Position numbers and translations under genes: made by a program. The notes below the pieces were generated by a model. That model did no database searches. It saw only the letters and a list, made by a program, of their open reading frames with translations, and was not told where the DNA came from. A DNA stretch of 55,624 nucleotides from a virus, in the IMG/VR virus record IMGVR_UViG_3300006162_000016, positions 1-55,624 of that record. One strand, written 5' to 3'. This document shows positions 1 to 55,624 of this stretch, piece after piece (the first letter of the stretch is position 1; every line of letters begins with the position of its first letter).

Positions 1-218
1 AAAATAATAAGCAATCAATACGAATTATCAATACATTCCTCAAATAATACCACTATCGTTAGTGTCTACATACTCGCTACATTCACACCGTAAACTAGAT
101 CAAATAAAAATAGGATGACGAATGACTGTCATAGTCAAGAGTAAGACTCTATTCCTGATGTGCAATCAGCCGCGAAAAGATTTACAACCTTGTGAGTCAT
201 TATGAGTCAATCGGCCCA
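1..218. other. AT-rich noncoding left end
   Basis: No convincing gene is seen. If the genome is circular or circularly permuted, this stretch joins the 55423-55624 gap to make a divergent control region of about 480 bases between the rightward early arm and the leftward late arm. I see no long direct repeat shared between the two ends of the window. Confidence 0.5.
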
Positions 219-246
219 TTGACAAATCAGGGAATCCGGCTATAAT
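219..246 (+). promoter_or_regulatory. Strong sigma70-like promoter for the left early block
   Basis: A perfect -35 TTGACA (219-224), a 16-base spacer and a perfect -10 TATAAT (241-246) lie about 40 bases before the first gene (ATG at 285, preceded by AAGGAGA). Its first 13 bases, TTGACAAATCAGG, recur in the promoter at 5945. Confidence 0.85.
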
Positions 247-284
247 TGATTGAGGCTTGAGACGGTACGAAAGGAGATAAAAGC

Positions 285-416
285 ATGAGCTATGACCAGC
301 AGATGACGGAATGGGTCAAGATTCTAAACGGCATGGATAGAAAACCTCTGTATGACTTCGGATGGTCTTTAATCCATGTGCCGGAACCAAGAGACGAAAG
401 GAAGGTGAACCAATGA
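285..416 (+). CDS. Small early protein, 43 aa
   Basis: First gene after the strong promoter. It has a good ribosome binding site (AAGGAGA, about seven bases before the ATG), and its TGA overlaps the next start (ATGA). The product is small, hydrophilic and of no recognised family. Its place directly behind the strongest promoter suggests very early, high expression, as is common for phage host-takeover proteins; that is inference. Confidence 0.65.
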   Translation: MSYDQQMTEWVKILNGMDRKPLYDFGWSLIHVPEPRDERKVNQ

Positions 417-568
417 CACGACAAAGAGAACGTCAGTTAGTGAAAGGGTTGTATGAATTGCGTGACCGTCTCACGATGGGTCAAGATTCTAGCGGTAACT
501 CAGAAATCAATCAGCCGGAGATTGACTTAATCAACAAACTCTTAGACCTAACGGAGGTTGTCGAATGA
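413..568 (+). CDS. Small early protein, 51 aa
   Basis: The start at 413 is chosen because it overlaps the upstream stop (ATGA) and follows AGGAAGG; a longer reading from 362 would run through the upstream gene. The protein is charged, with a predicted helical N-terminus rich in Arg and Gln and a C-terminal Leu-rich helix. No family recognised. Translationally coupled to both neighbours. Confidence 0.65.
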   Translation: MTRQRERQLVKGLYELRDRLTMGQDSSGNSEINQPEIDLINKLLDLTEVVE

Positions 569-669
569 ACGCTAAAGAAATCAGGCCGGAGATAGAGGCC
601 GGAGAGGATGAGAGATGGTTAGCAGACTTGGAGAGGATAGCAGATAGCATTTATGAGGCCTTGCAATGA
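565..669 (+). CDS. Small acidic early protein, 34 aa
   Basis: Starts inside the last codons of the previous gene (AATGA overlap) and ends on a TGA that overlaps the next ATG. The peptide is Glu-rich and likely a single helix. The unbroken chain of coupled starts from 285 to 974 is the main support that it is a real gene. No function can be assigned. Confidence 0.5.
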   Translation: MNAKEIRPEIEAGEDERWLADLERIADSIYEALQ

Positions 670-833
670 CTAACCAAGAATTGTGTATTAAGTATTTACG
701 CTTAGACGCTGGAAAGTATGCGGCATTGCTGTTAGAGCAGAGTTACTTAAAAGGTATAGTTACACCTAATGACTTAAAGAGAAAATGGAAAGAAACCGCT
801 AACCGTCTATTACGTAAAGCTATTGTGAAATGA
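666..833 (+). CDS. Small basic early protein, 55 aa
   Basis: ATG overlaps the upstream TGA. The protein is Lys/Leu-rich with a basic C-terminal helix containing WKETANRLLRKA. No family recognised; nucleic-acid or protein binding would fit but is not shown. Confidence 0.55.
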   Translation: MTNQELCIKYLRLDAGKYAALLLEQSYLKGIVTPNDLKRKWKETANRLLRKAIVK

Positions 834-842
834 GGTTTACCA

Positions 843-974
843 ATGACTGATAAAGAGTTAGCCGCCTTTACGGATTGCATGGAAGCTAACGCATGGTACA
901 ACTTGCACGGCCTTAGCATCATTGCCGAGGCTTACTTAGCCCGCACGGAAACATTGCTTAACAAGGAAAAATAG
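843..974 (+). CDS. Small early protein, 43 aa
   Basis: Begins nine bases after the previous stop with GAGG upstream. Ala/Leu-rich helical peptide. Last gene before the internal promoter at 978. Unknown function. Confidence 0.5.
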   Translation: MTDKELAAFTDCMEANAWYNLHGLSIIAEAYLARTETLLNKEK

Positions 975-977
975 GCC

Positions 978-1006
978 TTGCACTCTTGGAGTTTTGGGGG
1001 TATACT
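978..1006 (+). promoter_or_regulatory. Promoter giving a probable leaderless mRNA
   Basis: TTGCAC (978-983), 17-base spacer, TATACT (1001-1006). The ATG of the next gene is at 1012, where transcription itself should begin, leaving no room for a ribosome binding site. The promoter at 1853 has the same geometry. Confidence 0.6.
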
Positions 1007-1011
1007 GACTC

Positions 1012-1197
1012 ATGGAAAAGAGAGCCGGAGACTATAGCTTGATCCCTTATACCGCCGGAGAAATGGCGGGCATGTCTCACGAAGAGATGAGCTATCACAT
1101 ACTCAATAAGACCATAGACGCATTGGCGGCAATCGGTGACACAATGGTGATACGCTGGAAATGGTACCGCCTTGCGAGAATGGAAGGGGGAAATTAA
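1012..1197 (+). CDS. Early protein, 61 aa, possibly translated leaderless
   Basis: The ATG lies six bases after a -10 box, so the mRNA would start at or within a base or two of the start codon. An internal ATG (codon 18, after CCGGAG) could be an alternative start giving 44 aa. The protein has an acidic N-terminus, a helical middle (SHEEMSYHILNKTIDALA) and a Trp/Arg-rich C-terminus. No family recognised. Confidence 0.55.
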   Translation: MEKRAGDYSLIPYTAGEMAGMSHEEMSYHILNKTIDALAAIGDTMVIRWKWYRLARMEGGN

Positions 1198-1200
1198 ACC

Positions 1201-1383
1201 ATGGAGCATGTGAAGCTGGAATATCTGAAAGGCTCTAAAGAAAAAATGGCATGGGCCGCCGAGCACGGCATAGACGGTAGGATGTGGAATGTGTACGCGC
1301 CGGAAGGTCACGCCTTGCGGCCTTTCCATCATAGCACGCGCACGGTAGAAGGATTGAAAGAGTTAGGCGTGATCCGTGCTTAA
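1201..1383 (+). CDS. Early protein, 60 aa
   Basis: Starts four bases after the previous stop with a GGGGG ribosome binding site. Soluble, mixed-charge small protein of unrecognised family, co-transcribed with 1012-1197. A possible 23-residue membrane peptide with a GTG start (about 1376-1446) lies just downstream but is too weak to list. Confidence 0.6.
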   Translation: MEHVKLEYLKGSKEKMAWAAEHGIDGRMWNVYAPEGHALRPFHHSTRTVEGLKELGVIRA

Positions 1384-1451
1384 CTTTTGGGGGTTGTTAG
1401 CTATCATTGTGTGCGCCGTTGTCATACGTCACAATACTAAGGGGTGATATT

Positions 1452-1544
1452 ATGGAGCTTGCCGAGACTGTCACAGTATGGACTATGGGCGGAGTAATCG
1501 GAGTAGCGTTACTGCTATTGGCCTTGACGTTCTTAGCAGACTGA
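1452..1544 (+). CDS. Single-pass membrane peptide, 30 aa
   Basis: Good ribosome binding site (AAGGGGTGAT). Residues about 12-28 form one hydrophobic membrane segment rich in Gly, Val, Leu and Ala after a short acidic N-terminus. Similar one-helix peptides occur at 9693, 15634, 22217, 27229 and 28016. Function unknown. Confidence 0.5.
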   Translation: MELAETVTVWTMGGVIGVALLLLALTFLAD

Positions 1545-1555
1545 AAGGGGGAATC

Positions 1556-1861
1556 ATGGTACACCATTGCGCCTTATGCGGGCGGATAGAGTTTAAGACC
1601 TTCAGAGAATACGAAATACACCGTACAGACTTTCACGGAATCAAGCCGCCGGAAAGACCGTTGAATGTGACGGGCCGGAGCAAAGAGCAGATAGTCAGAG
1701 AGGCCGAGGCCGGATGGTTAAAGCCGTACATTGTGCCGACGGGAAAAGAGCCTATAGCACACTTTGATGATGCGCCACATTTAGAGGCTTGCCGATGTAA
1801 TGCGTGTTTTCAACGTGCTTTAGATAGGCTTGTCGAATCGTCAGAAAAGGCCTTGCAATAA
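1556..1861 (+). CDS. C2H2 zinc-finger-like protein, 101 aa
   Basis: Start at 1556 is set by AAAGGGGG just upstream; a longer reading overlaps the preceding membrane peptide. Residues about 5-27 carry a C-x2-C-x13-H-x4-H pattern typical of a C2H2 finger, and a C-x-C-x2-C cluster lies near the C-terminus. Zinc binding with DNA or protein recognition is likely by pattern; the target is unknown. Confidence 0.6.
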   Translation: MVHHCALCGRIEFKTFREYEIHRTDFHGIKPPERPLNVTGRSKEQIVREAEAGWLKPYIVPTGKEPIAHFDDAPHLEACRCNACFQRALDRLVESSEKALQ

Positions 1862-1881
1862 TCGGGAATACCTGATATAAA
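1853..1881 (+). promoter_or_regulatory. Second leaderless-type promoter
   Basis: TTGCAA (1853-1858), 17-base spacer, TATAAA (1876-1881), overlapping the end of the previous gene. The next ATG is at 1887, again six bases beyond the -10 box. Confidence 0.5.
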
Positions 1882-1886
1882 ATAGT

Positions 1887-2048
1887 ATGCCTAAAGTGAG
1901 TATCAAAGAGCTTGAGACGATGAGCACGGAAGACCGTCTAAATAGAATCCGTGAGCGCGTCATAGAGATGTACGAGGAAACAGGAGACGTTAAAGACGCG
2001 CTACTATGGATGTGGCGCGATGTGGCGGCAAAACAAAAAGGAGATTAA
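1887..2048 (+). CDS. Small helical protein, 53 aa
   Basis: Preceded by a -10 box at the spacing expected for a leaderless transcript and by no Shine-Dalgarno site. The protein is almost wholly helical and charged (ETMSTEDRLNRIRERVIEM). Unknown function. Confidence 0.55.
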   Translation: MPKVSIKELETMSTEDRLNRIRERVIEMYEETGDVKDALLWMWRDVAAKQKGD

Positions 2049-2051
2049 ACA

Positions 2052-2309
2052 ATGAACCTTAGACCACTAGGCGCGAATCAAACAGAGGTTACAATCAATG
2101 ATGAGCTTGTGATATTGTTTTCATATCGCACGCCTGTAGCGTGTAGCGTAGTCTTAGACGGAAAATGGCAACATTTCAAAACAGAAAAACATTGGAGCGT
2201 TACCACAAGCCGCCATATCAATAAATGGATGCCGACGGAAACAGGTACCAAGGCTCAAGAATGGTTCGATGCCCTAGCCTCTAACCTTCAGATTGTGGGG
2301 GTGAGATAA
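2052..2309 (+). CDS. Conserved-type phage hypothetical, 85 aa
   Basis: AAGGAG ribosome binding site. The N-terminal half looks like a small beta domain (EVTINDELVILFSYRTPVAC) of a kind I have seen in phage small proteins without a known role. It ends two bases before the amidoligase gene and is likely co-expressed with it. Confidence 0.6.
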   Translation: MNLRPLGANQTEVTINDELVILFSYRTPVACSVVLDGKWQHFKTEKHWSVTTSRHINKWMPTETGTKAQEWFDALASNLQIVGVR

Positions 2310-2310
2310 C

Positions 2311-3957
2311 ATGCCTATTGATACCGTCATTGTGTTAAGTCCCTACCATCCGGCGAATGAGAATAGCCATAGAAACGGTAGCGGCACATATACCTATAAT
2401 CCGGCAATCCCTACGCCTATCTTTTCTTTGGGCTGGGAGTTAGAGGCTAACCATAGCGCGACAAGAGTACCCGCCGGAGTACAGACAATCAGTGACGGAA
2501 GTGTAAACGGTGACGGTACCGAGTATGTAGTATCGCCCGCCGTCACACGTTCGCCGCGCTTCGTCTTAGGTCTTTTGAAAGACTTGGTACACGCTCCAAA
2601 ATTGAATACTGATAAATCGTGTGGGTTCCATGTGCATATGAGTATTCAAAATGCAAGCCTTCCGCGCTTGCGTAACTGGGCTATTGCAACGGAAGCACTA
2701 GCCAAGGACATAGAAGACATAGCCTTTAAAGCCGTGCCGGATGCGCGGCAATCAAATAGTTATTGTAGACGGATACAAGAGATAACGGCGGGCACACGTT
2801 TTGAGGCCACAAAGTACAATAACTCAAGGCGGTATCATTGGCTAAACACCGTTGAAATCTTCCGGCCTAGTGGTATCCGCACGTTAGAGGTACGCTTGCT
2901 AGGAAATACCCATAGATGGAAGTATCTTTTATCATGGGTTACATTCTCGCTACTGTTAGGCCGTGAGGGTTGGAAGGTAGCACATAGACCCTTTGAAAGC
3001 CGCCGAGCTTCCGTTAAGATGTTGACGGAAGTATTAGAGGCCATAATTGCCGACGTAAAGCCGCTAGATAAAAGGTCTGAGCCTATACCAGCATGGGTCT
3101 ATAGTCAATTGAAAAGTTTAGGTATTGAATTCAGCGCGTTTGAAAGGCCGTTGATTGCTCTAGCCAATACAGAGGCCGAGCTTGCCGGACGGTTAAAGAA
3201 ATTCTATTCAGACAATCAAGCTACCGAGGAAAATAATAGTAGTGATGACGATGACTCTTGTCCTTGTGGATGCGGTGAGGATGGTAGGTGTCAATCACAA
3301 TGCCATGATGACGGAGACTGCGATAGTAACGATTGTACCTACTGTCATTCTGACGGTAACTGCGGGGGTTCGCCTGACTGTTACGAGTGTGTGCGAAGTA
3401 GACATGAGGATGACGAATACTGCGGGGGTGATCGTTGCCGAGTCTGTGAAAGAAGTCAGCGCGGGCCATGGGCTGTCAGTGAGGACGAAGACGAAGAGAC
3501 TACAGAGGCCGCGCCGTCCGTTGCTACCTCGTCAAACGTGACGATACACACTAGCAATGTGTTACCGTCAGACCGTGCCGGAGTTAGCGGAGTGCTTACC
3601 GCCGAGTCAATGCGGGCCGCCGTCGAGACGTTGCGGGCTCAAAGTGTAGCAGGGCCGGAAGTACAAGAGGCCATGACTACAATGATAAGGGATAGCGTGC
3701 TCTATGGTACTCACAATCCGGCTAGAGTGTGTATTGACGAAGCTAGTACCGTGCGCGTCAATGTTGAACCATTGAACATTGAAGGCCGGACATGGATAGT
3801 AGGAGAGACTAGGACGGGCCGCATAGTGACAAGCGGAATAGATGATCCGGCGAACTATGCGCCGGACATGGAGCAGTTAGCTAACGGCATGATGACGCAA
3901 GACGAGCAGATACAAAGTATGGATAGGTCAACATTCTATAATGGGGGTGATCGTTAA
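2311..3957 (+). CDS. Amidoligase-family enzyme with Cys-rich insert, 548 aa
   Basis: Residues about 38-245 match the Amidoligase_2 family (glutamine-synthetase-like fold, ATP-dependent COOH-NH2 ligase): GWELEAN (41-47), DGS (62-64), GTEYVVSP (69-76), CGFHVHMS (104-111) and TLEVRLLGNT near 190. Residues about 303-386 are an Asp/Gly-rich segment with 14 cysteines, likely metal-binding and unusual for the family. The C-terminal part (390-548) is of unknown fold. The next gene encodes a class II glutamine amidotransferase, a known pairing in phage and bacterial amidoligase operons, where ammonia from glutamine or peptide-like bonds to a carboxylate are proposed. The substrate is unknown; a protein tag, a wall peptide or a metabolite are all possible. 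Confidence 0.8.
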   Translation: MPIDTVIVLSPYHPANENSHRNGSGTYTYNPAIPTPIFSLGWELEANHSATRVPAGVQTISDGSVNGDGTEYVVSPAVTRSPRFVLGLLKDLVHAPKLNTDKSCGFHVHMSIQNASLPRLRNWAIATEALAKDIEDIAFKAVPDARQSNSYCRRIQEITAGTRFEATKYNNSRRYHWLNTVEIFRPSGIRTLEVRLLGNTHRWKYLLSWVTFSLLLGREGWKVAHRPFESRRASVKMLTEVLEAIIADVKPLDKRSEPIPAWVYSQLKSLGIEFSAFERPLIALANTEAELAGRLKKFYSDNQATEENNSSDDDDSCPCGCGEDGRCQSQCHDDGDCDSNDCTYCHSDGNCGGSPDCYECVRSRHEDDEYCGGDRCRVCERSQRGPWAVSEDEDEETTEAAPSVATSSNVTIHTSNVLPSDRAGVSGVLTAESMRAAVETLRAQSVAGPEVQEAMTTMIRDSVLYGTHNPARVCIDEASTVRVNVEPLNIEGRTWIVGETRTGRIVTSGIDDPANYAPDMEQLANGMMTQDEQIQSMDRSTFYNGGDR

Positions 3958-3958
3958 C

Positions 3959-4882
3959 ATGTGCGGATTATTCGCCGGAGTAGGTAAGCTGTCAAGTAAC
4001 AGGATGATTGCTCTAGGGTCTATGAATGAGGATAGAGGTACCGATAGCGTAGGTATTGCCTACGTCTCTAATAATGAGGTACGCATTGCCAAGGTAGCGG
4101 ATAGGCCATGTGTGGCATTGAATACCACACTACGCAAGGAAGTAACCGAGGCCGCCGTATCTGGTATGTTTATCGGTCACACGCGACAAGCTACACAAGG
4201 TGAGGTGACAAGTGCTAACGCTCATCCGTTTTTAGATGACGGTATAGCGTTCGCGCACAATGGGATAATTATAAATGATGAGGATTTCGGCAAGTATGCC
4301 GTTGACTCTCAGAGCCTTATACATGGAATCAAGGCTAAAGACTTTAGCAAGTATGAGGGATGTATTGCTCTTGTGTGGATTGAAGGCGGCAAGCTGAAGG
4401 CGTACCGTTGCGGCAATCCTCTATACAGAGGCCGTCATAACGGCGGCACATACTTAGCGAGTGAGGCCGAGCAGTTAAAAGCAATCGGCTGTACTCATGT
4501 CCGGCAATTGGCGGAAGGTATGATCTATACTTTCCATGATGCCACACGCTTAACGAATGAGCGCGTACCTAAGAATAAATCATACTCCTATACGGCGGGC
4601 TATGCGTCAACGGGTCTAGGGTCTTCCCTTGCGGATTATGATTACGGATACAAAAGGCCGGAGTATAAGCTAGACGCGCCGAGACTTACAGGCCGCACAC
4701 TGTTAGACAAGGAAGACTTTAGCACATGGAAGGATGAGCGCGACAAGGCGCACGCGACTACAGACTATTGCGACATGTGCGGGGGGAAGAGTGAGCTATC
4801 AGAGGGTTACTGCTTAGACTGTATCATGTGGATGAAAGACATGGAGACGAAAGACGTACCGCCCGCGCTTGAGGTTAGATAA
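3959..4882 (+). CDS. Class II glutamine amidotransferase, 307 aa
   Basis: N-terminal nucleophile hydrolase fold that releases ammonia from glutamine. The start at 3959 is chosen because Cys2 must become the free N-terminal nucleophile; a start at 3941 would bury it. Visible motifs: MCGLFAG, RGTDSVG, GHTRQAT, NAHPF and the oxyanion-hole AHNG. Residues about 277-292 hold a C-x2-C...C-x2-C zinc knuckle. There is no synthase domain, so the ammonia probably goes to a separate partner, most simply the amidoligase encoded just upstream. Confidence 0.88.
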   Translation: MCGLFAGVGKLSSNRMIALGSMNEDRGTDSVGIAYVSNNEVRIAKVADRPCVALNTTLRKEVTEAAVSGMFIGHTRQATQGEVTSANAHPFLDDGIAFAHNGIIINDEDFGKYAVDSQSLIHGIKAKDFSKYEGCIALVWIEGGKLKAYRCGNPLYRGRHNGGTYLASEAEQLKAIGCTHVRQLAEGMIYTFHDATRLTNERVPKNKSYSYTAGYASTGLGSSLADYDYGYKRPEYKLDAPRLTGRTLLDKEDFSTWKDERDKAHATTDYCDMCGGKSELSEGYCLDCIMWMKDMETKDVPPALEVR

Positions 4883-5010
4883 TGGATGAGTGTATCCGGC
4901 TGCTACACTCTATAGAATTCGTAACCGAGAAATGCGGAGAGATAACCTATAGATGCGTGTCATGTGATAAGACGTACATACAATACAATGATGCCACATG
5001 CGGGCGGTAG
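4882..5010 (+). CDS. Small zinc-ribbon-like protein, 42 aa
   Basis: TAATG overlap with the amidotransferase stop. Contains a C...C-x2-C...C arrangement (residues about 18, 25, 28 and 40), suggesting one zinc. Coupled to the amidotransferase gene, so possibly an accessory subunit, but unproven. Confidence 0.55.
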   Translation: MDECIRLLHSIEFVTEKCGEITYRCVSCDKTYIQYNDATCGR

Positions 5011-5072
5011 GGGTATCAGAGTATCAAAAATAAAAAAGACGGGCCTAGAATCGAAAGCCTCAAGGGGGAATT

Positions 5073-5186
5073 ATGGATGATACCAAAGAAAAGCTAACAG
5101 ATAGAGAATGGCGCGAACGTCTCCGGCTTGCTACAGAATTATTTGAAGACCTGAAGCACCAAGCGTATTTGAATAAAGAAATCTAA
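5073..5186 (+). CDS. Small charged protein, 37 aa
   Basis: CAAGGGGG upstream of the ATG. Highly charged single-helix peptide, last gene before a terminator-like hairpin at 5224. Unknown function. Confidence 0.5.
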   Translation: MDDTKEKLTDREWRERLRLATELFEDLKHQAYLNKEI

Positions 5187-5223
5187 AGCCGTCTCATAAT
5201 CTCATAGCCGTATGTGGCTTAGA

Positions 5224-5254
5224 GGCTCTAGGGTTATTCATCCTAGGGCCTTTT
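5224..5254 (+). terminator. Rho-independent terminator ending the left block
   Basis: GGCTCTAGG (5224-5232) pairs with CCTAGGGCC (to 5250) apart from one unpaired base, with a nine-base loop, followed by TTTT and, after AGC, more T. Well placed to end transcription of the amidoligase operon. Confidence 0.7.
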
Positions 5255-5283
5255 AGCTTTGTACGGATTGACTAGGGGGAAGT

Positions 5284-5682
5284 ATGACACAAGCCGAGAA
5301 AGAATATCAACGGGAATACATGAGACGGTACCGAGCCGACAACCGCAAGAGTATCAATGAGAGAGGACGAGAGTATAGCAAGCGTTACTATGAGGCACAT
5401 AAGAGCGCGTGCAATCGCGCAAGCCTTGACGCTAGATTTAGGCGGAAGTTTGGGCTAACGATTGCCGAGCGTGACGCATTGATACAGGCGCAAGATGGCA
5501 CATGTCCATTGTGCGGGCGGGTCTTCACTAGGTTTGATCGTGCGTGCGTAGACCATGACCATGCAACGGGCCGGATGCGGGGGATTATCTGTAGCTCATG
5601 CAACAAGGCTCTAGGACTATTCAAGGATAGTATTCCGGCCTTGACTCGTGCCATTGCCTACTTGCAAGAGGTGAGGCCGTAA
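5284..5682 (+). CDS. Endonuclease VII-like HNH nuclease, 132 aa (copy 1)
   Basis: The C-terminal half matches recombination endonuclease VII / HNH: C-P-L-C, then VDHDHATG, RGIICSSCN and ALGLFKD, i.e. a zinc knuckle around the His-Asp-His active site. The N-terminus is basic and helical. It stands alone between two noncoding stretches and is probably a free-standing homing-type nuclease. Four relatives lie in the late arm (40408, 45833, 52896, 54586). Confidence 0.85.
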   Translation: MTQAEKEYQREYMRRYRADNRKSINERGREYSKRYYEAHKSACNRASLDARFRRKFGLTIAERDALIQAQDGTCPLCGRVFTRFDRACVDHDHATGRMRGIICSSCNKALGLFKDSIPALTRAIAYLQEVRP

Positions 5683-5944
5683 CGTCTCTTTACTTAGACG
5701 TTAAGCCGCCTAACGTCAAGCGGCCTAGACATAAGAAGAGCTTACACTACTGTTAACGTAAATTGAGGACTTGTAATGTAGACGAAAAGTCGGAGGGTAG
5801 CATTTCGCTACCCCGTCAGAACTTTACACAGAAATCGTCAGAAAGACTTCAATTCGGAATTTGAGAGCCAAATACTTTCGGGTCAAAATGGTTCCTGAAA
5901 TAGGAAATCTCGTGGGTGTCACCGTCGAGAAATGAAATTAGGCC
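5683..5944 (+). other. Noncoding boundary with three hairpins
   Basis: Hairpins are visible at about 5681-5702 (AACGTCT/AGACGTT), 5705-5724 (GCCGC/GCGGC) and 5795-5813 (GGGTAGC/GCTACCC, five-base loop). None is followed by a clear T run. The region separates the compositionally distinct left block from the rest of the genome and precedes the promoter at 5945. Confidence 0.5.
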
Positions 5945-5973
5945 TTGACAAATCAGGACTTGTCTGATATACT
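5945..5973 (+). promoter_or_regulatory. Sigma70-like promoter
   Basis: TTGACA (5945-5950), 17-base spacer, TATACT (5968-5973), followed by a leader with GGGAGG and the ATG at 5991. It shares TTGACAAATCAGG with the promoter at 219. Confidence 0.85.
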
Positions 5974-5990
5974 TAGTGGGAGGAAAAACA

Positions 5991-6170
5991 ATGATGACAA
6001 CGAATGAAGGTGTTCCGGCAGAAGTTTTGAAGGAAAGTAAACGGATGGTCAATCCCGGCTTGCCTGTTTCACGAAAGATGTGGAAGATTGCTTATGACAT
6101 TGTGAGAGATCGAGCCATTGATGAGACACGGTTGTGGAAGCGGAACAACATTACGATAGAGAGGGTATAA
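5991..6170 (+). CDS. Small early protein, 59 aa
   Basis: First gene after the promoter at 5945. The start at 5991 is set by GGGAGG; an in-frame ATG at 5976 lies at the expected transcript start and has no binding site. Basic and helical (SRKMWKIAYDIVRDRAIDE). Unknown function. Confidence 0.6.
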   Translation: MMTTNEGVPAEVLKESKRMVNPGLPVSRKMWKIAYDIVRDRAIDETRLWKRNNITIERV

Positions 6171-6475
6171 TGGATATCAATGCTCTGAAGTATTCGCCAG
6201 TGAATCGTACTCACGCAATCGAGATGATGCACACACTTCGGGATAGGATTCTATTGCCGGACGATACGTTGAAAGGTTCACGCTTCAATGACGATAACCA
6301 TACGATGTGGGTATTGGAAAGTCAGACGAAGGAAGAGGAGTTTATCCAAGACCCAGTATATTATGTGTGTCAAGCATTGATTGAATCAGCCAAGTCAGAT
6401 CATTGGTATGCACATGATAAGAGATGGGATGACGATGACTATGGATACGAGGAAGATATGGAGGTTGAGGAATAA
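6170..6475 (+). CDS. Acidic early protein, 101 aa
   Basis: TAATG overlap with the previous stop sets the start. The C-terminus is strongly acidic (Asp/Glu run from about residue 86). Unknown family; an acidic tail of this kind can mimic nucleic acid, but there is no direct evidence. Confidence 0.6.
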   Translation: MDINALKYSPVNRTHAIEMMHTLRDRILLPDDTLKGSRFNDDNHTMWVLESQTKEEEFIQDPVYYVCQALIESAKSDHWYAHDKRWDDDDYGYEEDMEVEE

Positions 6476-6831
6476 TGGAACCGAATCTCTTAATAGTCCT
6501 GCTTGGTACTTGTACAATTACAAGCTACCAGCCTGTGCCCGCCCAGACAAAGCCGGAATGTCGAGATCGGTATCACTGCACGACTTCTATTGACGATGGC
6601 ATTACACAGTATGGAGCTGCAGTCAGTCAAGACTTTCTAAAGAGTGGGACTGTTCACTACGGTGATGTCCTTCAGATTGAAGGTTTGGGTATGCGAGTGG
6701 TAAATGACACGATGAACAAACGGCATAAGAAGCACGTAGACTTGATGGTGTTCAGTTACGCAGAAGAACATAAGATTGGAATTCAACATCGAAAAGTTTG
6801 GGTGATTCGCCCAGAAGGAGCACACAAATGA
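6475..6831 (+). CDS. Secreted 3D-domain (cell-wall) protein, 118 aa
   Basis: An N-terminal hydrophobic segment (residues about 4-20) ending near PVPA looks like a signal peptide. Residues about 39-92 match the 3D domain (three conserved aspartates; double-psi beta-barrel, as in MltA/RlpA-like murein enzymes): ITQYGAAVSQ, GDVLQIEGLGMRVVNDTM and the VDLMV aspartate. A role in peptidoglycan cleavage during lysis or entry is likely. The gene overlaps both neighbours (TAATG, ATGA). Confidence 0.7.
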   Translation: MEPNLLIVLLGTCTITSYQPVPAQTKPECRDRYHCTTSIDDGITQYGAAVSQDFLKSGTVHYGDVLQIEGLGMRVVNDTMNKRHKKHVDLMVFSYAEEHKIGIQHRKVWVIRPEGAHK

Positions 6832-6977
6832 ATTATAAGCCGCAGCCAACGAAGAAGACAACTCCGAATCGTAGAGCCCGCAAAGGTGAACGCAACACAG
6901 TTTTTCAATACAACCGTTCACTCCGGGGTCGTTTGAATCGTGAACGTCGAGCAGCTAAGGAGCAAACCAATGGCTAA
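6828..6977 (+). CDS. Small very basic protein, 49 aa
   Basis: ATGA overlap with the 3D-domain gene. About one third of residues are Lys or Arg, suggesting nucleic-acid binding or a disordered tail. Overlaps the next gene by eight bases. Confidence 0.55.
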   Translation: MNYKPQPTKKTTPNRRARKGERNTVFQYNRSLRGRLNRERRAAKEQTNG

Positions 6978-7332
6978 GCGAAAAGATAAACTCGTGCTCT
7001 GGCAGAATGTCAAAGAAGTCCGGGCTAAACCCTGTGGAGAGAAGAGTCCATATTGGTCATGGATGGAGATGACGGCAGCCAAAGAGATTGATGATATTCC
7101 AGCACCGTCAGAACCAGTGTACGATGCACAACTGGATTCAGTTCTTGAAGCTTTGAATGACGGAGCAGAGGATGTGATGACGGCGAAAGAACGAAAGGCT
7201 TTTCAATTGATCGTCAGAGAAGGCAAGACGTATACGGTTGTGGCAAAGTTAATGCACTTGCCTCGTGGTGCCGTCCAGCAGTTAGTGACAAGAGCCGCAA
7301 AGAAATTGCGTATTCTAGCGTCGATTCATTAA
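6970..7332 (+). CDS. Sigma-70 region-4-like HTH regulator, 120 aa
   Basis: The start at 6970 follows AAGGAG. Residues about 70-118 look like a region-4 helix-turn-helix: [19 protein letters not shown] then [19 protein letters not shown]. No region 2 is present, so it is not a complete sigma factor. It may redirect host RNA polymerase or act as a plain DNA-binding regulator of middle or late genes. A second HTH protein of this style is at 25101. Confidence 0.6.
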
Positions 7333-7333
7333 G

Positions 7334-7681
7334 ATGAATGGATTTAGAAAACGACTTGCTATTCTCTTAGCGAAGCCAATTAAAGAACCACTAAGAGCAC
7401 GTAGTTCGTGGTACCAAATGATTCAGCGTTGTTACAATCCGAGAAATCAAGGTTTTAAAAATTATGGTGGACGTGGGATAAAAGTGTGTGACCAATGGCG
7501 GAATTCATTTCAAAACTTTCTCAATGACTTAGGAGAAAGGCCACAAGGTCTTACCATCGAAAGAATAAATAACGATGGAGATTATGAACCGGGAAACTGT
7601 AAATGGGCAACGTACACAGAACAGAATAATAACAGAAGACCAGTCTCTAATTTGTGGAGATTACGCATCAAAAAGAGTTAA
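7334..7681 (+). CDS. HNH/AP2-type homing endonuclease, 115 aa
   Basis: Matches the short intron- or free-standing HNH endonucleases: a W-x-x-M-I-Q-R-C start, [30 protein letters not shown], then [10 protein letters not shown] and EQNNNRR. Starts one base after the upstream stop. The neighbouring genes are intact and no intron is evident. Confidence 0.8.
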
Positions 7682-7728
7682 TCTGTAGACAGCAGTTTAG
7701 ACTCAAATAGGACAAGAACGATGCGAGT

Positions 7729-7747
7729 TATCCGGAAATTCCGGATA
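7729..7747. promoter_or_regulatory. Perfect 9-bp inverted repeat, candidate operator
   Basis: TATCCGGAA and TTCCGGATA flank one central A in the gap 7682-7786, about 40 bases upstream of the holin-like gene. Perfect dyads of this size are typical of sites for dimeric regulators. No strong promoter is visible next to it. Confidence 0.5.
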
Positions 7748-7786
7748 GTTCAAGGCTGATGACTGCGCGTATATATGGGGGTATCT

Positions 7787-7999
7787 ATGGACAAACTTTT
7801 AGCGATCTGGAAGAAAGCTCAAGAATTTCTCACAGTCGATGGCGGCTTATACGTTGATGCAATGTGTATCGTCATCATTGTGCGATTGGTTGCGGTATTG
7901 TTTAAAGCTCCCCCGTTAACCGCTTCAGAAGCGGGACTGTGGAGTGTCACGGTTGGTGCGTTTTCAGCGAGTAAATTTGGAGGGCCAAAACAGTCATGA
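7787..7999 (+). CDS. Holin-like small membrane protein, 70 aa
   Basis: The start at 7787 is set by GGGGGT upstream; an ATG at 7775 lacks a site. A hydrophobic segment at about residues 21-40 (YVDAMCIVIIVRLVAVLF) is followed by a weaker one (SEAGLWSVTVGAFSASKFGG). Size and topology fit a phage holin or membrane accessory. It overlaps the lipoprotein-like gene at 7996, together resembling part of a lysis cassette. Confidence 0.5.
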   Translation: MDKLLAIWKKAQEFLTVDGGLYVDAMCIVIIVRLVAVLFKAPPLTASEAGLWSVTVGAFSASKFGGPKQS

Positions 8000-8514
8000 A
8001 ACTTCGATATCAGTTAGGACTACTCATCGTCGGGATACTGGGATGCACGCTGATACTTCAGCGCTGTAACAAACCTTTACCTATCCCGAAAGGACCAGCA
8101 CAAATCTCGTATCAAAATGATACGATTGTGATCAAGCAGAAAGGTAAGCCGGATATCAAAGAGTTTCAACCTGATCCTAAGAGCACAGTCATCACGACTG
8201 ATGATAAAGGGCAAGTAACTGTCAAAGTTCGACAGTTTGGTGTTGGGACTGACTTAGGAGTGGGTATCGGGCTCTCAGACCGCGCTAGAGTGGCGCTGGA
8301 TGACCGCTTTGCCTACTTTAAGCGCTTCGGCGCCAATGCCGGCCTTGGGTTCAGTCTGGATAAGAATGACTACAAGAAGGGCCATTTGCTTGACATTGTG
8401 GACCCTTACGTGGGTGCCAGCGTCGTCCCGTTCGTTGGGATGCCAAATACGTCAATAGTTACAGCGTACACTGTAAGTAAACATGCGTTCATCTTTGTGA
8501 GGGTTCGATTCTAA
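7996..8514 (+). CDS. Predicted membrane-anchored or lipoprotein, 172 aa
   Basis: The N-terminus (residues about 5-21) is hydrophobic and ends in ILGC, a possible lipobox. The C-terminal half alternates hydrophobic and polar residues (FGVGTDLGVGIGL, AGLGFSL, YVGASVVPFVGM, FIFVRVRF), suggesting a beta-barrel or beta-sheet domain. It could be an outer-membrane or spanin-like protein. Overlaps rtcB by one base (TAATG). Confidence 0.5.
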   Translation: MKLRYQLGLLIVGILGCTLILQRCNKPLPIPKGPAQISYQNDTIVIKQKGKPDIKEFQPDPKSTVITTDDKGQVTVKVRQFGVGTDLGVGIGLSDRARVALDDRFAYFKRFGANAGLGFSLDKNDYKKGHLLDIVDPYVGASVVPFVGMPNTSIVTAYTVSKHAFIFVRVRF

Positions 8515-9692
8515 TGCCTATTCAAACCGTTGTCGAAACGCCACACGTCCCAGTGAAGGTCTGGTCACAGGATGTGGAAGCTGAGGCTTTAAAACAGCTT
8601 GAGAACACCGCCCGTTTACCGTTCGTCTTTAAACATGTAGCGGCAATGCCGGATGTTCATGTAGGACGAGGCGCGACAATTGGCTCAGTCATTGCTACCA
8701 AAGGTGCAGTGATTCCAGCGGCAGTGGGTGTTGATATCGGATGTGGTATGATGGCTGTGAAGACAAACTTAATCGCCGCACAAGTTGCGGAGAAGATTGC
8801 GGAGATTAGGCATAGCATCGAGAGGTCTATCCCAGTAGGCTTCAATGCCAATAAATCACTCAGTCAAGAAGTCCAGAATTGGACTGGATGGGTTGATGGA
8901 TGGATTGTTGAAGCTCATCCGGTGGCTGTCATTCAAAAGAGTGCAGCTCAGCTCGGTTCACTTGGTGGCGGGAATCATTTCATTGAAATCTGTTTGGACA
9001 AAGAAAATAATGTGTGGATCATGTTGCACTCAGGCTCACGCAACATTGGTAAGGTGTTGGCGGAGAAACACATTGATAAAGCCAAAGGTCTGATGAAGCA
9101 GATGTTTATCGGCTTGCCTGATCGCGACTTGGCGTACTTTGCACAAGGAACGCCTGAATTCAACGCATATACGTCCGATGTGCGTTGGGCTCAGTCGTAT
9201 GCCATGTTCAACCGTCAAGAGATGATGAGACGGATTCTTAAAGACCTTGGCTTCATGTTCAATGGCGGGATGCCAATAGAACCAGTATTCTCAGTAAACT
9301 GTCATCACAATTACTTGGAGTGGGAGCATCATTATGGAGAGAACGTTATTGTCACGCGCAAAGGAGCAGTACGCGCTAGAGAAGGAGACATGGGAATTAT
9401 TCCGGGCTCTATGGGCACACGGTCCTACATCGTGCGAGGCCGAGGTAATCCTGAGTCATTCAATTCCTGTTCACATGGGGCAGGTCGTCGTATGTCGAGG
9501 ACGAAGGCAAGGGCTACATTCACTGTGGAGGATTTGGCAAAACAAACAGAAGGGGTCGAATGTCGCAAAGATATTGGGATTGTGGATGAGATTCCGGGCG
9601 CGTATAAAGACATTGATGTGGTGATGGCAAATCAAACAGACTTGGTTGAAATCGTAGCTGAGCTCAAGCAAATTTGTTGCATCAAAGGATAG
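8514..9692 (+). CDS. rtcB: RtcB-type RNA ligase, 392 aa
   Basis: Mn/GTP-dependent ligase that joins RNA 2',3'-cyclic-phosphate (or 3'-phosphate) and 5'-OH ends, known for tRNA splicing and repair. Near full length for the family. Motifs in order: DVHVGRGATIG (47-57), VGVDIGCGM (metal-binding Asp74 and Cys77), LGGGNHFIE, HSGSRNIG, NCHHNY, GSMGTRSYIV, CSHGAGRRMSR containing the guanylylated histidine at about residue 320, and DEIPGAYKDI. All key residues appear intact. It may mend host- or phage-cleaved tRNAs; the rearranged tRNA at 48940 is another possible substrate. Confidence 0.95.
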   Translation: MPIQTVVETPHVPVKVWSQDVEAEALKQLENTARLPFVFKHVAAMPDVHVGRGATIGSVIATKGAVIPAAVGVDIGCGMMAVKTNLIAAQVAEKIAEIRHSIERSIPVGFNANKSLSQEVQNWTGWVDGWIVEAHPVAVIQKSAAQLGSLGGGNHFIEICLDKENNVWIMLHSGSRNIGKVLAEKHIDKAKGLMKQMFIGLPDRDLAYFAQGTPEFNAYTSDVRWAQSYAMFNRQEMMRRILKDLGFMFNGGMPIEPVFSVNCHHNYLEWEHHYGENVIVTRKGAVRAREGDMGIIPGSMGTRSYIVRGRGNPESFNSCSHGAGRRMSRTKARATFTVEDLAKQTEGVECRKDIGIVDEIPGAYKDIDVVMANQTDLVEIVAELKQICCIKG

Positions 9693-9782
9693 ATGATGAA
9701 CTATGAGGCAGTAGTTCGTGTAGCCGTTGAGTGTGCAGGGATCACCGTCGTGGTTGTGATGTTGCTCGTTTCATTATTGTAG
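9693..9782 (+). CDS. Single-pass membrane peptide, 29 aa
   Basis: ATGATG right after the rtcB stop with AAAGGAT upstream. The C-terminal half is a run of Val, Leu and Ile suited to one membrane helix. It may be a minor membrane protein; the function is unknown. Confidence 0.4.
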   Translation: MMNYEAVVRVAVECAGITVVVVMLLVSLL

Positions 9783-9805
9783 AATTTGTCGTAACTCAAA
9801 GAATC

Positions 9806-10002
9806 GAGAGCCGAAGACAATAAGGGCCGCGAACACGAGGTATTGCCTCAGTAGCGGAAAGCTGGTGTAAGTCCAGCACGACAGTCAATTAAGGCTCACA
9901 CCTAGCAAATCACATAAGAGCTAGGGAGTGTATGGGCAGGCTACCTCAGTTGAGCTTCGTAGCCACACCGGGCTTTGGAGTGGGGATTCCCGCTCGGCCC
10001 GG
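9806..10002 (+). ncRNA. Highly structured intergenic RNA, possible riboswitch or cis-element
   Basis: No gene fits here on the plus strand, but the RNA folds into nested helices: GAGCC (9808-9812) with GGCTC (9893-9897) enclosing CCGC/GCGG (9827-9830/9854-9857), GAGG/CCTC, and GCTGG/CCAGC (9861-9877, 7-base loop). Three hairpins follow: CCTAGC/GCTAGG (9901-9925), GGCTAC/GTAGCC (9939-9964) and CCGGGC/GCCCGG (9968-10002, with an inner 7-bp stem). The segment GGAAAGCTGGTGTAAGTCC resembles the core hairpin of cobalamin riboswitches and CAGGCTACC resembles a B12 box with one change, but the CCCGC segment is missing. It ends 35 bases before the gene at 10038. Confidence 0.6.
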
Positions 10003-10037
10003 TCTATTTGAAGGACTATTAAACTAGGAGGACGTAA

Positions 10038-10517
10038 ATGGCTAATAAGCCCACAGTCGTAGAAAACATTCAGGTGCTTCAAGTTGGTAAGTATGGTGTT
10101 CGCGTCGATGAAAAAACTTGGTTCGGAGTCAATGAGCCACTTACGCCCTCTCACTTTGTGCCGAATGAAGGTTACAAAGTTTCTGTGGTCGTGAGCAAGA
10201 CAGGTAAGAAGTATATCAATGAAATCCTTGGTACCGAAGTTGCACAGGAAGCCGCGCCTGCCAAAGCAGCAACGCCAGCTCCTGCCCCGACTCCGGCACC
10301 TGCCCCTAAAGCTGCAGCGCCAGCCGCTGATGCTACGCGTGCTGAGCACTACACTCCGAAGCTCGATGAGAAGAGCATTCAGATTCAGCGACAGGGATTG
10401 TATCAAGCCGCGCTTCAAAGTCCGGCCATTGCTCAATGGGCTGTGAACATTGACGAATATCTGGCTTTGGTTCGTAAAGTGGCTGATGCGGGTATCAAAT
10501 ATGTCGCAGAGCGCTAA
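10038..10517 (+). CDS. Putative single-stranded nucleic-acid-binding protein, 159 aa
   Basis: Very strong ribosome binding site (AGGAGGA). Residues 1-65 look like a small beta-barrel (IQVLQVGKYGVRVDEKTWF, YKVSVVVSKTGKKYI), compatible with an OB fold. An Ala/Pro-rich linker (about 70-100) leads to a helical C-terminal domain. Position at the head of the replication genes supports a single-stranded-DNA-binding role, but the family is not certain. It lies directly behind the structured RNA at 9806. Confidence 0.5.
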   Translation: MANKPTVVENIQVLQVGKYGVRVDEKTWFGVNEPLTPSHFVPNEGYKVSVVVSKTGKKYINEILGTEVAQEAAPAKAATPAPAPTPAPAPKAAAPAADATRAEHYTPKLDEKSIQIQRQGLYQAALQSPAIAQWAVNIDEYLALVRKVADAGIKYVAER

Positions 10518-10722
10518 TCCAGTCGAGCAGCAATGCAACGCTGTGTTGGCGCAGCCCTGCCCATACAAGGCTCCCCCGCTCATGTTTATGGGCGGTCATA
10601 GTTTCTGTCCTTGTGTGTGCAGGGCCATTCGGACGGCCTACATTGGTGGGTATCGAGATGGGAAAGCCGGTACCCCGCCGGAAGTTGGCATTGAATACAT
10701 TGATGGGAAGGAGCAAGACTAA
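10501..10722 (+). CDS. Small Cys-containing protein, 73 aa
   Basis: ATG at 10501 inside the end of the previous gene (17-base overlap); the stop overlaps the next ATG. Five cysteines including PCPY and FCPCVC suggest metal binding. Unknown function. Confidence 0.5.
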   Translation: MSQSANPVEQQCNAVLAQPCPYKAPPLMFMGGHSFCPCVCRAIRTAYIGGYRDGKAGTPPEVGIEYIDGKEQD

Positions 10723-11381
10723 TGCCCCATAAGACAGTCGTTAAAGGTGGAGTTAACATACCGTCAGTCACACAGATCATCGGTTGTCTTGACAAACCGG
10801 GACTGTATAACTGGTATGGAAAATATGGAACCGAGGAGTGCAATCGGATCAAAACCGAGAGTGCTTTATTCGGGACGGCTGTCCATGATATGATCGAGCA
10901 GTATATCACAAAGATTCAGAAGCCTATTGAATTTCCTGAATCTGTGGATCAAGAAAAAGCTAGAGAGTGTGCAAAGAACTTCGCTGAATGGTATGACAAA
11001 TCTGGATTGGAGGTTATCAATGCTGAACCAGAAGATGCAGTGTATAGCAAACGATATAATTTCCAAGGCACTTGGGACTTCATCGGGCGCAAAAACGGAA
11101 TCATGCTTGCCGCAGACTGGAAAACGTCGAACCAGCTCTATGAGACGGTTGGTTTACAGCTCTCGGCTTACGCACACTTATTTGGAGAATCACAAGGGTG
11201 GGATGATGAAGAAATCTTTAAGAAAATACCTAACGGACTTGCCGTAAGAATTGATAAAAAGTCTGCCAAGGTCTACACGAAAGAGTACACAGGACTGAAG
11301 CATTACTTCGATGTCTTCAAGCACTTGATTCACGCGTATGAATTCCATACGCAGACAGGAGCATGGGACCATCGTGAATAA
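10722..11381 (+). CDS. PD-(D/E)XK nuclease (RecB/Cas4-like), 219 aa
   Basis: Shows the RecB-family pattern: FGTAVHDMIEQY (motif with His), GTWDFIG (first Asp), ADWKTS (Asp-x-Lys core) and LQLSAYA (Gln-x3-Tyr). Similar phage proteins act as single-strand exonucleases in replication and recombination. No Cys cluster for an Fe-S centre is seen, which argues against a true Cas4. Coupled to both neighbours. Confidence 0.75.
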   Translation: MPHKTVVKGGVNIPSVTQIIGCLDKPGLYNWYGKYGTEECNRIKTESALFGTAVHDMIEQYITKIQKPIEFPESVDQEKARECAKNFAEWYDKSGLEVINAEPEDAVYSKRYNFQGTWDFIGRKNGIMLAADWKTSNQLYETVGLQLSAYAHLFGESQGWDDEEIFKKIPNGLAVRIDKKSAKVYTKEYTGLKHYFDVFKHLIHAYEFHTQTGAWDHRE

Positions 11382-11925
11382 TATTCCGTACAACGCTGTA
11401 ATGGTGGACTTGGAAACAATGAGCACGGATAGCAATGCGTCTATCATCTCGATAGGTGCAGTGAAATTCTGGCTCAATGTGAAACAGACGGAGTTCACAC
11501 AGGACCAATTGTTCTACACAGCAGTGAGTCTTGATAGCAGTCAACAAGCCGGACTTCATATCAAAGCGGATACAGTCATGTGGTGGCTCTCGCAAGAGCC
11601 GGAAGCCCGGAATGCTTTTAAGAATCCTGTTTCATTGGCAAGTGCACTCGGAGCTTTCAGCCGATTCATTCCAAACAAAGAGACATACATCTTTGGGAAC
11701 GGTGCGGCTTATGATAACGTGGTGCTTCACAATGCGTACAAAGCTATCAATCAGAAATATCCAGTCAGCTACAAATATGATGTTTGCTATCGGACCATGT
11801 GCAAGTTGTCCAATACACCTGTGCCGGCCTTTGAAGGAACGAAGCATAATGCCTTGGATGACGCGAAAGCACAGACACGTCATTTGATGCAGATTCTAGA
11901 AACGATTCCGTGGGTGAAATTTTAG
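11374..11925 (+). CDS. DEDDh 3'-5' exonuclease (Rv2179c-like), 183 aa
   Basis: Exo I motif DLETMS, Exo II FGNGAAYDN and Exo III HNALDDAKAQ give the complete DEDDh set. The wording MVDLETMSTDSNASIISIGA is typical of the Rv2179c-like exoribonuclease/RNase T family. Start uncertain: GTG at 11374 (overlapping the upstream stop) or ATG at 11401. It could trim RNA or DNA 3' ends, including tRNA ends. Confidence 0.75.
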   Translation: MNNIPYNAVMVDLETMSTDSNASIISIGAVKFWLNVKQTEFTQDQLFYTAVSLDSSQQAGLHIKADTVMWWLSQEPEARNAFKNPVSLASALGAFSRFIPNKETYIFGNGAAYDNVVLHNAYKAINQKYPVSYKYDVCYRTMCKLSNTPVPAFEGTKHNALDDAKAQTRHLMQILETIPWVKF

Positions 11926-11928
11926 ACC

Positions 11929-11957
11929 TTGACAAAGTAGTATTATTCTGTTATACT
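11929..11957 (+). promoter_or_regulatory. Sigma70-like promoter for the replication genes
   Basis: TTGACA (11929-11934), 17-base spacer, TATACT (11952-11957), with a short leader carrying AAAGGAA and the ATG at 11973. Confidence 0.8.
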
Positions 11958-11972
11958 TAAAAGGAACAATAA

Positions 11973-13790
11973 ATGGAGTCAATTTTGGAACCACAAATTC
12001 GTAACTTATATCGTATCCTCGGACATGCCGAAGGAGACGGTTTCAGTGACGTGCGTTGTATATTAGCAGATGGGCCGCTTCTGGAAGAGGCTATTGAGAA
12101 ATTCAAGACTTCTCACGGTGGGCGTGCCCCAGACGATGAAGAAACGAAGCGGATCAAAGTTGTAAACCGCTCGATCATCAAAGGAGAGCAAAATGTCGTC
12201 GAATGGGCCAAAAAATATAATGGGCGTGGAAATTGTTATATTGGACGGTCGGCCCGGAAGTCCGATGGTACCTTGCTCGAATTTAGAACGATCACTGCAG
12301 ATATTGACCCTAATCGAGAAAGAGGTACGGCGGCCACAGCCGAATTGTCTGCCAGAGCTATACAAGCGGCTAGGAGAGTACTGCAGCATTATCCGGGGGG
12401 CTACCTTGCCGCCAGTGGCAACGGTGCCCTTATTGTATACCGATTGCCGAGTCCTATTACGACAGATTTTAAAGCCTTTGAACAACGCTTTCGCGCTTTT
12501 GAAGAAGAAATGCGTAAAGTTCATGGGGAAGGAGTAACCCTTGACGCTACGTTTGACACTGCACGAATGGTTAAGCTTTTGGGCACAATTTCAACCAAAG
12601 GTGATAGAGCTCAATGGCGTCACGCCAGATTCCTTGACTTTCCTGTTGTGCCCTACGCTAAGAATGACATTTTGGAGCGAATTAATTCTTGTGGGCCAGT
12701 GGCTAAGGCAGGAGAATCCAAATCCTTTAAAAATACAGTCTACGCGTCTCGGTCTGAATCAGATTTCGCGCTGGCAGTTCACTATAAGAAAGCGGGACTT
12801 AGCAAAGAAGATGCCCTTGCCGCTCTTAAGACACATGCGCTCGGCAGAAATGACAGAGTGGACGACCACATCAGGATCGTTGAAAAAGTCTTTGACCAAG
12901 GCCAAGAAACTCTTAGCCCTACAAATCAAACAGAGCTCGAATATTCCGTACCGGGAGATAAACTCGATGAACATAAAAAACGATTGCTTGAAAGGAAAAA
13001 CTTCACCAAACCAGAAATGTCCATCGGCTTGTCCGTCATTGATAGGCACACATGGGGTTTGCGCCGGGGAGAAATCTTCACAGTTGCCGCTCGACCGGGA
13101 ATTGGAAAAACTTCGATTGCTGTCTCAATCGCTGCAAGAATGGCAAGAGAAGGCAAGAGAGTATTATTCTTCACTTCCGAAATGTCTGTTGACTCAACCT
13201 ACGATAGACTCTTACAAGTTCTATCAGGGATATCAGGTGATAAGTTCACAACTGGCCATTTTACGGATGAGGACCGAATCCGACTTGACGACGCTTACCG
13301 GGAACTTAAGGGATTTGGAGAACGACTTGCTCTCTGTGATGCGTGCAGTCCCGACATCGTACAAGTCAAACGTGTTGCCACAAAAGTAGCACCGGACTTA
13401 TTGATCTATGACCACATCCAGCACATTGGAGGAGAATCAGATGGAGCCAAAGCGAATGTTTCTAAATTCGTCAGAGGACTTAAGGACATTGCAAGAGAGC
13501 TCAATTGTGCTATTCTTGCGCTTAGTCAGATTAGGCGCCTTTTTAAAGACACAAAGACTGGGAAAGAAATCCGCCCAACGCTCAGCGATCTTAAAGAGAG
13601 TGGAACGATTGAAGAAGAGAGTGGAGCAGTGCTTCTCCTCAGCATATTGTCAGAGGAACCCGACAGTCCTATTAGATGTCTTTATTCTGAGCTTGCCAAA
13701 AACAGGTACGGCCCTATTACAGTCGTAGGCGTGGAATTCGATAAGTTCACTGCACACTTCAAGGATTTGGAGGCAGCAGACCTTGTATGA
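11973..13790 (+). CDS. Primase-helicase fusion, 605 aa
   Basis: The C-terminal half is a DnaB-like SF4 helicase: RPGIGKT Walker A (374-380), FFTSEM (399-404, motif H1a), LLIYDH Walker B and LSQIRR. The N-terminal half looks like an archaeo-eukaryotic-type primase: ADIDP (109-113) as the metal-binding Asp pair, AASGNGALIVYRL (146-158) and FDTARMVKLLGTISTKG (194-210). No TOPRIM or zinc-finger domain is seen, so this is not the T7 gp4 layout. It should unwind DNA and make primers at the fork for the polymerase at 16333. Confidence 0.85.
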   Translation: MESILEPQIRNLYRILGHAEGDGFSDVRCILADGPLLEEAIEKFKTSHGGRAPDDEETKRIKVVNRSIIKGEQNVVEWAKKYNGRGNCYIGRSARKSDGTLLEFRTITADIDPNRERGTAATAELSARAIQAARRVLQHYPGGYLAASGNGALIVYRLPSPITTDFKAFEQRFRAFEEEMRKVHGEGVTLDATFDTARMVKLLGTISTKGDRAQWRHARFLDFPVVPYAKNDILERINSCGPVAKAGESKSFKNTVYASRSESDFALAVHYKKAGLSKEDALAALKTHALGRNDRVDDHIRIVEKVFDQGQETLSPTNQTELEYSVPGDKLDEHKKRLLERKNFTKPEMSIGLSVIDRHTWGLRRGEIFTVAARPGIGKTSIAVSIAARMAREGKRVLFFTSEMSVDSTYDRLLQVLSGISGDKFTTGHFTDEDRIRLDDAYRELKGFGERLALCDACSPDIVQVKRVATKVAPDLLIYDHIQHIGGESDGAKANVSKFVRGLKDIARELNCAILALSQIRRLFKDTKTGKEIRPTLSDLKESGTIEEESGAVLLLSILSEEPDSPIRCLYSELAKNRYGPITVVGVEFDKFTAHFKDLEAADLV

Positions 13791-14056
13791 TAAAATATAT
13801 TCACATTGACTATCGGAAGCCTCGGACAAAAGAAGAAAAGAGTGTGTATGCGATTTCTCATGTGGAAACGAATACAGCTAATATGTTCATCAATGTGGAT
13901 ATGCACAGAAAGAGTAAAAACTTGTCAGACACCTTCTTTCACGAAATGGCTCATGTGTTCTTAGCCTTTCATGGCAAAGATGGACAAATGACAGACGCCA
14001 AAGAGGAGAAATTGGCGAAAGAAGTAGAGCGCATCTGCGCGGAGGCTTTAAAATGA
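13787..14056 (+). CDS. Small HExxH metallopeptidase-like protein, 89 aa
   Basis: Contains FFHEMAHVF at about residues 50-58, a classic HExxH zinc-protease motif, preceded by strands. At 89 aa it is short for SprT- or ImmA-like peptidases and no obvious third zinc ligand domain is seen. Overlaps both neighbours (ATGA). It might cleave a host regulator, but this is unproven. Confidence 0.6.
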   Translation: MIKYIHIDYRKPRTKEEKSVYAISHVETNTANMFINVDMHRKSKNLSDTFFHEMAHVFLAFHGKDGQMTDAKEEKLAKEVERICAEALK

Positions 14057-14583
14057 TTTCAATTTATACGTGTCAACGGATGACAGGCCGCTTCATGGAT
14101 GAAATGGTCAATGAAGCCAAAGTGCTTGTGAGAATGGGGGAATTACGAGGATTTAAGATTCTAAATCCCGTCTTGGAAGAAAAGGTGCCGTCCATCCATG
14201 AAATTCTTCCCCTCACCATTCAGCACACTTTAGAAGAGTATTGGCGCCGGGATAAGGAGATGATTCGAGAGGATGACGTGACTCTCGACTATCACACTCA
14301 GAATATGTCTGACGGCTCTGTAAATGAGGTCGGATACTCTCGATGGTGCCTGTGGAAGCCTACCGTTCGTGTATGGTCTGGTAAAGGTGGACTGATTAGC
14401 CGAGTTGAGGACGATCTAGTGGTGGGCTCTCTTGAGATGGCCTTTGACATCATTCAAGAGCGCTGGGGCACTTATGAGAAGCTGGCCAAGTGGCGCACAG
14501 AGATGCTTGAGAAGAGTTATCCCAAATGGTTGGAATATCAGCGCAGTCTGCAGAAGCGTTATGGGATGAAGGAGATCATCTAA
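14053..14583 (+). CDS. Nucleoside 2-deoxyribosyltransferase-like protein, 176 aa
   Basis: The start ISIYTCQRMTGRF resembles the Rossmann-like first strand of this family (and DUF4406). YWRRDKEMIREDDVTL and MSDGSVNEVGYSRW match the Asp and catalytic-Glu segments. Enzymes of this type exchange bases on deoxynucleosides; in phages they may serve nucleotide salvage or modification. Assigned by pattern only. Confidence 0.5.
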   Translation: MISIYTCQRMTGRFMDEMVNEAKVLVRMGELRGFKILNPVLEEKVPSIHEILPLTIQHTLEEYWRRDKEMIREDDVTLDYHTQNMSDGSVNEVGYSRWCLWKPTVRVWSGKGGLISRVEDDLVVGSLEMAFDIIQERWGTYEKLAKWRTEMLEKSYPKWLEYQRSLQKRYGMKEII

Positions 14584-14858
14584 TGCCATTCGTGACGCAA
14601 GACCATCGTGCAGCACCGGATGAGTCAATTCCGGGTGATCTCTGCTACATCTACTATAAATATCTCACAGACGAATGGAAGAAAGAGCCTCGCTGGACGA
14701 CGGCTCATAATCTGTTCAAGAAAATGGTGTTTGAGGACTTCTCAAAGCCATTAAGTCAGGATCATATTTGTGCGATGCAGTTGGCATGGCAAGTTTTCAT
14801 GGCCAAATATGTCATGAAATATGAAGATATCAAGGAGGCTGAAAATGGCACTATATGA
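14583..14858 (+). CDS. DUF6899-like phage protein, 91 aa
   Basis: TAATG overlap sets the start. The opening MPFVTQDHRAAPDESIPGDL with a following Tyr-rich helix resembles a widespread small phage family (starts MPYI, then PGDLNY) of unknown function. Overlaps the next gene by 14 bases. Confidence 0.55.
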   Translation: MPFVTQDHRAAPDESIPGDLCYIYYKYLTDEWKKEPRWTTAHNLFKKMVFEDFSKPLSQDHICAMQLAWQVFMAKYVMKYEDIKEAENGTI

Positions 14859-15039
14859 CCGATTGAATGACCAATGTGGAGCACTTCCGCCACCGAATCC
14901 TGAAGTATTTCGTGTTATCGACGATGGAGACTGTGTTCTAACGACTTTGGACCCTTATAAAGCTCTCAAGGCAATACAAGAGGTCATGGAGAAGCACGAT
15001 ATCACTGCGTGTTGGGTTGACTTCGAGACATTGCGATGA
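14845..15039 (+). CDS. Hypothetical protein, 64 aa
   Basis: AAGGAGG precedes the ATG. Mixed alpha/beta small protein with two acidic turns; no family recognised. Confidence 0.55.
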   Translation: MALYDRLNDQCGALPPPNPEVFRVIDDGDCVLTTLDPYKALKAIQEVMEKHDITACWVDFETLR

Positions 15040-15149
15040 AAGCAGAGGATTTAAAGGCTATGGACCCATTTCACTGTAATCTTCTCCTTATTTTAGATAG
15101 GATTGCACGATCACTCGAAAAACTGGTGGAGCTCGATGAAGAACGTTAA
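15036..15149 (+). CDS. Small helical protein, 37 aa
   Basis: ATGA overlap with the upstream stop and a 14-base overlap with the next gene. Leu-rich amphipathic helix ending in an acidic tail. Unknown function. Confidence 0.45.
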   Translation: MKAEDLKAMDPFHCNLLLILDRIARSLEKLVELDEER

Positions 15150-15624
15150 TTGGCATTCGCTGTATTACGACAATGTGCCGGGATTTTTGACGCGATACTC
15201 ACCTCCCGGCGGAAGTTACAATTACGCTTATTATCTGATCCATCCATGGCGCTATGGGATTGATCTATTCGATAATGCCAAATGGTTCATTCAGCGAGGA
15301 CATAGAGGGTATGCAGATTGCGATGTGTGGAGCATAGACTGGCATTTGACGGAATACATGCCCAAAGCACTTCGAGATTTGAGAGATCAGGTCCATGGGA
15401 CGCCATTGATTGACACTGGCCGGCCTTGTGACTTCGAGAATCCCGATACATTGACTATGGACGAGTGGAAAGCAACAATTGAACGACTGGCACAGACTTT
15501 TGAAGAAGCCCGGAAGCTTCAAGAGATGGAATATGACACTTTGGTGGACATCAAGGCGGCTCAGGAACGTGTTCGGAAGGGTTTAGACATGTTCAACGAG
15601 TATTTCTTTAATCTCTGGGACTAA
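15136..15624 (+). CDS. Conserved-type phage hypothetical, 162 aa
   Basis: GGTGGAG before the ATG. Rich in aromatic residues (SPPGGSYNYAYYLIHPWRYG, DVWSIDWHLTEYMPKAL), then a helical C-terminus. I recognise the aromatic pattern from phage early proteins of unknown function but cannot name a domain. Confidence 0.6.
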   Translation: MKNVNWHSLYYDNVPGFLTRYSPPGGSYNYAYYLIHPWRYGIDLFDNAKWFIQRGHRGYADCDVWSIDWHLTEYMPKALRDLRDQVHGTPLIDTGRPCDFENPDTLTMDEWKATIERLAQTFEEARKLQEMEYDTLVDIKAAQERVRKGLDMFNEYFFNLWD

Positions 15625-15633
15625 GGAGAAATT

Positions 15634-15726
15634 ATGAGCACAGAAGTGTGTGAAATCATTAAATTGATCATCGTGTGCATCACTGGCTACTGTGTGATGA
15701 GATTATTTGTGAGGCGGGAGAACTAA
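15634..15726 (+). CDS. Single-pass membrane peptide, 30 aa
   Basis: AAGGAG upstream. One membrane segment (about residues 8-25) followed by a basic tail, giving a cytoplasmic C-terminus by the positive-inside rule. Unknown function. Confidence 0.45.
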   Translation: MSTEVCEIIKLIIVCITGYCVMRLFVRREN

Positions 15727-15927
15727 ATGCTTAGAGTTTTCCGATATGACGGAAAAGAGATGTTTATCAACCCTGATAATATCCTTTTTGTTGAGCTGAT
15801 GGACAAATATACGAGTGTGACGATGGTGGATGGAAAATCACATTCGTTTTCAGAGACTTCATATGAGATTTTGACGGGAAGAAATACGCAGCGTGGACCG
15901 GGTAGAGCTGGATTTGACGTAATATGA
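15727..15927 (+). CDS. Small protein, 66 aa
   Basis: Begins immediately after the previous stop with GGCGGGAG upstream. The first 50 residues form alternating strands (FRYDGKEMFINPDNILFVEL), a little like small FlbD-type domains. Function unknown. Confidence 0.5.
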   Translation: MLRVFRYDGKEMFINPDNILFVELMDKYTSVTMVDGKSHSFSETSYEILTGRNTQRGPGRAGFDVI

Positions 15928-15950
15928 ATGAATTGGAGGGAATTGCAATT

Positions 15951-16331
15951 ATGCCAACGTTCGTAAGCACTGATGACACGAATCCGAAAGACAAAATAGG
16001 GGCCAAGAAACCCCGGCTATCTCTTGTGCCGCCGTCAGGCCTCGTTTATGCAGCTCTGGCTATGGCAAATGGCGCCGATAAGTATGGACCGTACAACTGG
16101 CGTGAAAAGAAGGTTCAGGCTATGATTTATCTGGAAGCTTGTCAACGACATCTGCTATCATGGCAGGATGGTGAAGAGAATGCCTCAGATAGTGGTGTGT
16201 CACACTTAGGTCATGCGATTGCATGTCTTTTGATTCTCATTGATGCAAAAGAGACTGGACAACTTATCGACAATCGACCGAAGGCTGGCGCTATGGCCTC
16301 GCTAATTGAACGCTTCACGAAAAAGGGATAA
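15951..16331 (+). CDS. dATP/dGTP diphosphohydrolase-domain protein, 126 aa
   Basis: Resembles the N-terminal domain of phage dATP/dGTP diphosphohydrolases (DUF5664): NPKDKIGAKKPRLSLVPPSG, then KYGPYNWREK, EACQRHLLSW and SHLGHAIACLLILID with the His and Asp residues expected of an all-alpha pyrophosphohydrolase. Such enzymes alter purine dNTP pools, sometimes linked to modified DNA. Start 15951 follows GGAGGG; 15924 (ATGA overlap) is an alternative. Confidence 0.7.
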   Translation: MPTFVSTDDTNPKDKIGAKKPRLSLVPPSGLVYAALAMANGADKYGPYNWREKKVQAMIYLEACQRHLLSWQDGEENASDSGVSHLGHAIACLLILIDAKETGQLIDNRPKAGAMASLIERFTKKG

Positions 16332-16332
16332 A

Positions 16333-18144
16333 ATGGTTGAAACACTCGTAACACCCGCGCAGTTTGACTTTGGACCTTCAAAATTCGGGGTTGAACTGCG
16401 CGTCAACCCAGAAGGAGTCCCAAATGGCACAACCGCAGTCGTGGATGTCGAAACTGATGAAGATGGTAATTTCGTTGGTATCGGGATTATGTGCGATTCC
16501 GTTTCTGTTAGCTACTATTCTGAGTTGCGTCCTGACGTTTGTACTTTTCTTTCTAACGCTAACCTTATTGGCCATAACCTTAAGTTTGATGCGCGTCAAT
16601 TACACAGTTGGGGTGTGACAATCCATCCATCTCATCTGGTGCATGATACGATGCTCAAATCCTATGTGCGGAATAGCACAAAAGAGAGTCATGGTCTTAA
16701 AGAGCTGGCAAAAGAGTATTTAGGGATGGAATGGCCATCCTACAAAGATATGGTTGGAGAAGGCCGCGCTAAGATCACTCTCGATAAACAAGAAATTGAG
16801 AAAGTGGCCGCATACTGTGGAGATGACTGTGTAGCCACATTCCGATTGAACCAGTATTTTGACAAAACGATGAACACGGCGCACAAAGGCTACTACAACA
16901 TGATTGAGTTGCCGACGATGCAACTCCTTTTTGCAATGGAGCTCCGGGGCGTTACCGTCGATGTTGAATATCTCAAAGAGTTAAAAGGAGAAATGAGTGA
17001 TGAGGCTGCGACTTTATTGTTGGACCTTCGTGCTCTTGTGGCGGATAGAAACTATGTTATCAAGTGTAAGAAAAGCTGTCCTAAAAAAGCTCATACACAC
17101 GAGTTTAATCCCGCAAGTCCTGTTCAGGTAAAAGAAGCTTTGAATGCGTTTGGCTATCAACTGCAGAACGCTGATAAAGCAGCTTTGGAGCCATATCGTA
17201 GTGATGAGTTTGTGAATCTGCTTCTAGAGTACCGCAAGATCAATAAAGTGGTTGGTACGTTCCTTGAGGCATGGCTGGCATTGCCTACGATGCCCAAGAT
17301 TCATACAACCTTCAGTCAAGTGTCTCTGGATGAGCAGTCAGGTGAATGGAAGGGGATTCGGACGGGCCGGCTCTCGTCAAAGGAGCCGAATCTGCAGCAG
17401 ATCAGTAAAGCCGGAGATGCGGAAGAGGAAACGACAGGCAAAGCGCTACGCTCAGGCTTCATTGCCAGTGAAGGTAAGGATTTAGTCGTATTCGACTTCG
17501 ATCAGATGCAATATCGTATTTTGGCGCATTACACAAAGGAACCTGTGCTCCTGAATGCCTTCAGAAATGGTAAGGATGTCCATGAAGAGACGGCTAAGCT
17601 GATTCTTGGCAGAGACACAATTACGAAGAATGAAAGAAGCCTCGGAAAAGGCTTAAACTTCGCCGCTGTGTTCGGTTCGATGCCTGAGAAGATTGCCTCT
17701 ATCGCTAAATGCAGCTTGGAAGACGCTGAAAAGTTCTACAAGCTCTATTGGCAGAGGTTGCCGGGCGTGACTCGGTGGATTTTTCGCACAAAGAATCTCG
17801 CGCATGTCCACAAGAGTGTGAAAACGATACTTGGACGCATTATCCCGTTGCCGGATATTGACAGTCGGAATATCTATGACCGGATGCACGCAGAACGGAC
17901 AGCTGTGAATTATATCATTCAAGGAAGTGAAGCTGATATCATCAAACTTGGGATGTTGAACGTGACGGCAAAAGGGTATATGCCAATTCTTCAGGTGCAC
18001 GATGAATTGCACTTTGAGGTTGAACCCGCCAAAGTTCCCGCTGCAATGGCGGAATTGAAAAGCATCTTGGAGAACATTGTGAAATTAGACGTACCACTGA
18101 CGGCGAATGGCGGTACAGGCCACTCGTGGTTCGAGGCTAAATAA
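16333..18144 (+). CDS. Family A DNA polymerase with 3'-5' exonuclease, 603 aa
   Basis: Exonuclease domain: VVDVETD (Exo I), LIGHNLKFDA (Exo II), YCGDDCVAT (Exo III). Polymerase: RTGRLSSKEPNLQQIS, motif A FDFDQMQYRILAHY (about 386-399), motif B RSLGKGLNFAAVFG (about 433-446), motif C LQVHDELHFEV (about 551-561). No 5' nuclease domain. In motif A the usual Glu (E. coli Pol I Glu710) is Gln, and in motif B the usual final Tyr (Tyr766) is Phe; the Phe762 position is Phe. This is the replicative polymerase. A start at 16306 is also open but lacks a binding site and overlaps the upstream gene. Confidence 0.95.
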   Translation: MVETLVTPAQFDFGPSKFGVELRVNPEGVPNGTTAVVDVETDEDGNFVGIGIMCDSVSVSYYSELRPDVCTFLSNANLIGHNLKFDARQLHSWGVTIHPSHLVHDTMLKSYVRNSTKESHGLKELAKEYLGMEWPSYKDMVGEGRAKITLDKQEIEKVAAYCGDDCVATFRLNQYFDKTMNTAHKGYYNMIELPTMQLLFAMELRGVTVDVEYLKELKGEMSDEAATLLLDLRALVADRNYVIKCKKSCPKKAHTHEFNPASPVQVKEALNAFGYQLQNADKAALEPYRSDEFVNLLLEYRKINKVVGTFLEAWLALPTMPKIHTTFSQVSLDEQSGEWKGIRTGRLSSKEPNLQQISKAGDAEEETTGKALRSGFIASEGKDLVVFDFDQMQYRILAHYTKEPVLLNAFRNGKDVHEETAKLILGRDTITKNERSLGKGLNFAAVFGSMPEKIASIAKCSLEDAEKFYKLYWQRLPGVTRWIFRTKNLAHVHKSVKTILGRIIPLPDIDSRNIYDRMHAERTAVNYIIQGSEADIIKLGMLNVTAKGYMPILQVHDELHFEVEPAKVPAAMAELKSILENIVKLDVPLTANGGTGHSWFEAK

Positions 18145-18608
18145 TGATGAAATCAACGCAGAAGGGAAATCAGTACGAGAAGGAAGTTAAGACCATTCTC
18201 GAATCTCAAGGATGGATGGTAGAAGGCCAACATCGTAAGGTGATGTGGATCAGAGACTTCAAAACAGGCCAGATGAAGATGATCATGGCAGGCCGGGATA
18301 TCTTTGGCGTCGATTTAATTGCCAAGAAGAAGGGTGAACGCACTCGATGGATTCAGGTCAGTACCTTGACCCAGAAATCCGCTAAACAAAAACAGGTTAT
18401 GGTATTTCCGTGGACTTTGGAGCATGAGTCTGTGGAATTGTGGCTCCGCTTGGACGGCAAACGGAGTTTCCGAGTCTTTATCCTCAATGCGGCTGGCACA
18501 TTCGCTGAGGCAGAACAACAAGATTTAAAAAGGAGCAAAAACGATGAAGAAGACACCGAAGGGCCTGAAGGACTTAAAGGACAAGTGGCATCAGAGTACC
18601 CTGAATGA
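18144..18608 (+). CDS. Holliday-junction-resolvase-like PD-(D/E)XK protein, 154 aa
   Basis: The first 100 residues fit the fold: KGNQYEKEVKTILESQGW (helix with catalytic Glu), GRDIFGVDLIAKK (Asp) and RWIQVST (the E-x-K position appears as Q-V-S, so catalytic residues are not fully canonical). A resolvase or VRR-NUC-like role in processing replication intermediates is likely. The charged C-terminal tail overlaps the next gene by 65 bases. Confidence 0.55.
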   Translation: MMKSTQKGNQYEKEVKTILESQGWMVEGQHRKVMWIRDFKTGQMKMIMAGRDIFGVDLIAKKKGERTRWIQVSTLTQKSAKQKQVMVFPWTLEHESVELWLRLDGKRSFRVFILNAAGTFAEAEQQDLKRSKNDEEDTEGPEGLKGQVASEYPE

Positions 18609-18828
18609 CATTAAGCGTTTAAAGCTCCCAGAGCCGGATCACGACTATGGGTTTTCGACATCGTTGCTTGAACAGAGTTTACCGCCGTCAGAATTTGAAA
18701 AGTTTGGTGAATGGATGAACGGACAAACTTGTATGCTTGATGATAAGCTTGGAGTTATCAACTACACGCATGATGTGATCCGTGGGATTGACTTCATTCG
18801 GAATGGCAAGGGCACCTATTGGGACTAA
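18544..18828 (+). CDS. Hypothetical protein, 94 aa
   Basis: AAGGAG upstream of the ATG despite a 65-base overlap with the resolvase-like gene. Helical Lys-rich N-terminus and an acidic middle. No family recognised. Confidence 0.55.
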   Translation: MKKTPKGLKDLKDKWHQSTLNDIKRLKLPEPDHDYGFSTSLLEQSLPPSEFEKFGEWMNGQTCMLDDKLGVINYTHDVIRGIDFIRNGKGTYWD

Positions 18829-18839
18829 AGGGAGACTAT

Positions 18840-19637
18840 ATGGATAATAACGAGCAACTGAAAATACTTACGCTCGACATTGAGAACTTCCCTTGCGAGG
18901 TTTACTCATGGACACTTGGTGAAGTGCACATTCCGTTAGAGTTTTTGAAGAGAGATTGGTCAGTATGCGCTTGGGCCGCACATTGGTATGGAAAGCCGGC
19001 CAATGAAATCATTTATAAAGACAATCGTGGCAAAAGAGATGTGTATGATGACAAGGAGCTCATCAAAGGGCTGGCTGATTTGATGAATCAAGCCGATGTC
19101 ATTGTGGGACAGAATGTAAAAGCTTTTGATATCAAGAAATTAGCTGCCAGAGCAGTCATTCATGGGTTGCCACCGTTCAAACCTGTGAAGGTGACTGATA
19201 TTTTGACTGAAGAACGCCGAGTCTTTGCGTTCACATCGCACAAGTTGGCCTATAAGACAGAAATTGTCGAGGGCAAGTACAAGAAGCTCAAGCATGAGAA
19301 GTATCCGGGCTTTGACTTGTGGAAAGCGTGCATGGCTAACAAGTTGGATGCGTGGAAAGAGATGGAAACGTATTGCAAGCATGACGTTTTATCGACGGAA
19401 GAGCATTATCATCAAGTCCGGGGCTGGATCAGGACCCAGAATATCTCACCGATTGGTAATAGTGGGAAGATGCAATGCCGCTGCGGTAGTAGCCGCCTCA
19501 TTAAGAAGGGGTATGCTCACACAGAGGTGGGCAAGTATCAAGTCTATCGGTGTCTGGACTGTGGCAAGTGGCCACGGAGTCCAATTAATCTACTCACGAA
19601 AGACCTTCGTGTGAATCGTCTTAGGGAGGCTCAATAA
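18840..19637 (+). CDS. DEDD-type 3'-5' exonuclease with zinc ribbon, 265 aa
   Basis: RNase H-like exonuclease: LTLDIENFP (Exo I), VIVGQNVKAFDIKKL (Exo II) and YCKHDVLSTEEHY (Exo III). Residues about 213-245 form a four-Cys ribbon (CRCGSSRLIKKGY, then YRCLDCGKW) similar to those of IS1-type transposases. The polymerase already has a proofreading domain, so this is a separate nuclease. AAAGGGAGA sets the start. Confidence 0.75.
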   Translation: MDNNEQLKILTLDIENFPCEVYSWTLGEVHIPLEFLKRDWSVCAWAAHWYGKPANEIIYKDNRGKRDVYDDKELIKGLADLMNQADVIVGQNVKAFDIKKLAARAVIHGLPPFKPVKVTDILTEERRVFAFTSHKLAYKTEIVEGKYKKLKHEKYPGFDLWKACMANKLDAWKEMETYCKHDVLSTEEHYHQVRGWIRTQNISPIGNSGKMQCRCGSSRLIKKGYAHTEVGKYQVYRCLDCGKWPRSPINLLTKDLRVNRLREAQ

Positions 19638-20551
19638 TGAAGTTGCCCAGTTACGTATCAATCTACAACTTTGGTCACCGTGCAGTGGCCAATCTTTTGG
19701 TGGGGCCAGTCTATGTCCAAGAAAAAGTGGATGGGTCACAATTTTCCTTTGGTGTGGGGGAAGATGGTACTGTTATGACCCGTTCCAAAGGTTCTGAGGT
19801 CTTTTTGGAGACTGCAGATAAGCTGTTCAAAGGAGCCGTGGAATATGTCCATTCGATCAAAGATAAACTCACTCCGGGATACGTATATCGTGGAGAAGTT
19901 CTGTGTCGTCCTAAGCATAATACTTTGGCTTATGATCGGGTACCGCGTCATAATGTCGTGCTCTTTGACATCAATACCGGAGAAGAGTGTTACATGGCTT
20001 ATTCCGATATTCTGAATGAAGCAGCCAAGCTCGATCTGGAAGTGGTCCCGTTGATATATCACGGAATCGTGGAATCCGCTGATCAACTCAAAGCCTTCTT
20101 GGAGACGCAAAGCTTCTTAGGAGGGCAGAAAGTTGAAGGTGTGGTTGTGAAACCCGTCAACTATGATCAGTTCGGTACAGATCACAAAGCGCTCATGGGC
20201 AAATATGTTTCGGAAGCGTTCAAAGAGATTCATGGTGGAGAATGGCGAAAGAACAATCCCACACAGAATGGTGTGATTGACGCCATTGCCCTGCAGTACA
20301 AGACGCCGGCCCGTTGGGAGAAGAGCATTCAGCATCTTCGTGATGCCGGAGAGCTCACAGACTCCCCACAAGACATTGGCAAGCTGATGAAAGCTGTGAA
20401 TGTCGATGTGCTCAAGGAATGTGAAGATGAGATCAGAGCCGAGCTCTTTAAACAGGCGTGGCCAAAGATTGCACGCATCATCACAGCAGGGTTGCCGGAA
20501 TACTATAAGAAGATGCTTCTTGAGAAGCAATTCGTGACGGAGGTCAAATAA
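19637..20551 (+). CDS. Rnl2-type RNA ligase, 304 aa
   Basis: ATP-dependent covalent nucleotidyltransferase that seals 3'-OH/5'-phosphate ends. Motif I QEKVDGS with Lys30 as the AMP-accepting residue, motif III/IIIa YRGEVL and VVLFDIN, motif IV VEGVVVKP and motif V MGKYV are in the correct order. The helical C-terminus fits the Rnl2 adapter region. A DNA ligase is less likely given length and motifs. The next gene, one base on, is a HAD phosphatase of the RNA-repair type. Confidence 0.82.
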   Translation: MKLPSYVSIYNFGHRAVANLLVGPVYVQEKVDGSQFSFGVGEDGTVMTRSKGSEVFLETADKLFKGAVEYVHSIKDKLTPGYVYRGEVLCRPKHNTLAYDRVPRHNVVLFDINTGEECYMAYSDILNEAAKLDLEVVPLIYHGIVESADQLKAFLETQSFLGGQKVEGVVVKPVNYDQFGTDHKALMGKYVSEAFKEIHGGEWRKNNPTQNGVIDAIALQYKTPARWEKSIQHLRDAGELTDSPQDIGKLMKAVNVDVLKECEDEIRAELFKQAWPKIARIITAGLPEYYKKMLLEKQFVTEVK

Positions 20552-20552
20552 G

Positions 20553-21038
20553 ATGAAAGTGATATTCTTAGATTTCGATGGAGTGATCAACTCCGAGGCT
20601 AGTTTCCGCTATGAAGTTCGGCGGAAGACACAAAGTGTTGGAGATACGCTTTCTCCTATTGCGTGTTCCAATCTGCAGTACATCCTTGATCAAGATGCGG
20701 ATATCAAACTTGTCATCTCATCGACATGGCGTAAGCTCCATTCTCTTGAGGAATTGAAACACATCCTTCAGGCCTACGGAGTCAATGGAAACAAGGTCTT
20801 GAGCAAGACACCTTGCGTATTCAGTGGTGATCGGGGCCATGAGATTCGTCTGTGGCTTGATGAGAATCCGAATGTGACAAAATACGTCATCTTGGATGAC
20901 GATAGCACAGCTATGAGTGCCTTGCAGACTGAAGCGGGTGAAGACAAACGAGGTCACTTCTTCCAAACGACATGGGAAGATGGACTCCTGAACAAACAGG
21001 CGAAAGCAATTGCAAAACTTTTCCGAGGAGAAAAATAA
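20553..21038 (+). CDS. HAD phosphatase of the RNA-repair (HAD_SAK) type, 161 aa
   Basis: FLDFDGVIN gives the catalytic Asp7 and Asp9; VISSTWRKL is the signature Ser/Thr-Trp-Arg motif of the HAD domain found in multi-domain RNA repair proteins; VILDDDST is the distal acidic motif. Likely removes terminal phosphates so that RNA ends suit the upstream ligase. One base after the ligase stop, so almost certainly co-expressed. Confidence 0.75.
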   Translation: MKVIFLDFDGVINSEASFRYEVRRKTQSVGDTLSPIACSNLQYILDQDADIKLVISSTWRKLHSLEELKHILQAYGVNGNKVLSKTPCVFSGDRGHEIRLWLDENPNVTKYVILDDDSTAMSALQTEAGEDKRGHFFQTTWEDGLLNKQAKAIAKLFRGEK

Positions 21039-21277
21039 TGGAACTTAACTTCGTCGAAATGGTGAAATTATCCCTTGACAAAGACCTATGTGATCTGTTA
21101 GACTCTAAGAGAGTGCATGTCTCTGAAGTCATGGCCTTGCAGATGCTTCGATTGCAGCGGGGTAAGGCTTTCGTTATAACGAGCGCTGGAACGAGTGTGG
21201 AAGGCTGGACGCCGGACGGGGTGAAATGGTATCCCAGTGAACCGGGAACCTTTACGACAGGTGGAGAAACCAAATGA
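21038..21277 (+). CDS. Hypothetical protein, 79 aa
   Basis: TAATG overlap and AGGAG set the start. N-terminal helices, C-terminal Gly/Thr-rich tail with two Trp. No family recognised; overlaps the protease gene by four bases. Confidence 0.55.
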   Translation: MELNFVEMVKLSLDKDLCDLLDSKRVHVSEVMALQMLRLQRGKAFVITSAGTSVEGWTPDGVKWYPSEPGTFTTGGETK

Positions 21278-22026
21278 ATAAACGACTGGTAGAATATGCC
21301 ACTTTGGGTCTGATCAATATAGTCTGTTTTTTCGGCCTGAAAAGCTATAATGACAATCACCAAGTGCGCCTTGTGAGTGCGCTTTTACCCAAAGTCGTGA
21401 AAGTGCAGCCAGTCGGACCATTGTACAAATATGAGCCCTACGCTATCAGCTTCTTTGAGATCGGTTTTAAGAAGCATAAGGTGGGTTTTGGGGTCATGGG
21501 CCATGGAAGTGGAGTCTATCTCGATTCAGATGGCCTTATTGTCACCTGTGCCCATGTGGTAGAGGGTACATCCTTGGCTGAGATATCCGTGGAAGCGGAT
21601 AAGCCTACTTTATACCCGAAACGGTATAAAACGGCTGGAAAGGTCTTGGCATACGTTGTAGGACGCGATAGGGAGCACGATGTGGCCCTTTTAAGGCTGG
21701 TAAACCCTCCGTGGTACGTTGGGTCCGTTTCCATAGCAAAGTCTGTCAGAAAGGGGATGCCTGTGCTTACAATAGGCTTTCCGGGGCCGTTTCACAAGTA
21801 TGTGACTGCCGGCATTATCTCTGGGTCCATGGGTGGGGATATCTACTCAGATTTGACCATCGCCCCCGGTAACTCAGGTGGCGGGGTGTTTAATGTCAAT
21901 GGGGAGCTTGTTGGCTTGGCCAGATTCATGACCGGGCCTGTAGACGTTCCAATTTCACAAGGATTCAGTGGATTAACGTCCTTGAGAGTCATTCGCGCAT
22001 TAGTGGAGAAGTATCGAGGGTTCTAG
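21274..22026 (+). CDS. Membrane-anchored trypsin-like (HtrA-type) serine protease, 250 aa
   Basis: Residues about 7-22 form an N-terminal membrane anchor. The protease domain shows GSGVYLDSDGLIVTCAHVV (His94), REHDVALLRL (Asp136) and PGNSGGGVF (Ser201), the full catalytic triad in DegP/HtrA order. No PDZ domain follows. It should act on the outer face of the cytoplasmic membrane. Phage HtrA-like proteases with an anchor are uncommon; roles in envelope stress, superinfection exclusion or lysis timing are guesses. Confidence 0.85.
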   Translation: MNKRLVEYATLGLINIVCFFGLKSYNDNHQVRLVSALLPKVVKVQPVGPLYKYEPYAISFFEIGFKKHKVGFGVMGHGSGVYLDSDGLIVTCAHVVEGTSLAEISVEADKPTLYPKRYKTAGKVLAYVVGRDREHDVALLRLVNPPWYVGSVSIAKSVRKGMPVLTIGFPGPFHKYVTAGIISGSMGGDIYSDLTIAPGNSGGGVFNVNGELVGLARFMTGPVDVPISQGFSGLTSLRVIRALVEKYRGF

Positions 22027-22034
22027 GAGGATGT

Positions 22035-22220
22035 ATGAACTGGGACAGACTCATTGCTATTTGTTCAATGCTTCTCGATGCTGGAATTCTTTGGATACTG
22101 ATCGAGGAGTTTAACTTCGACAAGATTGCTTACGAGAAGGAGCAGTATAAGAAGATGAGTCGTAGGAAGAAAGAGTTTAAGTTGCCAGAGTCAACATTGA
22201 CTGAGGGAGAAGGTAAATGA
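22035..22220 (+). CDS. Membrane protein with charged tail, 61 aa
   Basis: AGGAGG before the ATG. One hydrophobic helix (about residues 5-24) then a Lys/Glu-rich cytoplasmic tail. Follows the protease gene and may work with it. Confidence 0.55.
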   Translation: MNWDRLIAICSMLLDAGILWILIEEFNFDKIAYEKEQYKKMSRRKKEFKLPESTLTEGEGK

Positions 22221-22309
22221 GCACAAGGAAAGCATTCTTAGCCGGAGTGATCTACACTCTCGGAACCATTATTGGTTTTGGGCTCACTCAAGGATGGTGG
22301 AGTAAATGA
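22217..22309 (+). CDS. Single-pass membrane peptide, 30 aa
   Basis: ATGA overlaps with both neighbours. Basic N-terminus, then one Gly/Ile-rich membrane helix. Unknown function. Confidence 0.45.
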   Translation: MSTRKAFLAGVIYTLGTIIGFGLTQGWWSK

Positions 22310-22587
22310 TTCGATGGATAGGACTGATATGTGCTACAGGGTCCGTTCTTTTTGACCTAGCCTCATATTGGAAGCAGATTAGTAAGACTCTGCGTACAAA
22401 ACGGAGTGCTCAGGTATCATCGAGCGCGTATCTGATGAAGTTGTCGCATTACACTTGTTCTATCATTGCCTTGGCTGTCTTTGCGAACTGGACAGGATTC
22501 ACAATGGAGATGTTTGCGTTCGGCGCCTGCCTGATCTGTTTCGGGCTGGTCATTAAGTTTAAACCTAAGAATTGGAGGCTTTTCTGA
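22306..22587 (+). CDS. PQ-loop-like membrane protein, 93 aa
   Basis: Three hydrophobic segments (about residues 3-20, 45-62, 66-84). The stretch SYWKQISKTLRTKRSAQVSS resembles a PQ-loop/SWEET repeat, although the Pro-Gln pair itself is replaced. A three-helix unit of this kind would need to dimerise to form a transporter. Substrate unknown. Confidence 0.5.
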   Translation: MIRWIGLICATGSVLFDLASYWKQISKTLRTKRSAQVSSSAYLMKLSHYTCSIIALAVFANWTGFTMEMFAFGACLICFGLVIKFKPKNWRLF

Positions 22588-22991
22588 TGCGTGGTTGCAT
22601 GTCATGTGATAACGAACAAGAGACGGCTTATCTCATGGGAATGAAAGATGTCAGTCAGATTCAATGTCCTGTGTGCCGACTTGAGACTGTAGAGAAGCGT
22701 ACCATTCAGTCATTGGTGAAAGAAGCTCATGAGACGGCAGTAGAAAAAGGCTGGTGGCGGGATGAACGGTCCCTGCTTGATTGCATTGCACTTATCCATT
22801 GTGAACTGAGTGAAGCCGTGGAAGCCTATCGCAAAGGAGATGAGGCCCATGTCGTTGAAGAGTTGGCTGATGTGCTTATTCGTGTGTTTGACTTATGTGG
22901 TCGTCGGGGCTGGAATCTTGAGAAGTCTGTCCTTGATAAGATGGCCTTCAATAAGACTCGATCTTATAGACATGGAGGGAAGATAGCGTGA
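22587..22991 (+). CDS. MazG-like pyrophosphohydrolase with zinc knuckle, 134 aa
   Basis: Residues 1-40 hold a C-x2-C and C-x2-C pair (CMSC, CPVC). The rest is MazG-like: CELSEAVEAYRKGD and VVEELADVLIRVFDLCG, giving the EExxE/ExxD metal-binding pattern. Such phage enzymes hydrolyse NTPs or dNTPs and may adjust nucleotide or alarmone levels. Start fixed by TGATG overlap and GGAGG. Confidence 0.75.
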   Translation: MRGCMSCDNEQETAYLMGMKDVSQIQCPVCRLETVEKRTIQSLVKEAHETAVEKGWWRDERSLLDCIALIHCELSEAVEAYRKGDEAHVVEELADVLIRVFDLCGRRGWNLEKSVLDKMAFNKTRSYRHGGKIA

Positions 22992-23107
22992 TTGACTTTC
23001 TTAAAGAGCTCTGGTTTCTTCTTCATTATTTTCCGCTTGGTTGCACAGTCATCTATCTATGGGGGATGTATGTTGGATATATACTGCAAAATAGACTTGG
23101 ACGATAA
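22988..23107 (+). CDS. Small membrane protein, GTG start, 39 aa
   Basis: GTGA overlap with the MazG-like stop and GGAGGG upstream. One hydrophobic aromatic helix (about residues 12-32). Overlaps the next small gene in another frame. Unknown function. Confidence 0.45.
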   Translation: MIDFLKELWFLLHYFPLGCTVIYLWGMYVGYILQNRLGR

Positions 23108-23165
23108 ATTTGAGCCCGTTATCGACGAGCCTGAAGAGATTTCGATTGAGGAGGATGAAGAATAA
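23070..23165 (+). CDS. Small acidic peptide, 31 aa
   Basis: GGGGGATGT precedes the ATG and the stop overlaps the next ATG (TAATG). Half of the residues are Asp or Glu. Unknown function. Confidence 0.4.
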   Translation: MLDIYCKIDLDDKFEPVIDEPEEISIEEDEE

Positions 23166-23407
23166 TGGATAAGCGTGCAAGAGCTGGATACATGTTGACT
23201 CTGGATGATGCCATTAAATTCTGGACTCGTTGCCAAGAAGCTGAGAAGGCTTTGGGTGAGAAGTTGACCCGCGAAGAGCGCGAGAAGCTTCTTCAATCCA
23301 TGCAGATCGGTAAAGAGATGACTGTGGAAGACCTGCGTGAACTGATGCAGAACAAAAAGACTTTGATCATCAAAGATAAAAATAATACTCAGGATGAGGA
23401 CAAGTAA
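23165..23407 (+). CDS. Small helical protein, 80 aa
   Basis: Highly charged, predicted mostly helical (EKALGEKLTREEREKLLQSM) with a Lys/Asp-rich tail. No family recognised. Confidence 0.55.
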   Translation: MDKRARAGYMLTLDDAIKFWTRCQEAEKALGEKLTREEREKLLQSMQIGKEMTVEDLRELMQNKKTLIIKDKNNTQDEDK

Positions 23408-23689
23408 ATGGGTGTCACGGTCTACAAACTCGACGAGAATCTTATATGCCGATGTGGGCATAAATGGGAGGAGCATCATCACGGATGCGTAATGAACAAT
23501 GCATATGCTACTTATCCACTTAACATTAATGGCCTCATTGCACAGGAATGTGAACACAATCAAGTCAATGGAGAATATTTTCTTAATCGCGGCGAAAAGA
23601 AGTATTGCAAGTGTAACGGCTTCAAACCACGAGCACTCAATGTCCAGAAGCTTGTTAATGAATGGATAAAAACACATGACCCTAGATGA
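23408..23689 (+). CDS. Cys/His-rich zinc-binding protein, 93 aa
   Basis: CRCGHKWEEHHHGC early and YCKCNGF later give a Cys/His set suited to zinc. Similar short C-x-C-GH proteins occur in many phages with no known role. Overlaps the KTSC gene by 14 bases. Confidence 0.55.
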   Translation: MGVTVYKLDENLICRCGHKWEEHHHGCVMNNAYATYPLNINGLIAQECEHNQVNGEYFLNRGEKKYCKCNGFKPRALNVQKLVNEWIKTHDPR

Positions 23690-24005
23690 CATTTTACCAG
23701 ACCAGCCAGATCAAGACAATCCGGGCGTAATCGAACCTACGCTTCAAGCAGCGGCCAATGCTGCGGAGAATTTGATTGGCCAGATTCAGATGGTGGCTGT
23801 GAATTCCAGTGACATTGCTTCATGGGGGTATAAGCCTCTCACAGCTCAGTTACAGATTCAATTCACAAACAATCGTGTCTATATGTACGAGAACATTTCA
23901 CCGATAGAGTTTGAGCAGTTGATGCTGGCACCGTCCAAAGGTAAGGCATTCTGGGCACTGATCCGAAGGAATCCGATCGGACATCCCTTTACGAGGATAC
24001 AATAA
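23676..24005 (+). CDS. KTSC-domain protein, 109 aa
   Basis: The second half matches the KTSC domain of phage and prophage proteins: SSDIASWGYKPLTAQLQIQF, then VYMYENISPIEFEQLM and KGKAFWALIRR. The family is proposed to bind nucleic acid or replication-associated partners but is not well characterised. N-terminal 40 residues are acidic and probably disordered. Confidence 0.7.
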   Translation: MTLDDILPDQPDQDNPGVIEPTLQAAANAAENLIGQIQMVAVNSSDIASWGYKPLTAQLQIQFTNNRVYMYENISPIEFEQLMLAPSKGKAFWALIRRNPIGHPFTRIQ

Positions 24006-24709
24006 TGGCTGAAGATATTGAAAAGACGCTAGAAGCGTCAGACGAAGATGTTTTGAGTCTCAAGAAGGACGGCGTAGCTCTCACTGGGGGAAGCACCCGG
24101 ATGAAGGCACCTGTGCCTGATTCTCCGACGGGACTCAATCAAGAGCTTTTAAACATGCTCACGCTTGGGAAGAAGTCCTATCAGTTTCAAGGAATTGATC
24201 GGTGTATCCGAGTCCTTGAGAAAGGGACTCCGAATCAGAGACACTGTATGGCGATGATGATCAATAACTTGACCACTAACCAGCGGCTCTGTTCAAGCTG
24301 TGACCGGATTAAAGACCCAAATGCCAATCCCAAGGTCATCAATAGTTCGATGATCCGTCTTTCACAAAAGGAATTGGAAGAGTGTGGATTGCAGTCTGAT
24401 CCATTGCTCAATGCCAAAGCAGCTCCTGAGCCGGTGAAGCCTAAACGGACACGGAGAACGAAAGAGGAGATGGCCACCTCAGAACCAAGGAGATCGAAAG
24501 TGAAGACACCAAATAGTGTGAAAATCGAAATGACGATGGAGGACTTGAAAAAGAATCCTAATGTGCTCTCTGTCATGCTCCAAAAGACATTGGATGCTAT
24601 TTATGAACTTCCCGTCTCGAATTTCCGTGAAGCTGAGGAAATCCGTGTTGTGAAGGAACGTGTTGAAGAATTTTTAAGCTATCAAGCCGAACCCTCTAAA
24701 GGAGAATAA
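24005..24709 (+). CDS. Hypothetical protein, 234 aa
   Basis: TAATG-type overlap with the KTSC gene. Central CMAMMINN...CSSCDRI segment with three Cys, a basic Pro/Lys/Arg linker (about 140-170) and a helical acidic C-terminus. The basic linker resembles AT-hook-like DNA-binding tails, but no domain is certain. Confidence 0.5.
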   Translation: MAEDIEKTLEASDEDVLSLKKDGVALTGGSTRMKAPVPDSPTGLNQELLNMLTLGKKSYQFQGIDRCIRVLEKGTPNQRHCMAMMINNLTTNQRLCSSCDRIKDPNANPKVINSSMIRLSQKELEECGLQSDPLLNAKAAPEPVKPKRTRRTKEEMATSEPRRSKVKTPNSVKIEMTMEDLKKNPNVLSVMLQKTLDAIYELPVSNFREAEEIRVVKERVEEFLSYQAEPSKGE

Positions 24710-24711
24710 CA

Positions 24712-25101
24712 ATGGGACAGTCATTTTACCAGCAAGTAACAAACATCCTTCAGGCTACGCAGGCCAAGATGGAAGCTATGGACAATCAGATCATGTCTTT
24801 GACTCATGTCCTCAAAGAAGTGGTGGGAAAAGAGCTGATGCGCGGCCAAGCTCTGCACAAGGTGCTTATGGATAAAGGCCATGTCACGGATGAAGAGCTG
24901 AAGAAGGCCCTTGAAGACATGATTGCTGAAGCCAAAGCTGATCTGCAGAAGGAAGCTGAGAAGGTTCAAGAAGCCAAGCAGAAGGCGGTTGAGATTCTTG
25001 TGCCGGACTCTGTGAAAGCCAATAGCAACACTGATCCGACTCCGACGCCGGCAGTCGTCCCTGTCACAGATACCATCGTGCCTACTGAGGAGAAAAAATA
25101 A
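24712..25101 (+). CDS. Coiled-coil protein, 129 aa
   Basis: Residues about 10-100 are almost continuous amphipathic helix with heptad-like Leu/Val spacing and a Lys/Glu-rich stretch, followed by a Pro/Thr tail. Likely oligomeric. Unknown function. Confidence 0.55.
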   Translation: MGQSFYQQVTNILQATQAKMEAMDNQIMSLTHVLKEVVGKELMRGQALHKVLMDKGHVTDEELKKALEDMIAEAKADLQKEAEKVQEAKQKAVEILVPDSVKANSNTDPTPTPAVVPVTDTIVPTEEKK

Positions 25102-25586
25102 TGTCTTGCCCACTCTGTACAGAAAAGCTTACGCGGGAGAGTGCCCGGCTACTCAACAAAGCTTGTGGTCCCTGTCAGCGCCAAGTGAAACAGCTTATGG
25201 CTGGATTCCGGGGTGTCATTATGGAATCAAGAGCCCCTAAGCATACTTGGGACAATACGAAGGGCTACATGGAGTGGGTTGGCCAATTGGAACAGACGGA
25301 TGCTGATACCGTCCCGTTCAAGAAAAATGCAGAGTATGTAGAACAGCGCTGTGACATTCGAGACATGAAACGCATTGTAGGCCTACCGGAATTCCTTCCT
25401 TTGGAATCCCAAGTCTATACTGCGTGGATTGGGGAGGGAGTGAAGGATGAGAAGATTCAAGAAGTCCTTGGATTGACTTATTCGCAGCTCTTTCATATCA
25501 AGAGTGTCATTCGCAATCGACTGCAGAGAAAGATGGCCGAGTACCATCAGGTGAAGAAGCTGGACAAGGAGACGACAAATGGCTGA
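25101..25586 (+). CDS. Zinc-knuckle plus HTH regulator, 161 aa
   Basis: N-terminal CPLC...CGPC zinc knuckle (about residues 3-31). Residues about 110-152 form a region-4-type helix-turn-helix: VYTAWIGEGVKDEKIQEVLG then YSQLFHIKSVIRNRLQRKM. The combination suggests a transcription factor, a candidate for the middle-to-late switch. One-base overlap with the coiled-coil gene. Confidence 0.55.
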   Translation: MSCPLCTEKLTRESARLLNKACGPCQRQVKQLMAGFRGVIMESRAPKHTWDNTKGYMEWVGQLEQTDADTVPFKKNAEYVEQRCDIRDMKRIVGLPEFLPLESQVYTAWIGEGVKDEKIQEVLGLTYSQLFHIKSVIRNRLQRKMAEYHQVKKLDKETTNG

Positions 25587-25911
25587 TCATGAATTTAGTC
25601 TGAATGTGAATAAGATTGGTAGCGAAGTGAAAGTAGTCACAGAACAGGTACGCACAGATGATGCGGATATCTATGACCTTCGACGGCAGATTGAGGCGTA
25701 TCAAGTTGTCAAGGATTACTTGCGTACTGAAATCCTTCGACTGCAGAAGCTTATGGAACAGATGACACACAATATCATCAACTTGGATATGAAGCTTCGT
25801 GATCGGAAGCCTGCCGGAGAGCCTAAGAACATTCGTAGACTCTATGCTCCGGGGTCAACCTATGAGCTCAAAGACGGAGAAGGGAATTCTGTGGAGGGAG
25901 AAATCGTATAA
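25579..25911 (+). CDS. Hypothetical protein, 110 aa
   Basis: Starts within the end of the HTH gene. A central coiled-coil helix (about residues 25-72) is flanked by short strands and a Gly/Glu-rich tail. No family recognised. Confidence 0.55.
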   Translation: MADHEFSLNVNKIGSEVKVVTEQVRTDDADIYDLRRQIEAYQVVKDYLRTEILRLQKLMEQMTHNIINLDMKLRDRKPAGEPKNIRRLYAPGSTYELKDGEGNSVEGEIV

Positions 25912-27098
25912 TGAAAAAGTTCTATATGTTATTCGTGAACTATCTGAAGGTGGGAGCAATCTGGATCACAGATATAGTGAATAAGCTATATGATCCTTTT
26001 GAGCTTCCGCCGACACATGATCCTGTGAGTTATCCTCCGACATTAGAATCCTTGTTCTATGCCGACTTGGAAGCACGCTTCATGCAACCGTCTGGGGAGT
26101 TCTGGTATCAAATCCCTAGACCGGCTGATGCAGGTGACACAGCTCTCTTTCAAGGACTGGCCACTGGCATGAAAATTCTGAAGAACGCTGATGTGTCAAA
26201 GCAGATTGACTTCATCAACACTCTTTTCATTAACGGGACTCTCATTCGTGGATACGATAACACAGGAAAGCCAAATGACACAACTTCTAACGACTCAGCC
26301 ACTGGACTACTCTTTTTCTTCTACTGCGCGTTGCGTTGGGGCACAGATGATGTTCGAGCGAAAGCAGGTGCCCTCTTACGAACGTGGGCCAATAGCCTAC
26401 GAGCGCACAATTGGGCCTTGGTGGACCTTCAAGGTAACCCGACTGCCTACGGAGCTCTAGAAGACGGAGTGTTGACTGATCCCCTCAGAATGACTCTTCT
26501 ATTAGGCATTCTTGCCGTGGCAAGGGCTTATGACCAGTCTTTTGGGCAGGATTATGCAGACCTGTATAATACGTACCGTCCTATCCTTGCATACCCGAAA
26601 GTGAAGTTATTGTGGTGGGACACTGTGTATGATACGCATCGTGCGGCCATTCATACGCATATTCTGTACTGGATGACCAAAGATGAGGTCTACAAGAGAG
26701 CTCTGCAGAGAATATGGCGCATCACAGAGAAAGAGCAGAACGCATGGACTTATACGCTCTGTTCGATTGCCTTAGACAACCCGGATGGCTCATTGGTACG
26801 GCGCATCCTCAGTACCTTTGACTTCAATCGGCGCCAACTAGGGAATGTGGAGAGTATCAACAATGGCGTCCTGACTGTGAACTGGCCACCAGCCTTACCT
26901 TTTAACCTGACAACGCCAATTGAGCGCTGCCGTTATGCGCTACCTTTCTATCGTCGTGGCAGTCAGGAGTTTTTCTGGCAACGTAATCTGTTCAGTTTGG
27001 ATGAATGGGTTGGAAATAAAACGGCTGATACCTATCATAGTGGGTTAGACTTCCTCATTTGTGGTTGGTTAGCTAATAGACTGGGGTTACTTTCATGA
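25911..27098 (+). CDS. Alpha/alpha-barrel (six-hairpin) protein, 395 aa
   Basis: Repeated helical hairpins with aromatic loops (FWYQIPRPADAGDTALFQGL, GLLFFFYCALRWG, YDTHRAAIHTHILYWMT, WTYTLCSIALDNPDG) resemble the (alpha/alpha)6 toroid shared by several glycoside hydrolases, lyases and epimerases. A hydrophobic stretch at residues 3-20 could be a membrane anchor or signal. It may be a polysaccharide-acting enzyme for envelope or capsule, but catalytic acids cannot be assigned with confidence. Confidence 0.5.
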   Translation: MKKFYMLFVNYLKVGAIWITDIVNKLYDPFELPPTHDPVSYPPTLESLFYADLEARFMQPSGEFWYQIPRPADAGDTALFQGLATGMKILKNADVSKQIDFINTLFINGTLIRGYDNTGKPNDTTSNDSATGLLFFFYCALRWGTDDVRAKAGALLRTWANSLRAHNWALVDLQGNPTAYGALEDGVLTDPLRMTLLLGILAVARAYDQSFGQDYADLYNTYRPILAYPKVKLLWWDTVYDTHRAAIHTHILYWMTKDEVYKRALQRIWRITEKEQNAWTYTLCSIALDNPDGSLVRRILSTFDFNRRQLGNVESINNGVLTVNWPPALPFNLTTPIERCRYALPFYRRGSQEFFWQRNLFSLDEWVGNKTADTYHSGLDFLICGWLANRLGLLS

Positions 27099-27232
27099 AG
27101 AAAATGAGAACGTGTCCTGAGTGTGGTGGCCGTGGCTACTATGCCTTCGATCATTATGGTCATTTAGTGACCGATGTTCTATGTGCTTGCTTGATGTGTG
27201 GAGGGTATGGGAACGTTGAGGTGGATGAATGA
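27095..27232 (+). CDS. DnaJ-type zinc-finger peptide, 45 aa
   Basis: CPECGGRGYY and CLMCGGYG form the CxxCxGxG pair of DnaJ-like zinc fingers. Overlaps both neighbours (ATGA). Probably a small zinc-binding adaptor. Confidence 0.6.
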   Translation: MKKMRTCPECGGRGYYAFDHYGHLVTDVLCACLMCGGYGNVEVDE

Positions 27233-27312
27233 AATTTGAATACGTCCTCATATCGCTAGTCTTGGGCTGGTTCATCTTGATTGGAATCTGTATGTGGTTG
27301 GTGATCCGATGA
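27229..27312 (+). CDS. Single-pass membrane peptide, 27 aa
   Basis: ATGA overlaps at both ends. Nearly the whole peptide is one membrane helix with a C-terminal Arg. Part of the chain of tiny coupled genes from 27095 to 28242. Confidence 0.4.
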   Translation: MKFEYVLISLVLGWFILIGICMWLVIR

Positions 27313-27434
27313 AAAAAGAAGATATCAAAGCACATCTAATAGGACCGATAGACATGGATGCCTTTCGCTACATGGGGTGGCATTGTAAGAAATGTCAAAT
27401 ATCTGTCTTTAATCTATTGAGTGAACTTTTATGA
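27309..27434 (+). CDS. Small protein with C-x2-C, 41 aa
   Basis: ATGA overlaps at both ends. WHCKKC in the middle may be half of a zinc site. Unknown function. Confidence 0.4.
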   Translation: MKKEDIKAHLIGPIDMDAFRYMGWHCKKCQISVFNLLSELL

Positions 27435-27778
27435 GAACCATCATTGCTGGAAGTCGAAACATGCAGATGGCCGTGCACAAGGTATTCAAGGCCATAAAGG
27501 ACTGCGGTTGGCCAGTCACAGAGATCGTGAGTGGTGGAGGTGGGAATGTTGACCATGCAGCCGAGTACGTGGCCAGTGTCCTTAAGCTACCTTTCACCTG
27601 CTATCCTGCAGACTGGAAGCAAGGACGTAAGGCCGGCCCTCTGAGAAATAGACAGATGGCTGAGAATGCAGACGCATTGATTGCCATATGGGATGGTAAG
27701 AGCTGTGGAACATTTAACATGATCAAGGAAGCGTCCAAGAGACAGCTTTCTGTGTTCGTGACTGGGGAGAGTTTATAA
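27431..27778 (+). CDS. SLOG/YspA-like (DUF2493) protein, 115 aa
   Basis: Rossmann-like nucleotide-binding pattern: MRTIIAGSRN, VSGGGGNVDHAAE, KAGPLRNRQM and DALIAIWDGKSCGT match DUF2493 of the SLOG superfamily. SLOG proteins sense or process nucleotide-derived ligands such as ADP-ribose; in phages the role is not settled. Confidence 0.8.
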   Translation: MRTIIAGSRNMQMAVHKVFKAIKDCGWPVTEIVSGGGGNVDHAAEYVASVLKLPFTCYPADWKQGRKAGPLRNRQMAENADALIAIWDGKSCGTFNMIKEASKRQLSVFVTGESL

Positions 27779-27903
27779 TGGGAAACTTCTTAGGAATTCT
27801 GGCAGGTGCTTCTCTGAGTGCAGCCTTCGTATTTCCAAAACCTTGGTGCTATGTAGCCGCCATTGTTTGCTCTGTGGCTGTCATATGGCTTAGGAGTCTG
27901 TAA
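27778..27903 (+). CDS. Small two-helix membrane protein, 41 aa
   Basis: TAATG overlaps at both ends. Two short hydrophobic stretches separated by PKPW. Holin-like in size, but no further evidence. Confidence 0.45.
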   Translation: MGNFLGILAGASLSAAFVFPKPWCYVAAIVCSVAVIWLRSL

Positions 27904-28016
27904 TGGCTACGGAAGAGCTGGAACCAAATATGCCAGTCTGTACTTGGTGTAGAATGGGATTACACAAGAAGTGCGAGAAGTTTCCATGCACTTGCGATTG
28001 CGAGAGGGGGTTCTAA
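27903..28016 (+). CDS. Cys-rich peptide, 37 aa
   Basis: CTWC and CTCDC with a further Cys between them suggest a compact zinc-binding unit. TAATG overlaps at both ends. Unknown function. Confidence 0.4.
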   Translation: MATEELEPNMPVCTWCRMGLHKKCEKFPCTCDCERGF

Positions 28017-28078
28017 TGCTTTGGCCTATCTGGGGTGTGGTTGTGGCGGCTATCTTATTGTTCGGTGGGAAGTCATGA
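28016..28078 (+). CDS. Membrane peptide, 20 aa
   Basis: Very short (WPIWGVVVAAILLF) and supported mainly by TAATG/ATGA overlaps with neighbours on both sides. It may serve only to couple translation. Confidence 0.3.
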   Translation: MLWPIWGVVVAAILLFGGKS

Positions 28079-28242
28079 AGAAGTGCTGCATGTGTCATCA
28101 GGAGTTTGAGGAGAAAGACTTAGACTTCTTAGAGAGATGTATTGGATGCTTCAGGAAGTACGTCAATATGGCGTCATGGGAGAAACCGAATCTTGGAGTC
28201 CCATTCACTCCCGGCTACAATTATACTTGGAAGAAAGGTTAA
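28075..28242 (+). CDS. Small zinc-binding protein, 55 aa, last plus-strand gene
   Basis: CCMC and CIGC give a four-Cys set. GGTGGGAAG precedes the ATG. Its stop lies within the end of the convergent minus-strand gene at 28239, so the two arms overlap tail to tail by four bases. Confidence 0.5.
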   Translation: MKKCCMCHQEFEEKDLDFLERCIGCFRKYVNMASWEKPNLGVPFTPGYNYTWKKG

Positions 28243-28658
28243 GGTACTGGAACATCATGAATCACGAGTGTTACCGTCTCGCCGTTATTGATGGCTGCTT
28301 GGAGTTTTACGAAGAAAGCGTTGAACGCGTCATGGGACCCGGAGATAAAATCATCATTCTCGATCTTCTCTCCCAAGAGGATACACCCCTCAGTGTCAGC
28401 ATCGGTATTGCCACTATGGATACGTATGCCCTCAAATCCGGGTACATCAAGTACGTGGGGCATGTCCCTCTTAAACCGAGTTGAGGCGTCGATTATAACA
28501 TTGTACGTACCGGCAGGGATAGCCGTCTGACCATCCACCTTCACTCCATCAGGACGCCTGACATCCTCTAAGGTAAAACACTCCGTAGCACCATTGACAA
28601 ACAACCTACCCAGAGTACTCTTCTCCGTTCCCTTAAACCGATTCAATAGCAAGTCCAT
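28239..28658 (-). CDS. DUF5675-like, probable cell-wall/lysis protein, 139 aa
   Basis: AAGGAGAG sets the start. The sequence follows the DUF5675 pattern: an early LGRLFVNG strand, CFTLEDVRRPDGVKV, AIPAGTYNV and IRIHSGNTDADTEGCILLG. The His...Gly-Cys pairing resembles the catalytic centre of L,D-transpeptidase-like enzymes, so a peptidoglycan role is plausible. It is the last gene of the late arm and sits behind a hairpin cluster. Confidence 0.65.
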   Translation of the reverse strand: MDLLLNRFKGTEKSTLGRLFVNGATECFTLEDVRRPDGVKVDGQTAIPAGTYNVIIDASTRFKRDMPHVLDVPGFEGIRIHSGNTDADTEGCILLGEKIENDDFISGSHDAFNAFFVKLQAAINNGETVTLVIHDVPVP

Positions 28659-28734
28659 AACTCTCTCCTTTCGATTCACCTACACCAATGTTACCAAATC
28701 CCTCACTTTTGTATATGTTGATAGAAAAGCTTAA

Positions 28735-28759
28735 GGCCGTGAGCACTTGGCCCACGGCC
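28735..28759 (-). terminator. Terminator-like hairpin in a cluster of three
   Basis: On the minus strand GGCCGTG pairs with CACGGCC over an 11-base loop and is followed by TTAAGCTTTT. Two more hairpins lie upstream on that strand: CCAAGG/CCTTGG at about 28770-28790 and GCCGGA/TCCGGC at about 28802-28819. The cluster fills the gap 28659-28832 and may reduce read-through into the last gene. Confidence 0.55.
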
Positions 28760-28832
28760 CGGACTCACTTCCAAGGGGAGGAGGCCTTGGGAGTCCTAAT
28801 TGCCGGACGCGCATCCGGCTTTAAAGCTGTGG

Positions 28833-29036
28833 CTAATATTTCTGTGGTGTATCCGGCCAAGGATATTTATCCATCTCTTCACTCGGAGAGAGGACCTTAC
28901 CTTTGTACTCTTCTAAATCGTAGTTGTATCCACATCGTGCACAGATCGTGATGAGCCAATTCTTCTTCGTCTTTGGATCAGTTTCTATTTTCTCTGAGGT
29001 TTTAGCCGATGCATTACACTTCGGGCAGACTTTCAT
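28833..29036 (-). CDS. Small zinc-ribbon protein, 67 aa
   Basis: The start follows GGGGAG. CPKC (residues 4-7) and CARC (about 33-36) form a two-knuckle zinc ribbon. Unknown function. The gap 29037-29191 upstream holds only two mini reading frames (23 and 19 codons) that I do not call. Confidence 0.6.
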   Translation of the reverse strand: MKVCPKCNASAKTSEKIETDPKTKKNWLITICARCGYNYDLEEYKGKVLSPSEEMDKYPWPDTPQKY

Positions 29037-29191
29037 TTTTCTTCTCCCCAGTAAATTGTTATCCAACCATCACATATCAAACAAATGTACATCCTGCCTA
29101 AAGTTTCTTCCCAAACCAATCGAACGGGTGATACTCTTTTACACCAACAATTGTGGTAGACCATTTCATTGGCCACCTCCAAAAGAACAGC

Positions 29192-29362
29192 TTAGTGAGA
29201 AAGAAAAGCCTCTACCAAAGCGCCGATGCAAGCCACCCCCACCACGCTGTAAATCCCAATCATACCACGCTTCAGCCACCGCATATCTGTGTGCATCTCA
29301 ATAACGGTGTCATGTAGGTCAGAAACTGCTTTGATCAAGCTATCAACTGTTTTGCTAGGCAT
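29192..29362 (-). CDS. Small membrane protein, possible holin, 56 aa
   Basis: Residues 1-30 are amphipathic (SLIKAVSDLHDTVIEMHTDM), then a membrane segment at about 34-53 and a short tail. This resembles hemolysin-XhlA-like phage proteins or a one-helix holin. It starts one base after the previous stop in the late arm, near the DUF5675-like gene. Confidence 0.5.
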   Translation of the reverse strand: MPSKTVDSLIKAVSDLHDTVIEMHTDMRWLKRGMIGIYSVVGVACIGALVEAFLSH

Positions 29363-29363
29363 G

Positions 29364-29579
29364 TTAATATCCCAGTCCTTTGACCACTGCAGAGTGGTGC
29401 TTTAACGATGGATACTTTCGGTGCACTGCAGCTCTGACTTTAGCGGCTTCAGGCTTCCCTGAGCTCCGTGCAAGTGCGTTACGTGCATGGGCCATATCTT
29501 CAATGGGATATGAACGGTCTTTTGGGAAGACAAAAGACGATTTCTTAAGGTTTTTACGCGCTTCATACGATAACTTCAT
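29364..29579 (-). CDS. DUF6582-like basic protein, 71 aa
   Basis: AAGGAG precedes the ATG. FVFPKDRSYPIEDMAHARNA and AAVHRKYP match a short family common in phage structural regions (DUF6582-like), also seen as a tail piece of prohead-protease polyproteins. Possibly capsid- or DNA-associated. Confidence 0.6.
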   Translation of the reverse strand: MKLSYEARKNLKKSSFVFPKDRSYPIEDMAHARNALARSSGKPEAAKVRAAVHRKYPSLKHHSAVVKGLGY

Positions 29580-29664
29580 GGTCTAGCTCCTTTTTAAGGC
29601 TTTATGCCCCTAGAATCGAAAGATTAACGACTTGAGTCCTACTCTAGGAGTGTTTCTCCTGTCG

Positions 29665-31113
29665 TTACTGGGTCAGGCCTTGGTATACAGCGTTCCCTGC
29701 AGCAGGAATGCTCTGAATTCCTCCTGAAACTGCGTTTGAGGCTAAATCTCCGGCTCCCGGCACCAAACCGGCCAAAATACCAGCCAATCGGGGGCGGAAA
29801 CCCCCTCCCAGTGCCGCTTTAGCTGCCGCTTGCTTGGCAATGTCCAGATAATTAGGTACTCCGGGCACCTGAGCGAACTGTCCAAGCATCTTTTTCGTAG
29901 CGATGGCCGAATCAGGGTTCAATAATCCCTTCAGTTTGGCCACAGACACGTTCTCTGGTTCAAATTTACCAGCCAAGCCTGCCTCTTTAGACACACCCAT
30001 AGCGCTGGAGAGGTCATTTTTGAGGTTCACAGCATTGGAGAAGTTCTCCGTTGCTTCAGCATAGGCTGGATTCTGAGCTTTCAGTGCGTCATTCACGGTG
30101 CTTTGCACATGTGTGAGCGCTTCATTGAGTTCGGAGCCCAGTGGATCGTTCCAATTGATCTTGCCCTGCACGGATTTGACCCATTTGGCCACTTCCGGCT
30201 CGGTCATCGTCCCTTTATTTTTGATCTTGTCAAGCATCCCTTCCAGAACTGTTTCAGTATTCTCCATGGCCGGGGTAGAAACATCAGCCATTTTGAGAGC
30301 CTTCAGCTCTGCTTCGATGGCGTCAGTCATGGTGCCCACAGGCATTGTTTTGCTGGCATCTAATGCCCCACTCGCTGCCGTTTCCAGATTCCCAATATGC
30401 TCGGTCAGCTTGTTCATGGACCCTGCAACATCTTCCGCTACTTGAGGGAAGGTCTTGGCTGCATTCACAGCTTCGGGATTGCTCATCACAGTTTCGAGTT
30501 CAGGAGTCCCAACGCCACTCAAAGTAGAAAGAACGTTGCCTGCAGCTTTTGCTGCACCCGGCAGAGCTTCTTCACTAGCCGGCGCTAAGAATTCCCCCAC
30601 CTTGTTGACCACTGATCCCAACCCTTTCACGATAGGAGCAGCAGCCGCTTCACCTGTGGCTTGCAACGCAATCTGATTAGGCGTGAAGAATGACCCCACA
30701 AACTTACCAGCTTTTCCAGCTGCTGTCTCAGGAGCAAGTCCCGCCAACACGTTATTGACATCTGTCCCGGCTTGCTGCACAGCAGGCAAGAAGGGCTCTG
30801 TTTTCATGTTGACACCGGGAATGAGGTTAGCCGCACGCGGTAGGAGATTGGCATCAATGTCACCAATACCAGCACCTCCGGCTTCTACCATCGTTCCCAG
30901 TTTCTTGCTGGCGTTGATCGGCGCCATTAAAGTATCTTTTGAGGGCAGTAAACTCTTGGCAGCAGCACCAATAGCACCCATGACTCCTTGAGGTGCAGGC
31001 GTGAAACTGGACGTGTCATATCCAGCATCAGTGAGCTGCTTTAATACAGCAGCTTCATCGAGATTACTGGTATCATATCCCGCTTGATCGAGTTGATCTT
31101 TTAAGCTTGCCAT
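29665..31113 (-). CDS. Putative internal virion/ejection protein, 482 aa
   Basis: The N-terminus has a duplicated short motif (LDQAGYDTSNLDEAAVLKQL, then DAGYDTSSF). The rest is Ala/Gly-rich with helical stretches and no enzymatic motif. Position at the end of the virion gene run, with two similar Ala/Gln-rich neighbours, matches DNA-ejection proteins of short-tailed phages. Assignment by context. Confidence 0.5.
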   Translation of the reverse strand: MASLKDQLDQAGYDTSNLDEAAVLKQLTDAGYDTSSFTPAPQGVMGAIGAAAKSLLPSKDTLMAPINASKKLGTMVEAGGAGIGDIDANLLPRAANLIPGVNMKTEPFLPAVQQAGTDVNNVLAGLAPETAAGKAGKFVGSFFTPNQIALQATGEAAAAPIVKGLGSVVNKVGEFLAPASEEALPGAAKAAGNVLSTLSGVGTPELETVMSNPEAVNAAKTFPQVAEDVAGSMNKLTEHIGNLETAASGALDASKTMPVGTMTDAIEAELKALKMADVSTPAMENTETVLEGMLDKIKNKGTMTEPEVAKWVKSVQGKINWNDPLGSELNEALTHVQSTVNDALKAQNPAYAEATENFSNAVNLKNDLSSAMGVSKEAGLAGKFEPENVSVAKLKGLLNPDSAIATKKMLGQFAQVPGVPNYLDIAKQAAAKAALGGGFRPRLAGILAGLVPGAGDLASNAVSGGIQSIPAAGNAVYQGLTQ

Positions 31114-31114
31114 G

Positions 31115-32392
31115 TTATTGAACCTTCTTTTTCAGTCCTAGTGCTTGAGCTAAAGCATTGATGTCAGGTCCACCATTCGTTGCCGCAGCAGGAGCAGGCG
31201 TAGCGGCAGGGGCCGCTGCCGGAGCAGCTGCAGGAGTGGCCGGAGGATTCACAAGATTGTTGGCTTCTTTGTTCAAGCCGGAATCAATCACCGCTTTATA
31301 GGAATCGAGCATCCGATGCCACCGATCAGGGTCAGCTTGAATAATATCTTCATAACCTTCCGCATCAGCAGCGATCATGGTTTCAATTGTGTTAGTGATT
31401 CCTTGGCGCATGTCGAGCAGGGTCTGCTGCAGTTGATCACGCACATAGGACTTATCACCAGCCGTGACAGAATTCCATTTCAGAGTGCCGAATGTTCCTG
31501 TGTACTGTCCGATCAGGTTATTGATCTTCTGAACGGCAGTGGAATAGTCAGCGTTCTTCATTTCCTCTTCAGTAGGTACGCCACCTTGGAAGATACCCAC
31601 AATGTCCTGCTGAATGTACATGAGGCCTTGACGGTCCAGATTCGTATGGCTGGCCAGATAATTGAGAGCACGATTGGCACGCATGAGTGACTGAGTAAGC
31701 GCAGTACCACGACCCACTTTCACATCATCATGGAGTGTCTTACCAAGCTGAGCCCATTTGGTTGCCATTTGTGAAGCAGAGATGGCAGGCTTCTCAGCCG
31801 GGGTTTCTCCTAGAGGAACAAAGCTTACAGGCTGGCCGGATTGAGGATCAATTGTGACTTGATATTCACCATCAGCAGGAACGTGACCGATGCTGGGATT
31901 TTTATCGTCAGCATAGAGTCCCATGTCTTTGGCATTCATTCCCGCCGGAATCAGAATGTCTTGATCCGTTGTGAACTTCTTTCCTGCCACAGTCGTTTTC
32001 ACAGAGAGTTCTTTCTTACGGATAACGGTATCCACAGCAGCCTGACTGACCATCTGCTGATCACCAAGAGAATCTTGGAAGGCTTGAATCTGATCATCAC
32101 TGATACCAGCAGCTTTTAACTGAGCCACTGCTTCATCAACTGATAGATATCCTTTGAGTTCGGGATTAACTCCGAGATCAGAAGCAGCTTGTTTCTGGCC
32201 AGTGGCAAGTTTGGTTTGCTTCGTCCGTTCAATCGCCTGCTGAACCAGTTGGGCCTGATTCTGTTGATTCAAGGCATTATTGGCGATGGTGTTAGCAAAG
32301 TCCACATAAGTCATTGCTGGATTGTTATTATCCAGACCACCTGCTTCATTGGCTTGCTGTTGAGTCGTATTGATGTTAAAGTTATCAGCCAT
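31115..32392 (-). CDS. Putative internal virion protein, 425 aa
   Basis: Gln/Asn-rich helical N-terminus, a central beta-like region with Pro and Gly (about 150-200), helical C-terminal half and an Ala/Pro linker near residue 395. GAGAGG ribosome site. Likely packaged or tail-tip associated with its neighbours; no sequence motif proves it. Confidence 0.45.
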   Translation of the reverse strand: MADNFNINTTQQQANEAGGLDNNNPAMTYVDFANTIANNALNQQNQAQLVQQAIERTKQTKLATGQKQAASDLGVNPELKGYLSVDEAVAQLKAAGISDDQIQAFQDSLGDQQMVSQAAVDTVIRKKELSVKTTVAGKKFTTDQDILIPAGMNAKDMGLYADDKNPSIGHVPADGEYQVTIDPQSGQPVSFVPLGETPAEKPAISASQMATKWAQLGKTLHDDVKVGRGTALTQSLMRANRALNYLASHTNLDRQGLMYIQQDIVGIFQGGVPTEEEMKNADYSTAVQKINNLIGQYTGTFGTLKWNSVTAGDKSYVRDQLQQTLLDMRQGITNTIETMIAADAEGYEDIIQADPDRWHRMLDSYKAVIDSGLNKEANNLVNPPATPAAAPAAAPAATPAPAAATNGGPDINALAQALGLKKKVQ

Positions 32393-32403
32393 ATTATCCT
32401 CTC

Positions 32404-33321
32404 TTAGTACAGGTTCAACCCACTACCTGATCCATATCCGGGCACATTGGATGCTGGATTTGGCAGTGGTACAGTCATATCAGTAGAACCTTGAGGGAAA
32501 GCAGCTCCACCCCCACTTGCGCCGGCACCACCGCTAAATAATGATTGTCCTGCATCTGCGCCGAGATTCACTAATCCATTCACAATCGCACCTTGCTGAG
32601 CGTTGCGCGTAACGCCATTCTGGTACGCATTGTTGACAGCCACTCCTTCTGCACCAAGAGTCTGTTGAGTCGCTGTGTTGTTATTGTTGATGAGATCAGC
32701 CAACTGAGTCTGTAGGTCCTGACGCCCACTCTGCAGAATCTGTGTAGCCTGCTGAGTCGTCATACCAAAGATTTGCTGAGCAGTCGTATCATCCATGCTG
32801 GCAATCTTATTAAGAGCCGCCTGCACATTCTGCTGCTGTTGCTGAAGCTGTTGACCTTGCACAGTAGCTGCTTGGCCAGAATACGCGGAAGCCGGAGCTA
32901 GAACTGCACTCGTGATAGCTCTTGCCGCTCCACCATTCGCTAAACCGCCTGAGCCGGCCAATTGAGACTTCAAAGCATTGACTGTTCCGGGGAGAGTAGA
33001 ATAGTCCTGTTGCTTTAAGGCCGCAAGTGTGGCTTGAACTGCGGGGCTGTTAGGATCATAATTGGCTTTGGTCTGGTCTAAAAGATTCTGACCAATTTGA
33101 TTTACATTGGTCTGTAAGGTATTGCCACCCTGATTCTGCTGAGCTTGATAGGCAGCAATCAGTTTCTGCATTTCTGCAGGCATACCATTGACCAATGCAT
33201 TATTGGTTGATTGATTATTATTGATAGTGTTTAGCAGGCTGGAAATATCAACCGTGGGCAAACGCCGTCCATTATTGATAAGTCCACCAACTACAGATGC
33301 AGCATCACCAAACATACTCAT
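32404..33321 (-). CDS. Gln/Ala/Asn-rich internal virion protein, 305 aa
   Basis: Long low-complexity helical regions (GQQLQQQQQNVQAALNKIAS) and a Gly/Ser-rich C-terminus ending in GYGSGSGLNLY. Such composition is typical of ejection proteins (P22 gp7/gp16/gp20-like in character, not shown homologous). AAGGGAG upstream. Confidence 0.5.
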   Translation of the reverse strand: MSMFGDAASVVGGLINNGRRLPTVDISSLLNTINNNQSTNNALVNGMPAEMQKLIAAYQAQQNQGGNTLQTNVNQIGQNLLDQTKANYDPNSPAVQATLAALKQQDYSTLPGTVNALKSQLAGSGGLANGGAARAITSAVLAPASAYSGQAATVQGQQLQQQQQNVQAALNKIASMDDTTAQQIFGMTTQQATQILQSGRQDLQTQLADLINNNNTATQQTLGAEGVAVNNAYQNGVTRNAQQGAIVNGLVNLGADAGQSLFSGGAGASGGGAAFPQGSTDMTVPLPNPASNVPGYGSGSGLNLY

Positions 33322-33333
33322 AGTATTTCTCCC

Positions 33334-33594
33334 TTAAATTGCCGTAAACGCAGGTGACTTGAACCACCCTCGTTTAGTCTTCACTATCAAATAAACGCTT
33401 GTACCTGTGTCTACGATTGAAACGGTCTGAATCGAACCATCATTGACGCCCGGATTAGCGGATAGCACAAGATGGTCATGCGCTGCTTGGAACACTTGAT
33501 CAAAAGAATTCTGAATCGAGGCTGAATAGTCAGTGAGTGCTTCCCGGTCTTGAGGCCCCGGAGGATTGACTTGGTTACGTTGTGATTTAGCCAT
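33334..33594 (-). CDS. Small virion-region protein, 86 aa
   Basis: Start chosen at 33594 (MAKSQ), which overlaps the end of the large nozzle-like gene by eight bases; longer readings run through that gene. A central helix and a C-terminal beta-hairpin with VYLIVKTKRG. Unknown role. Confidence 0.55.
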   Translation of the reverse strand: MAKSQRNQVNPPGPQDREALTDYSASIQNSFDQVFQAAHDHLVLSANPGVNDGSIQTVSIVDTGTSVYLIVKTKRGWFKSPAFTAI

Positions 33595-36500
33595 TGCTGA
33601 GATACCGCCCTCTACGTGTGTAGAATGAAGGCTGATAATTGATAATCGAGCAAGGAAACACATCAGAGGACATAAGACGATACATCAGTGTCCGGCCTGA
33701 GATCAGCGTATCCGCATTTGGCACAAAGAGTACTACAAATTCTGACATGTCTGTAGTAGTCGTAAAGCCAGTAGCGCCTGCTTCATTCAACATCTCAATC
33801 CATGTATTACCACGGTCATAGGAGTAGTACGCATGGATAGTGGTCCCGGTATTTAATCCAGTGACTTTAATTCCTCGCGGAACTTTTAAGAACATATCAC
33901 TGGTCGAGCTCCATGCTTTTGTTCTCACGTCCATCGTGATAGCTGTTCCATTATCTGTAGCCGCAATGAATCCATTGTAGATGTTGCCATTGCCACCATC
34001 AGTAAAGTAGAGAGAATTGAAGTAGAGTAGGAATGTTCCCACGCTTGTATCCTTCTGAATTCTCCATTTCCCAAACTGATCAAGTTGGATGATCGTGTTA
34101 TTCGTGGTGGCGCCAATCGTGGCCACAGAGAGATAATAGGTTTTGTTGTAGAAGATGCTGGAACAACGAATACCAGTGTTTCCAGTCCCTGTATACCAAT
34201 TCACAGTGACATCAGTAATGACAGGAGTCGCGTCAGCTGTAGAAGTCAGGACTGCTTTCCATTGCACATACTGCAGAGCTGAGAGTGTCGGGAAAGTTCC
34301 ATTTGTGACAGCCACAAAAGACGCTGATGGAATTCCACCAGACGTAGAAGCTGTACGGACATAGAAGGTAACAGTTCCCACACTGATATTAGTTTCACTC
34401 CATTGGAATACACCAAAACCGGCAGGTGTGGTTCCAGTGTCGATAATGCTGCTTGTGATGGTCCCAGTCACTGCCCATGTCAGAGTCACGCTCGACACAG
34501 AAGGACTTGTATCATCACCAGAAGTAGCTGTGAGTATTAAACGAACTTTAGCCCATCGAGTCGTAGCAGCTCCACTGATCGGACCAAATGAGGAGTAGGT
34601 GATATTGTCATTTGACGTAGCGATAACAAGACCAACAGAAGTTCCTGATGGAACGTTACCAGTATACGTTAGTGTCTGCCAACCCGTATTGTCTGTTGTA
34701 GCGTCAATCGGTTGAGACACCCAGATTCCAGTCGTATTGAAGTAAAGTGTCGGAGCACCAACAGTCGGCACAGTTCTGCTATCAGACGTAGCAAGATCGG
34801 ATTCCATCTTCCAATAACGGTAGCCGGAAAGAGATAAAGAATAATTACCATTCGGACTAGAGAACGATTGAGTCACAGCACTGGACATATCTGCGTTCGG
34901 TGATCCATAGACCGTGAGCGTCGAACTGGTTCCACCCGGATAAGAACCGGATTGTGTCACAGATGCACTGATCCCATCAACAGCTCCACAATCGTAGACA
35001 GGGGAAATCCAAGAGCCTGATTCAGGAATCCCTGACTGACTGAAACTATAGGCCATATCCAAGCTGAGAATATTTAAAGTTCCCGACCAGCCGCCAGTCG
35101 TACTATGTGACCACTGAGCTTGAATCGTGTTACCAAACACATAGCTAGTACTACCTATAAAGTTAAATCCGTTCATGCTCCCAGTGTAGCCGAGAATGAA
35201 ATAAACTGTTTGACCTGCAGCCACAGGGATACTACAAGTAGCTGTTTGGCGGCCACCGGGCGTATTATAAGCAGGACCATAGAGAGGACCAGTAAACAAG
35301 ACTCCACCGCTCAATGAACTTTGAATAGACATCTGATAATACAGATTTGTATACGCTGTATAACCAACGTCCATATTGAAAGAGGTAATCGTTCCAGCCA
35401 CAGGAAAGGTGACAGGTTGAGCCATATAGCCGGGTTGATACGGAACCCAAGTAATATTTGTGGAAGAAGCACTTGCACCACTGTTATCAACTCCGGTGAA
35501 GTTACCACCAACTGGCAGAGTAATATTTGATCCACTGACAACTGCACTACCACCTACCGTCCCTGAAGAAGCAGCCGGAGCATCAAGTGTAGGAACTTCA
35601 GCAAAGTTGGAATCAGTGGTCTTGATATTCGTGACAACAGAACCACCTGTCCAATCTGCAGTCTGATTGTACGTCTTCACAGGATCAATAGTCGTGACAG
35701 CACCCGGCTGAGAATTGATATCAATGCTTGGTGTATAGGTGTCACCCGCAAAGTCAGTGAAGCTGGTTTGGGTATTCTTATTGGTCGTGTAGTTCACCTG
35801 AGCAATCTGAAGATTGATCAAGTCCTGAATGAAGTCAGACCCATATTCCACAGTGTATCCATTGGAGTAGTAGAGTCCTTTGTCACTGAGCCACCAGAGG
35901 GTCGGAACTGATACAAGAGAACGTACTTGAATCGACCTATTATCAACGCAACCAATTTTGTTGTTCAGGTTGTGATAATAAAAGGTGTCAGGAGTCGTTC
36001 CCTCAATCGTTCCAACTGAATGGAGGCCAAAAACGTAGAGCTTGCCATTGTACACAGAGAGAGCGCTAACCACATCGTCACTCTGACAAGTAATGAAATT
36101 GGCAGGGTCAAAGATGTCAGGAGAACCACTATTGCTATAGCGAACAAGGTTCGTCTCTCCACTAGGAGCAATGAAGATGCTATCCAACCACAATGCACAC
36201 TTCCCAAAGGTCGGGGGAATGTTATTGAACTGAGGAATCGGAGTAGGAGTTGATCCCTGAGCAATATTGTCATTGAACGAGGTCGTGGTATTATCACTGA
36301 TCGTGGTCACAAGAAGAAAGTTGTTATCCCCATTATTGTCACGATAGATGTTGCGGGCAGTCACACCATAACCACCAATCGGAATATTGGTTAAAGGAAT
36401 GGTCTGGAATCCAGAGGTCGTTGTCTCCGTAGCGGAGATCGGTGAACCATTACTCTCTTCAGAGTCATAGTACATGAACGTGACCTGATAGCGATGTGTT

Positions 36501-37030
36501 CCCACAGGAACTGAACCGCCGGCAGTCGGAGTAGCTACAGTAGGGGTTGTGACTGGCGCCTGAGCACCCATATTCTTGGTCTTAGCTGTGGTGAAGGAAT
36601 AGCTCACTCCACCATAGTTGGTGGCAATATCATAGACCTGCGGAGGATTGATTCCATTGCAGCCATACGTCCTATTCTGGTAGGTCACCCATTCAAAGTT
36701 ACCGAGAGTCGAATAACCAGAAGTAATGACATCAAAGAGTCCAGTACCTGTCGAAGCAGAGAGAATCCCACCACCCACACGAAGGAAGTGACGAGCACCA
36801 CTCTCAAAGATGGCTTCATATGTGTCAGCCGCAGCCTGACCAAAAGAAGTACGATTCCATTGGACGCCACCCTGACGTTTATCAATCATCCCTGTCTGGT
36901 CAGTCACAAAGTTCTTGGAGTTGGCCGTGAACATATTATCCAGAACTTTGGAAGAATCAGGTTGGTACTTGCTGATATAGGAACCCCATTCCCCATCGGC
37001 TCCGGGCAAGGTGACCGTACTTTTATTCAT
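33587..37030 (-). CDS. Large tail nozzle-like protein, 1147 aa
   Basis: Residues about 20-430 look like the beta-propeller found in phage tail nozzle or DNA-stabilisation proteins: repeated GNFEWVTYQNRTYGCNGINP, LYVFGLHSVGTIEG and TLWWLSDKGLYYSNG-type blades. Residues about 450-950 are several beta-sandwich repeats rich in Thr, Ser and Gly. The C-terminus returns to blade-like sequence (IIQLDQFGKWRI). The longest gene in the genome. Its place after the neck and fibre genes fits a short-tail component. Confidence 0.5.
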   Translation of the reverse strand: MNKSTVTLPGADGEWGSYISKYQPDSSKVLDNMFTANSKNFVTDQTGMIDKRQGGVQWNRTSFGQAAADTYEAIFESGARHFLRVGGGILSASTGTGLFDVITSGYSTLGNFEWVTYQNRTYGCNGINPPQVYDIATNYGGVSYSFTTAKTKNMGAQAPVTTPTVATPTAGGSVPVGTHRYQVTFMYYDSEESNGSPISATETTTSGFQTIPLTNIPIGGYGVTARNIYRDNNGDNNFLLVTTISDNTTTSFNDNIAQGSTPTPIPQFNNIPPTFGKCALWLDSIFIAPSGETNLVRYSNSGSPDIFDPANFITCQSDDVVSALSVYNGKLYVFGLHSVGTIEGTTPDTFYYHNLNNKIGCVDNRSIQVRSLVSVPTLWWLSDKGLYYSNGYTVEYGSDFIQDLINLQIAQVNYTTNKNTQTSFTDFAGDTYTPSIDINSQPGAVTTIDPVKTYNQTADWTGGSVVTNIKTTDSNFAEVPTLDAPAASSGTVGGSAVVSGSNITLPVGGNFTGVDNSGASASSTNITWVPYQPGYMAQPVTFPVAGTITSFNMDVGYTAYTNLYYQMSIQSSLSGGVLFTGPLYGPAYNTPGGRQTATCSIPVAAGQTVYFILGYTGSMNGFNFIGSTSYVFGNTIQAQWSHSTTGGWSGTLNILSLDMAYSFSQSGIPESGSWISPVYDCGAVDGISASVTQSGSYPGGTSSTLTVYGSPNADMSSAVTQSFSSPNGNYSLSLSGYRYWKMESDLATSDSRTVPTVGAPTLYFNTTGIWVSQPIDATTDNTGWQTLTYTGNVPSGTSVGLVIATSNDNITYSSFGPISGAATTRWAKVRLILTATSGDDTSPSVSSVTLTWAVTGTITSSIIDTGTTPAGFGVFQWSETNISVGTVTFYVRTASTSGGIPSASFVAVTNGTFPTLSALQYVQWKAVLTSTADATPVITDVTVNWYTGTGNTGIRCSSIFYNKTYYLSVATIGATTNNTIIQLDQFGKWRIQKDTSVGTFLLYFNSLYFTDGGNGNIYNGFIAATDNGTAITMDVRTKAWSSTSDMFLKVPRGIKVTGLNTGTTIHAYYSYDRGNTWIEMLNEAGATGFTTTTDMSEFVVLFVPNADTLISGRTLMYRLMSSDVFPCSIINYQPSFYTRRGRYLSNG

Positions 37031-38058
37031 TAGTTCATATCCTCAAGTTGATTGTAGCTCTTCCATCCATTGATGCTAGGAGTCGTGGGTTTAACAGAAA
37101 CCCACATTGTTCCACTTAATCCTGAATAAAGCTTTTGTCCAAACAATACACGGCCATAGAGCGTAATATAAGGCGTAGGAGTTGCAATAGCCACAGTCCA
37201 TTGCTGAGGCTTCTCAAGCCGGATACTGATCCAGTCTTGCACAAGTAAGATATCAGTCAGCGCCTTCACCATGCTGATCTGCACGATATTGTCAAGGACG
37301 CTTAGGAAGTCTGATAAAATCTTTGAGACATTGAAAGCTTTGACATCTGTCAGAGTCGTAGAATCAGCCAAAGCTTTTGTAAGTGTTAAGGACATCGTAT
37401 CACTGAGTGCCATGACTTCTGCTTCACTCAGGCGTGCTGTCTTGGCTAACGAATCGGCCAGCGTAACTGTCTCCGCGAAACTTCGGCCAAAAGCAATTTG
37501 AAATACTTCAGCCAATGTCAGAGTTTCTGACAAACGCTTCGTTGTATTAATGAAACGAAGTTCAGAAAACGAGAGTGAATCTGCTAAAGCTTTTGTAAAG
37601 TGAATCACTGCAGAATCCGCAGGAGTGAACGCATCCGACAAAGGTTTCGTTACGGATAGGGCCTTTGAATCCGTTGAAGTCACAGAATCTGAAAGAGCCT
37701 TTGAAATTGTGATAGTCTGAGAATCTAAAGATGTCAAGGAGTCCAAAAACGTTTTCGTCACACGAAGAGCTTCGGCATCAGTCGATGACAAGGAATCTGT
37801 CAATGGCTTGGTAACGGTCAAAGCCTTTACATCAGCCAATGTCATAGTATCTGTCTTCACAAGCTGCATCGTTGTTATATACGCATCCAGCAAAGTCAAT
37901 GACTCGGCTAAAGGCTTACGAAGTGAATCACCGATAACGTCAGTCGAAGCAATACTTTCACTGAAGCTTAGATTAAAAGTTTGCCCGTCTTGGTTCGCAC
38001 TATAGGTTGCGCGTCCAAACAGGCGATTGCCATAAAGGACGGGCGTTAGAGCAGACAT
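37030..38058 (-). CDS. 18-residue-repeat tail-associated protein, 342 aa
   Basis: After a short N-terminal beta region the protein is built from about eleven tandem repeats of exactly 18 residues, e.g. TKPLTDSLSSTDAEALRV, then TKTFLDSLTSLDSQTITI, then SKALSDSVTSTDSKALSV. The last 60 residues form a separate beta-like region with Trp. The repeats suggest a fibrous stalk or solenoid. TAATG overlaps at both ends. Confidence 0.6.
   Translation of the reverse strand: MSALTPVLYGNRLFGRATYSANQDGQTFNLSFSESIASTDVIGDSLRKPLAESLTLLDAYITTMQLVKTDTMTLADVKALTVTKPLTDSLSSTDAEALRVTKTFLDSLTSLDSQTITISKALSDSVTSTDSKALSVTKPLSDAFTPADSAVIHFTKALADSLSFSELRFINTTKRLSETLTLAEVFQIAFGRSFAETVTLADSLAKTARLSEAEVMALSDTMSLTLTKALADSTTLTDVKAFNVSKILSDFLSVLDNIVQISMVKALTDILLVQDWISIRLEKPQQWTVAIATPTPYITLYGRVLFGQKLYSGLSGTMWVSVKPTTPSINGWKSYNQLEDMN
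37180..37960 (-). repeat. Degenerate 54-bp coding repeats
   Basis: The 18-residue protein repeats correspond to tandem units of 54 bases with diverged sequence. They are in frame and have no constant spacer, so they are protein repeats and not a CRISPR array. Confidence 0.6.
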
Positions 38059-38210
38059 TAATGCAGATTAGGTTGATTGGCAGCAAGATAAGCTTGATAT
38101 GTAGTTTCATCCACAAAAGTGGTAGACTTTCCAAGCTCAGTGCGAAGCCGCGTAATTGTAGCAGAATCCATCCCTTCATAACTACATCCATCATCAGTAT
38201 AAAGTTTCAT
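38058..38210 (-). CDS. Small virion-region protein, 50 aa
   Basis: TAATG overlaps at both ends. Helical and hydrophilic, ending in QAYLAANQPNLH. Between two fibre-like genes; may be a connector or an accessory. No family recognised. Confidence 0.55.
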   Translation of the reverse strand: MKLYTDDGCSYEGMDSATITRLRTELGKSTTFVDETTYQAYLAANQPNLH

Positions 38211-38689
38211 TATCTTATTCTCCTTGCTGAGATTCTTCCAGTAAATTGCGGTGTTCCCGCTGATGTAACTGCCCTAATTTTTGCATACACTGTAGTAGTT
38301 GAGGCGAGAGAAAACCGACGATTAAAAATTCCACCGCCCACGCTATTACTCGCGGTAGACCACGCTAAGAATTGAACGTCACTTCCATTATTACTCGGAG
38401 AAGTATTTCCTGATGTGGTACTGACTCCCACTTCCACATTTCCTGAGAGAGTGGCGCCACTCAGCAATAAAACTGCTTGATGACTCACATCCCAGTCACC
38501 AGCGGTCAAAGAAATGCTAGTAGCATCTCCAAATGCACCTGCAGCGGGTGCGTTTGTGGCTGAATAAACTACTTCCACATATTCGCCAATCCCCCCAGTC
38601 GGAGCATTATCGTTGGTCGTGGTTCCTTGGACCTTTGAAGTGGGAATGTCACTTGCCAGAAGCGAAGCGTCAATTTGTGTACGAGACAT
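38210..38689 (-). CDS. Receptor-binding-like beta protein, 159 aa
   Basis: The whole protein resembles the C-terminal domain of its upstream neighbour (38689-40395): both have NDNA...G(E/Q)Y, SISL(T/P)AGDWDV, SLASTTT and end in GRISARR(I/V)R. The two look like copies of one beta-sandwich tip domain, this one free-standing. Probably fibre tip or head decoration. Confidence 0.6.
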   Translation of the reverse strand: MSRTQIDASLLASDIPTSKVQGTTTNDNAPTGGIGEYVEVVYSATNAPAAGAFGDATSISLTAGDWDVSHQAVLLLSGATLSGNVEVGVSTTSGNTSPSNNGSDVQFLAWSTASNSVGGGIFNRRFSLASTTTVYAKIRAVTSAGTPQFTGRISARRIR

Positions 38690-40395
38690 TAGCGAACCCT
38701 CCGGGCTGAAATGCGTCCATAAAGCTGAACAGTACCACCACTAAATGTAGCATTTCCTTTTAAATAAATAGTCGTTGTACTGGCCAAAGAAACACGCCAT
38801 GCAGCAATTGTCACAGGAACATCTTGGGTGCTAACTTCGAGCGAATGTAATTCATTATCTCCTACGATATGGTCCGTTGTCGTATTTCCGCTAAAAGCCG
38901 AAACTGCGCCACTAAACCGTCCCAGCCCTGTTCCGCTATTCGCAGAATAAATTGGCTGCCCAGTAACATCCCAGTCACCTGCAGGTAGAGAGATGGAAGT
39001 AATATTTACAAAAGTTAGGTTCGTTGCGCTAATAGCCGCACCCAAAGCAACCGTACTAGATATATACTGTCCAACCACCCCAGCAGCCGCATTGTCATTC
39101 GTATTGGTCCCAGTCACAATTCCATTGGGTCCGTTTGACCCTACAACGAACGCCGAAGTCGGCGAGACCTGAGTCGTGCTCGTCGGATAATAGGCGACTT
39201 GATTAGCGGTTCCAGTATTAACCGTTCCGCCCGACGATGTAGGAGTCTGAAATAAGAAACTCACTTTCTGACCAGTCACCAGAGCATTGTTAAACGTAAC
39301 TGTAGAAGTGTTCGTTTCTTGATAGTCAATTGTTGATCCAAGAGTTTGCACATCACCATCAACAGTCACAATCAATGTATGGTTACCAGTCGTATAAGTG
39401 TTGACCAAATTAAAAACGGTCGTTGAACCAGTATAGTTATTTAGCGCTGTTCCAACTACATAATCTTCACGATACGCTGTACTTCCGCCAGCGCCAGAAG
39501 ATGTACTGACATCCCACGTACCGTTTGCACTGCCAATATTTGTGCACGTAAATGTCGTTTGAGTGCTTGGCGCCATTGACTGTTGAAGACTGCCACCATT
39601 ATTATTAACAGTCACAATCCCGGTACTACGATTTAAAATCGTAATCTGATAGCCAACTGCTAGGGTTGTCGCATCAGGAAGTGTTACCGTTTGCGTAGTC
39701 GTTCCGGTGAATTGCTGAATGGGCGCAGTCGAAACAGTTAGCACCGTGGTTACAGCAGCAGTAGCCGTCGTTGTAAAGTTTTCAATAAGCGTATTGACTT
39801 TCACATTGGCATTACTATCACGAAGCATTGCTGTATTGGCTGTAGCAAGAACGGAGGAGGGATAATTCACCCAGTTCGTTCCGTTGAACTGAAGTAAATC
39901 ATTTGTGGTGGGGGAAGTGAGAACAACATTGGAGAGCTGACCAAGGTTGAAAGTTCCAATATCAACCGTTGCTCCCGACCCGATGACGGCGCCTGTACCG
40001 CCGGTCACAGAGATTTTTGAAGAGCCTGCAGTGAGGTTTCCTTTGGCAAACGACGCACCAAGAGCTGTTTCAATAGCAATGATCTCGTCTTTAAGCAGGT
40101 TGTGGTGAGCAGCGACAATGGTAGCGCCAACGGTCACACCTGTGTTATGAGCGAGAGCAGTTGTACCATCTGCTCCTCTTGTGCATCCAGTTAAATTAGC
40201 TCCACTGATTCCTGTGTAGCTGACAACTTCGTTATTCTCAATCGTCACCAATCCGGTCGTAGGGAACCCGGTTGTGGACGTAAGAGCAATCGTTGTGTCA
40301 GTTGAAAGGATATTGGAAGCAAGCGTAGTCTGTAGTCCATTAACCGCGATGTACAGGTTCGCGTTTGTGGAGACAGAACTTGGGAAATTTGCCAT
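38689..40395 (-). CDS. Tail fibre-like protein, 568 aa
   Basis: Thr/Ser/Gly/Asn-rich beta protein. The N-terminal part has TTIALTSTTGFPTTGLVTIE and YTGISGANLTGCTRGADGT, a small beta module common in phage fibre proteins. The middle is repetitive, and the last 130 residues form a tip domain duplicated in the next gene. Likely contacts the host surface. Confidence 0.6.
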   Translation of the reverse strand: MANFPSSVSTNANLYIAVNGLQTTLASNILSTDTTIALTSTTGFPTTGLVTIENNEVVSYTGISGANLTGCTRGADGTTALAHNTGVTVGATIVAAHHNLLKDEIIAIETALGASFAKGNLTAGSSKISVTGGTGAVIGSGATVDIGTFNLGQLSNVVLTSPTTNDLLQFNGTNWVNYPSSVLATANTAMLRDSNANVKVNTLIENFTTTATAAVTTVLTVSTAPIQQFTGTTTQTVTLPDATTLAVGYQITILNRSTGIVTVNNNGGSLQQSMAPSTQTTFTCTNIGSANGTWDVSTSSGAGGSTAYREDYVVGTALNNYTGSTTVFNLVNTYTTGNHTLIVTVDGDVQTLGSTIDYQETNTSTVTFNNALVTGQKVSFLFQTPTSSGGTVNTGTANQVAYYPTSTTQVSPTSAFVVGSNGPNGIVTGTNTNDNAAAGVVGQYISSTVALGAAISATNLTFVNITSISLPAGDWDVTGQPIYSANSGTGLGRFSGAVSAFSGNTTTDHIVGDNELHSLEVSTQDVPVTIAAWRVSLASTTTIYLKGNATFSGGTVQLYGRISARRVR

Positions 40396-40407
40396 ATTAG
40401 AATCCTC

Positions 40408-40818
40408 TTATGAGTTCGTTACTGCTTGGAGGTACTTTTGTGCTGCCATAAGTCGTTCGTGGGTATCTCCAAGTAAACCAATTCCACGATTACATTCAGT
40501 GCACAACAAACCACGAATTTGTTTGGTGTCATGGTCATGATCAACACATAAAGCTCGTTTTAATTCCGACTGATGCCTTTTACAAATTCCACACTTTCCG
40601 TATTGTTTTACAAACAGGAGATTGTAATCCTCTAAGGTCATGTTGAATTCACGCTTCAGCCGGTACTTCCGTGCGCGCATGTCCGGTCCATAATGGCCAT
40701 CTAATGCTCTGACTTTTCGGCAATCATTGGAGCAAAACTTTCTATCACTCCATTCGTCACGCGACACGGTTAGCGGTTTAGAAAAAACCGATTTACAAGC
40801 TTCGCACATTTTCGTCAT
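40408..40818 (-). CDS. Endonuclease VII-like HNH nuclease, 136 aa (copy 2)
   Basis: N-terminal C-x2-C...C-x3-C zinc region (CEAC, then KFCSNDC), and C-terminal GKCGIC, LCVDHDHDT, RGLLCTECNRGIGLL. Start set by AAGG before the ATG at 40818. Inserted between two virion genes; probably a mobile free-standing nuclease. Confidence 0.85.
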   Translation of the reverse strand: MTKMCEACKSVFSKPLTVSRDEWSDRKFCSNDCRKVRALDGHYGPDMRARKYRLKREFNMTLEDYNLLFVKQYGKCGICKRHQSELKRALCVDHDHDTKQIRGLLCTECNRGIGLLGDTHERLMAAQKYLQAVTNS

Positions 40819-40823
40819 AAACC

Positions 40824-41288
40824 TTAGCTTAGAGTCACAGACCAAACAATGATCATCGTATCCGCAGCGCCTTTATTGTAGACGTTGAAGGTCTGATGAG
40901 CGAACATCGTCCCAGAGGTCGAAGCCGAGAATAAGCCTGCTTCTTTAATGGCATCAGTTCCGTTACCCGGAGCAAAGGTGGCCGTATTCGTCCACACGTT
41001 AGAAGCGCTAGAGAGCGTTCCAGATACGCGAGAATATCCACCAACCACAGATTCAGCGCCAAGCGCCGTGTCACCCGAAGAAGGGCCAGTCTGTAGTGTT
41101 CCAAGGGCCACATAGGGCATAAACGTCCCAGACTGCGGGGCCGCTGCCAGCCATGTAGCTAAATAGCTTTTACCAACAGTCACAACGAGGTTGTGATCTG
41201 TATGTTCCTGCTTTACGATTCCATCCGGCCCTATCAACTTGACATTGACGCTCCCGGTAAGTTTTAAGGTGTCTTTCATTTCATCCAT
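40824..41288 (-). CDS. Small tail/virion beta protein, 154 aa
   Basis: Follows the pattern of a common phage structural family: LTGSVNVKLIGPDGIVKQ, HNLVVTVGKSYLATWLA, ALG near 62, then IKEAGLFSA and WSVTL at the end. Its position between neck and fibre genes suggests a tail or fibre-base component. Confidence 0.6.
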   Translation of the reverse strand: MDEMKDTLKLTGSVNVKLIGPDGIVKQEHTDHNLVVTVGKSYLATWLAAAPQSGTFMPYVALGTLQTGPSSGDTALGAESVVGGYSRVSGTLSSASNVWTNTATFAPGNGTDAIKEAGLFSASTSGTMFAHQTFNVYNKGAADTMIIVWSVTLS

Positions 41289-41307
41289 TGTTTTAGCTCC
41301 TGTTATT

Positions 41308-42033
41308 TTAGCTCAAGTCGAGCGGGTTCATTGAACCATTCGCAGAGAAATTGTTCCCCGCATTGGTAAACGGCTGGTACGACTCGATATCAATCTTACG
41401 TTTTAAGTCTAAAATTCTTTGATTACGCCATTTGATTCCATCACCAAGTTCTTCTTTGAAGAGCTGATGCTGTTCTTCGGCCAAAGAGTCTTCCTGATCC
41501 TGTTTCCACATTTTCCACAAGATGTAGGCGCGAAGGCCGGGAGTCAGAGAATCATCAATGGTAAGTGGATCAGATAAAGCTTGGAGGGGGATTTCTCTAG
41601 ACTGATAATACATGAAGATATCATTTGATCCAGAGACTTCTGGTTTAGGGTAGATATAGAGATTGGTTCCGATGATGAAATACTTATTAGGCTTCCCAAG
41701 CATCGTGCTATCTGTAGACAAGAAGTTAGGACTCTCTTGGGCCATCTTTTCTAAGGTTGTAGGACGAAGCCGGCGCCAGATCGGTTGACCACCAGAATTA
41801 TCCTGCCAGAAGATGCACTCACTTCCTAACCAGTCAGAAGGCATCGGATAGATTCCAATACCTTGCACAGTAGAAGTCCAAGCAAAATTCTGAAGGCAGC
41901 GGGTCTTGCGAACGTACTCTTTCTGCGCCAAATTGATTAACGCCAGCATACGAGTGCTGGAAAAGAATGCAGGAGACGGTTCAAGCACTTCTGCTCGAAC
42001 ATCGTTCACAAGGTCATTGCCAGTAGTAGCCAT
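41308..42033 (-). CDS. Putative neck/head-tail connector, 241 aa
   Basis: Resembles head-tail adaptors of short-tailed phages: LVNDVRAEVLEPSPAFFSST, LINLAQKEYVRKTR, IGIYPMPSDWLGSECIFW, RRLRPTTLEKMAQESP and the long C-terminal helix EEQHQLFKEELG. Such proteins form a dodecameric ring under the portal. Family assignment is by pattern. Confidence 0.6.
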   Translation of the reverse strand: MATTGNDLVNDVRAEVLEPSPAFFSSTRMLALINLAQKEYVRKTRCLQNFAWTSTVQGIGIYPMPSDWLGSECIFWQDNSGGQPIWRRLRPTTLEKMAQESPNFLSTDSTMLGKPNKYFIIGTNLYIYPKPEVSGSNDIFMYYQSREIPLQALSDPLTIDDSLTPGLRAYILWKMWKQDQEDSLAEEQHQLFKEELGDGIKWRNQRILDLKRKIDIESYQPFTNAGNNFSANGSMNPLDLS

Positions 42034-42042
42034 AATTTTTCC

Positions 42043-42216
42043 TTACACCTCGTAGTAATAGACTATAACGAATGTGTTTAACGTAATTGTTCCAAGTGTA
42101 GCATCAGTCACTTGAATCCAAGATGAGGGAGCTGATGCTGCTTGAGCTGCTTGAAAATCTGCTGCACTCATATTTAACTGTAATGAAGCGCCGTTTGCTT
42201 GAACCACCATTAACAT
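42043..42216 (-). CDS. Small virion-region protein, 57 aa
   Basis: AGGAGCG precedes the ATG at 42216. Ala/Ser/Gln-rich N-terminus and a C-terminal strand FVIVYYYEV. No family recognised; lies in the run of small structural genes. Confidence 0.5.
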   Translation of the reverse strand: MLMVVQANGASLQLNMSAADFQAAQAASAPSSWIQVTDATLGTITLNTFVIVYYYEV

Positions 42217-42220
42217 TTGA

Positions 42221-43456
42221 TTACGCTCCTGTATAATAAGAAACGTTCACACGCCAAATGATTCCAGTAGTCGCTGGACAAACAATTGTTGTGGCAGTAT
42301 TCACAACGGATGAATTCAAAAATGAAGGAAACGTATAACTCTTTGTATCAGTCGTTCCAATCGCCGCAGCTGTTGCAAAAGTCCATGCTGGACTTCCGGG
42401 TAAATTTGTTGAAGTCACAATAATTGGCGTAGCACCGCCAGTTCGAGCTGCTGTTGAATAAGCCTCAATTTCAATTGTATTCATGTGATGAAAAGCAGCT
42501 GCTACTGCAGGTAATGTTAACGTAACAGCAGAACCTGTCGTTCCAGTTGCAGTTACCCACAAATTACTATCAGGTGCTTTAGCAAGCCAAGGAGTTGTAT
42601 TCGGAGTATTCCCCGGATTTACCGTCCAGCTGCCAAGTTGTGAAGAAAATATTGTCTGTTGCGCGAGAGAAGCATCAAGAGCTACGCTGACTGTTCCAGA
42701 TGTATAAGCAGAAGCACGAATACGCACCTGATAATAGCCACCACCAGTGATTAAAAATGCTCCATTCGCTGTGGTACTAAAAGTACTGACGTAAGGTATA
42801 GTAGTTGGACTGATAATATACATGGGAAGAATAATCCATGTACTATCAGCCAATTGACCTTCTGCAACTAAAGTTCCAACCCATGTTCCAGTAATATTTG
42901 CTGAAACAGTATAGTCACCTTGAGCATTAACAGGGACTGAACCATTTAATGCAGTAATGGTTCCTGAAAAAATTGTGTCAGTACTTTGGGCTCCGGTATT
43001 GGTATTAATCGCCTGTAGTTGACTTAGAAAAGGAGTTAAAGACTCAAACGGTCCCACTCCATAAGCAACATTGACTGTACCAGATGTAAAAGCAGTCGCT
43101 AAGATACGAACTTGTAATAATCCAGCACAAGGTACGATCAGAGTATTATTACTTGAGATAGGTGTAATCGTACTACCATTCATCCCAAGACCGTTAACAG
43201 TAAACCAGTTTGTTCCATCCACAGTTCCTTGAGTAGTTAAACTAGCTACCCAAGTGCCGGTAATATTGAAGACGACTGTCGCAAAGCCAGAAGTAGCAAC
43301 AGCTACATTGCCATTGACAGCTGTGATTGTTCCCGTGTTCGTAGTGGTGGGGAGTTTGGCATTAAGTGAACCATCACTGTTAATGGTTAATTTTGTACCG
43401 CCATCAGCACCTTCAACGGTAACAGCTGCGACTTCAACTAAGCTTAAATCAGCCAT
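42221..43456 (-). CDS. Beta-sandwich virion protein with internal duplication, 411 aa
   Basis: Two similar blocks of about 130 residues: one with AVNGNVAVATSGFATVVFNI and GTWVASLTTQGTVDGTNWF, the other with ALNGSVPVNAQGDYTVSANI and GTWVGTLVAEGQLADSTW. Each ends in QVRI(L/R)A-AFTSG-like strands. A third beta region follows. Likely head decoration or fibre. Start chosen at ATG 43456; an upstream TTG is possible but overlaps the previous gene. Confidence 0.6.
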   Translation of the reverse strand: MADLSLVEVAAVTVEGADGGTKLTINSDGSLNAKLPTTTNTGTITAVNGNVAVATSGFATVVFNITGTWVASLTTQGTVDGTNWFTVNGLGMNGSTITPISSNNTLIVPCAGLLQVRILATAFTSGTVNVAYGVGPFESLTPFLSQLQAINTNTGAQSTDTIFSGTITALNGSVPVNAQGDYTVSANITGTWVGTLVAEGQLADSTWIILPMYIISPTTIPYVSTFSTTANGAFLITGGGYYQVRIRASAYTSGTVSVALDASLAQQTIFSSQLGSWTVNPGNTPNTTPWLAKAPDSNLWVTATGTTGSAVTLTLPAVAAAFHHMNTIEIEAYSTAARTGGATPIIVTSTNLPGSPAWTFATAAAIGTTDTKSYTFPSFLNSSVVNTATTIVCPATTGIIWRVNVSYYTGA

Positions 43457-43457
43457 A

Positions 43458-43625
43458 TTACTTCTTCTCTTCAAGCAGCTTCACAATATAACCAAGCCGC
43501 CCATAGATTTGAGATAAGAAGTGCACTGTGAGAATATCTGCATTCTCGTGAGTCACTTCAACTTTGTTCTGGTTCGCTTTAACTTCAGCGGGATTGTTCG
43601 ATTTTTCAATCGGTAAGTCAGACAT
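43458..43625 (-). CDS. Small virion-region protein, 55 aa
   Basis: AAGGAGA precedes the ATG. Hydrophilic N-terminal half, then a C-terminal amphipathic helix (LSQIYGRLGYIVKLLEEKK). Ends one base before the next gene. Unknown role. Confidence 0.55.
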   Translation of the reverse strand: MSDLPIEKSNNPAEVKANQNKVEVTHENADILTVHFLSQIYGRLGYIVKLLEEKK

Positions 43626-43719
43626 TTGCTATCTCCTTTTCTTTATTGGGGTTTTCGCTTACGATGCGCTACGCACATCATGGGCAGGGCCTTCACCCCG
43701 AACCTTCAGTTAAACTAGC

Positions 43720-44565
43720 TTACGCGTCAACTCCAACGATGGTCGAATACAAGTCCTGCGCTGTATTCTCACGATTCGTCATAACGAGGCGAACTGTTCC
43801 AGTCGAAGTCGTAGGAACCACGATAGGCGGATTGAAAGTAATCTTCACTTCTCCACCCATCTTCGGGACAAAAGCAACCCACTTAGAAACGAGGGATGCC
43901 ACAGGTCCAACTTTGAGCTCCACTTTGCCGGCGCCTGAAGAAGCAAAGCTAACTTCAGACACTTTCATATTCGTCACAACCGTATAGTCGTGATTCGATG
44001 TAGAGCCACCAGCCACAGCTGACGCCGTTACATAATCGCACACAGCGCCTGTTTGAGCAGCAATACCCGAAGATACCGTGATAGCAGATTGATCAGAAGC
44101 CAATACCACAGGAACTGACGCTGCCATTGTTTTCTGACCTAGAGAGATGGCAGAACCACCAACCTGAGACAAGTTCTCAACCCACGGTGAAGTGGACTGA
44201 GTAACAGCAACCGTACCAGTTACAGCAGTCGTGCTACCTGAATCCGTGATGACGTGACCAATGACGTTCGTTCCAGCGGGAATCGAAGGAAGAGTATCAA
44301 CCACAACATGCAGATTCGTACCAGTCGGCTGCACAACCGTAACGTTACCACTGACGGCAGTCGTTGAACCGCTATCCGTGATCACATGACCGATTACTGC
44401 AGAACCAGCATCGACTACGACGTGAAGATTGGAACCAGTCGCTTGCGTGACCGTGAAGGTCGTAAGCGGATTCGTTCCATCCGTTAATTCTACCCAGATC
44501 GGGTCAGTTTGAGCATTTGCATTAGCATCTTTCGATACCAATGTAGGGAAAAAACCATCAGACAT
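43720..44565 (-). CDS. Repeat-containing fibre or decoration protein, 281 aa
   Basis: Contains tandem beta repeats: TNLHVVVD and VIGHVITDSGSTTAV-(S/T)-G each appear more than once between residues about 45 and 130. The C-terminal domain (about 160-281) is a separate beta sandwich. Typical of phage head fibres or tail-fibre shafts. Confidence 0.6.
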   Translation of the reverse strand: MSDGFFPTLVSKDANANAQTDPIWVELTDGTNPLTTFTVTQATGSNLHVVVDAGSAVIGHVITDSGSTTAVSGNVTVVQPTGTNLHVVVDTLPSIPAGTNVIGHVITDSGSTTAVTGTVAVTQSTSPWVENLSQVGGSAISLGQKTMAASVPVVLASDQSAITVSSGIAAQTGAVCDYVTASAVAGGSTSNHDYTVVTNMKVSEVSFASSGAGKVELKVGPVASLVSKWVAFVPKMGGEVKITFNPPIVVPTTSTGTVRLVMTNRENTAQDLYSTIVGVDA

Positions 44566-44585
44566 TGTATTATCTCCTTGTGAGT

Positions 44586-44843
44586 TTAAATGACTTCGCC
44601 CTCAACAGAAGCGATTATCATCTTTTCAGTGTCCTCCAAATTAGCAAGTTCTTGCTCGGATTGGAGTATCTGACGTTCTAGTTCAGGAATACGCCCCTTC
44701 ACTAGGTCCTCAATTGCCTGTTTTAAATGGACAATTTTGGAGATTCGTTCTTGCTTGGCACTCTGTAGCCACTTTAACTTCATCGTCTTTGTCTCTACAG
44801 ACTGTCTAACAGGAACAGGTAAATTTTGACCTATGTCGGACAT
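44586..44843 (-). CDS. Coiled-coil virion-region protein, 85 aa
   Basis: Start set by GGAGG before ATG 44843; a longer reading runs into the neighbour. Residues about 20-75 form a long amphipathic helix with repeated Leu/Ile (LKQAIEDLVKGRIPELERQI). Possibly a fibre-trimerising or assembly factor. Confidence 0.55.
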   Translation of the reverse strand: MSDIGQNLPVPVRQSVETKTMKLKWLQSAKQERISKIVHLKQAIEDLVKGRIPELERQILQSEQELANLEDTEKMIIASVEGEVI

Positions 44844-44844
44844 A

Positions 44845-45225
44845 TTAACCTCCGTACACAGTGCTATCAAAGTCAGCCGTTTGGCCAACGTTGTAGTGCG
44901 TTACTTTGACATCAAGAATATCGCCATTCACCATCTTAAGTGGATGATCGAAAGTAAATGTCAAGGTTCGATCAGGTCCACCACGGCGTGTCTCAATGAG
45001 CACAGTATTGAAAAATAATTGGAACTTAGCATACAAGGTGCCACTCACCGTAACTGAGGCAATCAGCGTCTTAGGAGCAGACGCTGTAAAAGTCACAATC
45101 GTTGTGAGGACATTATCAACGACATTGGTAACTGCATTCCCTGCAAGAGGGCGTACTTCAAGAGCAGCTGCATCGCTGCTTCCACCGCCCCCTCCTGTAC
45201 CAATGCCCGGATTGTAGCTAGACAT
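44845..45225 (-). CDS. Small beta-rich virion protein, 126 aa
   Basis: Gly/Ser-rich start, then strands TTIVTFTASAPKTLIASVTV, LYAKFQLFFNTVLIETR and TLTFTFDHPLKM. A small beta sandwich with Gly-Gly-Ser linker, plausibly a decoration protein. One-base overlap with the previous gene. Confidence 0.55.
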   Translation of the reverse strand: MSSYNPGIGTGGGGGSSDAAALEVRPLAGNAVTNVVDNVLTTIVTFTASAPKTLIASVTVSGTLYAKFQLFFNTVLIETRRGGPDRTLTFTFDHPLKMVNGDILDVKVTHYNVGQTADFDSTVYGG

Positions 45226-45821
45226 TAGAACGCTTTCGCCATCAAGCGATATGCCGGCGCACCGTTCATATCTTTCAGGAAAATAACGTTCGCATTCACA
45301 GTATCAATCATCATCGACTGACCGGGACCAAGGATACCGTGATTATTGATTCCATCCCAACTGAACACTAATTTATTAGACCCGCTCGTATCGTCATTAA
45401 CGATCATGCAATAACGGGCTGAGAATTGGAAAAAGAGAGTCTGGAAAGAACTTGTCAGAGGTGTGCCGTTCTGATCCATGTAATAGCCAAGGACGTTAGG
45501 CGCCACAGCTCCCGTCATCGCAGACGAAGTAGCCGGAGCAGTGACAAACGCACCGGGCGTGGTATTGACCATACTGACCAAATCACCAGCGCTATTCTTA
45601 TCTACTGAAGGAGACGTAGCTTGAATGGCAGCAACCACCATATCAGTCGTGCTGACACCTGATTGAATCTGCACATAGATATTATGGCTGGCATCAACAG
45701 TTACAACTTCAAACCCAGCAGTTCCGCCTGCTGTAAAATTGATGAGAGGGAATTTCCCCCACTGTGTTGCAGTAAATGTGATTCCTTGAAATGTAACTGA
45801 CGGGTAGATATAAGCAGGCAT
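45225..45821 (-). CDS. Beta-rich virion protein, 198 aa
   Basis: Start at 45821 is set by AGGAG; an upstream in-frame ATG lies inside the HNH gene. Strands throughout (VTFQGITFTATQWGKFPLIN, NIYVQIQSG, FQFSARYCMIVNDDTSG). Likely capsid or tail accessory protein; no family recognised. Confidence 0.5.
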   Translation of the reverse strand: MPAYIYPSVTFQGITFTATQWGKFPLINFTAGGTAGFEVVTVDASHNIYVQIQSGVSTTDMVVAAIQATSPSVDKNSAGDLVSMVNTTPGAFVTAPATSSAMTGAVAPNVLGYYMDQNGTPLTSSFQTLFFQFSARYCMIVNDDTSGSNKLVFSWDGINNHGILGPGQSMMIDTVNANVIFLKDMNGAPAYRLMAKAF

Positions 45822-45832
45822 TGTGATAGCTC

Positions 45833-46159
45833 CTATTTTAGATAATCTGCTGCCCTTGCACACAAATTGGTATCGTCATTAAAGAGTCCAATACCTTTGT
45901 TGCAAGCCTGACAAAGTAAACCACGCACCAAATTTGTTTTATGGTCATGGTCAACACAAAGTGCTGTTTTTAACTCACTTTGGTGTCTACGACAAATATT
46001 ACAACATCCCTGTTGATTTTGATAAAGAATATCAAAATGCTTGAATTTAAAATCTTCACCAGTTGAAGTTTTTATTCCAGCGTACTTCCAACAAGCTTCT
46101 TGATTTGCTTTCTTGTTGTTCTGATAATAGACTTTATTATAAAGCTTTTGGGAGTTCAT
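45833..46159 (-). CDS. Endonuclease VII-like HNH nuclease, 108 aa (copy 3)
   Basis: GCCNICRRHQSEL, LCVDHDHKT and RGLLCQACNKGIGLFND carry the zinc knuckle and His-Asp-His centre. Closest to copy 2 by eye (the HQSEL and VDHDH segments are shared). Inserted between virion genes with a four-base overlap. Confidence 0.85.
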   Translation of the reverse strand: MNSQKLYNKVYYQNNKKANQEACWKYAGIKTSTGEDFKFKHFDILYQNQQGCCNICRRHQSELKTALCVDHDHKTNLVRGLLCQACNKGIGLFNDDTNLCARAADYLK

Positions 46160-46695
46160 AGATAAATTTTTTGATCAACATCAAGAGCTTTCTTCAGCTC
46201 CCATTTGTGCCGATCATCTTGGTCCTTCTTTTCATCTGTGTCTTTCTTGTGGACATCTTCAGCAACTTCAAGAATCTGATCTGCTGTCATTCCCTGCGTA
46301 CCACGTTTGTCTTCTTCTTCAAAAACAAACTTTCCAATCTTCTTCAAGATCGGGTCCACATTTTGAAACTCAGCTTTTGGAATTCGTGACAAGAAGAAGT
46401 TTGGCCAAACCCTTCTCACCTTGTCCGGTGTGGTATACTTCTGTGCTAGAAGGATTCGCACTACTCGAACCCAACCGCTTTTAAGAATATGACCTACTTC
46501 ATCAACTGTGGTGGCAACGGGCACATAACCCTTATCTACTCCACAGATTGAAATCCAACCTTCTCTCGGATCAATGTAGTATAGACCAGCAGCATTTTTG
46601 CTGCCTTCTAAACTACAGATTCGCAGTTTTGGATTCAACTGCTTGATACACTTCTGAAAATCCCCCGTCTGCAGTCCAGTGAGTGCGCGGCTCAT
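46156..46695 (-). CDS. Hypothetical virion-region protein, 179 aa
   Basis: The N-terminal 130 residues look like a mixed alpha/beta domain (LRICSLEGSKNAAGLYYIDP, ISICGVDKGYVPVATTVDEV); the C-terminus is a Lys/Asp/Glu-rich helix. No family recognised. Co-directional with the head genes. Confidence 0.5.
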   Translation of the reverse strand: MSRALTGLQTGDFQKCIKQLNPKLRICSLEGSKNAAGLYYIDPREGWISICGVDKGYVPVATTVDEVGHILKSGWVRVVRILLAQKYTTPDKVRRVWPNFFLSRIPKAEFQNVDPILKKIGKFVFEEEDKRGTQGMTADQILEVAEDVHKKDTDEKKDQDDRHKWELKKALDVDQKIYL

Positions 46696-46698
46696 GGA

Positions 46699-47016
46699 TT
46701 ACTCCTTTTCTTCTTTCTCTTCCATCTCTTCTGCTTTTGGCAGTTTCTCTTTCAGCTTATCCATATGCATGGTAGCCGCATTCTCTTTCTTCACAGCATC
46801 GTGTTGATGAATGCTATGGACATCAACTTCAGCTTCCCCATCACTAAATTTGTCTTTCGCTCGATTGGAATGCACATGGCCTTCCACAACAAGCTTTACT
46901 CGGTCACCCGGAGCAGCTTCTTCAATGCCCGGCAGATCAGCGTGTTTGATGCGGATAGTGGTCGGCATCTTATTTTCAGTAGGACCCATCGTGGGCTCTT
47001 CAGCGTAGTCTTTCAT
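46699..47016 (-). CDS. Small head-region protein with shared C-terminal motif, 105 aa
   Basis: A beta core (TIRIKHADLPGI, RVKLVVEGHVHS) is followed by NAATMHMDKLKEKL and an acidic Glu/Lys tail. The motif recurs in the two genes upstream on the same strand. Possible role in binding capsid or scaffold. Confidence 0.55.
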   Translation of the reverse strand: MKDYAEEPTMGPTENKMPTTIRIKHADLPGIEEAAPGDRVKLVVEGHVHSNRAKDKFSDGEAEVDVHSIHQHDAVKKENAATMHMDKLKEKLPKAEEMEEKEEKE

Positions 47017-47399
47017 TATTGATTATCTCCTTGCTCTTGGGTCTTCTGGAAAAGATACGAACGAAGTTCATCCATAGGTCCCATCGTGATAGCTTTATCT
47101 ATAGCATCTGGCTTTGGCGCTCCCGGCATTGCAGGAGCAGGTGCTACGGCATTTTGAACCGCATCAGGAACGATTGTAGCCATTCCAGATACCGAATCAA
47201 TGCCTGTTACTGTCAAACTGATACGTTGGCCGGGCTGAACACCCGCCGGCAGTATGGAAAGAGGGATTCTAGCAGTTCCCGCATCGGCGGAAGGAGCATT
47301 TCCAGCTCCTTTTAGCATAGACGCCAGCCCAGACAGGGTTCCAAGTCCTTGGCTGTCCATAGCGCCTGTGTAGGCTTTATGAAGGCTATCGAGGTCCAT
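47016..47399 (-). CDS. Small head-region protein with shared C-terminal motif, 127 aa
   Basis: Strands IPLSILPAGVQPGQRISLTV and SGMATIV, then an Ala/Pro linker and AITMGPMDELRSYL near the C-terminus, related to the motif in its neighbours. No clear ribosome site, so it may depend on coupling to the upstream gene. Confidence 0.55.
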   Translation of the reverse strand: MDLDSLHKAYTGAMDSQGLGTLSGLASMLKGAGNAPSADAGTARIPLSILPAGVQPGQRISLTVTGIDSVSGMATIVPDAVQNAVAPAPAMPGAPKPDAIDKAITMGPMDELRSYLFQKTQEQGDNQ

Positions 47400-47403
47400 G
47401 GCT

Positions 47404-47610
47404 TTAGTAAGAATTCAGATTCGGAGGAGTAATGTTGGATTTTAACTGATCCATGGGCATCGTTGCGGCATTCGCCTTCGGAAAACTCGATTTCTTGCCC
47501 AAACTAGAGTGTTCAGAGTCAGATTCACCCTTCGTCTCAACGGAGAGTAGTTCTCCACAAGAGGGGCACTTAAACGTAGGGTCTTTCTTTCCATCCATCG
47601 GATTATTCAT
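47404..47610 (-). CDS. Zinc-knuckle head-region protein with shared motif, 68 aa
   Basis: Start set by AAGGAG at ATG 47610. CPSC near residue 15 may bind metal. The C-terminal part holds NAATMPMDQLKSNI, close to the motif of the two following genes. First gene after the capsid gene. Confidence 0.55.
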   Translation of the reverse strand: MNNPMDGKKDPTFKCPSCGELLSVETKGESDSEHSSLGKKSSFPKANAATMPMDQLKSNITPPNLNSY

Positions 47611-47644
47611 TTTAGCTCCTTGAATCATTCACGTCAAATTGTGC

Positions 47645-47668
47645 ATGGGATGCTTTCGCAGAGCCCAT
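47645..47668 (-). terminator. Hairpin after the major capsid gene
   Basis: On the minus strand ATGGG and CCCAT enclose an inner TGC/GCA stem with a GAAA tetraloop, followed by GCACAATTT. The tail is short in T, so it may be a weak terminator or an mRNA-stabilising stem that boosts capsid mRNA. Confidence 0.4.
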
Positions 47669-47688
47669 GGCTAACTTAAATCTACTGC

Positions 47689-48633
47689 TTAGGCCGCACT
47701 CGTACCAATAACTTCGATGGCACGCTGCGAATCCAGAACAGGATACACCGCATAAGCTTTCCAGCCGATGCTGCCGTTCAGGTTCAACGGATCAGCCACG
47801 CCTGAATCACCCGGTTGGTGCACGATCTTCTGAATCCCTTGGTTGGCCACATCGACCGCACCGAAGGACTCTTTCCCGAACACCCAGCTATGATACGTGA
47901 CGGCAGACGACGCGCCAGTACCAGTCAGGATATTCTGCGATTCTTGGAAACGAATGTTGTACAACTTTCCAAGTTCGCCAGCCAAGGCCATATTATGCAC
48001 CTTGTCGATGCTGATATACTTATTCAGCTCGATCCAGCCACTCGCAGCGCTATCGCTCTGCAGGTCGAAGCTGGTGTTGGGGTGAACCAAACCGTGATAC
48101 GTTCCATCTTCAAACGGCATAACCGCGAGAGCACGGAGATGCGCCGAAGCCCGGCGGAAGTCAACGCCAGCAGCAACGACCGACACAGTGGCTTCAGAGA
48201 CAGCCGACCCAGTGTACTGAATGGTCATGTTACCGGACAGAGAGTTCCGACAGATGGTGTCCAACGACAACCCGGCCTGATATCCAAGAACGTCATGGAT
48301 AGCTTCCGTGATATTGTCATACGCTTCCAACATGAGTCTGTCAGAATACGAAACGAACGCTCCATACTGCAGAGGCGTCGCAAGGATTTTTGTGGACTGC
48401 CAAACCAATCCGTTCGGGTTTGCACCTTCGCCTAGCGGCGTGGTGACTGCAGCCTGATTGACAGGGCGCAGGAACTGAATTTGCGTACCGGAAGCTTTCG
48501 GAAGGGTGCGCTTTTCCGCGTTCTCTTGGAAGAACAAAGAGAACATCAAGCGGGTTAACAGTTTGCGGTCATAGAAAATGGCCGACGCGTCATTAAGCCC
48601 ACTCGTTGAGGTGATATTTACATTGAGAGACAT
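47689..48633 (-). CDS. Major capsid protein (N4-gp56 family), 314 aa
   Basis: Matches the N4-gp56 family of HK97-fold capsid proteins: FYDRKLLTRLMFSLFFQENA, KRTLPKASGTQIQFLRP, TTPLGEGANPNG, FVSYSDRLMLEAYDNI and the C-terminal FGKESFGAVDV. Length and position after scaffold fit. AAAGG ribosome site. It has its own structured 230-base leader. Confidence 0.9.
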   Translation of the reverse strand: MSLNVNITSTSGLNDASAIFYDRKLLTRLMFSLFFQENAEKRTLPKASGTQIQFLRPVNQAAVTTPLGEGANPNGLVWQSTKILATPLQYGAFVSYSDRLMLEAYDNITEAIHDVLGYQAGLSLDTICRNSLSGNMTIQYTGSAVSEATVSVVAAGVDFRRASAHLRALAVMPFEDGTYHGLVHPNTSFDLQSDSAASGWIELNKYISIDKVHNMALAGELGKLYNIRFQESQNILTGTGASSAVTYHSWVFGKESFGAVDVANQGIQKIVHQPGDSGVADPLNLNGSIGWKAYAVYPVLDSQRAIEVIGTSAA

Positions 48634-48864
48634 AGTAATTACCTTTGAGAGTTTGATATGTGTGAGCGCGATATCTCATGCACAATTGTACAAGTGCCAA
48701 GGTTAGTGACCGTTTAGCCGTCACCGCATCCGTTCGTTCTGGGGCGTCCACACTGCACGCTTGTCCGTTACTACTGGACACATGCCTTATCTCGTACTAA
48801 CGAGGGGCCTGCTGGTTACCAATCAGATTGTCCTAAACACCGGGTCTGTTTGGTAACTAAAAAT
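48634..48864 (-). promoter_or_regulatory. Structured leader of the capsid gene
   Basis: No gene is seen. On the minus strand an 8-bp inverted repeat (GTTACCAA...TTGGTAAC, about 48820-48860) is followed by hairpins CTCGT/ACGAG, GTCC/GGAC and GTGAC/GTCAC. No clear promoter is visible. The region lies between tRNA-fMet and the capsid gene and may be a processed 5' untranslated region. Confidence 0.45.
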
Positions 48865-48939
48865 TGGTTGCAGAGGACGGAATCGAACCGTCTACCTTCG
48901 GCTTATGAGGCCGACGAGCTACCAATGCTCCACTCCGCG
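48865..48939 (-). tRNA. tRNA with initiator (fMet) features, anticodon CAT
   Basis: A full cloverleaf of 75 bases with encoded CCA. Acceptor CGCGGAG pairs with CTCTGCA except at C1-A72, the mismatch that marks bacterial initiator tRNAs. The D stem has A11-U24, also an initiator feature. Anticodon arm TCGGC-CTCATAA-GCCGA (anticodon at 48905-48907) has three G-C pairs next to the loop, although the innermost is C-G and not G-C. T arm GACGG-TTCGATT-CCGTC. Much of it is close to E. coli tRNA-fMet. It directly abuts the rearranged tRNA at 48940. Confidence 0.93.
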
Positions 48940-49016
48940 AAAGCTGCTGCTCTACCCACTGAGCTACTCCCCCGATGGAGGAGGTGAGAATCGAACTCAC
49001 GACCTAGCTGCTAAAA
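48940..49016 (-). tRNA. Circularly permuted tRNA, probable anticodon UUU (Lys)
   Basis: Read 5' to 3' on the minus strand, the 3' half comes first: anticodon-side TTTTAGCAGCT (49016-49006), variable AGGTC, T arm GTGAG-TTCGATT-CTCAC (49000-48984), acceptor CTCCTCC (48983-48977) and A73. After two bases (48975-48974) comes the 5' half: acceptor GGGGGAG (48973-48967), TA, D arm GCTC-AGTGGGTA-GAGC, then AGCAGCTTT ending at 48940. Acceptor strands pair at 7 of 7 positions (one G-U). The AGCAGCT segments pair with each other apart from a central A-A. Joined through the T runs, the loop reads C-U-UUU-A-G. No linear tRNA can be drawn for either half. A pseudogene made by rearrangement is the alternative. 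Confidence 0.7.
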
Positions 49017-49021
49017 TTGTG

Positions 49022-49041
49022 CCGGGGATTTTAACCCCCGG
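49022..49041 (-). terminator. Hairpin between scaffold gene and tRNA locus
   Basis: On the minus strand CCGGGG pairs with CCCCGG over an eight-base loop, followed by CACAATTTT. It lies 14 bases after the scaffold stop. It may be a terminator, or a processing stem marking the 5' end of the permuted tRNA precursor, because the T run belongs to the tRNA 3' half. Confidence 0.6.
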
Positions 49042-49054
49042 TCTTCGTTATTAC

Positions 49055-50032
49055 TTAGCTGTTCTGCTGCTGAGCAATGAGCCACTCACGCTGTTCATTC
49101 AAAGACATTTTCTTAAATGCCGCTAAATGATCAGAGGGGATTCTGCCGGCGCCTTTACCTGCACTGGCCACCGTTCCACCTTTGGCTTCTTCAGAGAGCG
49201 CGGCTTGCGCTTCTTTGATTGCTTCTTCTCTTGCAGCTTTGGCAATGGCGTCTTTTTCTTTCGCCAACATGTCTGCCAACATACTTTTCATTTCTGATTC
49301 TTTATAGACTTTCTCAGCCGAAACTACCGGAGCAGCTTGTGCGGCAGAAGCTGGATTCTCTTGCAAAGCCAGTTCATACAACGCATCGAGCACTTCAGCA
49401 GCAGGCTTCGTAAAGTCAATTCGAGGATCACCCTGCCCAGTGGGTCCCATTGCTATCTTCACAATACTAGGATACAGTCTCTTCCACTCAGGATAATTCT
49501 CAGTGTCTTGCTCACGCCGCATTCGTTCAAGCGCGGTATCTTTAGCTTTCGCTTCGGACGCCAGCGCATCTAAACGTTCTTGGAGCTCGGCAGTCGCAGA
49601 CTCTTTTTCATTCTCAATGATCTGTGCCAACTCTTCGGGACTCTTCTTGGACAACTCTTTGTAGTCCATTGGAGTCTTGGACATCTTGGCCAACAACTTA
49701 TAAGTCTTTTCCTGTTCAGCTCGGATAGCTGCCATCTCATCCCGCAGCTTCTTATTTTCCTGACTGACTCTCGTATTCCACTTGCGGAGCTCGGCTGGAT
49801 CATTCGGCTCTTTCTTTTCAGGTTTGACTTCTGGCTTCTTGTCATCAGCCTTCTGTTCAGGAGCTTTCTGTTCTGGCGCCTTCTCTTCTTTCTTCTCTGG
49901 TGTCTCAGGAGCCTTCTCTTCAGACTTCTGTTCCGGGGCCTTGGCCGCCGCTTCCTTCTCCGCTGTTTCTAAAGCTTCTGCTCTTTGCGCGATTGATGCT
50001 GGGCTTACAACACTCATTCCTTGCTTATCCAT
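49055..50032 (-). CDS. Putative scaffolding protein, 325 aa
   Basis: Extremely Ala/Glu/Lys-rich first 130 residues (low-complexity PEQK repeats), then long coiled helices with QENKKLRDEMAAIRAEQEKT and SKKSPEELAQIIENEKESAT, and a basic C-terminus. This composition, immediately before the capsid gene and after the portal, is characteristic of phage scaffolds. GGGAG ribosome site. Confidence 0.75.
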   Translation of the reverse strand: MDKQGMSVVSPASIAQRAEALETAEKEAAAKAPEQKSEEKAPETPEKKEEKAPEQKAPEQKADDKKPEVKPEKKEPNDPAELRKWNTRVSQENKKLRDEMAAIRAEQEKTYKLLAKMSKTPMDYKELSKKSPEELAQIIENEKESATAELQERLDALASEAKAKDTALERMRREQDTENYPEWKRLYPSIVKIAMGPTGQGDPRIDFTKPAAEVLDALYELALQENPASAAQAAPVVSAEKVYKESEMKSMLADMLAKEKDAIAKAAREEAIKEAQAALSEEAKGGTVASAGKGAGRIPSDHLAAFKKMSLNEQREWLIAQQQNS

Positions 50033-50100
50033 TTACTTCTCCCTGTGCTTGTCGATTGTCCACTTTCGTGGGTCGGGCGTAGGCTACGAAGTTCCCCCTA

Positions 50101-50460
50101 CTACTCGATTCCTAAACTGCGTCTATCATCTTCCACAGCTTTGAAATGTTCTTGGATTGCTTTAGAAGCAATCTGTCCGGCTAAACTTTGTGCATGAATC
50201 CAATTGCGAAGCTTGACCATTCCTTGAATCTGAAAAATGACCTTACGATGATCACCATCAGCATCATTGAAAATGGTGCGCTGCGATTCTTCAATTGCAT
50301 TCTTCATATACTCTTCAATCTTCTGCCACGCTGGATGCCGGCGCAGGTCTTCAAATAGCGCCCCAGTATGAGCTTGTTTCTCAAGACTGTCAAGTTGCTG
50401 CAAAATCTTTGCCTCGTCTGGAAGATTGTAAGGGTCTTTCGCCATCTCTGCAAAGTCCAT
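50101..50460 (-). CDS. Hypothetical head-region protein, 119 aa
   Basis: TAATG overlap with the small gene upstream. Entirely helical, charged; no motif. Between portal and scaffold, where phages often keep an assembly cofactor or head-completion protein. Confidence 0.55.
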   Translation of the reverse strand: MDFAEMAKDPYNLPDEAKILQQLDSLEKQAHTGALFEDLRRHPAWQKIEEYMKNAIEESQRTIFNDADGDHRKVIFQIQGMVKLRNWIHAQSLAGQIASKAIQEHFKAVEDDRRSLGIE

Positions 50461-50633
50461 TATAGCGCCCCTCTCTTTGTCAATTCATCTTTCAGAATTG
50501 CATAATCACGATCTACGAGTTCAGTAGCATTAGGAACATTGCCGAATGCAGCAATCAGTCCTTCTCGTATTCGTTTCAGTTCTTCCGTCTTCTCTGCGCG
50601 AATAATCTTCTCCGCTAATGACATGTCAGCCAT
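50460..50633 (-). CDS. Small helical head-region protein, 57 aa
   Basis: TAATG overlaps at both ends fix the reading frame. Lys/Glu-rich helix (SLAEKIIRAEKTEELKRIRE) then a second helix. Unknown function. Confidence 0.55.
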   Translation of the reverse strand: MADMSLAEKIIRAEKTEELKRIREGLIAAFGNVPNATELVDRDYAILKDELTKRGAL

Positions 50634-50815
50634 TAGTATCCCCCTTTCGATAAACCTCTCATGAAACCAGTGTGCGCTGATTTCTTCATATCTTGCTTCT
50701 TGCTTTTATGATATGGCAACTTCTTTCCTTTCGGAGTAGCAGCTTCAAATTCTTTGGCCAATTCTGGATGCTTGGCATACATGTAGCCCTTCTGGGCTTG
50801 GCTAACGAATGGCAT
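50633..50815 (-). CDS. Small conserved-type phage protein, 60 aa
   Basis: Opening MPFVSQAQKGYMYAKHPELA is a very common pattern in small proteins found next to phage portal genes, usually rich in Lys with PKGKKLP as here. Function unknown. TAATG overlaps with portal and the next gene. Confidence 0.65.
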   Translation of the reverse strand: MPFVSQAQKGYMYAKHPELAKEFEAATPKGKKLPYHKSKKQDMKKSAHTGFMRGLSKGGY

Positions 50816-52893
50816 TATTTTAACCCTATTGGCATTGAGGGTGCACCGGGCAGATTCACATGCCCGACACCGCTATTCATCTGCGGCACAATACTATTCG
50901 CTGCTGGTGCCGGAGGTGTAGCGCCACCGCCAGCTGCCGCTAAAATTGCTTTCCCTTGCGCGGCTGATCCACCACCCGCAGGAGGGGGAGGAGCATTAGG
51001 GTTCGTCAGACCGGGAATTGTTGCACCACCACCAGCCGGGGCTGTGGCGGGTTGAGGATTCAAAGCCGCTGCGCGAATGTCCTTGGAATCAAATCCCATC
51101 AGTTCCCATATTTGTTTCAAGATGATGTCAATGGATTCTGGCGCCAATTGCTGTTGCGCCAAAGTGAAGAACGTAGACATCTGATTGACTTTCTGATCCC
51201 GATTGACCATCTCTGAAAGCACAGTCATTTTGAAATTGACACCAGCTGCCGTGCGAATCATGGCCGGAGTTACAATGGCCGGCTGCGGGAAGAGATGACC
51301 ATAGAATGCACGAATGACTTCAGAATTCGTGAGGTATTGCAAATCAAGCATGTAGAAAAGACGAAGAACGTGTTTGATACCTTTTGTCTCAATCGCTTTG
51401 GCAGCAGTAGCAAATTTCTCCATAGCTTGAGAAACAGCCACCTTCGCCACACCAAGACCAACGCCTTTGTTGTTACCTTGCATGTCGTCAATATTCCCTG
51501 TGAGGGAAGCTGGGACGGTTGCATTAAACATATCCTGCTGAATGGCCTGTGCGTCCTGATATGCATTTGTGGTAACGTCTGTGCGCGGAATTGGCTGTAG
51601 GTTCTCCATGGCATCCACAAGGATGACGCCGGACGGACTGGAAGCCACCTTGTCCACGTCGATACTCGTATCCGTGGAAAGCACTTTGTACATCTGGTTG
51701 ATCAAAATATTTACGTTGTCGAGGCGCTGCCGACGAACCAAGTTCGTTTCGTTTTGTAGACTCAAAACTGGTTCGATCAATCCGATACCATACCACTCGA
51801 AAGGTACCTTGCAGAAGTTGACTTTGACAAGCGGAATCTCTTGGTGATCAAACGGATTTGGTACTGCACGCACAACGATTTGACGATTGGCGATAACGAT
51901 CTGGCAGGGTTCATCCTTGCCGTCTCCATCCAAGTCATAATAGCCCCAGACTTCGATGAGTTCAATATCCTTCGGAGAAACTGTAGTGATTTCACCACGA
52001 GCGGTCTTTCTCCACTGTCGGGTTTCTTGAAATTTCACAGACGCGCCGGTAGCCATGGCCGCGTCTTTATTCCCGAAGTACGGTTGAGGAGAATCACAAA
52101 TCCGTGCGAATTCATCACGATTTATGAACTTCCGAATCATGACGGAAGGCTGGCCATCAACCTCGGCGTGGTCCTGAGACGGGAACACATCAAGTACGTC
52201 CAGAACAGTGAGCTTAGGTTTTCGACCTACAATCTCGTATCGTTTCTTCGTTTCATAGGTCGTCTTTTCTTGGTTGATTCCGTTGTCATCAACAAAGCGA
52301 TTCACCTTCGGAACGCGGTTGACTTTCCATTGCCATTCCACTTCCCAGTCAACCCAGAAGTAACTGGTGCCGTACATCAGCAATTGTTTCAAAAACGTTT
52401 CATATTTATCGTCAAAATCGTTCTTATCAAACTGGTCCGAAAGTAGCCGTTTGATATTCTTGGCTACGTCGGCCTCATTGATATCGTTGGCCACAACGTC
52501 AAAAAGAGATTCATTTCCAGATGTGAAACTGATAAGTTTGGGTGTAGCAATTTCGATGATTTGGAAAATTAAGGGGATGAAAACCTTGCTGCGCGTCGGC
52601 GTCCGGGTAGCGATATTTCCGCTCATGTACTGGACGTAAATCTGCCACCAAAGGATTTCATATGCCCGGCGCCAATTCTCACGTTCGATCAAATCAGCAA
52701 TATATTTGGCAACGATTTCTTTCTGGGTGGCTAACGAATAAGCATCATCTGATTCATTATCGGTGGCCGCTTCATAGTCATCAGGGACCTGAATCTGAAT
52801 AGGGCTATCGCCTGTCATTTGATCGAGTTCTTCTTTACCTTCCTCGTTCTCGATCTCCTGAAGTTGATCGTCCTTTTCTTCGTAATCGGCCAT
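50815..52893 (-). CDS. Portal protein (P22-like), 692 aa
   Basis: Dodecameric portal at the packaging vertex. Characteristic segments: WWQIYVQYMSGN, ATPKLISFTSGNESLFDVV, YGTSYFWVDWEVEWQW, VLDVFPSQDHAEV, HQEIPLVKVNFCKVPFEWYG and LQNETNLVRRQRLDN. Acidic N-terminus; the last 70 residues are Pro/Gly/Ala-rich. Length is close to the P22 type. Located directly after terminase, with one HNH gene between. Confidence 0.88.
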   Translation of the reverse strand: MADYEEKDDQLQEIENEEGKEELDQMTGDSPIQIQVPDDYEAATDNESDDAYSLATQKEIVAKYIADLIERENWRRAYEILWWQIYVQYMSGNIATRTPTRSKVFIPLIFQIIEIATPKLISFTSGNESLFDVVANDINEADVAKNIKRLLSDQFDKNDFDDKYETFLKQLLMYGTSYFWVDWEVEWQWKVNRVPKVNRFVDDNGINQEKTTYETKKRYEIVGRKPKLTVLDVLDVFPSQDHAEVDGQPSVMIRKFINRDEFARICDSPQPYFGNKDAAMATGASVKFQETRQWRKTARGEITTVSPKDIELIEVWGYYDLDGDGKDEPCQIVIANRQIVVRAVPNPFDHQEIPLVKVNFCKVPFEWYGIGLIEPVLSLQNETNLVRRQRLDNVNILINQMYKVLSTDTSIDVDKVASSPSGVILVDAMENLQPIPRTDVTTNAYQDAQAIQQDMFNATVPASLTGNIDDMQGNNKGVGLGVAKVAVSQAMEKFATAAKAIETKGIKHVLRLFYMLDLQYLTNSEVIRAFYGHLFPQPAIVTPAMIRTAAGVNFKMTVLSEMVNRDQKVNQMSTFFTLAQQQLAPESIDIILKQIWELMGFDSKDIRAAALNPQPATAPAGGGATIPGLTNPNAPPPPAGGGSAAQGKAILAAAGGGATPPAPAANSIVPQMNSGVGHVNLPGAPSMPIGLK

Positions 52894-52895
52894 TT

Positions 52896-53237
52896 TTAGA
52901 TTTCCTCTTGATTTCGTTTTAAATAATCAATTCCACACTGAAGAATATGCTGAGAATCTTTAGCGAAACCAATCATTTTATTACAGGGACTACAAATTAA
53001 ACCACGCACTCGACCTGTTTTGTGGTCATGATCTACACAAGGCGTTTTTATAAATTCAGTACTACAAATAGCACACTTATTATTTTGAACGCTTAAAAGA
53101 ATTTTTTCTTGCGTAAGAGTTAAACCATACTTCTTAAGTGATGTTTCTCTAACGGAATTTGGATTTCGCTTTCGCCATTCCCTCATGTAATGCTGCTGAT
53201 AACCGGGATGTTTTTCGCGCCATTCTCTATTTGCCAT
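52896..53237 (-). CDS. Endonuclease VII-like HNH nuclease, 113 aa (copy 4)
   Basis: NKCAICSTEF, PCVDHDHKTGRVRG and LICSPCNKMIGFAKD give the zinc knuckle and active site; the N-terminus is basic (REWREKHPGYQQHYMREWRK). Wedged between terminase and portal with two-base and zero-base gaps, as expected of a homing insertion. Confidence 0.87.
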   Translation of the reverse strand: MANREWREKHPGYQQHYMREWRKRNPNSVRETSLKKYGLTLTQEKILLSVQNNKCAICSTEFIKTPCVDHDHKTGRVRGLICSPCNKMIGFAKDSQHILQCGIDYLKRNQEEI

Positions 53238-54596
53238 TTATATCTCATCAACTGTCAGGTCTGTGAAACTCTTATAAGGCATTGGTTCGTTTGTTTCTCT
53301 TTCAGCTTTACTTAACGTAGGTTTTTTGTAAAGGTCTAACGGGTCAAATCCTGTGTTTCTTTTTCCTTTGCGTGATACACCACCCACACGCACAAGGTCG
53401 TAGACTCCGGCAAGATTCTTAGAGAAACCGTACCGTAGACCGTCAGGGCTATGGCTGCAGTCATGAGCAGGTTTAGAAGAGCCATTCTTATCATAACAAT
53501 ACCCTTCCATTTCACGTATCAAATTCTCACAGCAATCGAATATTTTGATCCGATTTTCTTTGAGCAGTTTCGTGATTCGTTGAATTCCCACATCCACAGA
53601 GTTATCTGCCGGCTCCATTCGGAGCTTACAGACGGTCCTGACTTCGTTCATGACGGCCACTGCCGCCGGGTCATAAATCGTGTAGGTGAACTTTTCGTCT
53701 TTGAGGAATCCGCCTATCTTTTCAGCCAATTGGCGATTTTTGTAAAATTCCTTGTAGACATAAAACTCTTTGCCTTCTGGATCAAAAGTGATTGCCAGAA
53801 TCGCTGTCGGGTCCGACCAACCATAGTCGAGTCCAGACCATCGTGGCCAGTGTGCAGGAATTTCAAAAGGCTCAATAATGTGATCTATCCGGTTAAATTC
53901 TGGATAAATCAGACCTTCAATCTTAACAAATCGACCTTCAAAATCACGCTGAAATACGCTTTCATTCATCGTGGCCTTCGCCCGATCATACACTGAGCGG
54001 TCGATATACGGATTGTCGGCCATCGAGAAGTTCACATAGAGAAGCCAAGGTAGTTGATTTCTCAACTGGATTAAGCGTAAATTCATCCATGATGACGGGC
54101 TGCCGTATGGAGTCGTCGTCATCAAGAGCCGGCCTTTGGGCTCACCAGCTTTCTGAACCAAGCGTTGACAAACCTTGTCATACGTGGTTTCATTACAGAG
54201 CGCAGCTTCATCCATCCAACATCTTCGGGCAGTCAAACCTTCGACTGCATCCGGCTTGTCTGCAGAACGAATCCAAACAACACCGCCATTATTCAACTGG
54301 ATTATGCTATCTTGTTTCTTGTAGGTACCCAGACCCTTTGGCCAGTAGGTGAACAGGGTACGTAGTGTAGACTGATTCAAAACCCGGTACGTCGGGCCTA
54401 GAACCAAATAGTCAGCTTTGACGCCATTTTTAATATCGTTTGCAATTTCGCGGATCAACCAAATGGCGCCTACCGTGGTCTTACCACCTCGGTGGCCGGC
54501 AACAACTAGAATCTGTTCGTGCAGGGAATCCAACACCTGCTGCTGATGTCTATGTGGCGTGAAGACGATTTGCTTCTGGTTTTCGTTATCGGCCAT
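53238..54596 (-). CDS. terL: Terminase large subunit, 452 aa
   Basis: DNA-packaging motor. ATPase: VVAGHRGGKTT with Walker A at residues 34-40, and CWMDEAAL (Walker B with catalytic Glu). Coupling motif LLMTTTP. RNase H-like nuclease: GLDYGWSDPTAIL, YDPAAVAVMNE and HSPDGLRYGF provide the acidic residues. No small-subunit gene is obvious nearby. Confidence 0.93.
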   Translation of the reverse strand: MADNENQKQIVFTPHRHQQQVLDSLHEQILVVAGHRGGKTTVGAIWLIREIANDIKNGVKADYLVLGPTYRVLNQSTLRTLFTYWPKGLGTYKKQDSIIQLNNGGVVWIRSADKPDAVEGLTARRCWMDEAALCNETTYDKVCQRLVQKAGEPKGRLLMTTTPYGSPSSWMNLRLIQLRNQLPWLLYVNFSMADNPYIDRSVYDRAKATMNESVFQRDFEGRFVKIEGLIYPEFNRIDHIIEPFEIPAHWPRWSGLDYGWSDPTAILAITFDPEGKEFYVYKEFYKNRQLAEKIGGFLKDEKFTYTIYDPAAVAVMNEVRTVCKLRMEPADNSVDVGIQRITKLLKENRIKIFDCCENLIREMEGYCYDKNGSSKPAHDCSHSPDGLRYGFSKNLAGVYDLVRVGGVSRKGKRNTGFDPLDLYKKPTLSKAERETNEPMPYKSFTDLTVDEI

Positions 54597-54933
54597 TGTG
54601 TTTCCCTACGTATTCAATAGCTGATTTTAAAATTTTTGGATTTTCTTTGAACTGGCCTAATCCATGGTTGCAGTTCTCGCAAAGCAGCCCTCTCACTTTT
54701 CCAGTGAGATGGTTATGATCGACATGACACGATCTGCTTTGTTCAACAATCTCAATACCACAAATCGCACATAATCCATGCTGATTTTGAAAAATCTGAT
54801 GAACCTCTTCGGGGGTTGTATTATACCGTAACCGAAGAATCCGCGTGTAGACCGCCAATTTCAAACGATCTTTATGTTTTTGGTAGTATCGTTGATAACA
54901 GGCTTTCGCTTTTGCTTTATCTGCGTAAGCCAT
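54586..54933 (-). CDS. Endonuclease VII-like HNH nuclease, 115 aa (copy 5)
   Basis: LCAICGIEIV, HVDHNHLTGKVRG and LLCENCNHGLGQFKE carry the motif, with Asn in the third active-site position where the other copies have Asp-His. Overlaps terL by 11 bases. A basic N-terminal helix (KAKACYQRYYQKHKDRLK) is shared in style with copies 1 and 4. Confidence 0.85.
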   Translation of the reverse strand: MAYADKAKAKACYQRYYQKHKDRLKLAVYTRILRLRYNTTPEEVHQIFQNQHGLCAICGIEIVEQSRSCHVDHNHLTGKVRGLLCENCNHGLGQFKENPKILKSAIEYVGKHNGR

Positions 54934-54934
54934 C

Positions 54935-55183
54935 TTAGTTGGGCTCCTGTCCTCCGTTTAAGAGGTCCTTTGGGGGCCGCAAAGTCATGGCGGCTAAATT
55001 GTGCATGTTCTTGTCGAGCATGACGGTATTGTGATCGACCCTATCCAACTGCATCTTTATGCCTTTGCACAGTTCGATAATGGCTTCTTCAAGACCTACG
55101 ATTCGCATCTCTAATTCGTAGACTTTGACATCCAAGCTAGTGAGGGCCGGAGGCCCCGCCGGTTTCTTACCGAATCCGAACAT
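54935..55183 (-). CDS. Small late protein, 82 aa
   Basis: TAATG overlap with the gene before it sets the start at 55183. Residues about 15-70 form an amphipathic coiled coil (LDVKVYELEMRIVGLEEAII). Its place just before terminase makes an assembly or packaging cofactor possible; it is too small for an ordinary small terminase. Confidence 0.55.
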   Translation of the reverse strand: MFGFGKKPAGPPALTSLDVKVYELEMRIVGLEEAIIELCKGIKMQLDRVDHNTVMLDKNMHNLAAMTLRPPKDLLNGGQEPN

Positions 55184-55422
55184 TAGCAGGTAACCACTCC
55201 CGGTAAACCACCTGTCGTGGTGCCACACCAGACGGGTCCGTAATTAGGCCAGAAAGTAGGTTGATTCTTTCTTCCACATGCAGGGCAATATCCACATGAG
55301 GGACATGGCGCCGTTCCGACTGAGGGGAAAAAGCCAGCGTCTATCATTCCGGCTTTATCTTCAGCTTGAGGGAAATCAATGCTTAAATTTTGGTTGATTT
55401 GACTATCGTTGATATTGTCCAT
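55183..55422 (-). CDS. Cys/Pro/Gly-rich small late protein, 79 aa
   Basis: First gene of the late arm. The C-terminal half is rich in Cys, Pro, Gly and aromatic residues (APCPSCGYCPACGRKNQP), giving a zinc-knuckle look. Small proteins of this type are frequent beside terminase genes in phages. Unknown role. Confidence 0.6.
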   Translation of the reverse strand: MDNINDSQINQNLSIDFPQAEDKAGMIDAGFFPSVGTAPCPSCGYCPACGRKNQPTFWPNYGPVWCGTTTGGLPGVVTC

Positions 55423-55624
55423 GATCTTGCTCTCCTAATGTTGAGGTATATTCGCATTTCACTGCGAGAAATCAACCTATTTATAAAAGGTCAATTTGGT
55501 GATTTTTAGCTATAGGCTTGTTCACGTACAGTACAAGCACCTTATACGAAGGGGCTCCCTACCCTCCATCTGTACATTCTCCGTCGAGAACCTGTTAAGT
55601 TAACTTGATTTACTCTCTGAGATT
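55423..55624 (-). promoter_or_regulatory. Late-arm control region with weak promoter candidate
   Basis: No gene seen. On the minus strand TTGTAC (55536-55531), a 16-base spacer and TATAGC (55514-55509) form a weak sigma70-like promoter. The inverted repeat GCTTGT/ACAAGC (55516-55521/55533-55538) overlaps its -35 and spacer, a possible operator. A hairpin TCGCA/TGCGA sits in the leader at 55452-55467. The poor match suggests that late transcription needs an activator. Confidence 0.4.

Follow-up and report, generated by a model that had tools for sequence, protein, structure and literature searches.

Two covarying RNA domains precede the gene of a probable OB-fold protein at the head of a phage replication operon

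Introduction

What does an elaborate RNA fold of about 200 bases do just ahead of a phage replication operon? The question is raised by a virus record of 55.6 kb (IMG/VR record IMGVR_UViG_3300006162_000016, 55,624 nucleotides), which is taken over its whole length and called the window here. The stretch lies between a 30-codon open reading frame (ORF, 9692-9782) and the gene at 10038, the first of the replication operon. The short ORF is of membrane type and sits behind a gene for an RtcB ligase (8514-9692, Pfam E = 1e-128), while the 10038 gene is followed by those of a PD-(D/E)XK exonuclease (10722), an Rv2179c-type exonuclease (11338) and a DnaB-type helicase (11973). GC skew in the window switches sign near 28 kb.

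An initial annotation, made from the sequence alone, saw here one large branched domain with following hairpins, noted a likeness to cobalamin riboswitches, and left the choice between a riboswitch, a ribozyme and a new phage RNA. We find that the region is made of two independent RNA domains, termed modules A and B, and a terminal hairpin, termed module C. All features described are on the plus strand unless stated otherwise.

Results

The folded stretch and its borders

The segment 9806-10002 folds at -75.5 kcal/mol (z = -3.4), and none of 200 shuffled sequences was equally stable, which bears out the initial annotation of a structured non-coding stretch of about 200 bases. At least seven helices had been claimed and more than seven are present; the hairpins seen at 9901-9925 and 9939-9964, the strong hairpin at 9968-10003 and the T-loop-like hairpin at 9861-9877 are all real. 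In terms of borders, the 3' end was rightly placed before the ribosome-binding site of the 10038 gene, but the true start is at 9786, about 20 bases further upstream than proposed. The longer segment 9786-10005 gives z = -3.7. No protein gene occupies the stretch, and the sole overlapping ORF of at least 50 amino acids is antisense (9921-10583, minus strand), with no counterpart in the related contigs L002 and L003.

Relatives and the arrangement of the modules

Protein-led and pattern scans of IMG/VR revealed three contigs, L002, L003 and L006, that carry part of the leader before the same gene. The protein-led scans found this gene only in these three and in L007, and the product of the 10038 gene is 75% identical to its L002 homologue over the whole alignment. 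The carriers of A or B so far are thus four phages (the window, L002, L003 and L006), all with the same gene downstream and with differing genes upstream. Counted from the upstream stop codon, the first helix begins 2-8 bases further on; in L006 it begins at the stop codon itself. Because the element starts at or after this stop codon, runs up to a ribosome site and follows varied upstream genes, it is probably an intercistronic cis-acting leader and not a promoter-proximal one.

Four leader types were found in the four leaders: A alone, A with another hairpin, B with C, and A with B and C. Judged from these four, the modules would be exchangeable parts before one gene. The L002 stretch behind module A (2897-2972) is another stable hairpin domain that replaces B and C (z = -3.4, none of 300 shuffles); having a different structure, it is not a copy of A or B. 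The leader of L007 was likewise rejected as a copy of either module, since its structure, cut by the contig end, differs; its positions 1-125 form a different multibranched fold closed by UAGAUCUA/UAGAUUUA beside the Shine-Dalgarno sequence.

A small ORF directly 5' of module A, about 30 codons long and hydrophobic at one end, is shared by the window (9692-9782) and L002 (about 2693-2789). RtcB is encoded upstream of the leader in the window (8514-9692) and in the L006/L017 phage (L017 1138-2322), and is missing at that place in L002 and L003, so it is a variable insert and not a constant partner of the RNA. HNH-type endonuclease ORFs are seen at differing places around the replication operon, at 7334-7681 in the window and, by eye, at 5131-5601 in L002.

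Module A

Module A is a multibranched domain (9786-9884; homologues L002:2792-2896 and L003:2842-2943), laid out as a closing helix of 6-7 bp, a hairpin with a conserved loop, one or more variable arms and a last hairpin against the closing helix. In the window, the closing helix P1 pairs UUGUCGU (9786-9792) with ACGACAG (9878-9884). Its ends pair in all three copies: UGUCGU/ACGACA in the window, UGUCCU/AGGACA in L002 and UUGCCCU/AGGGCAA in L003. Two bases inside P1 is the hairpin P2 (9795-9810), with a covarying stem (CUC/GAG in the window, CGC/GCG in L002, CGU/ACG in L003) and a conserved 10-nt loop, AAAGAAUCGA at 9798-9807, which reads AAAGA(A/C)UCGA across the three. The arm at 9827-9857 consists of P4 (CCGC 9827-9830 / GCGG 9854-9857; CCAC/GUGG in L002) carrying P5 (GAGG 9837-9840 / CCUC 9846-9849). 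The last hairpin, P6 (9861-9877), abuts P1 directly and has a 5-bp stem, GCUGG/CCAGC, with a T-loop-like loop of 7 nt, UGUAAGU; the L002 counterpart is AUUGG-UGUGAGU-CCAAU.

The copy in L003 is the most divergent. In its own fold P1 and P2 are kept, and GCUGG/CCAGC abuts P1 with a hairpin inserted in the loop. P4 and P5 are probably absent or replaced there, as this fold shows neither clearly, and the L003 pairs that automatic alignment gives for them are therefore doubtful.

Across the three-sequence alignment, 93% of the cells of the named structure pair and 9 pairs have two-sided changes; by a statistic that ignores phylogeny, 1 of 500 shuffles was as good, and versions slid along the alignment reached at most 1. 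Without the doubtful L003 pairs, our own count leaves 7 two-sided pairs, in P1, P2, P4 and P6. RNAalifold arrives unaided at the same fold, as does the single-sequence fold of L002. An alternative helix, UUGUC/GACAA (9786-9790/9816-9820), can form in the window and L002, and was discarded as it never varies and has a probability below 0.1.

Module B

Module B (9893-9965; homologue L006:2293-2366) has interleaved helices and a conserved flank, UUAAGG, that begins at 9889. P1b pairs GGCUCA (9893-9898) with UGAGCU (9951-9956). The P2b hairpin (9901-9925) has the stem CCUAGC/GCUAGG (9901-9906/9920-9925) and a 13-nt loop, AAAUCACAUAAGA. It is followed by a segment, GAGUGUAUGGGCA (9926-9938), that is identical in L006 and unpaired in the model used, and then by P3b (9939-9964), which pairs GGCUAC (9939-9944) with GUAGCC (9959-9964) around a conserved CUCAGU. 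In L006 these helices read GGCCAU/AUGGCC for P1b (three two-sided changes), CCUACC/GGUAGG for P2b, and GCAUCU/GGAUGC for P3b (three two-sided changes, p = 0.0004 for P3b alone). The unpaired parts are nearly identical in both phages, and the loop part UCACAUAAG of P2b is exactly so.

All 18 pairs are kept between the two sequences and 7 of them change on both sides, despite differences at 20 of 73 positions; this count places the single gap by hand beside P3b, where automatic alignment makes P3b look worse. In simulations that place substitutions at random and ignore phylogeny, 7 two-sided changes came up in none of 200,000 runs, and pairing as complete as this at a rate of 6 in 100,000. The interleaving of P1b and P3b would mean either a pseudoknot or a switch with two states. 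When only nested pairs are allowed, P3b is strongly preferred (0.92, against 0.0 for P1b). The 2 nt that link P1b to P3b are few for a coaxial pseudoknot, so a switch may be at work.

Compensatory changes in related phages, which had been proposed as a check of the fold, were thus found in both domains. They also change the picture of the central part. The initial annotation had described a three-branched domain closed by GAGCC/GGCTC (9808-9812 / 9893-9897), and this pairing does belong to the global minimum-energy fold of the window sequence alone, with a pair probability of about 0.32. It has no comparative support: GAG 9808-9810 changes in step with CUC 9795-9797, and GGCUCA 9893-9898 with UGAGCU 9951-9956. 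Since the two strands have these other partners in relatives with only A or only B, the pairing is an incidental alternative, and the stretch holds two separate domains instead of one. That A and B are conserved RNA domains, as a structural claim, we hold to be very likely.

Module C and the ribosome-binding stretch

Ahead of the ribosome-binding site stands module C (9968-10003), a strong hairpin rich in GC (z = -4.5, none of 300 shuffles). L006 has a shorter hairpin of different sequence at the same place. Module C has no T-run, and for this reason was not scored as a terminator.

Behind it lies an A/U-rich, weakly structured stretch (10003-10037) with UUAAA and the Shine-Dalgarno sequence AGGAGG; UUAAA is 5' of the Shine-Dalgarno sequence in L002 as well. 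The mean unpaired probability of the ribosome site is 0.53 in the window, 0.47 in L002, 0.52 in L003 and 0.53 in L017, while twelve other starts range from 0.34 to 0.58. The site is therefore within the upper end of the other genes of the phage, and its openness is not exceptional. A conserved string, GUCNAUUUGAARGGAC, is found behind hairpin C in the window (10003-10017) and in L006 (about 2388-2403), where it is 5' of an in-frame upstream ATG of the downstream gene.

Searches for known RNAs and further copies

Rfam reported no family at the gathering threshold in the window, and relaxing the cut-off to E<=10 brought up nothing credible there or in the relatives. Two domains that covary as RNA and match nothing in Rfam support a new phage RNA, the last of the initial proposals. 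Against GenBank phages there was no match to the leader (blastn) or to the 10038 protein (tblastn). Pattern scans of IMG/VR with the T-loop hairpin, the P2 loop and module B gave no true match beyond L002, L003 and L006; the other matches were without the flanking helices and several resemble coding sequence. In GTDB genomes, a module-A descriptor returned 113 stretches, of which one (L134) passed the pairing filter; this weak, A/U-rich match was taken as chance. Among the records checked, a model of module A (R1) found only the three copies already described, and that of module B (R2) only the window and L006 copies.

The protein of the 10038 gene

The downstream gene (10038-10517) encodes 159 amino acids, with an OB-fold-like N-terminal model, an A/P-rich linker and a helical C-terminus. 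The AF2 model of residues 1-72, from a 5-sequence input, is all-beta with a pLDDT of 80. Its best structural matches include the ssDNA-binding LEF-3 (Z 8.2 and 7.7), RPA, SSB and RecO, but also OB-fold-like proteins with another role, CusF among them, and a Z under about 8 can reflect a common arrangement. Foldseek gave no significant E-value for the model, and the sequence matched no family. On this model, the product is probably an OB-fold protein of the ssDNA-binding type.

Discussion

Most likely, the leader controls the output of the 10038 gene, and perhaps also that of the replication genes behind it. Our preferred reading, adopted tentatively and with less than even confidence, is a cis-acting intercistronic leader of this gene that perhaps serves as an autogenous operator like that of T4 gene 32. 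The regulator would be the gene product itself, which is probably an OB-fold protein of the single-strand-binding type. After first binding the folded domain, it would go on to cover the weakly structured A/U-rich ribosome-binding stretch; in excess, the protein would shut off its own translation, as T4 gp32 does on its leader pseudoknot. The compensatory changes in both domains and their constant place before the same gene, both read from sequence, favour such control, as do the OB-fold-like product, its exonuclease and DnaB-type helicase neighbours, and a layout like that of T4 gene 32. Against it, differing modules stand before similar proteins, and a single protein family would need to bind RNAs that are unrelated to each other, although strong divergence is also seen among gp32-like operators. 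Furthermore, A and B exceed the size that a gp32 operator requires, and their conserved loops would fit ligand binding as well.

The same loops are an argument for the nearest alternative, in which A, B or both are aptamers of metabolite or ion riboswitches, perhaps arranged in tandem, and govern how strongly the replication operon is expressed, with P1b and P3b as alternative states. We consider this unlikely, while giving it some weight. Conserved unpaired loops do lie inside covarying helices (AAAGAMUCGA in A, UCACAUAAG and GAGUGUAUGGGCA in B), and the overlap of P1b and P3b resembles an aptamer with a switching helix; yet no Rfam riboswitch matches, P3b overlaps neither the ribosome site nor hairpin C, and the element is limited to a handful of phages, with no metabolic gene adjacent and no host copies among the genomes scanned. 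Rather less likely still is a role in RNA processing, where a tRNA-like module A would guide a host nuclease, RNase P or another, to a cut that parts the operon from the upstream gene, after which the folded 5' end would protect the mRNA downstream. Module A shares the arm order of a type II tRNA cloverleaf: a 7-bp closing helix, a 2-nt linker, a short hairpin, then the arm or arms, of which the last, a 5-bp stem with a 7-nt loop UGURAGU, abuts the closing helix. P1 and P6 together make 12 bp, the loop is T-loop-like in the window (UGUAAGU) and L002 (UGUGAGU), and in the carrier phages the upstream stop codon is closely followed by the start of the element. On the other hand, it is without a CCA end, GG in the D-like loop and a proper anticodon arm. 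The T-arm-like arm is seen in the window and L002, but in L003 the hairpin inside the T-loop spoils the likeness, and module B bears no likeness to a tRNA. Neither ARAGORN nor the Rfam tRNA model detects a tRNA or tmRNA here; the only tRNA of the window is a lone tRNA-Met (CAT) on the minus strand (48865-48939).

We regard as improbable that the nascent RNA acts on RNA polymerase at the entry of the operon, whether by HK022 put-like antitermination or as an attenuator with hairpin C. The put RNAs are a phage precedent for antitermination (PMC9378689), and such a role would suit a structured RNA that finishes in a strong GC hairpin ahead of an operon. However, hairpin C is without a T-run, and the gap from the upstream stop codon to module A is too narrow for a promoter and contains no promoter-like match. 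Very improbable is a self-cleaving ribozyme of the twister-sister kind, or a trans-acting small RNA released from the transcript whose ends RtcB, encoded at 8514-9692, could join. The T-loop hairpin GGUGYAAGYCC and the GGCUCA string do recall twister-sister (RF02681), but the match on which the ribozyme proposal rests has 13.0 bits against a gathering threshold of 34 and straddles the border of A and B. No such match exists in L003, nor in L002, which is also without the GGCUCA part, and RtcB is not adjacent to the RNA in either. Least probable of all, the structure would act as single-stranded DNA, for example as a site of replication initiation or primosome assembly. Its place just ahead of the replication genes fits this; against it, the element is always on the coding strand, snug between stop codon and ribosome site, and no GC-skew turn occurs at the leader. 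Because of the gp32-like layout and the UUAAA, we place autogenous control ahead of a riboswitch, and the latter ahead of processing, yet tentatively, given that the openness of the ribosome site is not exceptional.

It is quite possible, if somewhat short of probable, that two undescribed RNA classes, one tRNA-like and multibranched, the other of interleaved helices, are exchangeable leader cassettes of a phage OB-fold protein gene, bound either by the protein, which would so regulate itself, or by a ligand new to riboswitches. If so, phage replication operons, in which few structured leaders are known, would gain two small, well-defined RNA folds, and unrelated modules swapped before one gene would clearly exemplify convergent or modular regulation by RNA. 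Domains A and B are short, so they can be made and tested directly.

As for known systems, the likeness to cobalamin riboswitches comes down to the T-loop hairpin, GGUGNRAGUCC, which is indeed present. The CCCGC segment and the B12 box are absent here, the module topology differs, and no Rfam cobalamin model matches at gathering or at E<=10. Such T-loop hairpins also occur in tRNA, twister-sister and group II introns. Another phage leader before a gene of the ssDNA-binding type is the DUF2815 RNA motif (RF03084), which lies ahead of DUF2815 genes in phages. Binding of ssDNA has been described for a DUF2815 protein (PMC5686142). The match of this motif to L006 is at chance level (17.8 bits against a gathering threshold of 41.2, E = 0.57), and there is none in the window.

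Lastly, the operator of T4 and RB69 gene 32 offers the fullest comparison. T4 gp32 nucleates on a leader pseudoknot, spreads over a less structured ribosome site with UUAAA and represses its own translation (PMC535899, PMC3014915). That operator is of about 28 nt, whereas the present leader has 99 + 73 nt in two domains of different fold, and no sequence relation between them was seen. Module A has no pseudoknot; in module B, P1b and P3b each covary and could be alternative states. Both systems share the phage replication setting, a folded intercistronic leader before a UUAAA-bearing ribosome-binding stretch (here weakly structured, though within the range of other starts), a possible pseudoknot (here in module B), and a downstream gene that probably encodes an OB-fold nucleic-acid-binding protein. 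If the protein binds the modules, this would be an operator of a phage ssDNA-binding protein that evolved independently of T4 gp32.

What the first reader, a model, noticed from the sequence alone, without database searches (positions are those of the whole stretch)
48865..48939. Phage-encoded initiator tRNA
C1-A72 mismatch, A11-U24 and a G-C-rich anticodon stem mark it as an initiator, unlike the elongator Met or Ile2 tRNAs usually carried by phages. The innermost anticodon-stem pair is C-G where bacterial initiators have G-C, which might change IF3 or P-site selection. It could raise initiation capacity or favour phage mRNAs, including leaderless ones.
Basis: partly seen in the sequence, partly recalled or inferred. 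Interest (0 to 1): 0.72.

Follow-up and report, generated by a model that had tools for sequence, protein, structure and literature searches.

The report
Phage initiator tRNA with swapped stem pair
A virus of bacteria carries its own copy of the tRNA that starts proteins, with one base pair reversed exactly where a known bacterial toxin family cuts that tRNA, and right beside a small RNA that imitates a tRNA; the same kind of change recurs in many other phages but was almost absent from the bacterial genomes sampled, so it can be tested as a defence trick.

Summary
Confirmed: 48865-48939 (-) is an intact initiator-type tRNA (C1-A72, A11-U24, encoded CCA). It aligns at 65 of 77 columns with an E. 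coli initiator and 43 of 77 with E. coli CAT tRNA-Ile. The innermost anticodon-stem pair is C31-G39. Phage initiator tRNAs as such are known.

New points. (1) The 31-39 change recurs in phages: 14 of 80 viral loci with the initiator core lack G31-C39. In 299 Pseudomonadota genomes 206 have G31-C39 and one has another pair, the genome chosen for it. (2) Pairs 29:41 and 30:40, which touch 16S rRNA, are kept here, and enteric VapC cuts tRNA-fMet at A38/C39 (papers). I favour a nuclease-insensitive spare initiator; insensitivity is untested. (3) Abutting the tRNA is a conserved, covarying, circularly permuted tRNA-like RNA (48940-49012), the tRNA-like module of YrlA Y RNAs without the Ro60 stem. 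(4) Both lie between the putative scaffold gene and the capsid gene. The phage encodes RtcB and an RNA ligase. The leaderless-mRNA idea has no support.

The parts
48865..48939 (-). initiator-type tRNA-Met(CAU) with C1-A72, A11-U24, C31-G39 and encoded CCA
48940..49012 (-). circularly permuted tRNA-like (YrlA-module-like) RNA: closing stem AGC-A-GCU/AGC-A-GCU, T-arm, hairpin in place of the acceptor stem, D-arm; its 3' end abuts the tRNA
   Evidence: RF02553 37.7 bits over model 25-83 of 114, below the gathering score of 69; 8 of 22 pairs changed on both sides, 132 of 132 cells paired, 0 of 500 shuffles as high; model search
49013..49041 (-). conserved CACAAUUUU (49013-49021) preceded by a G+C-rich hairpin (49022-49041)
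   Evidence: CACAATTTT invariant in 7 of 7 aligned copies; hairpin read from sequence
48634..48864 (-). conserved structured leader between the tRNA and the capsid gene
   Evidence: 12 of 44 predicted pairs changed on both sides, 0 of 500 shuffles as high, in 11 sequences; no Rfam family
47689..48633 (-). major capsid protein gene
   Evidence: phrog_1357 major head protein, 5.6e-47
49055..50032 (-). gene upstream of the tRNA cluster, scaffold position (function inferred from place only)
   Evidence: no PHROG match; conserved in relatives
8514..9692 (+). RtcB RNA ligase gene
   Evidence: PF01139 430.7 bits
19637..20551 (+). RNA ligase gene
   Evidence: PF09414 57.4 bits
20553..21038 (+). HAD_SAK_2 gene (RNA-repair-associated HAD family), next to the ligase
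   Evidence: PF18143 92 bits

Best explanation
The phage carries a spare initiator tRNA that is made with its late structural transcript and released by host tRNA processing. It keeps what the host needs to use it as an initiator: the unpaired 1-72 for formylation, and G29-C41 and G30-C40 for the ribosomal P site. Its innermost stem pair is reversed to C31-G39, next to the bond (38/39) that VapC-type toxins cut in host tRNA-fMet. The most likely role is to keep initiation going when a host anticodon nuclease destroys the host initiator during infection, with the phage's own RNA ligases as a second line. Shown: the tRNA, its features, its place in the late gene block, the recurrent and pairing-preserving change in phages, the repair genes. 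Inferred: co-transcription, processing, formylation, use in initiation, resistance to a nuclease, and that the host has such a nuclease (the host is unknown).
For: Initiator features and best match. In the capsid-gene family 17 of 20 loci keep an unpaired 1-72 (C-A or A-A); of 19 tRNAs parsed, 17 keep G30-C40, while position 39 is not C in 12 (tallied by hand). Viral initiator cores: 14 of 80 not G31-C39. Pseudomonadota: 206 of 299 genomes G31-C39 against 1 of 299 otherwise, that one being the genome selected for it; Fisher p about 1e-8. Changed 30-40: 24 stretches, scan complete. The exact window-type core occurs in 3 stretches of the 84,980-species genome collection; one of these sits in front of a phage major head protein gene with a tail sheath gene further on, and another lies in an aberrant tRNA array with a phage-type RNA ligase. 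VapC cut at A38/C39: PMC4105405, passages. Ribosome contacts at 29:41 and 30:40: PMC4611024, passages. Phage tRNAs altered at anticodon-nuclease sites: PMC10264068, Results section read. RNA repair genes.
Against: No nuclease assay exists for a C31-G39 initiator in what I saw; VapC specificity at 39 is not established here. The host, and whether it has an initiator-cutting toxin, is unknown. 66 of 80 viral initiator cores keep G31-C39, so the change is not general. Seven of 19 tRNAs in this phage family have C39. A bacterial genome not chosen for it (G354) has two copies with U31-G39; its context was not examined. PMC10264068 reports that enterobacterial phages generally avoid tRNA-fMet, and describes the anticodon itself as the VapC target, which differs from PMC4105405. 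RtcB is missing from one near relative of similar length that carries the same RNA element (G001).
Confidence: 0.42

Rival explanations
1. Punctuation and dosage: the tRNA mainly marks a cleavage point. RNase P and the 3' processing enzymes cut at the tRNA, separating the upstream gene from the capsid message, while the structured leader protects the capsid message. Initiation capacity is a by-product and the anticodon stem drifts.
For: The tRNA sits between the same two genes in most relatives, followed by a conserved covarying leader. The UUU/CGC junction and encoded CCA are kept in many copies. Several relatives have decayed or odd tRNAs (L007, L009, L017, L019). In other phages an initiator lies 13-34 nt before a head maturation protease gene (L169, L188), and in L124 about 135 nt before a head gene.
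Against: Any tRNA would do for punctuation, yet the unpaired 1-72 is kept in 17 of 20 loci. The 31-39 change keeps standard pairing in 80 of 80 viral loci, which simple decay would not give.
Confidence: 0.3
2. Altered initiation: C31-G39 changes IF3 proofreading or start-codon choice and favours phage messages.
For: The three G-C pairs are described as an initiator hallmark, and a triple mutant of them is inactive in initiation (PMC4611024 and PMC10486304, passages).
Against: The two pairs named as ribosome contacts are intact. The phage uses ATG starts in 50 of 53 ORFs checked and Shine-Dalgarno-like motifs in 33 of 53.
Confidence: 0.1
3. Neutral variation: a host-derived initiator drifting in a phage, with no special role for 31-39.
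For: 29-41 and 31-39 both vary in the family; mycoplasma initiators with variant stem pairs are known (recalled, no call).
Against: Viral contigs show at least 120 stretches changed at 31-39 but 24 changed at 30-40. The changes are all compensated and mostly one type, C-G, in 52 flank clusters. The difference from 30-40 could still reflect constraint at 30-40 rather than selection at 31-39.
Confidence: 0.18

Closest known systems
Phage- or prophage-encoded tRNA-fMet (Caulobacter phage CcrSC; S. meliloti phiLM21-like prophages; Erwinia jumbo phage pEa_SNUABM_47)
   Same: initiator-type CAU tRNA in a phage genome (annotation note; passages in PMC12429752, PMC7760394)
   Different: CcrSC keeps G31-C39; neither the permuted tRNA-like neighbour nor the capsid-leader position is described in the passages seen
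Bacterial initiator tRNA (E. coli)
   Same: 65 of 77 aligned columns, C1-A72, A11-U24, G29-C41, G30-C40
   Different: C31-G39 instead of G31-C39; shorter D-loop; G4-U69
YrlA-type Y RNA (Rfam RF02553), also found in phages
   Same: permuted tRNA-like module, model positions 25-83
   Different: no long Ro60-type stem, below the gathering score, no Ro60 (TROVE) gene in 3 of 3 records checked that carry the short element
Phage tRNAs altered at anticodon-nuclease sites (eLife 2023, PMC10264068)
   Same: change at or beside a known toxin cut site; that paper also points to phage tRNA ligases, and RNA ligase genes are in this genome
   Different: here the initiator, which that paper reports phages generally avoid, and a stem pair rather than a loop base

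Membership tests
bacterial initiator tRNA (tRNA-fMet) | unpaired 1-72 | tested here: met
   C1-A72
bacterial initiator tRNA (tRNA-fMet) | A11-U24 | tested here: met
bacterial initiator tRNA (tRNA-fMet) | three consecutive G-C pairs 29-41, 30-40, 31-39 | tested here: inconclusive
   G29-C41 and G30-C40 as in bacteria; third pair present but reversed, C31-G39
bacterial initiator tRNA (tRNA-fMet) | closer to an initiator than to another CAU tRNA | tested here: met
   65 of 77 columns with E. coli initiator, 43 of 77 with E. coli CAT tRNA-Ile; E. coli elongator Met not fetched and no isotype covariance models run
bacterial initiator tRNA (tRNA-fMet) | formylated and used in initiation | not testable with these tools
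   needs biochemistry
YrlA Y RNA (RF02553) | permuted tRNA-like module | tested here: met
   37.7 bits over 25-83; L007 copy 41.2 bits; covariation
YrlA Y RNA (RF02553) | long stem joining the two ends (Ro60 binding) | tested here: not met
   only a 7-position stem with one mismatch; a phage YrlA-type RNA matches 1-114
YrlA Y RNA (RF02553) | score at or above Rfam's gathering score | tested here: not met
   37.7 against 69; the phage YrlA-type L023 is also below it, 52.7
YrlA Y RNA (RF02553) | Ro60 (TROVE) gene in the same genome | tested here: not met
   0 of 1 and 0 of 2 relatives; 6 of 15 records with the long-stem type have one
permuted tRNA gene (algal or archaeal type) | mature CCA-ended tRNA made after the anticodon halves are joined | tested here: inconclusive
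   acceptor strands joined by only a 3-4 nt loop in all copies, which argues against a mature tRNA; joining not testable
VapC-resistant phage tRNA | not cut by the toxin | not testable with these tools
   needs an in vitro cleavage assay

The most novel reading that the evidence does not exclude
Phage initiator tRNAs form a class in which the pair beside the initiator-toxin cut site is repeatedly reversed while the ribosome contacts and formylation signals are kept, so that phages start their proteins with a toxin-proof initiator. In this phage family it is made together with a stemless, Y-RNA-like tRNA mimic that serves the same RNA-repair or tRNA-defence programme.
Probability: 0.27. Interest if true: 0.82.

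Novelty: new variant of a known kind. Interest (0 to 1): 0.6.

Why it matters
Why phages carry tRNAs is an old open question. One recent view is that they replace host tRNAs cut by defence nucleases, and initiators were reported as avoided. A recurrent, pairing-preserving swap at exactly the 31-39 pair makes a sharp prediction that a single in vitro cleavage experiment can test. The permuted tRNA-like RNA shows that the tRNA-mimic half of Y RNAs exists in phages without the Ro60 half, which separates the two functions.

Tried and rejected
Elongator Met or Ile2: rejected on features and identity. Two decayed tRNAs upstream instead of one folded element: rejected, because the two halves covary as one structure. 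Ro60-binding Y RNA proper: rejected, no long stem and no TROVE gene. Functional permuted tRNA ligated by RtcB: not supported, because the acceptor side is a closed hairpin with a 3-4 nt loop and RtcB is absent from relative G001. Integrase or attachment-site origin of the viral G31-C39 set: I guessed it and it failed, 0 of 10 neighbouring ORFs tested are integrases (10 of the 80 loci, chosen for short tRNA-ORF distances). Leaderless-mRNA link: no support. Permuted tRNAs in phages in print: one search listing of 5 papers seen, none read. I found no paper on the 31-39 change, in searches (listings and some passages); this is not proof of absence, since most subscription papers are not held.

One search used ranges that were too short and was replaced. 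One search used a pattern one base off and found nothing (0 of 2). The parser misread the decayed L007 tRNA and some phage tRNAs with a shifted acceptor, so those rows were judged by eye. The E. coli elongator Met was not obtained: queries gave 1 and 0 records. The G31-C39 count was not run for the second phylum. L104, L105, L110 and L113, fetched later, were read by eye only and are not in the counts.

Full report
Observation. The window holds one tRNA gene by ARAGORN, tRNA-Met(CAT) at 48865-48939, minus strand, scored 61.2 bits by Rfam. Its acceptor stem has C1 opposite A72 and an encoded CCA, its D-stem has A11-U24, and its anticodon stem reads U27-A43, C28-G42, G29-C41, G30-C40, C31-G39. 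The best matches in E. coli genomes are tRNA-Met genes at 84.4% over 75 of 75 bases, with a median of four places per genome; the one fetched has C1-A72 and GGG/CCC. Global alignment gives 65 of 77 columns with that initiator and 43 of 77 with an E. coli CAT tRNA-Ile. The initiator call therefore stands. No isotype covariance models were run.

Genome and relatives. The window is one IMG/VR virus record of 55,624 bases. The capsid protein is a distant relative of that of Bacillus phage Page and its kin (34% identity); in one of these, poppyseed, the capsid gene follows the previous gene after 22 bases and no tRNA is annotated there. Twenty capsid-gene relatives were fetched. A tRNA lies between the upstream gene and the capsid gene in 19 of the 20; L021 has none. 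The unpaired 1-72 (C-A or A-A) is kept in 17 of the 20; L020 has U-A, L007's copy is decayed, and L021 lacks a tRNA. L017 has anticodon CCU with A1 opposite A72. Of 19 tRNAs parsed, 17 keep G30-C40 and 12 have a base other than C at 39 (tallied by hand). Seven with C39 count against a simple rule.

The pair 31-39 in phages and bacteria. A core pattern with 29-41 and 31-39 free was scanned in viral contigs; the scan stopped at its limit and 80 loci were held. Of these, 66 have G31-C39 and 14 another pair, 9 of them C-G. The matching patterns in 299 Pseudomonadota genomes gave G31-C39 in 206 and another pair in one, which is Achromobacter anxifer, the genome that had been found by searching for C31-G39. 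A second phylum gave 2 of 112: the genome chosen for it and one independent genome with two U31-G39 copies. A scan for changed 31-39 alone again hit its limit at 120 stretches. In the 80 loci held, all form standard pairs: 62 C-G, 8 U-G, 6 A-U, 4 U-A. They fall into 52 clusters by flanking DNA. The same kind of scan for changed 30-40 ended at 24 stretches. The exact window-type core occurs in three contigs of the 84,980-species collection. One of these lies just before a major head protein gene with a tail sheath gene further on, and another lies in a tRNA array with a phage-type RNA ligase nearby; for the third only a PHROG of unknown function was found. Among the eleven other phage records whose initiator-like tRNAs I fetched, five depart from G31-C39 (L088, L114, L115, L116, L117).

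Reading of the change. A review states that pairs 29:41 and 30:40 of the initiator touch G1338 and A1339 of 16S rRNA and that the lack of a 1-72 pair is the main formylation signal (PMC4611024, passages seen). A study states that VapC of Shigella and Salmonella cuts tRNA-fMet between A38 and C39 (PMC4105405, passages seen). The window's tRNA keeps both contact pairs and the 1-72 mismatch and changes the base on the 3' side of that cut. A 2023 paper proposes that phage tRNAs carry changes at anticodon-nuclease sites and says enterobacterial phages generally avoid tRNA-fMet (PMC10264068, Results read; it describes the target as the anticodon itself). The phage encodes RtcB (430.7 bits), an RNA ligase (57.4 bits) and a HAD_SAK_2 protein next to the ligase (92 bits). 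I infer a nuclease-insensitive spare initiator. Resistance, formylation and use in initiation are not shown, and the host is unknown.

The permuted tRNA-like element. Directly 5' of the tRNA, 48940-49012, lies a second structured RNA: T-arm, then a 7-pair hairpin in place of the acceptor stem, then D-arm, closed by AGC-A-GCU pairing with AGC-A-GCU where the anticodon stem would be. Rfam's YrlA model matches only its tRNA-like module (37.7 bits, positions 25-83 of 114), while a phage YrlA-type RNA, L023, matches over 1-114 at 52.7 bits. The element occurs in the window and 7 of the 20 relatives (L002-L007, L014). On seven aligned copies, six distinct, 132 of 132 cells pair and 8 of 22 pairs have changes on both sides, matched by 0 of 500 shuffles and by no slid version. 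The single-sequence fold is only mildly better than shuffles (z -1.64). In L003, L006 and L014 it is separated from the tRNA by spacer or an inserted reading frame, so it is a unit of its own. The model built from it scores 105-114 bits on these eight, and 33 to 56 bits for the YrlA-type RNAs of other phages among the 40 sources searched. None of three records with the short element has a Ro60 gene, against 6 of 15 with the YrlA type. It is therefore not filed as YrlA; it resembles the tRNA-mimic half of one. Its role is inferred only: most likely a tRNA mimic for RNA-processing enzymes, or a 3' cap on the upstream message after RNase P cuts.

The leader. The ~230 bases between tRNA and capsid gene are conserved and covary (12 of 44 pairs changed on both sides in 11 sequences, 0 of 500 shuffles as high), with no Rfam match. 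The structure was predicted on the same alignment, which favours it, and the window's own fold is not better than shuffles (z -0.27).

Identity right; the unusual pair right. P-site change not favoured, and the leaderless idea unsupported: 33 of 53 ORFs checked have a Shine-Dalgarno-like motif within range and 50 start with ATG (no chance expectation was computed).

What is known and new. Phage tRNA-fMet genes are annotated or reported (passages in PMC12429752, PMC10460002, PMC7760394). Phage Y RNAs are mentioned in print (PMC12282133, passages). New here, as far as my searches go, are the recurrence and form of the 31-39 change in phage initiators, the stemless permuted element fused to an initiator, and the conserved block in front of the capsid gene.

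Noticed in passing
48634-48864: Conserved, covarying structured leader of the capsid gene with repeated CCC...GGAYAA hairpins and no Rfam family; a divergent version is seen by eye in L016-L019 and L021.
   Followed up: partly
L124:894-2167 (genome contig of a Deltaproteobacteria MAG): C31-G39 initiator about 135 nt upstream of a major head protein gene, with a tail sheath gene further on: a similar layout in an apparently unrelated phage.
   Followed up: partly
L139, L166 (UvsX-like); L169, L188 (head maturation protease); L146 (head-tail adaptor): In other phages an initiator tRNA lies 11-34 nt before a phage gene.
   Followed up: no
L006, L010, L012, L020, L113: Endonuclease-like reading frames appear inserted at different points of the tRNA/leader/capsid block, including inside the capsid gene in L020 and L113 (read by eye; no family search).
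   Followed up: no
52896-53237 and 54586-54933: Two endonuclease VII-like genes flank the terminase gene.
   Followed up: no
2311-4882: Amidoligase-like and class-II glutamine amidotransferase-like genes side by side.
   Followed up: no
L056:4104-4192; L066:7324-7398; L035:8093-8480: ARAGORN reports a CTA-anticodon tRNA, a TTA-anticodon (stop) tRNA and a permuted tmRNA in other phage contigs with YrlA-type RNAs.
   Followed up: no
L022:3047-3131 and 3334-3419: Two YrlA-type RNAs in one phage contig that also has a TROVE gene.
   Followed up: no
G354:C3:327288-327567 (L258): Two neighbouring initiator genes with U31-G39 in a bacterial genome: a counter-example to the bacterial rule.
   Followed up: no

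Follow-up and report, generated by a model that had tools for sequence, protein, structure and literature searches.

The window, which is the whole 55,624-nucleotide stretch of viral DNA that was analysed, carries a string of structured sequences on its minus strand, between two genes. The upstream gene (49055–50032), which is in the scaffold position and has no family match, ends 13 nt before a leader (49013–49041) composed of a GC-rich hairpin (49022–49041) and then CACAATTTT. The sequence of this hairpin varies between related phages and its pairing is kept. The leader is followed by a tRNA-like RNA whose halves are encoded in reversed order; it occupies 48940–49016 and is referred to here as the element. 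Adjoining it is an initiator-type tRNA-Met(CAT) at 48865–48939, identified by ARAGORN and Rfam, with the C1-A72 mismatch evident in its sequence. Downstream is the major capsid gene (47689–48633; phrog_1357, E 5.6e-47).

An initiator-type tRNA-Met precedes the capsid gene in nearly all of the relatives; the anticodon assigned by ARAGORN is CCT, not CAT, at one related locus (L018), and at another (L022) the tRNA was not found. Some relatives without the element have a comparable leader, hairpin-(CACAA)TTT, immediately next to the tRNA-fMet. Between the tRNA-fMet of the window and the capsid start codon there is a leader of about 230 nt (48634–48860, minus strand), which contains recurring motifs common to the relatives, GTTACCAA..TTGGTAAC and GCCCCTCG..CGAG. 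This capsid leader has no Rfam match and its fold energy is ordinary (z -0.4). HNH endonuclease-like ORFs were seen by eye: those of L011 and L013/L014 are inserted in or beside the capsid leader, and those of L007 upstream of the tRNA-fMet.

Structure and conservation of the element

Read 5' to 3' from 49016 to 48940, the element starts with TTTT and an AGCAGCT sequence (49006–49012), which is the 3' strand of a stem equivalent to the anticodon stem. AGGTC then leads to the T arm, GTGAG-TTCGATT-CTCAC (48984–49000), which is followed by a capped acceptor stem, CTCCTCC-ATC-GGGGGAG (48967–48983), in which the 3' acceptor strand comes before the 5' acceptor strand with a 3-nt loop (ATC) between them. 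After TA is the D arm, GCTC-AGTGGGTA-GAGC (48949–48964), and a second AGCAGCT sequence (48942–48948), the 5' strand of the anticodon-equivalent stem, which pairs with the first to close the stem of seven positions and is followed by the final TT. All 7 positions of the acceptor are paired, one of them as G-U, as are the 5 of the T stem and the 4 of the D stem. The D loop contains GG and the AGCAGCT/AGCAGCT stem has a single A-A mismatch. As read from the sequence, the nucleotides of the tRNA elbow are present and CCA is absent. The sequence-only reading of this DNA had described the same order of the halves and the same pairing, including the intact T arm with TTCGATT, the D stem with a GG loop, and the AGCAGCT helix with one A-A, all of which were seen. 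Its two bases between the halves are obtained when the discriminator A is counted separately, the acceptor loop actually being 3 nt.

The predicted minimum free energy structure is exactly this fold together with the upstream hairpin (z -3.5). Reversed-order matches with 7/7 acceptor, 5/5 T stem and 4/4 D stem pairs were found in none of 60 dinucleotide shuffles of the window, with both strands scanned. Search tools that assume linear order do miss the element, as had been anticipated; ARAGORN, and Rfam at its gathering threshold, find only the tRNA-Met at 48939–48865. The possibility of a linear tRNA overlooked by the programs was rejected.

Scanning IMG/VR with a pattern and with the capsid protein gave 20 related loci. 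The element is present on 7 of these 20 contigs and, with one contig version identical to that of the window, there are 6 distinct versions when the window's is counted. Pair conservation was counted on hand-defined helices in the 6 distinct copies. Every pair is intact in all six, with two exceptions: acceptor pair 3 in L005 (A-C, in CTCCCCC-TTCG-GGAGGAG), and the 4th pair of the anticodon-like stem, where every copy has an A-A or C-A mismatch. Double-sided changes were found at pairs 2, 3 and 4 of the T stem, at pairs 2, 4 and 5 of the acceptor, which in L008 is CTGACTC-CTT-GAGTCAG, and in two lineages in the anticodon-like stem, at pair 2 (L015) and pair 3 (L008). The D stem is invariant across copies. 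The same order in related phages with compensating changes in the acceptor stem, put forward as a check by the sequence-only reading, is therefore present (6 distinct copies; 3 acceptor pairs). The acceptor cap is a 3-nt loop or, in L005, UUCG. TTTTAGC and GCTTT, on either side of the break, do not vary among the copies. The sequence outside the element diverges, and in L002 an additional stretch of about 80 nt separates the element from the tRNA-fMet. A chance origin of the element is ruled out by the covariation and the shuffles.

On the capsid tree the distribution of the element fits two changes, for example one gain and one loss. In two relatives without the element, L016 and L017, the empty site is CACAATTT directly before the tRNA-fMet. 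A relaxed pattern, AATTTTAGC..GTTCRANTC, was found on 61 further contigs, none of which had the element by inspection, and a portal search for additional family members gave no new junctions. In a direct blastn against GenBank phages, the reversed-order element was absent among the matches listed, which were to the tRNA-Met only. Neither the element pattern nor the capsid protein was found in the species genome collection used for the host search, and no description of phage permuted tRNAs, or of the element in the present phage group, was found in the open PMC literature.

Likeness to YrlA RNAs

The element shares the permuted order of T arm, capped acceptor and D arm with YrlA (Y RNA-like A, RF02553), one of the Y RNAs of bacteria and phages. 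The match of the window element to RF02553 has a score of 37.7 bits (E 7e-7) and covers only positions 25–83 of the 114 in the model, which is the tRNA-like domain. Four other members that were tested scored 35–41 bits over the same domain only, with the basal stem never matched. The RF02553 gathering score of 69 is not reached by the window element. Phage YrlAs located beside Ro genes likewise score under 69 (29–59 bits), and a sub-gathering score is therefore not in itself exclusive. The tandem tRNA pair of L154, in which the tRNAs are 1 nt apart, gave no YrlA match. The match of the element to the YrlA model may reflect the shared permuted-tRNA shape alone rather than common descent. The likeness to YrlA extends to the tRNA elbow nucleotides, to occurrence in phages, and to a kinked stem in the place of the anticodon stem, for which the element has the constant 1x1 mismatch in 6/6 copies. 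In the YrlA structure published in Structure in 2018 there is reportedly a kink at the corresponding position of the stem.

The element differs from YrlA in its location next to the phage initiator tRNA and capsid gene, in its score under the Rfam gathering score, and in having neither a basal Ro-binding stem, formed from paired 5' and 3' ends, nor a detectable Ro gene. The U:D duplex of a basal helix has z values between -0.1 and +0.7 in 7/7 copies of the window family; in the wider class, pairing of the 5' and 3' flanks at z -1.5 or lower is seen in 17/20. A stricter single-helix test identified no helix at a conserved place in the window family, and the wider class is also often without a significant helix by this test. 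A Ro60/TROVE gene was found in 0/8 window-clade records (the window and seven others), these being IMG/VR contigs that may be fragments, in which case a Ro gene could possibly lie beyond the contig end. TROVE is present in 11/19 of the other records. Both of the features that define a Y RNA, the Ro stem and the Ro gene, are thus missing from the window family, and with no Ro-binding stem found the element is not filed as YrlA.

Reversed-order RNAs were also sought in other phages using a generic scan and a purpose-built detector, the counts from which are lower bounds. With the generic scan, unrelated phages were found to have at least dozens of reversed-order RNAs. Five GenBank examples are beside genes annotated as encoding Ro-like or RNA-binding protein, in Mycobacterium phages Alice, Sparky, and prophiGD43A-5, Gordonia phage Sixama, and Vibrio phage BONAISHI, and several GenBank examples match YrlA across the full model in cmscan. 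This indicates that RNAs combining reversed order and a capped acceptor belong to a known kind, the YrlA tRNA mimic. The sequence-only reading had taken the element as a permuted tRNA gene with no established phage example known to it; that premise of novelty falls because this arrangement is the YrlA signature and YrlA-type RNAs occur in phages. Reversed-order tRNAs of phages should therefore be compared with YrlA before they are called permuted tRNA genes.

The permuted, two-piece tmRNA (RF04321) also has the T arm and the 3' strand of the acceptor before its 5' strand. The window element differs from it in having a full D arm and no mRNA-like part, and identity as a tmRNA was rejected on the RF04321 score of 20.9 against a cut-off of 47 bits.

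Interpretation and alternative explanations

The element looks like a variant of the YrlA type that has neither Ro nor the basal stem, and it is apparently not a working tRNA gene. The explanation that is somewhat favoured is that it is a YrlA-type tRNA mimic lacking the Ro-binding basal stem, freed from the late transcript, and that its simplest role would be that of a decoy or of an RNA that binds proteins. Such an RNA would be descended from YrlA and would be transcribed with the late genes within the string of hairpin, tRNA mimic, initiator tRNA and capsid leader. Host RNase P probably cuts at the 5' end of the tRNA-fMet, which would generate the ..GCUUU 3' end of the element, and its 5' end could be formed by a cut in the AAUUUU run behind the leader hairpin. 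The freed RNA would be about 76 nt and would retain the tRNA elbow, so that proteins that read the elbow, such as tRNA-modifying enzymes, PNPase, or tRNA-targeting nucleases, might bind it during infection. DusA and TruB modify the domain of YrlA, and the basal stem of YrlA binds Rsr (PMC8394870); competitive inhibition of an anticodon nuclease has been proposed for YrlA (PMC7790460). On the favoured explanation, the tRNA-mimic half of Y RNAs would be able to persist under selection without Ro, in a phage with RNA-repair enzymes. A natural RNA of this minimal size makes the role of the YrlA tRNA-like domain on its own testable, either as a decoy for anticodon nuclease or as a handle for PNPase.

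The alternative of a true circularly permuted tRNA gene is considered rather unlikely. In this case RNase P and trimming would open the acceptor side, and RtcB or RNA ligase of the phage would join the anticodon loop to give tRNA-Lys(UUU). The phage encodes an RtcB RNA ligase (8514–9692, plus strand; PF01139, E 1e-128), an ATP-dependent RNA ligase (19637–20551, plus strand; PF09414, E 2.7e-15) and, after the RNA ligase gene, an RNA-repair-type phosphatase, HAD_SAK_2 (20553–21038, plus strand; PF18143, E 5.5e-26). The two ligases are possible partners of the element, and their presence makes ligation at the open anticodon end possible. The RNA ligase is found in all three long records (window, L008, L015). 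RtcB is also in the L015 record and is absent from the 58.8-kb L008 record, which keeps the element; RtcB was therefore rejected as an obligatory partner, and its absence there counts against the permuted tRNA gene as well. RNA-repair sets of this kind have been described in jumbo phages, as a response to the RNases of the host (PMC7824862). When the ends are joined by computer as TTT+TTTA or TT+TTTTA, ARAGORN calls tRNA-Lys(ttt) on 6/6 copies, and the invariance of the flanks of the break is also in favour of a permuted gene. However, the joined loop would have U37 and a length of 5–8 nt depending on the joint, the mismatch 29-41 is retained in all copies, the nucleotide at the discriminator position varies (A/C/T), and the halves are just 3–4 nt apart and close a hairpin loop. 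These features make a mature tRNA less likely. Likewise, no conserved flank pairing, such as a bulge-helix-bulge, is present in any copy. The demand for AAA codons is unremarkable, at 27.6 per 1000 vs 23.8 for AAG.

The circularly permuted tRNA genes known from red algae, green algae and certain archaea (Soma 2014, PMC3978253) are alike in having reversed halves and a break in the region of the anticodon loop. They differ from the window element, which is in a phage, has its acceptor halves in a closed hairpin without a bulge-helix-bulge, and has no evident canonical anticodon loop. Of the permuted tRNA gene originally proposed, the 3' half before the 5' half in a tRNA fold, the covariation, and the conservation are retained, and a gene yielding mature tRNA is less likely. 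It is likewise unlikely that a permuted tRNA with its ends in the anticodon loop is sealed by the RtcB or RNA ligase of the phage into either tRNA-Lys(UUU) or a closed circular tRNA mimic. If this were true, a circular mimic resembling a nicked tRNA could, during infection, shield tRNAs or keep damage to tRNAs from being sensed by the host.

It is improbable that the element is a processing module, the tRNA-like fold of which attracts RNase P or another tRNA enzyme so that cleavage separates the upstream gene from the tRNA-fMet/capsid part of the late transcript, with the RNA having no other job. Its intergenic location, among consecutive structured modules each ending in TTT just before the next, would suit this function, as would the tRNA-fMet directly 3' of it in most copies, yet that tRNA supplies an RNase P site by itself and several relatives are without the element. 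In addition, a capped acceptor makes a poor RNase P substrate. Even less probable, and indeed very unlikely, is a complete Y RNA with a cryptic basal stem that serves a host Ro protein. Although tandem and single YrlAs adjoin Ro genes in many phages, and YrlA is in one operon with rtcBA in Salmonella (PMC7790460), a conserved outer helix is seen in 0/7 copies and the place of the 3' stem strand is taken by the tRNA-fMet in most of them. A functionless relic of two tandem tRNAs shortened by recombination, suggested by the borders of the insert in T runs and by the empty sites, is scarcely credible, being contradicted by compensatory changes in three helices despite diverging flanks.

Reversed-order RNAs in other phages

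TROVE proteins have been reported in some jumbo phages (PMC7824862). The L083 jumbo-phage record (354 kb) contains RNAs of the YrlA type that have a basal stem, TTGGAATTCA/TGAATTCCAG, and the record has no TROVE match; the partner protein of these RNAs is possibly divergent or a different one. The reversed-order RNAs of Alice, Sparky, GAP32, Serratia BF, and BONAISHI are without RNA annotation. In prophiGD43A-5 an annotated tRNA-Thr(tgt) overlaps a YrlA-type RNA (L149 3073–3151; MW584167.1 26001–26079) and is probably a misannotation.

An anticodon hairpin is kept in 14 of 31 reversed-order RNAs, with pairs 29–31/39–41 in the half that is encoded first, U33, and a purine at 37; roughly estimated, about 0.2 of 31 would be expected by chance. 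The observation concerns loci L055, L112, L129, L092, L034, L104, L143 (+3071), L136 (-4388), L148, L149 (+3129), L153, L154, and L155. The break is mostly after position 28 or near it, and the RNAs are reconstructed as Pro, Thr, Lys, Gln, Ala, Asn, or Ser tRNAs. YrlAs may therefore be permuted copies of specific tRNAs, mimicking their anticodons.
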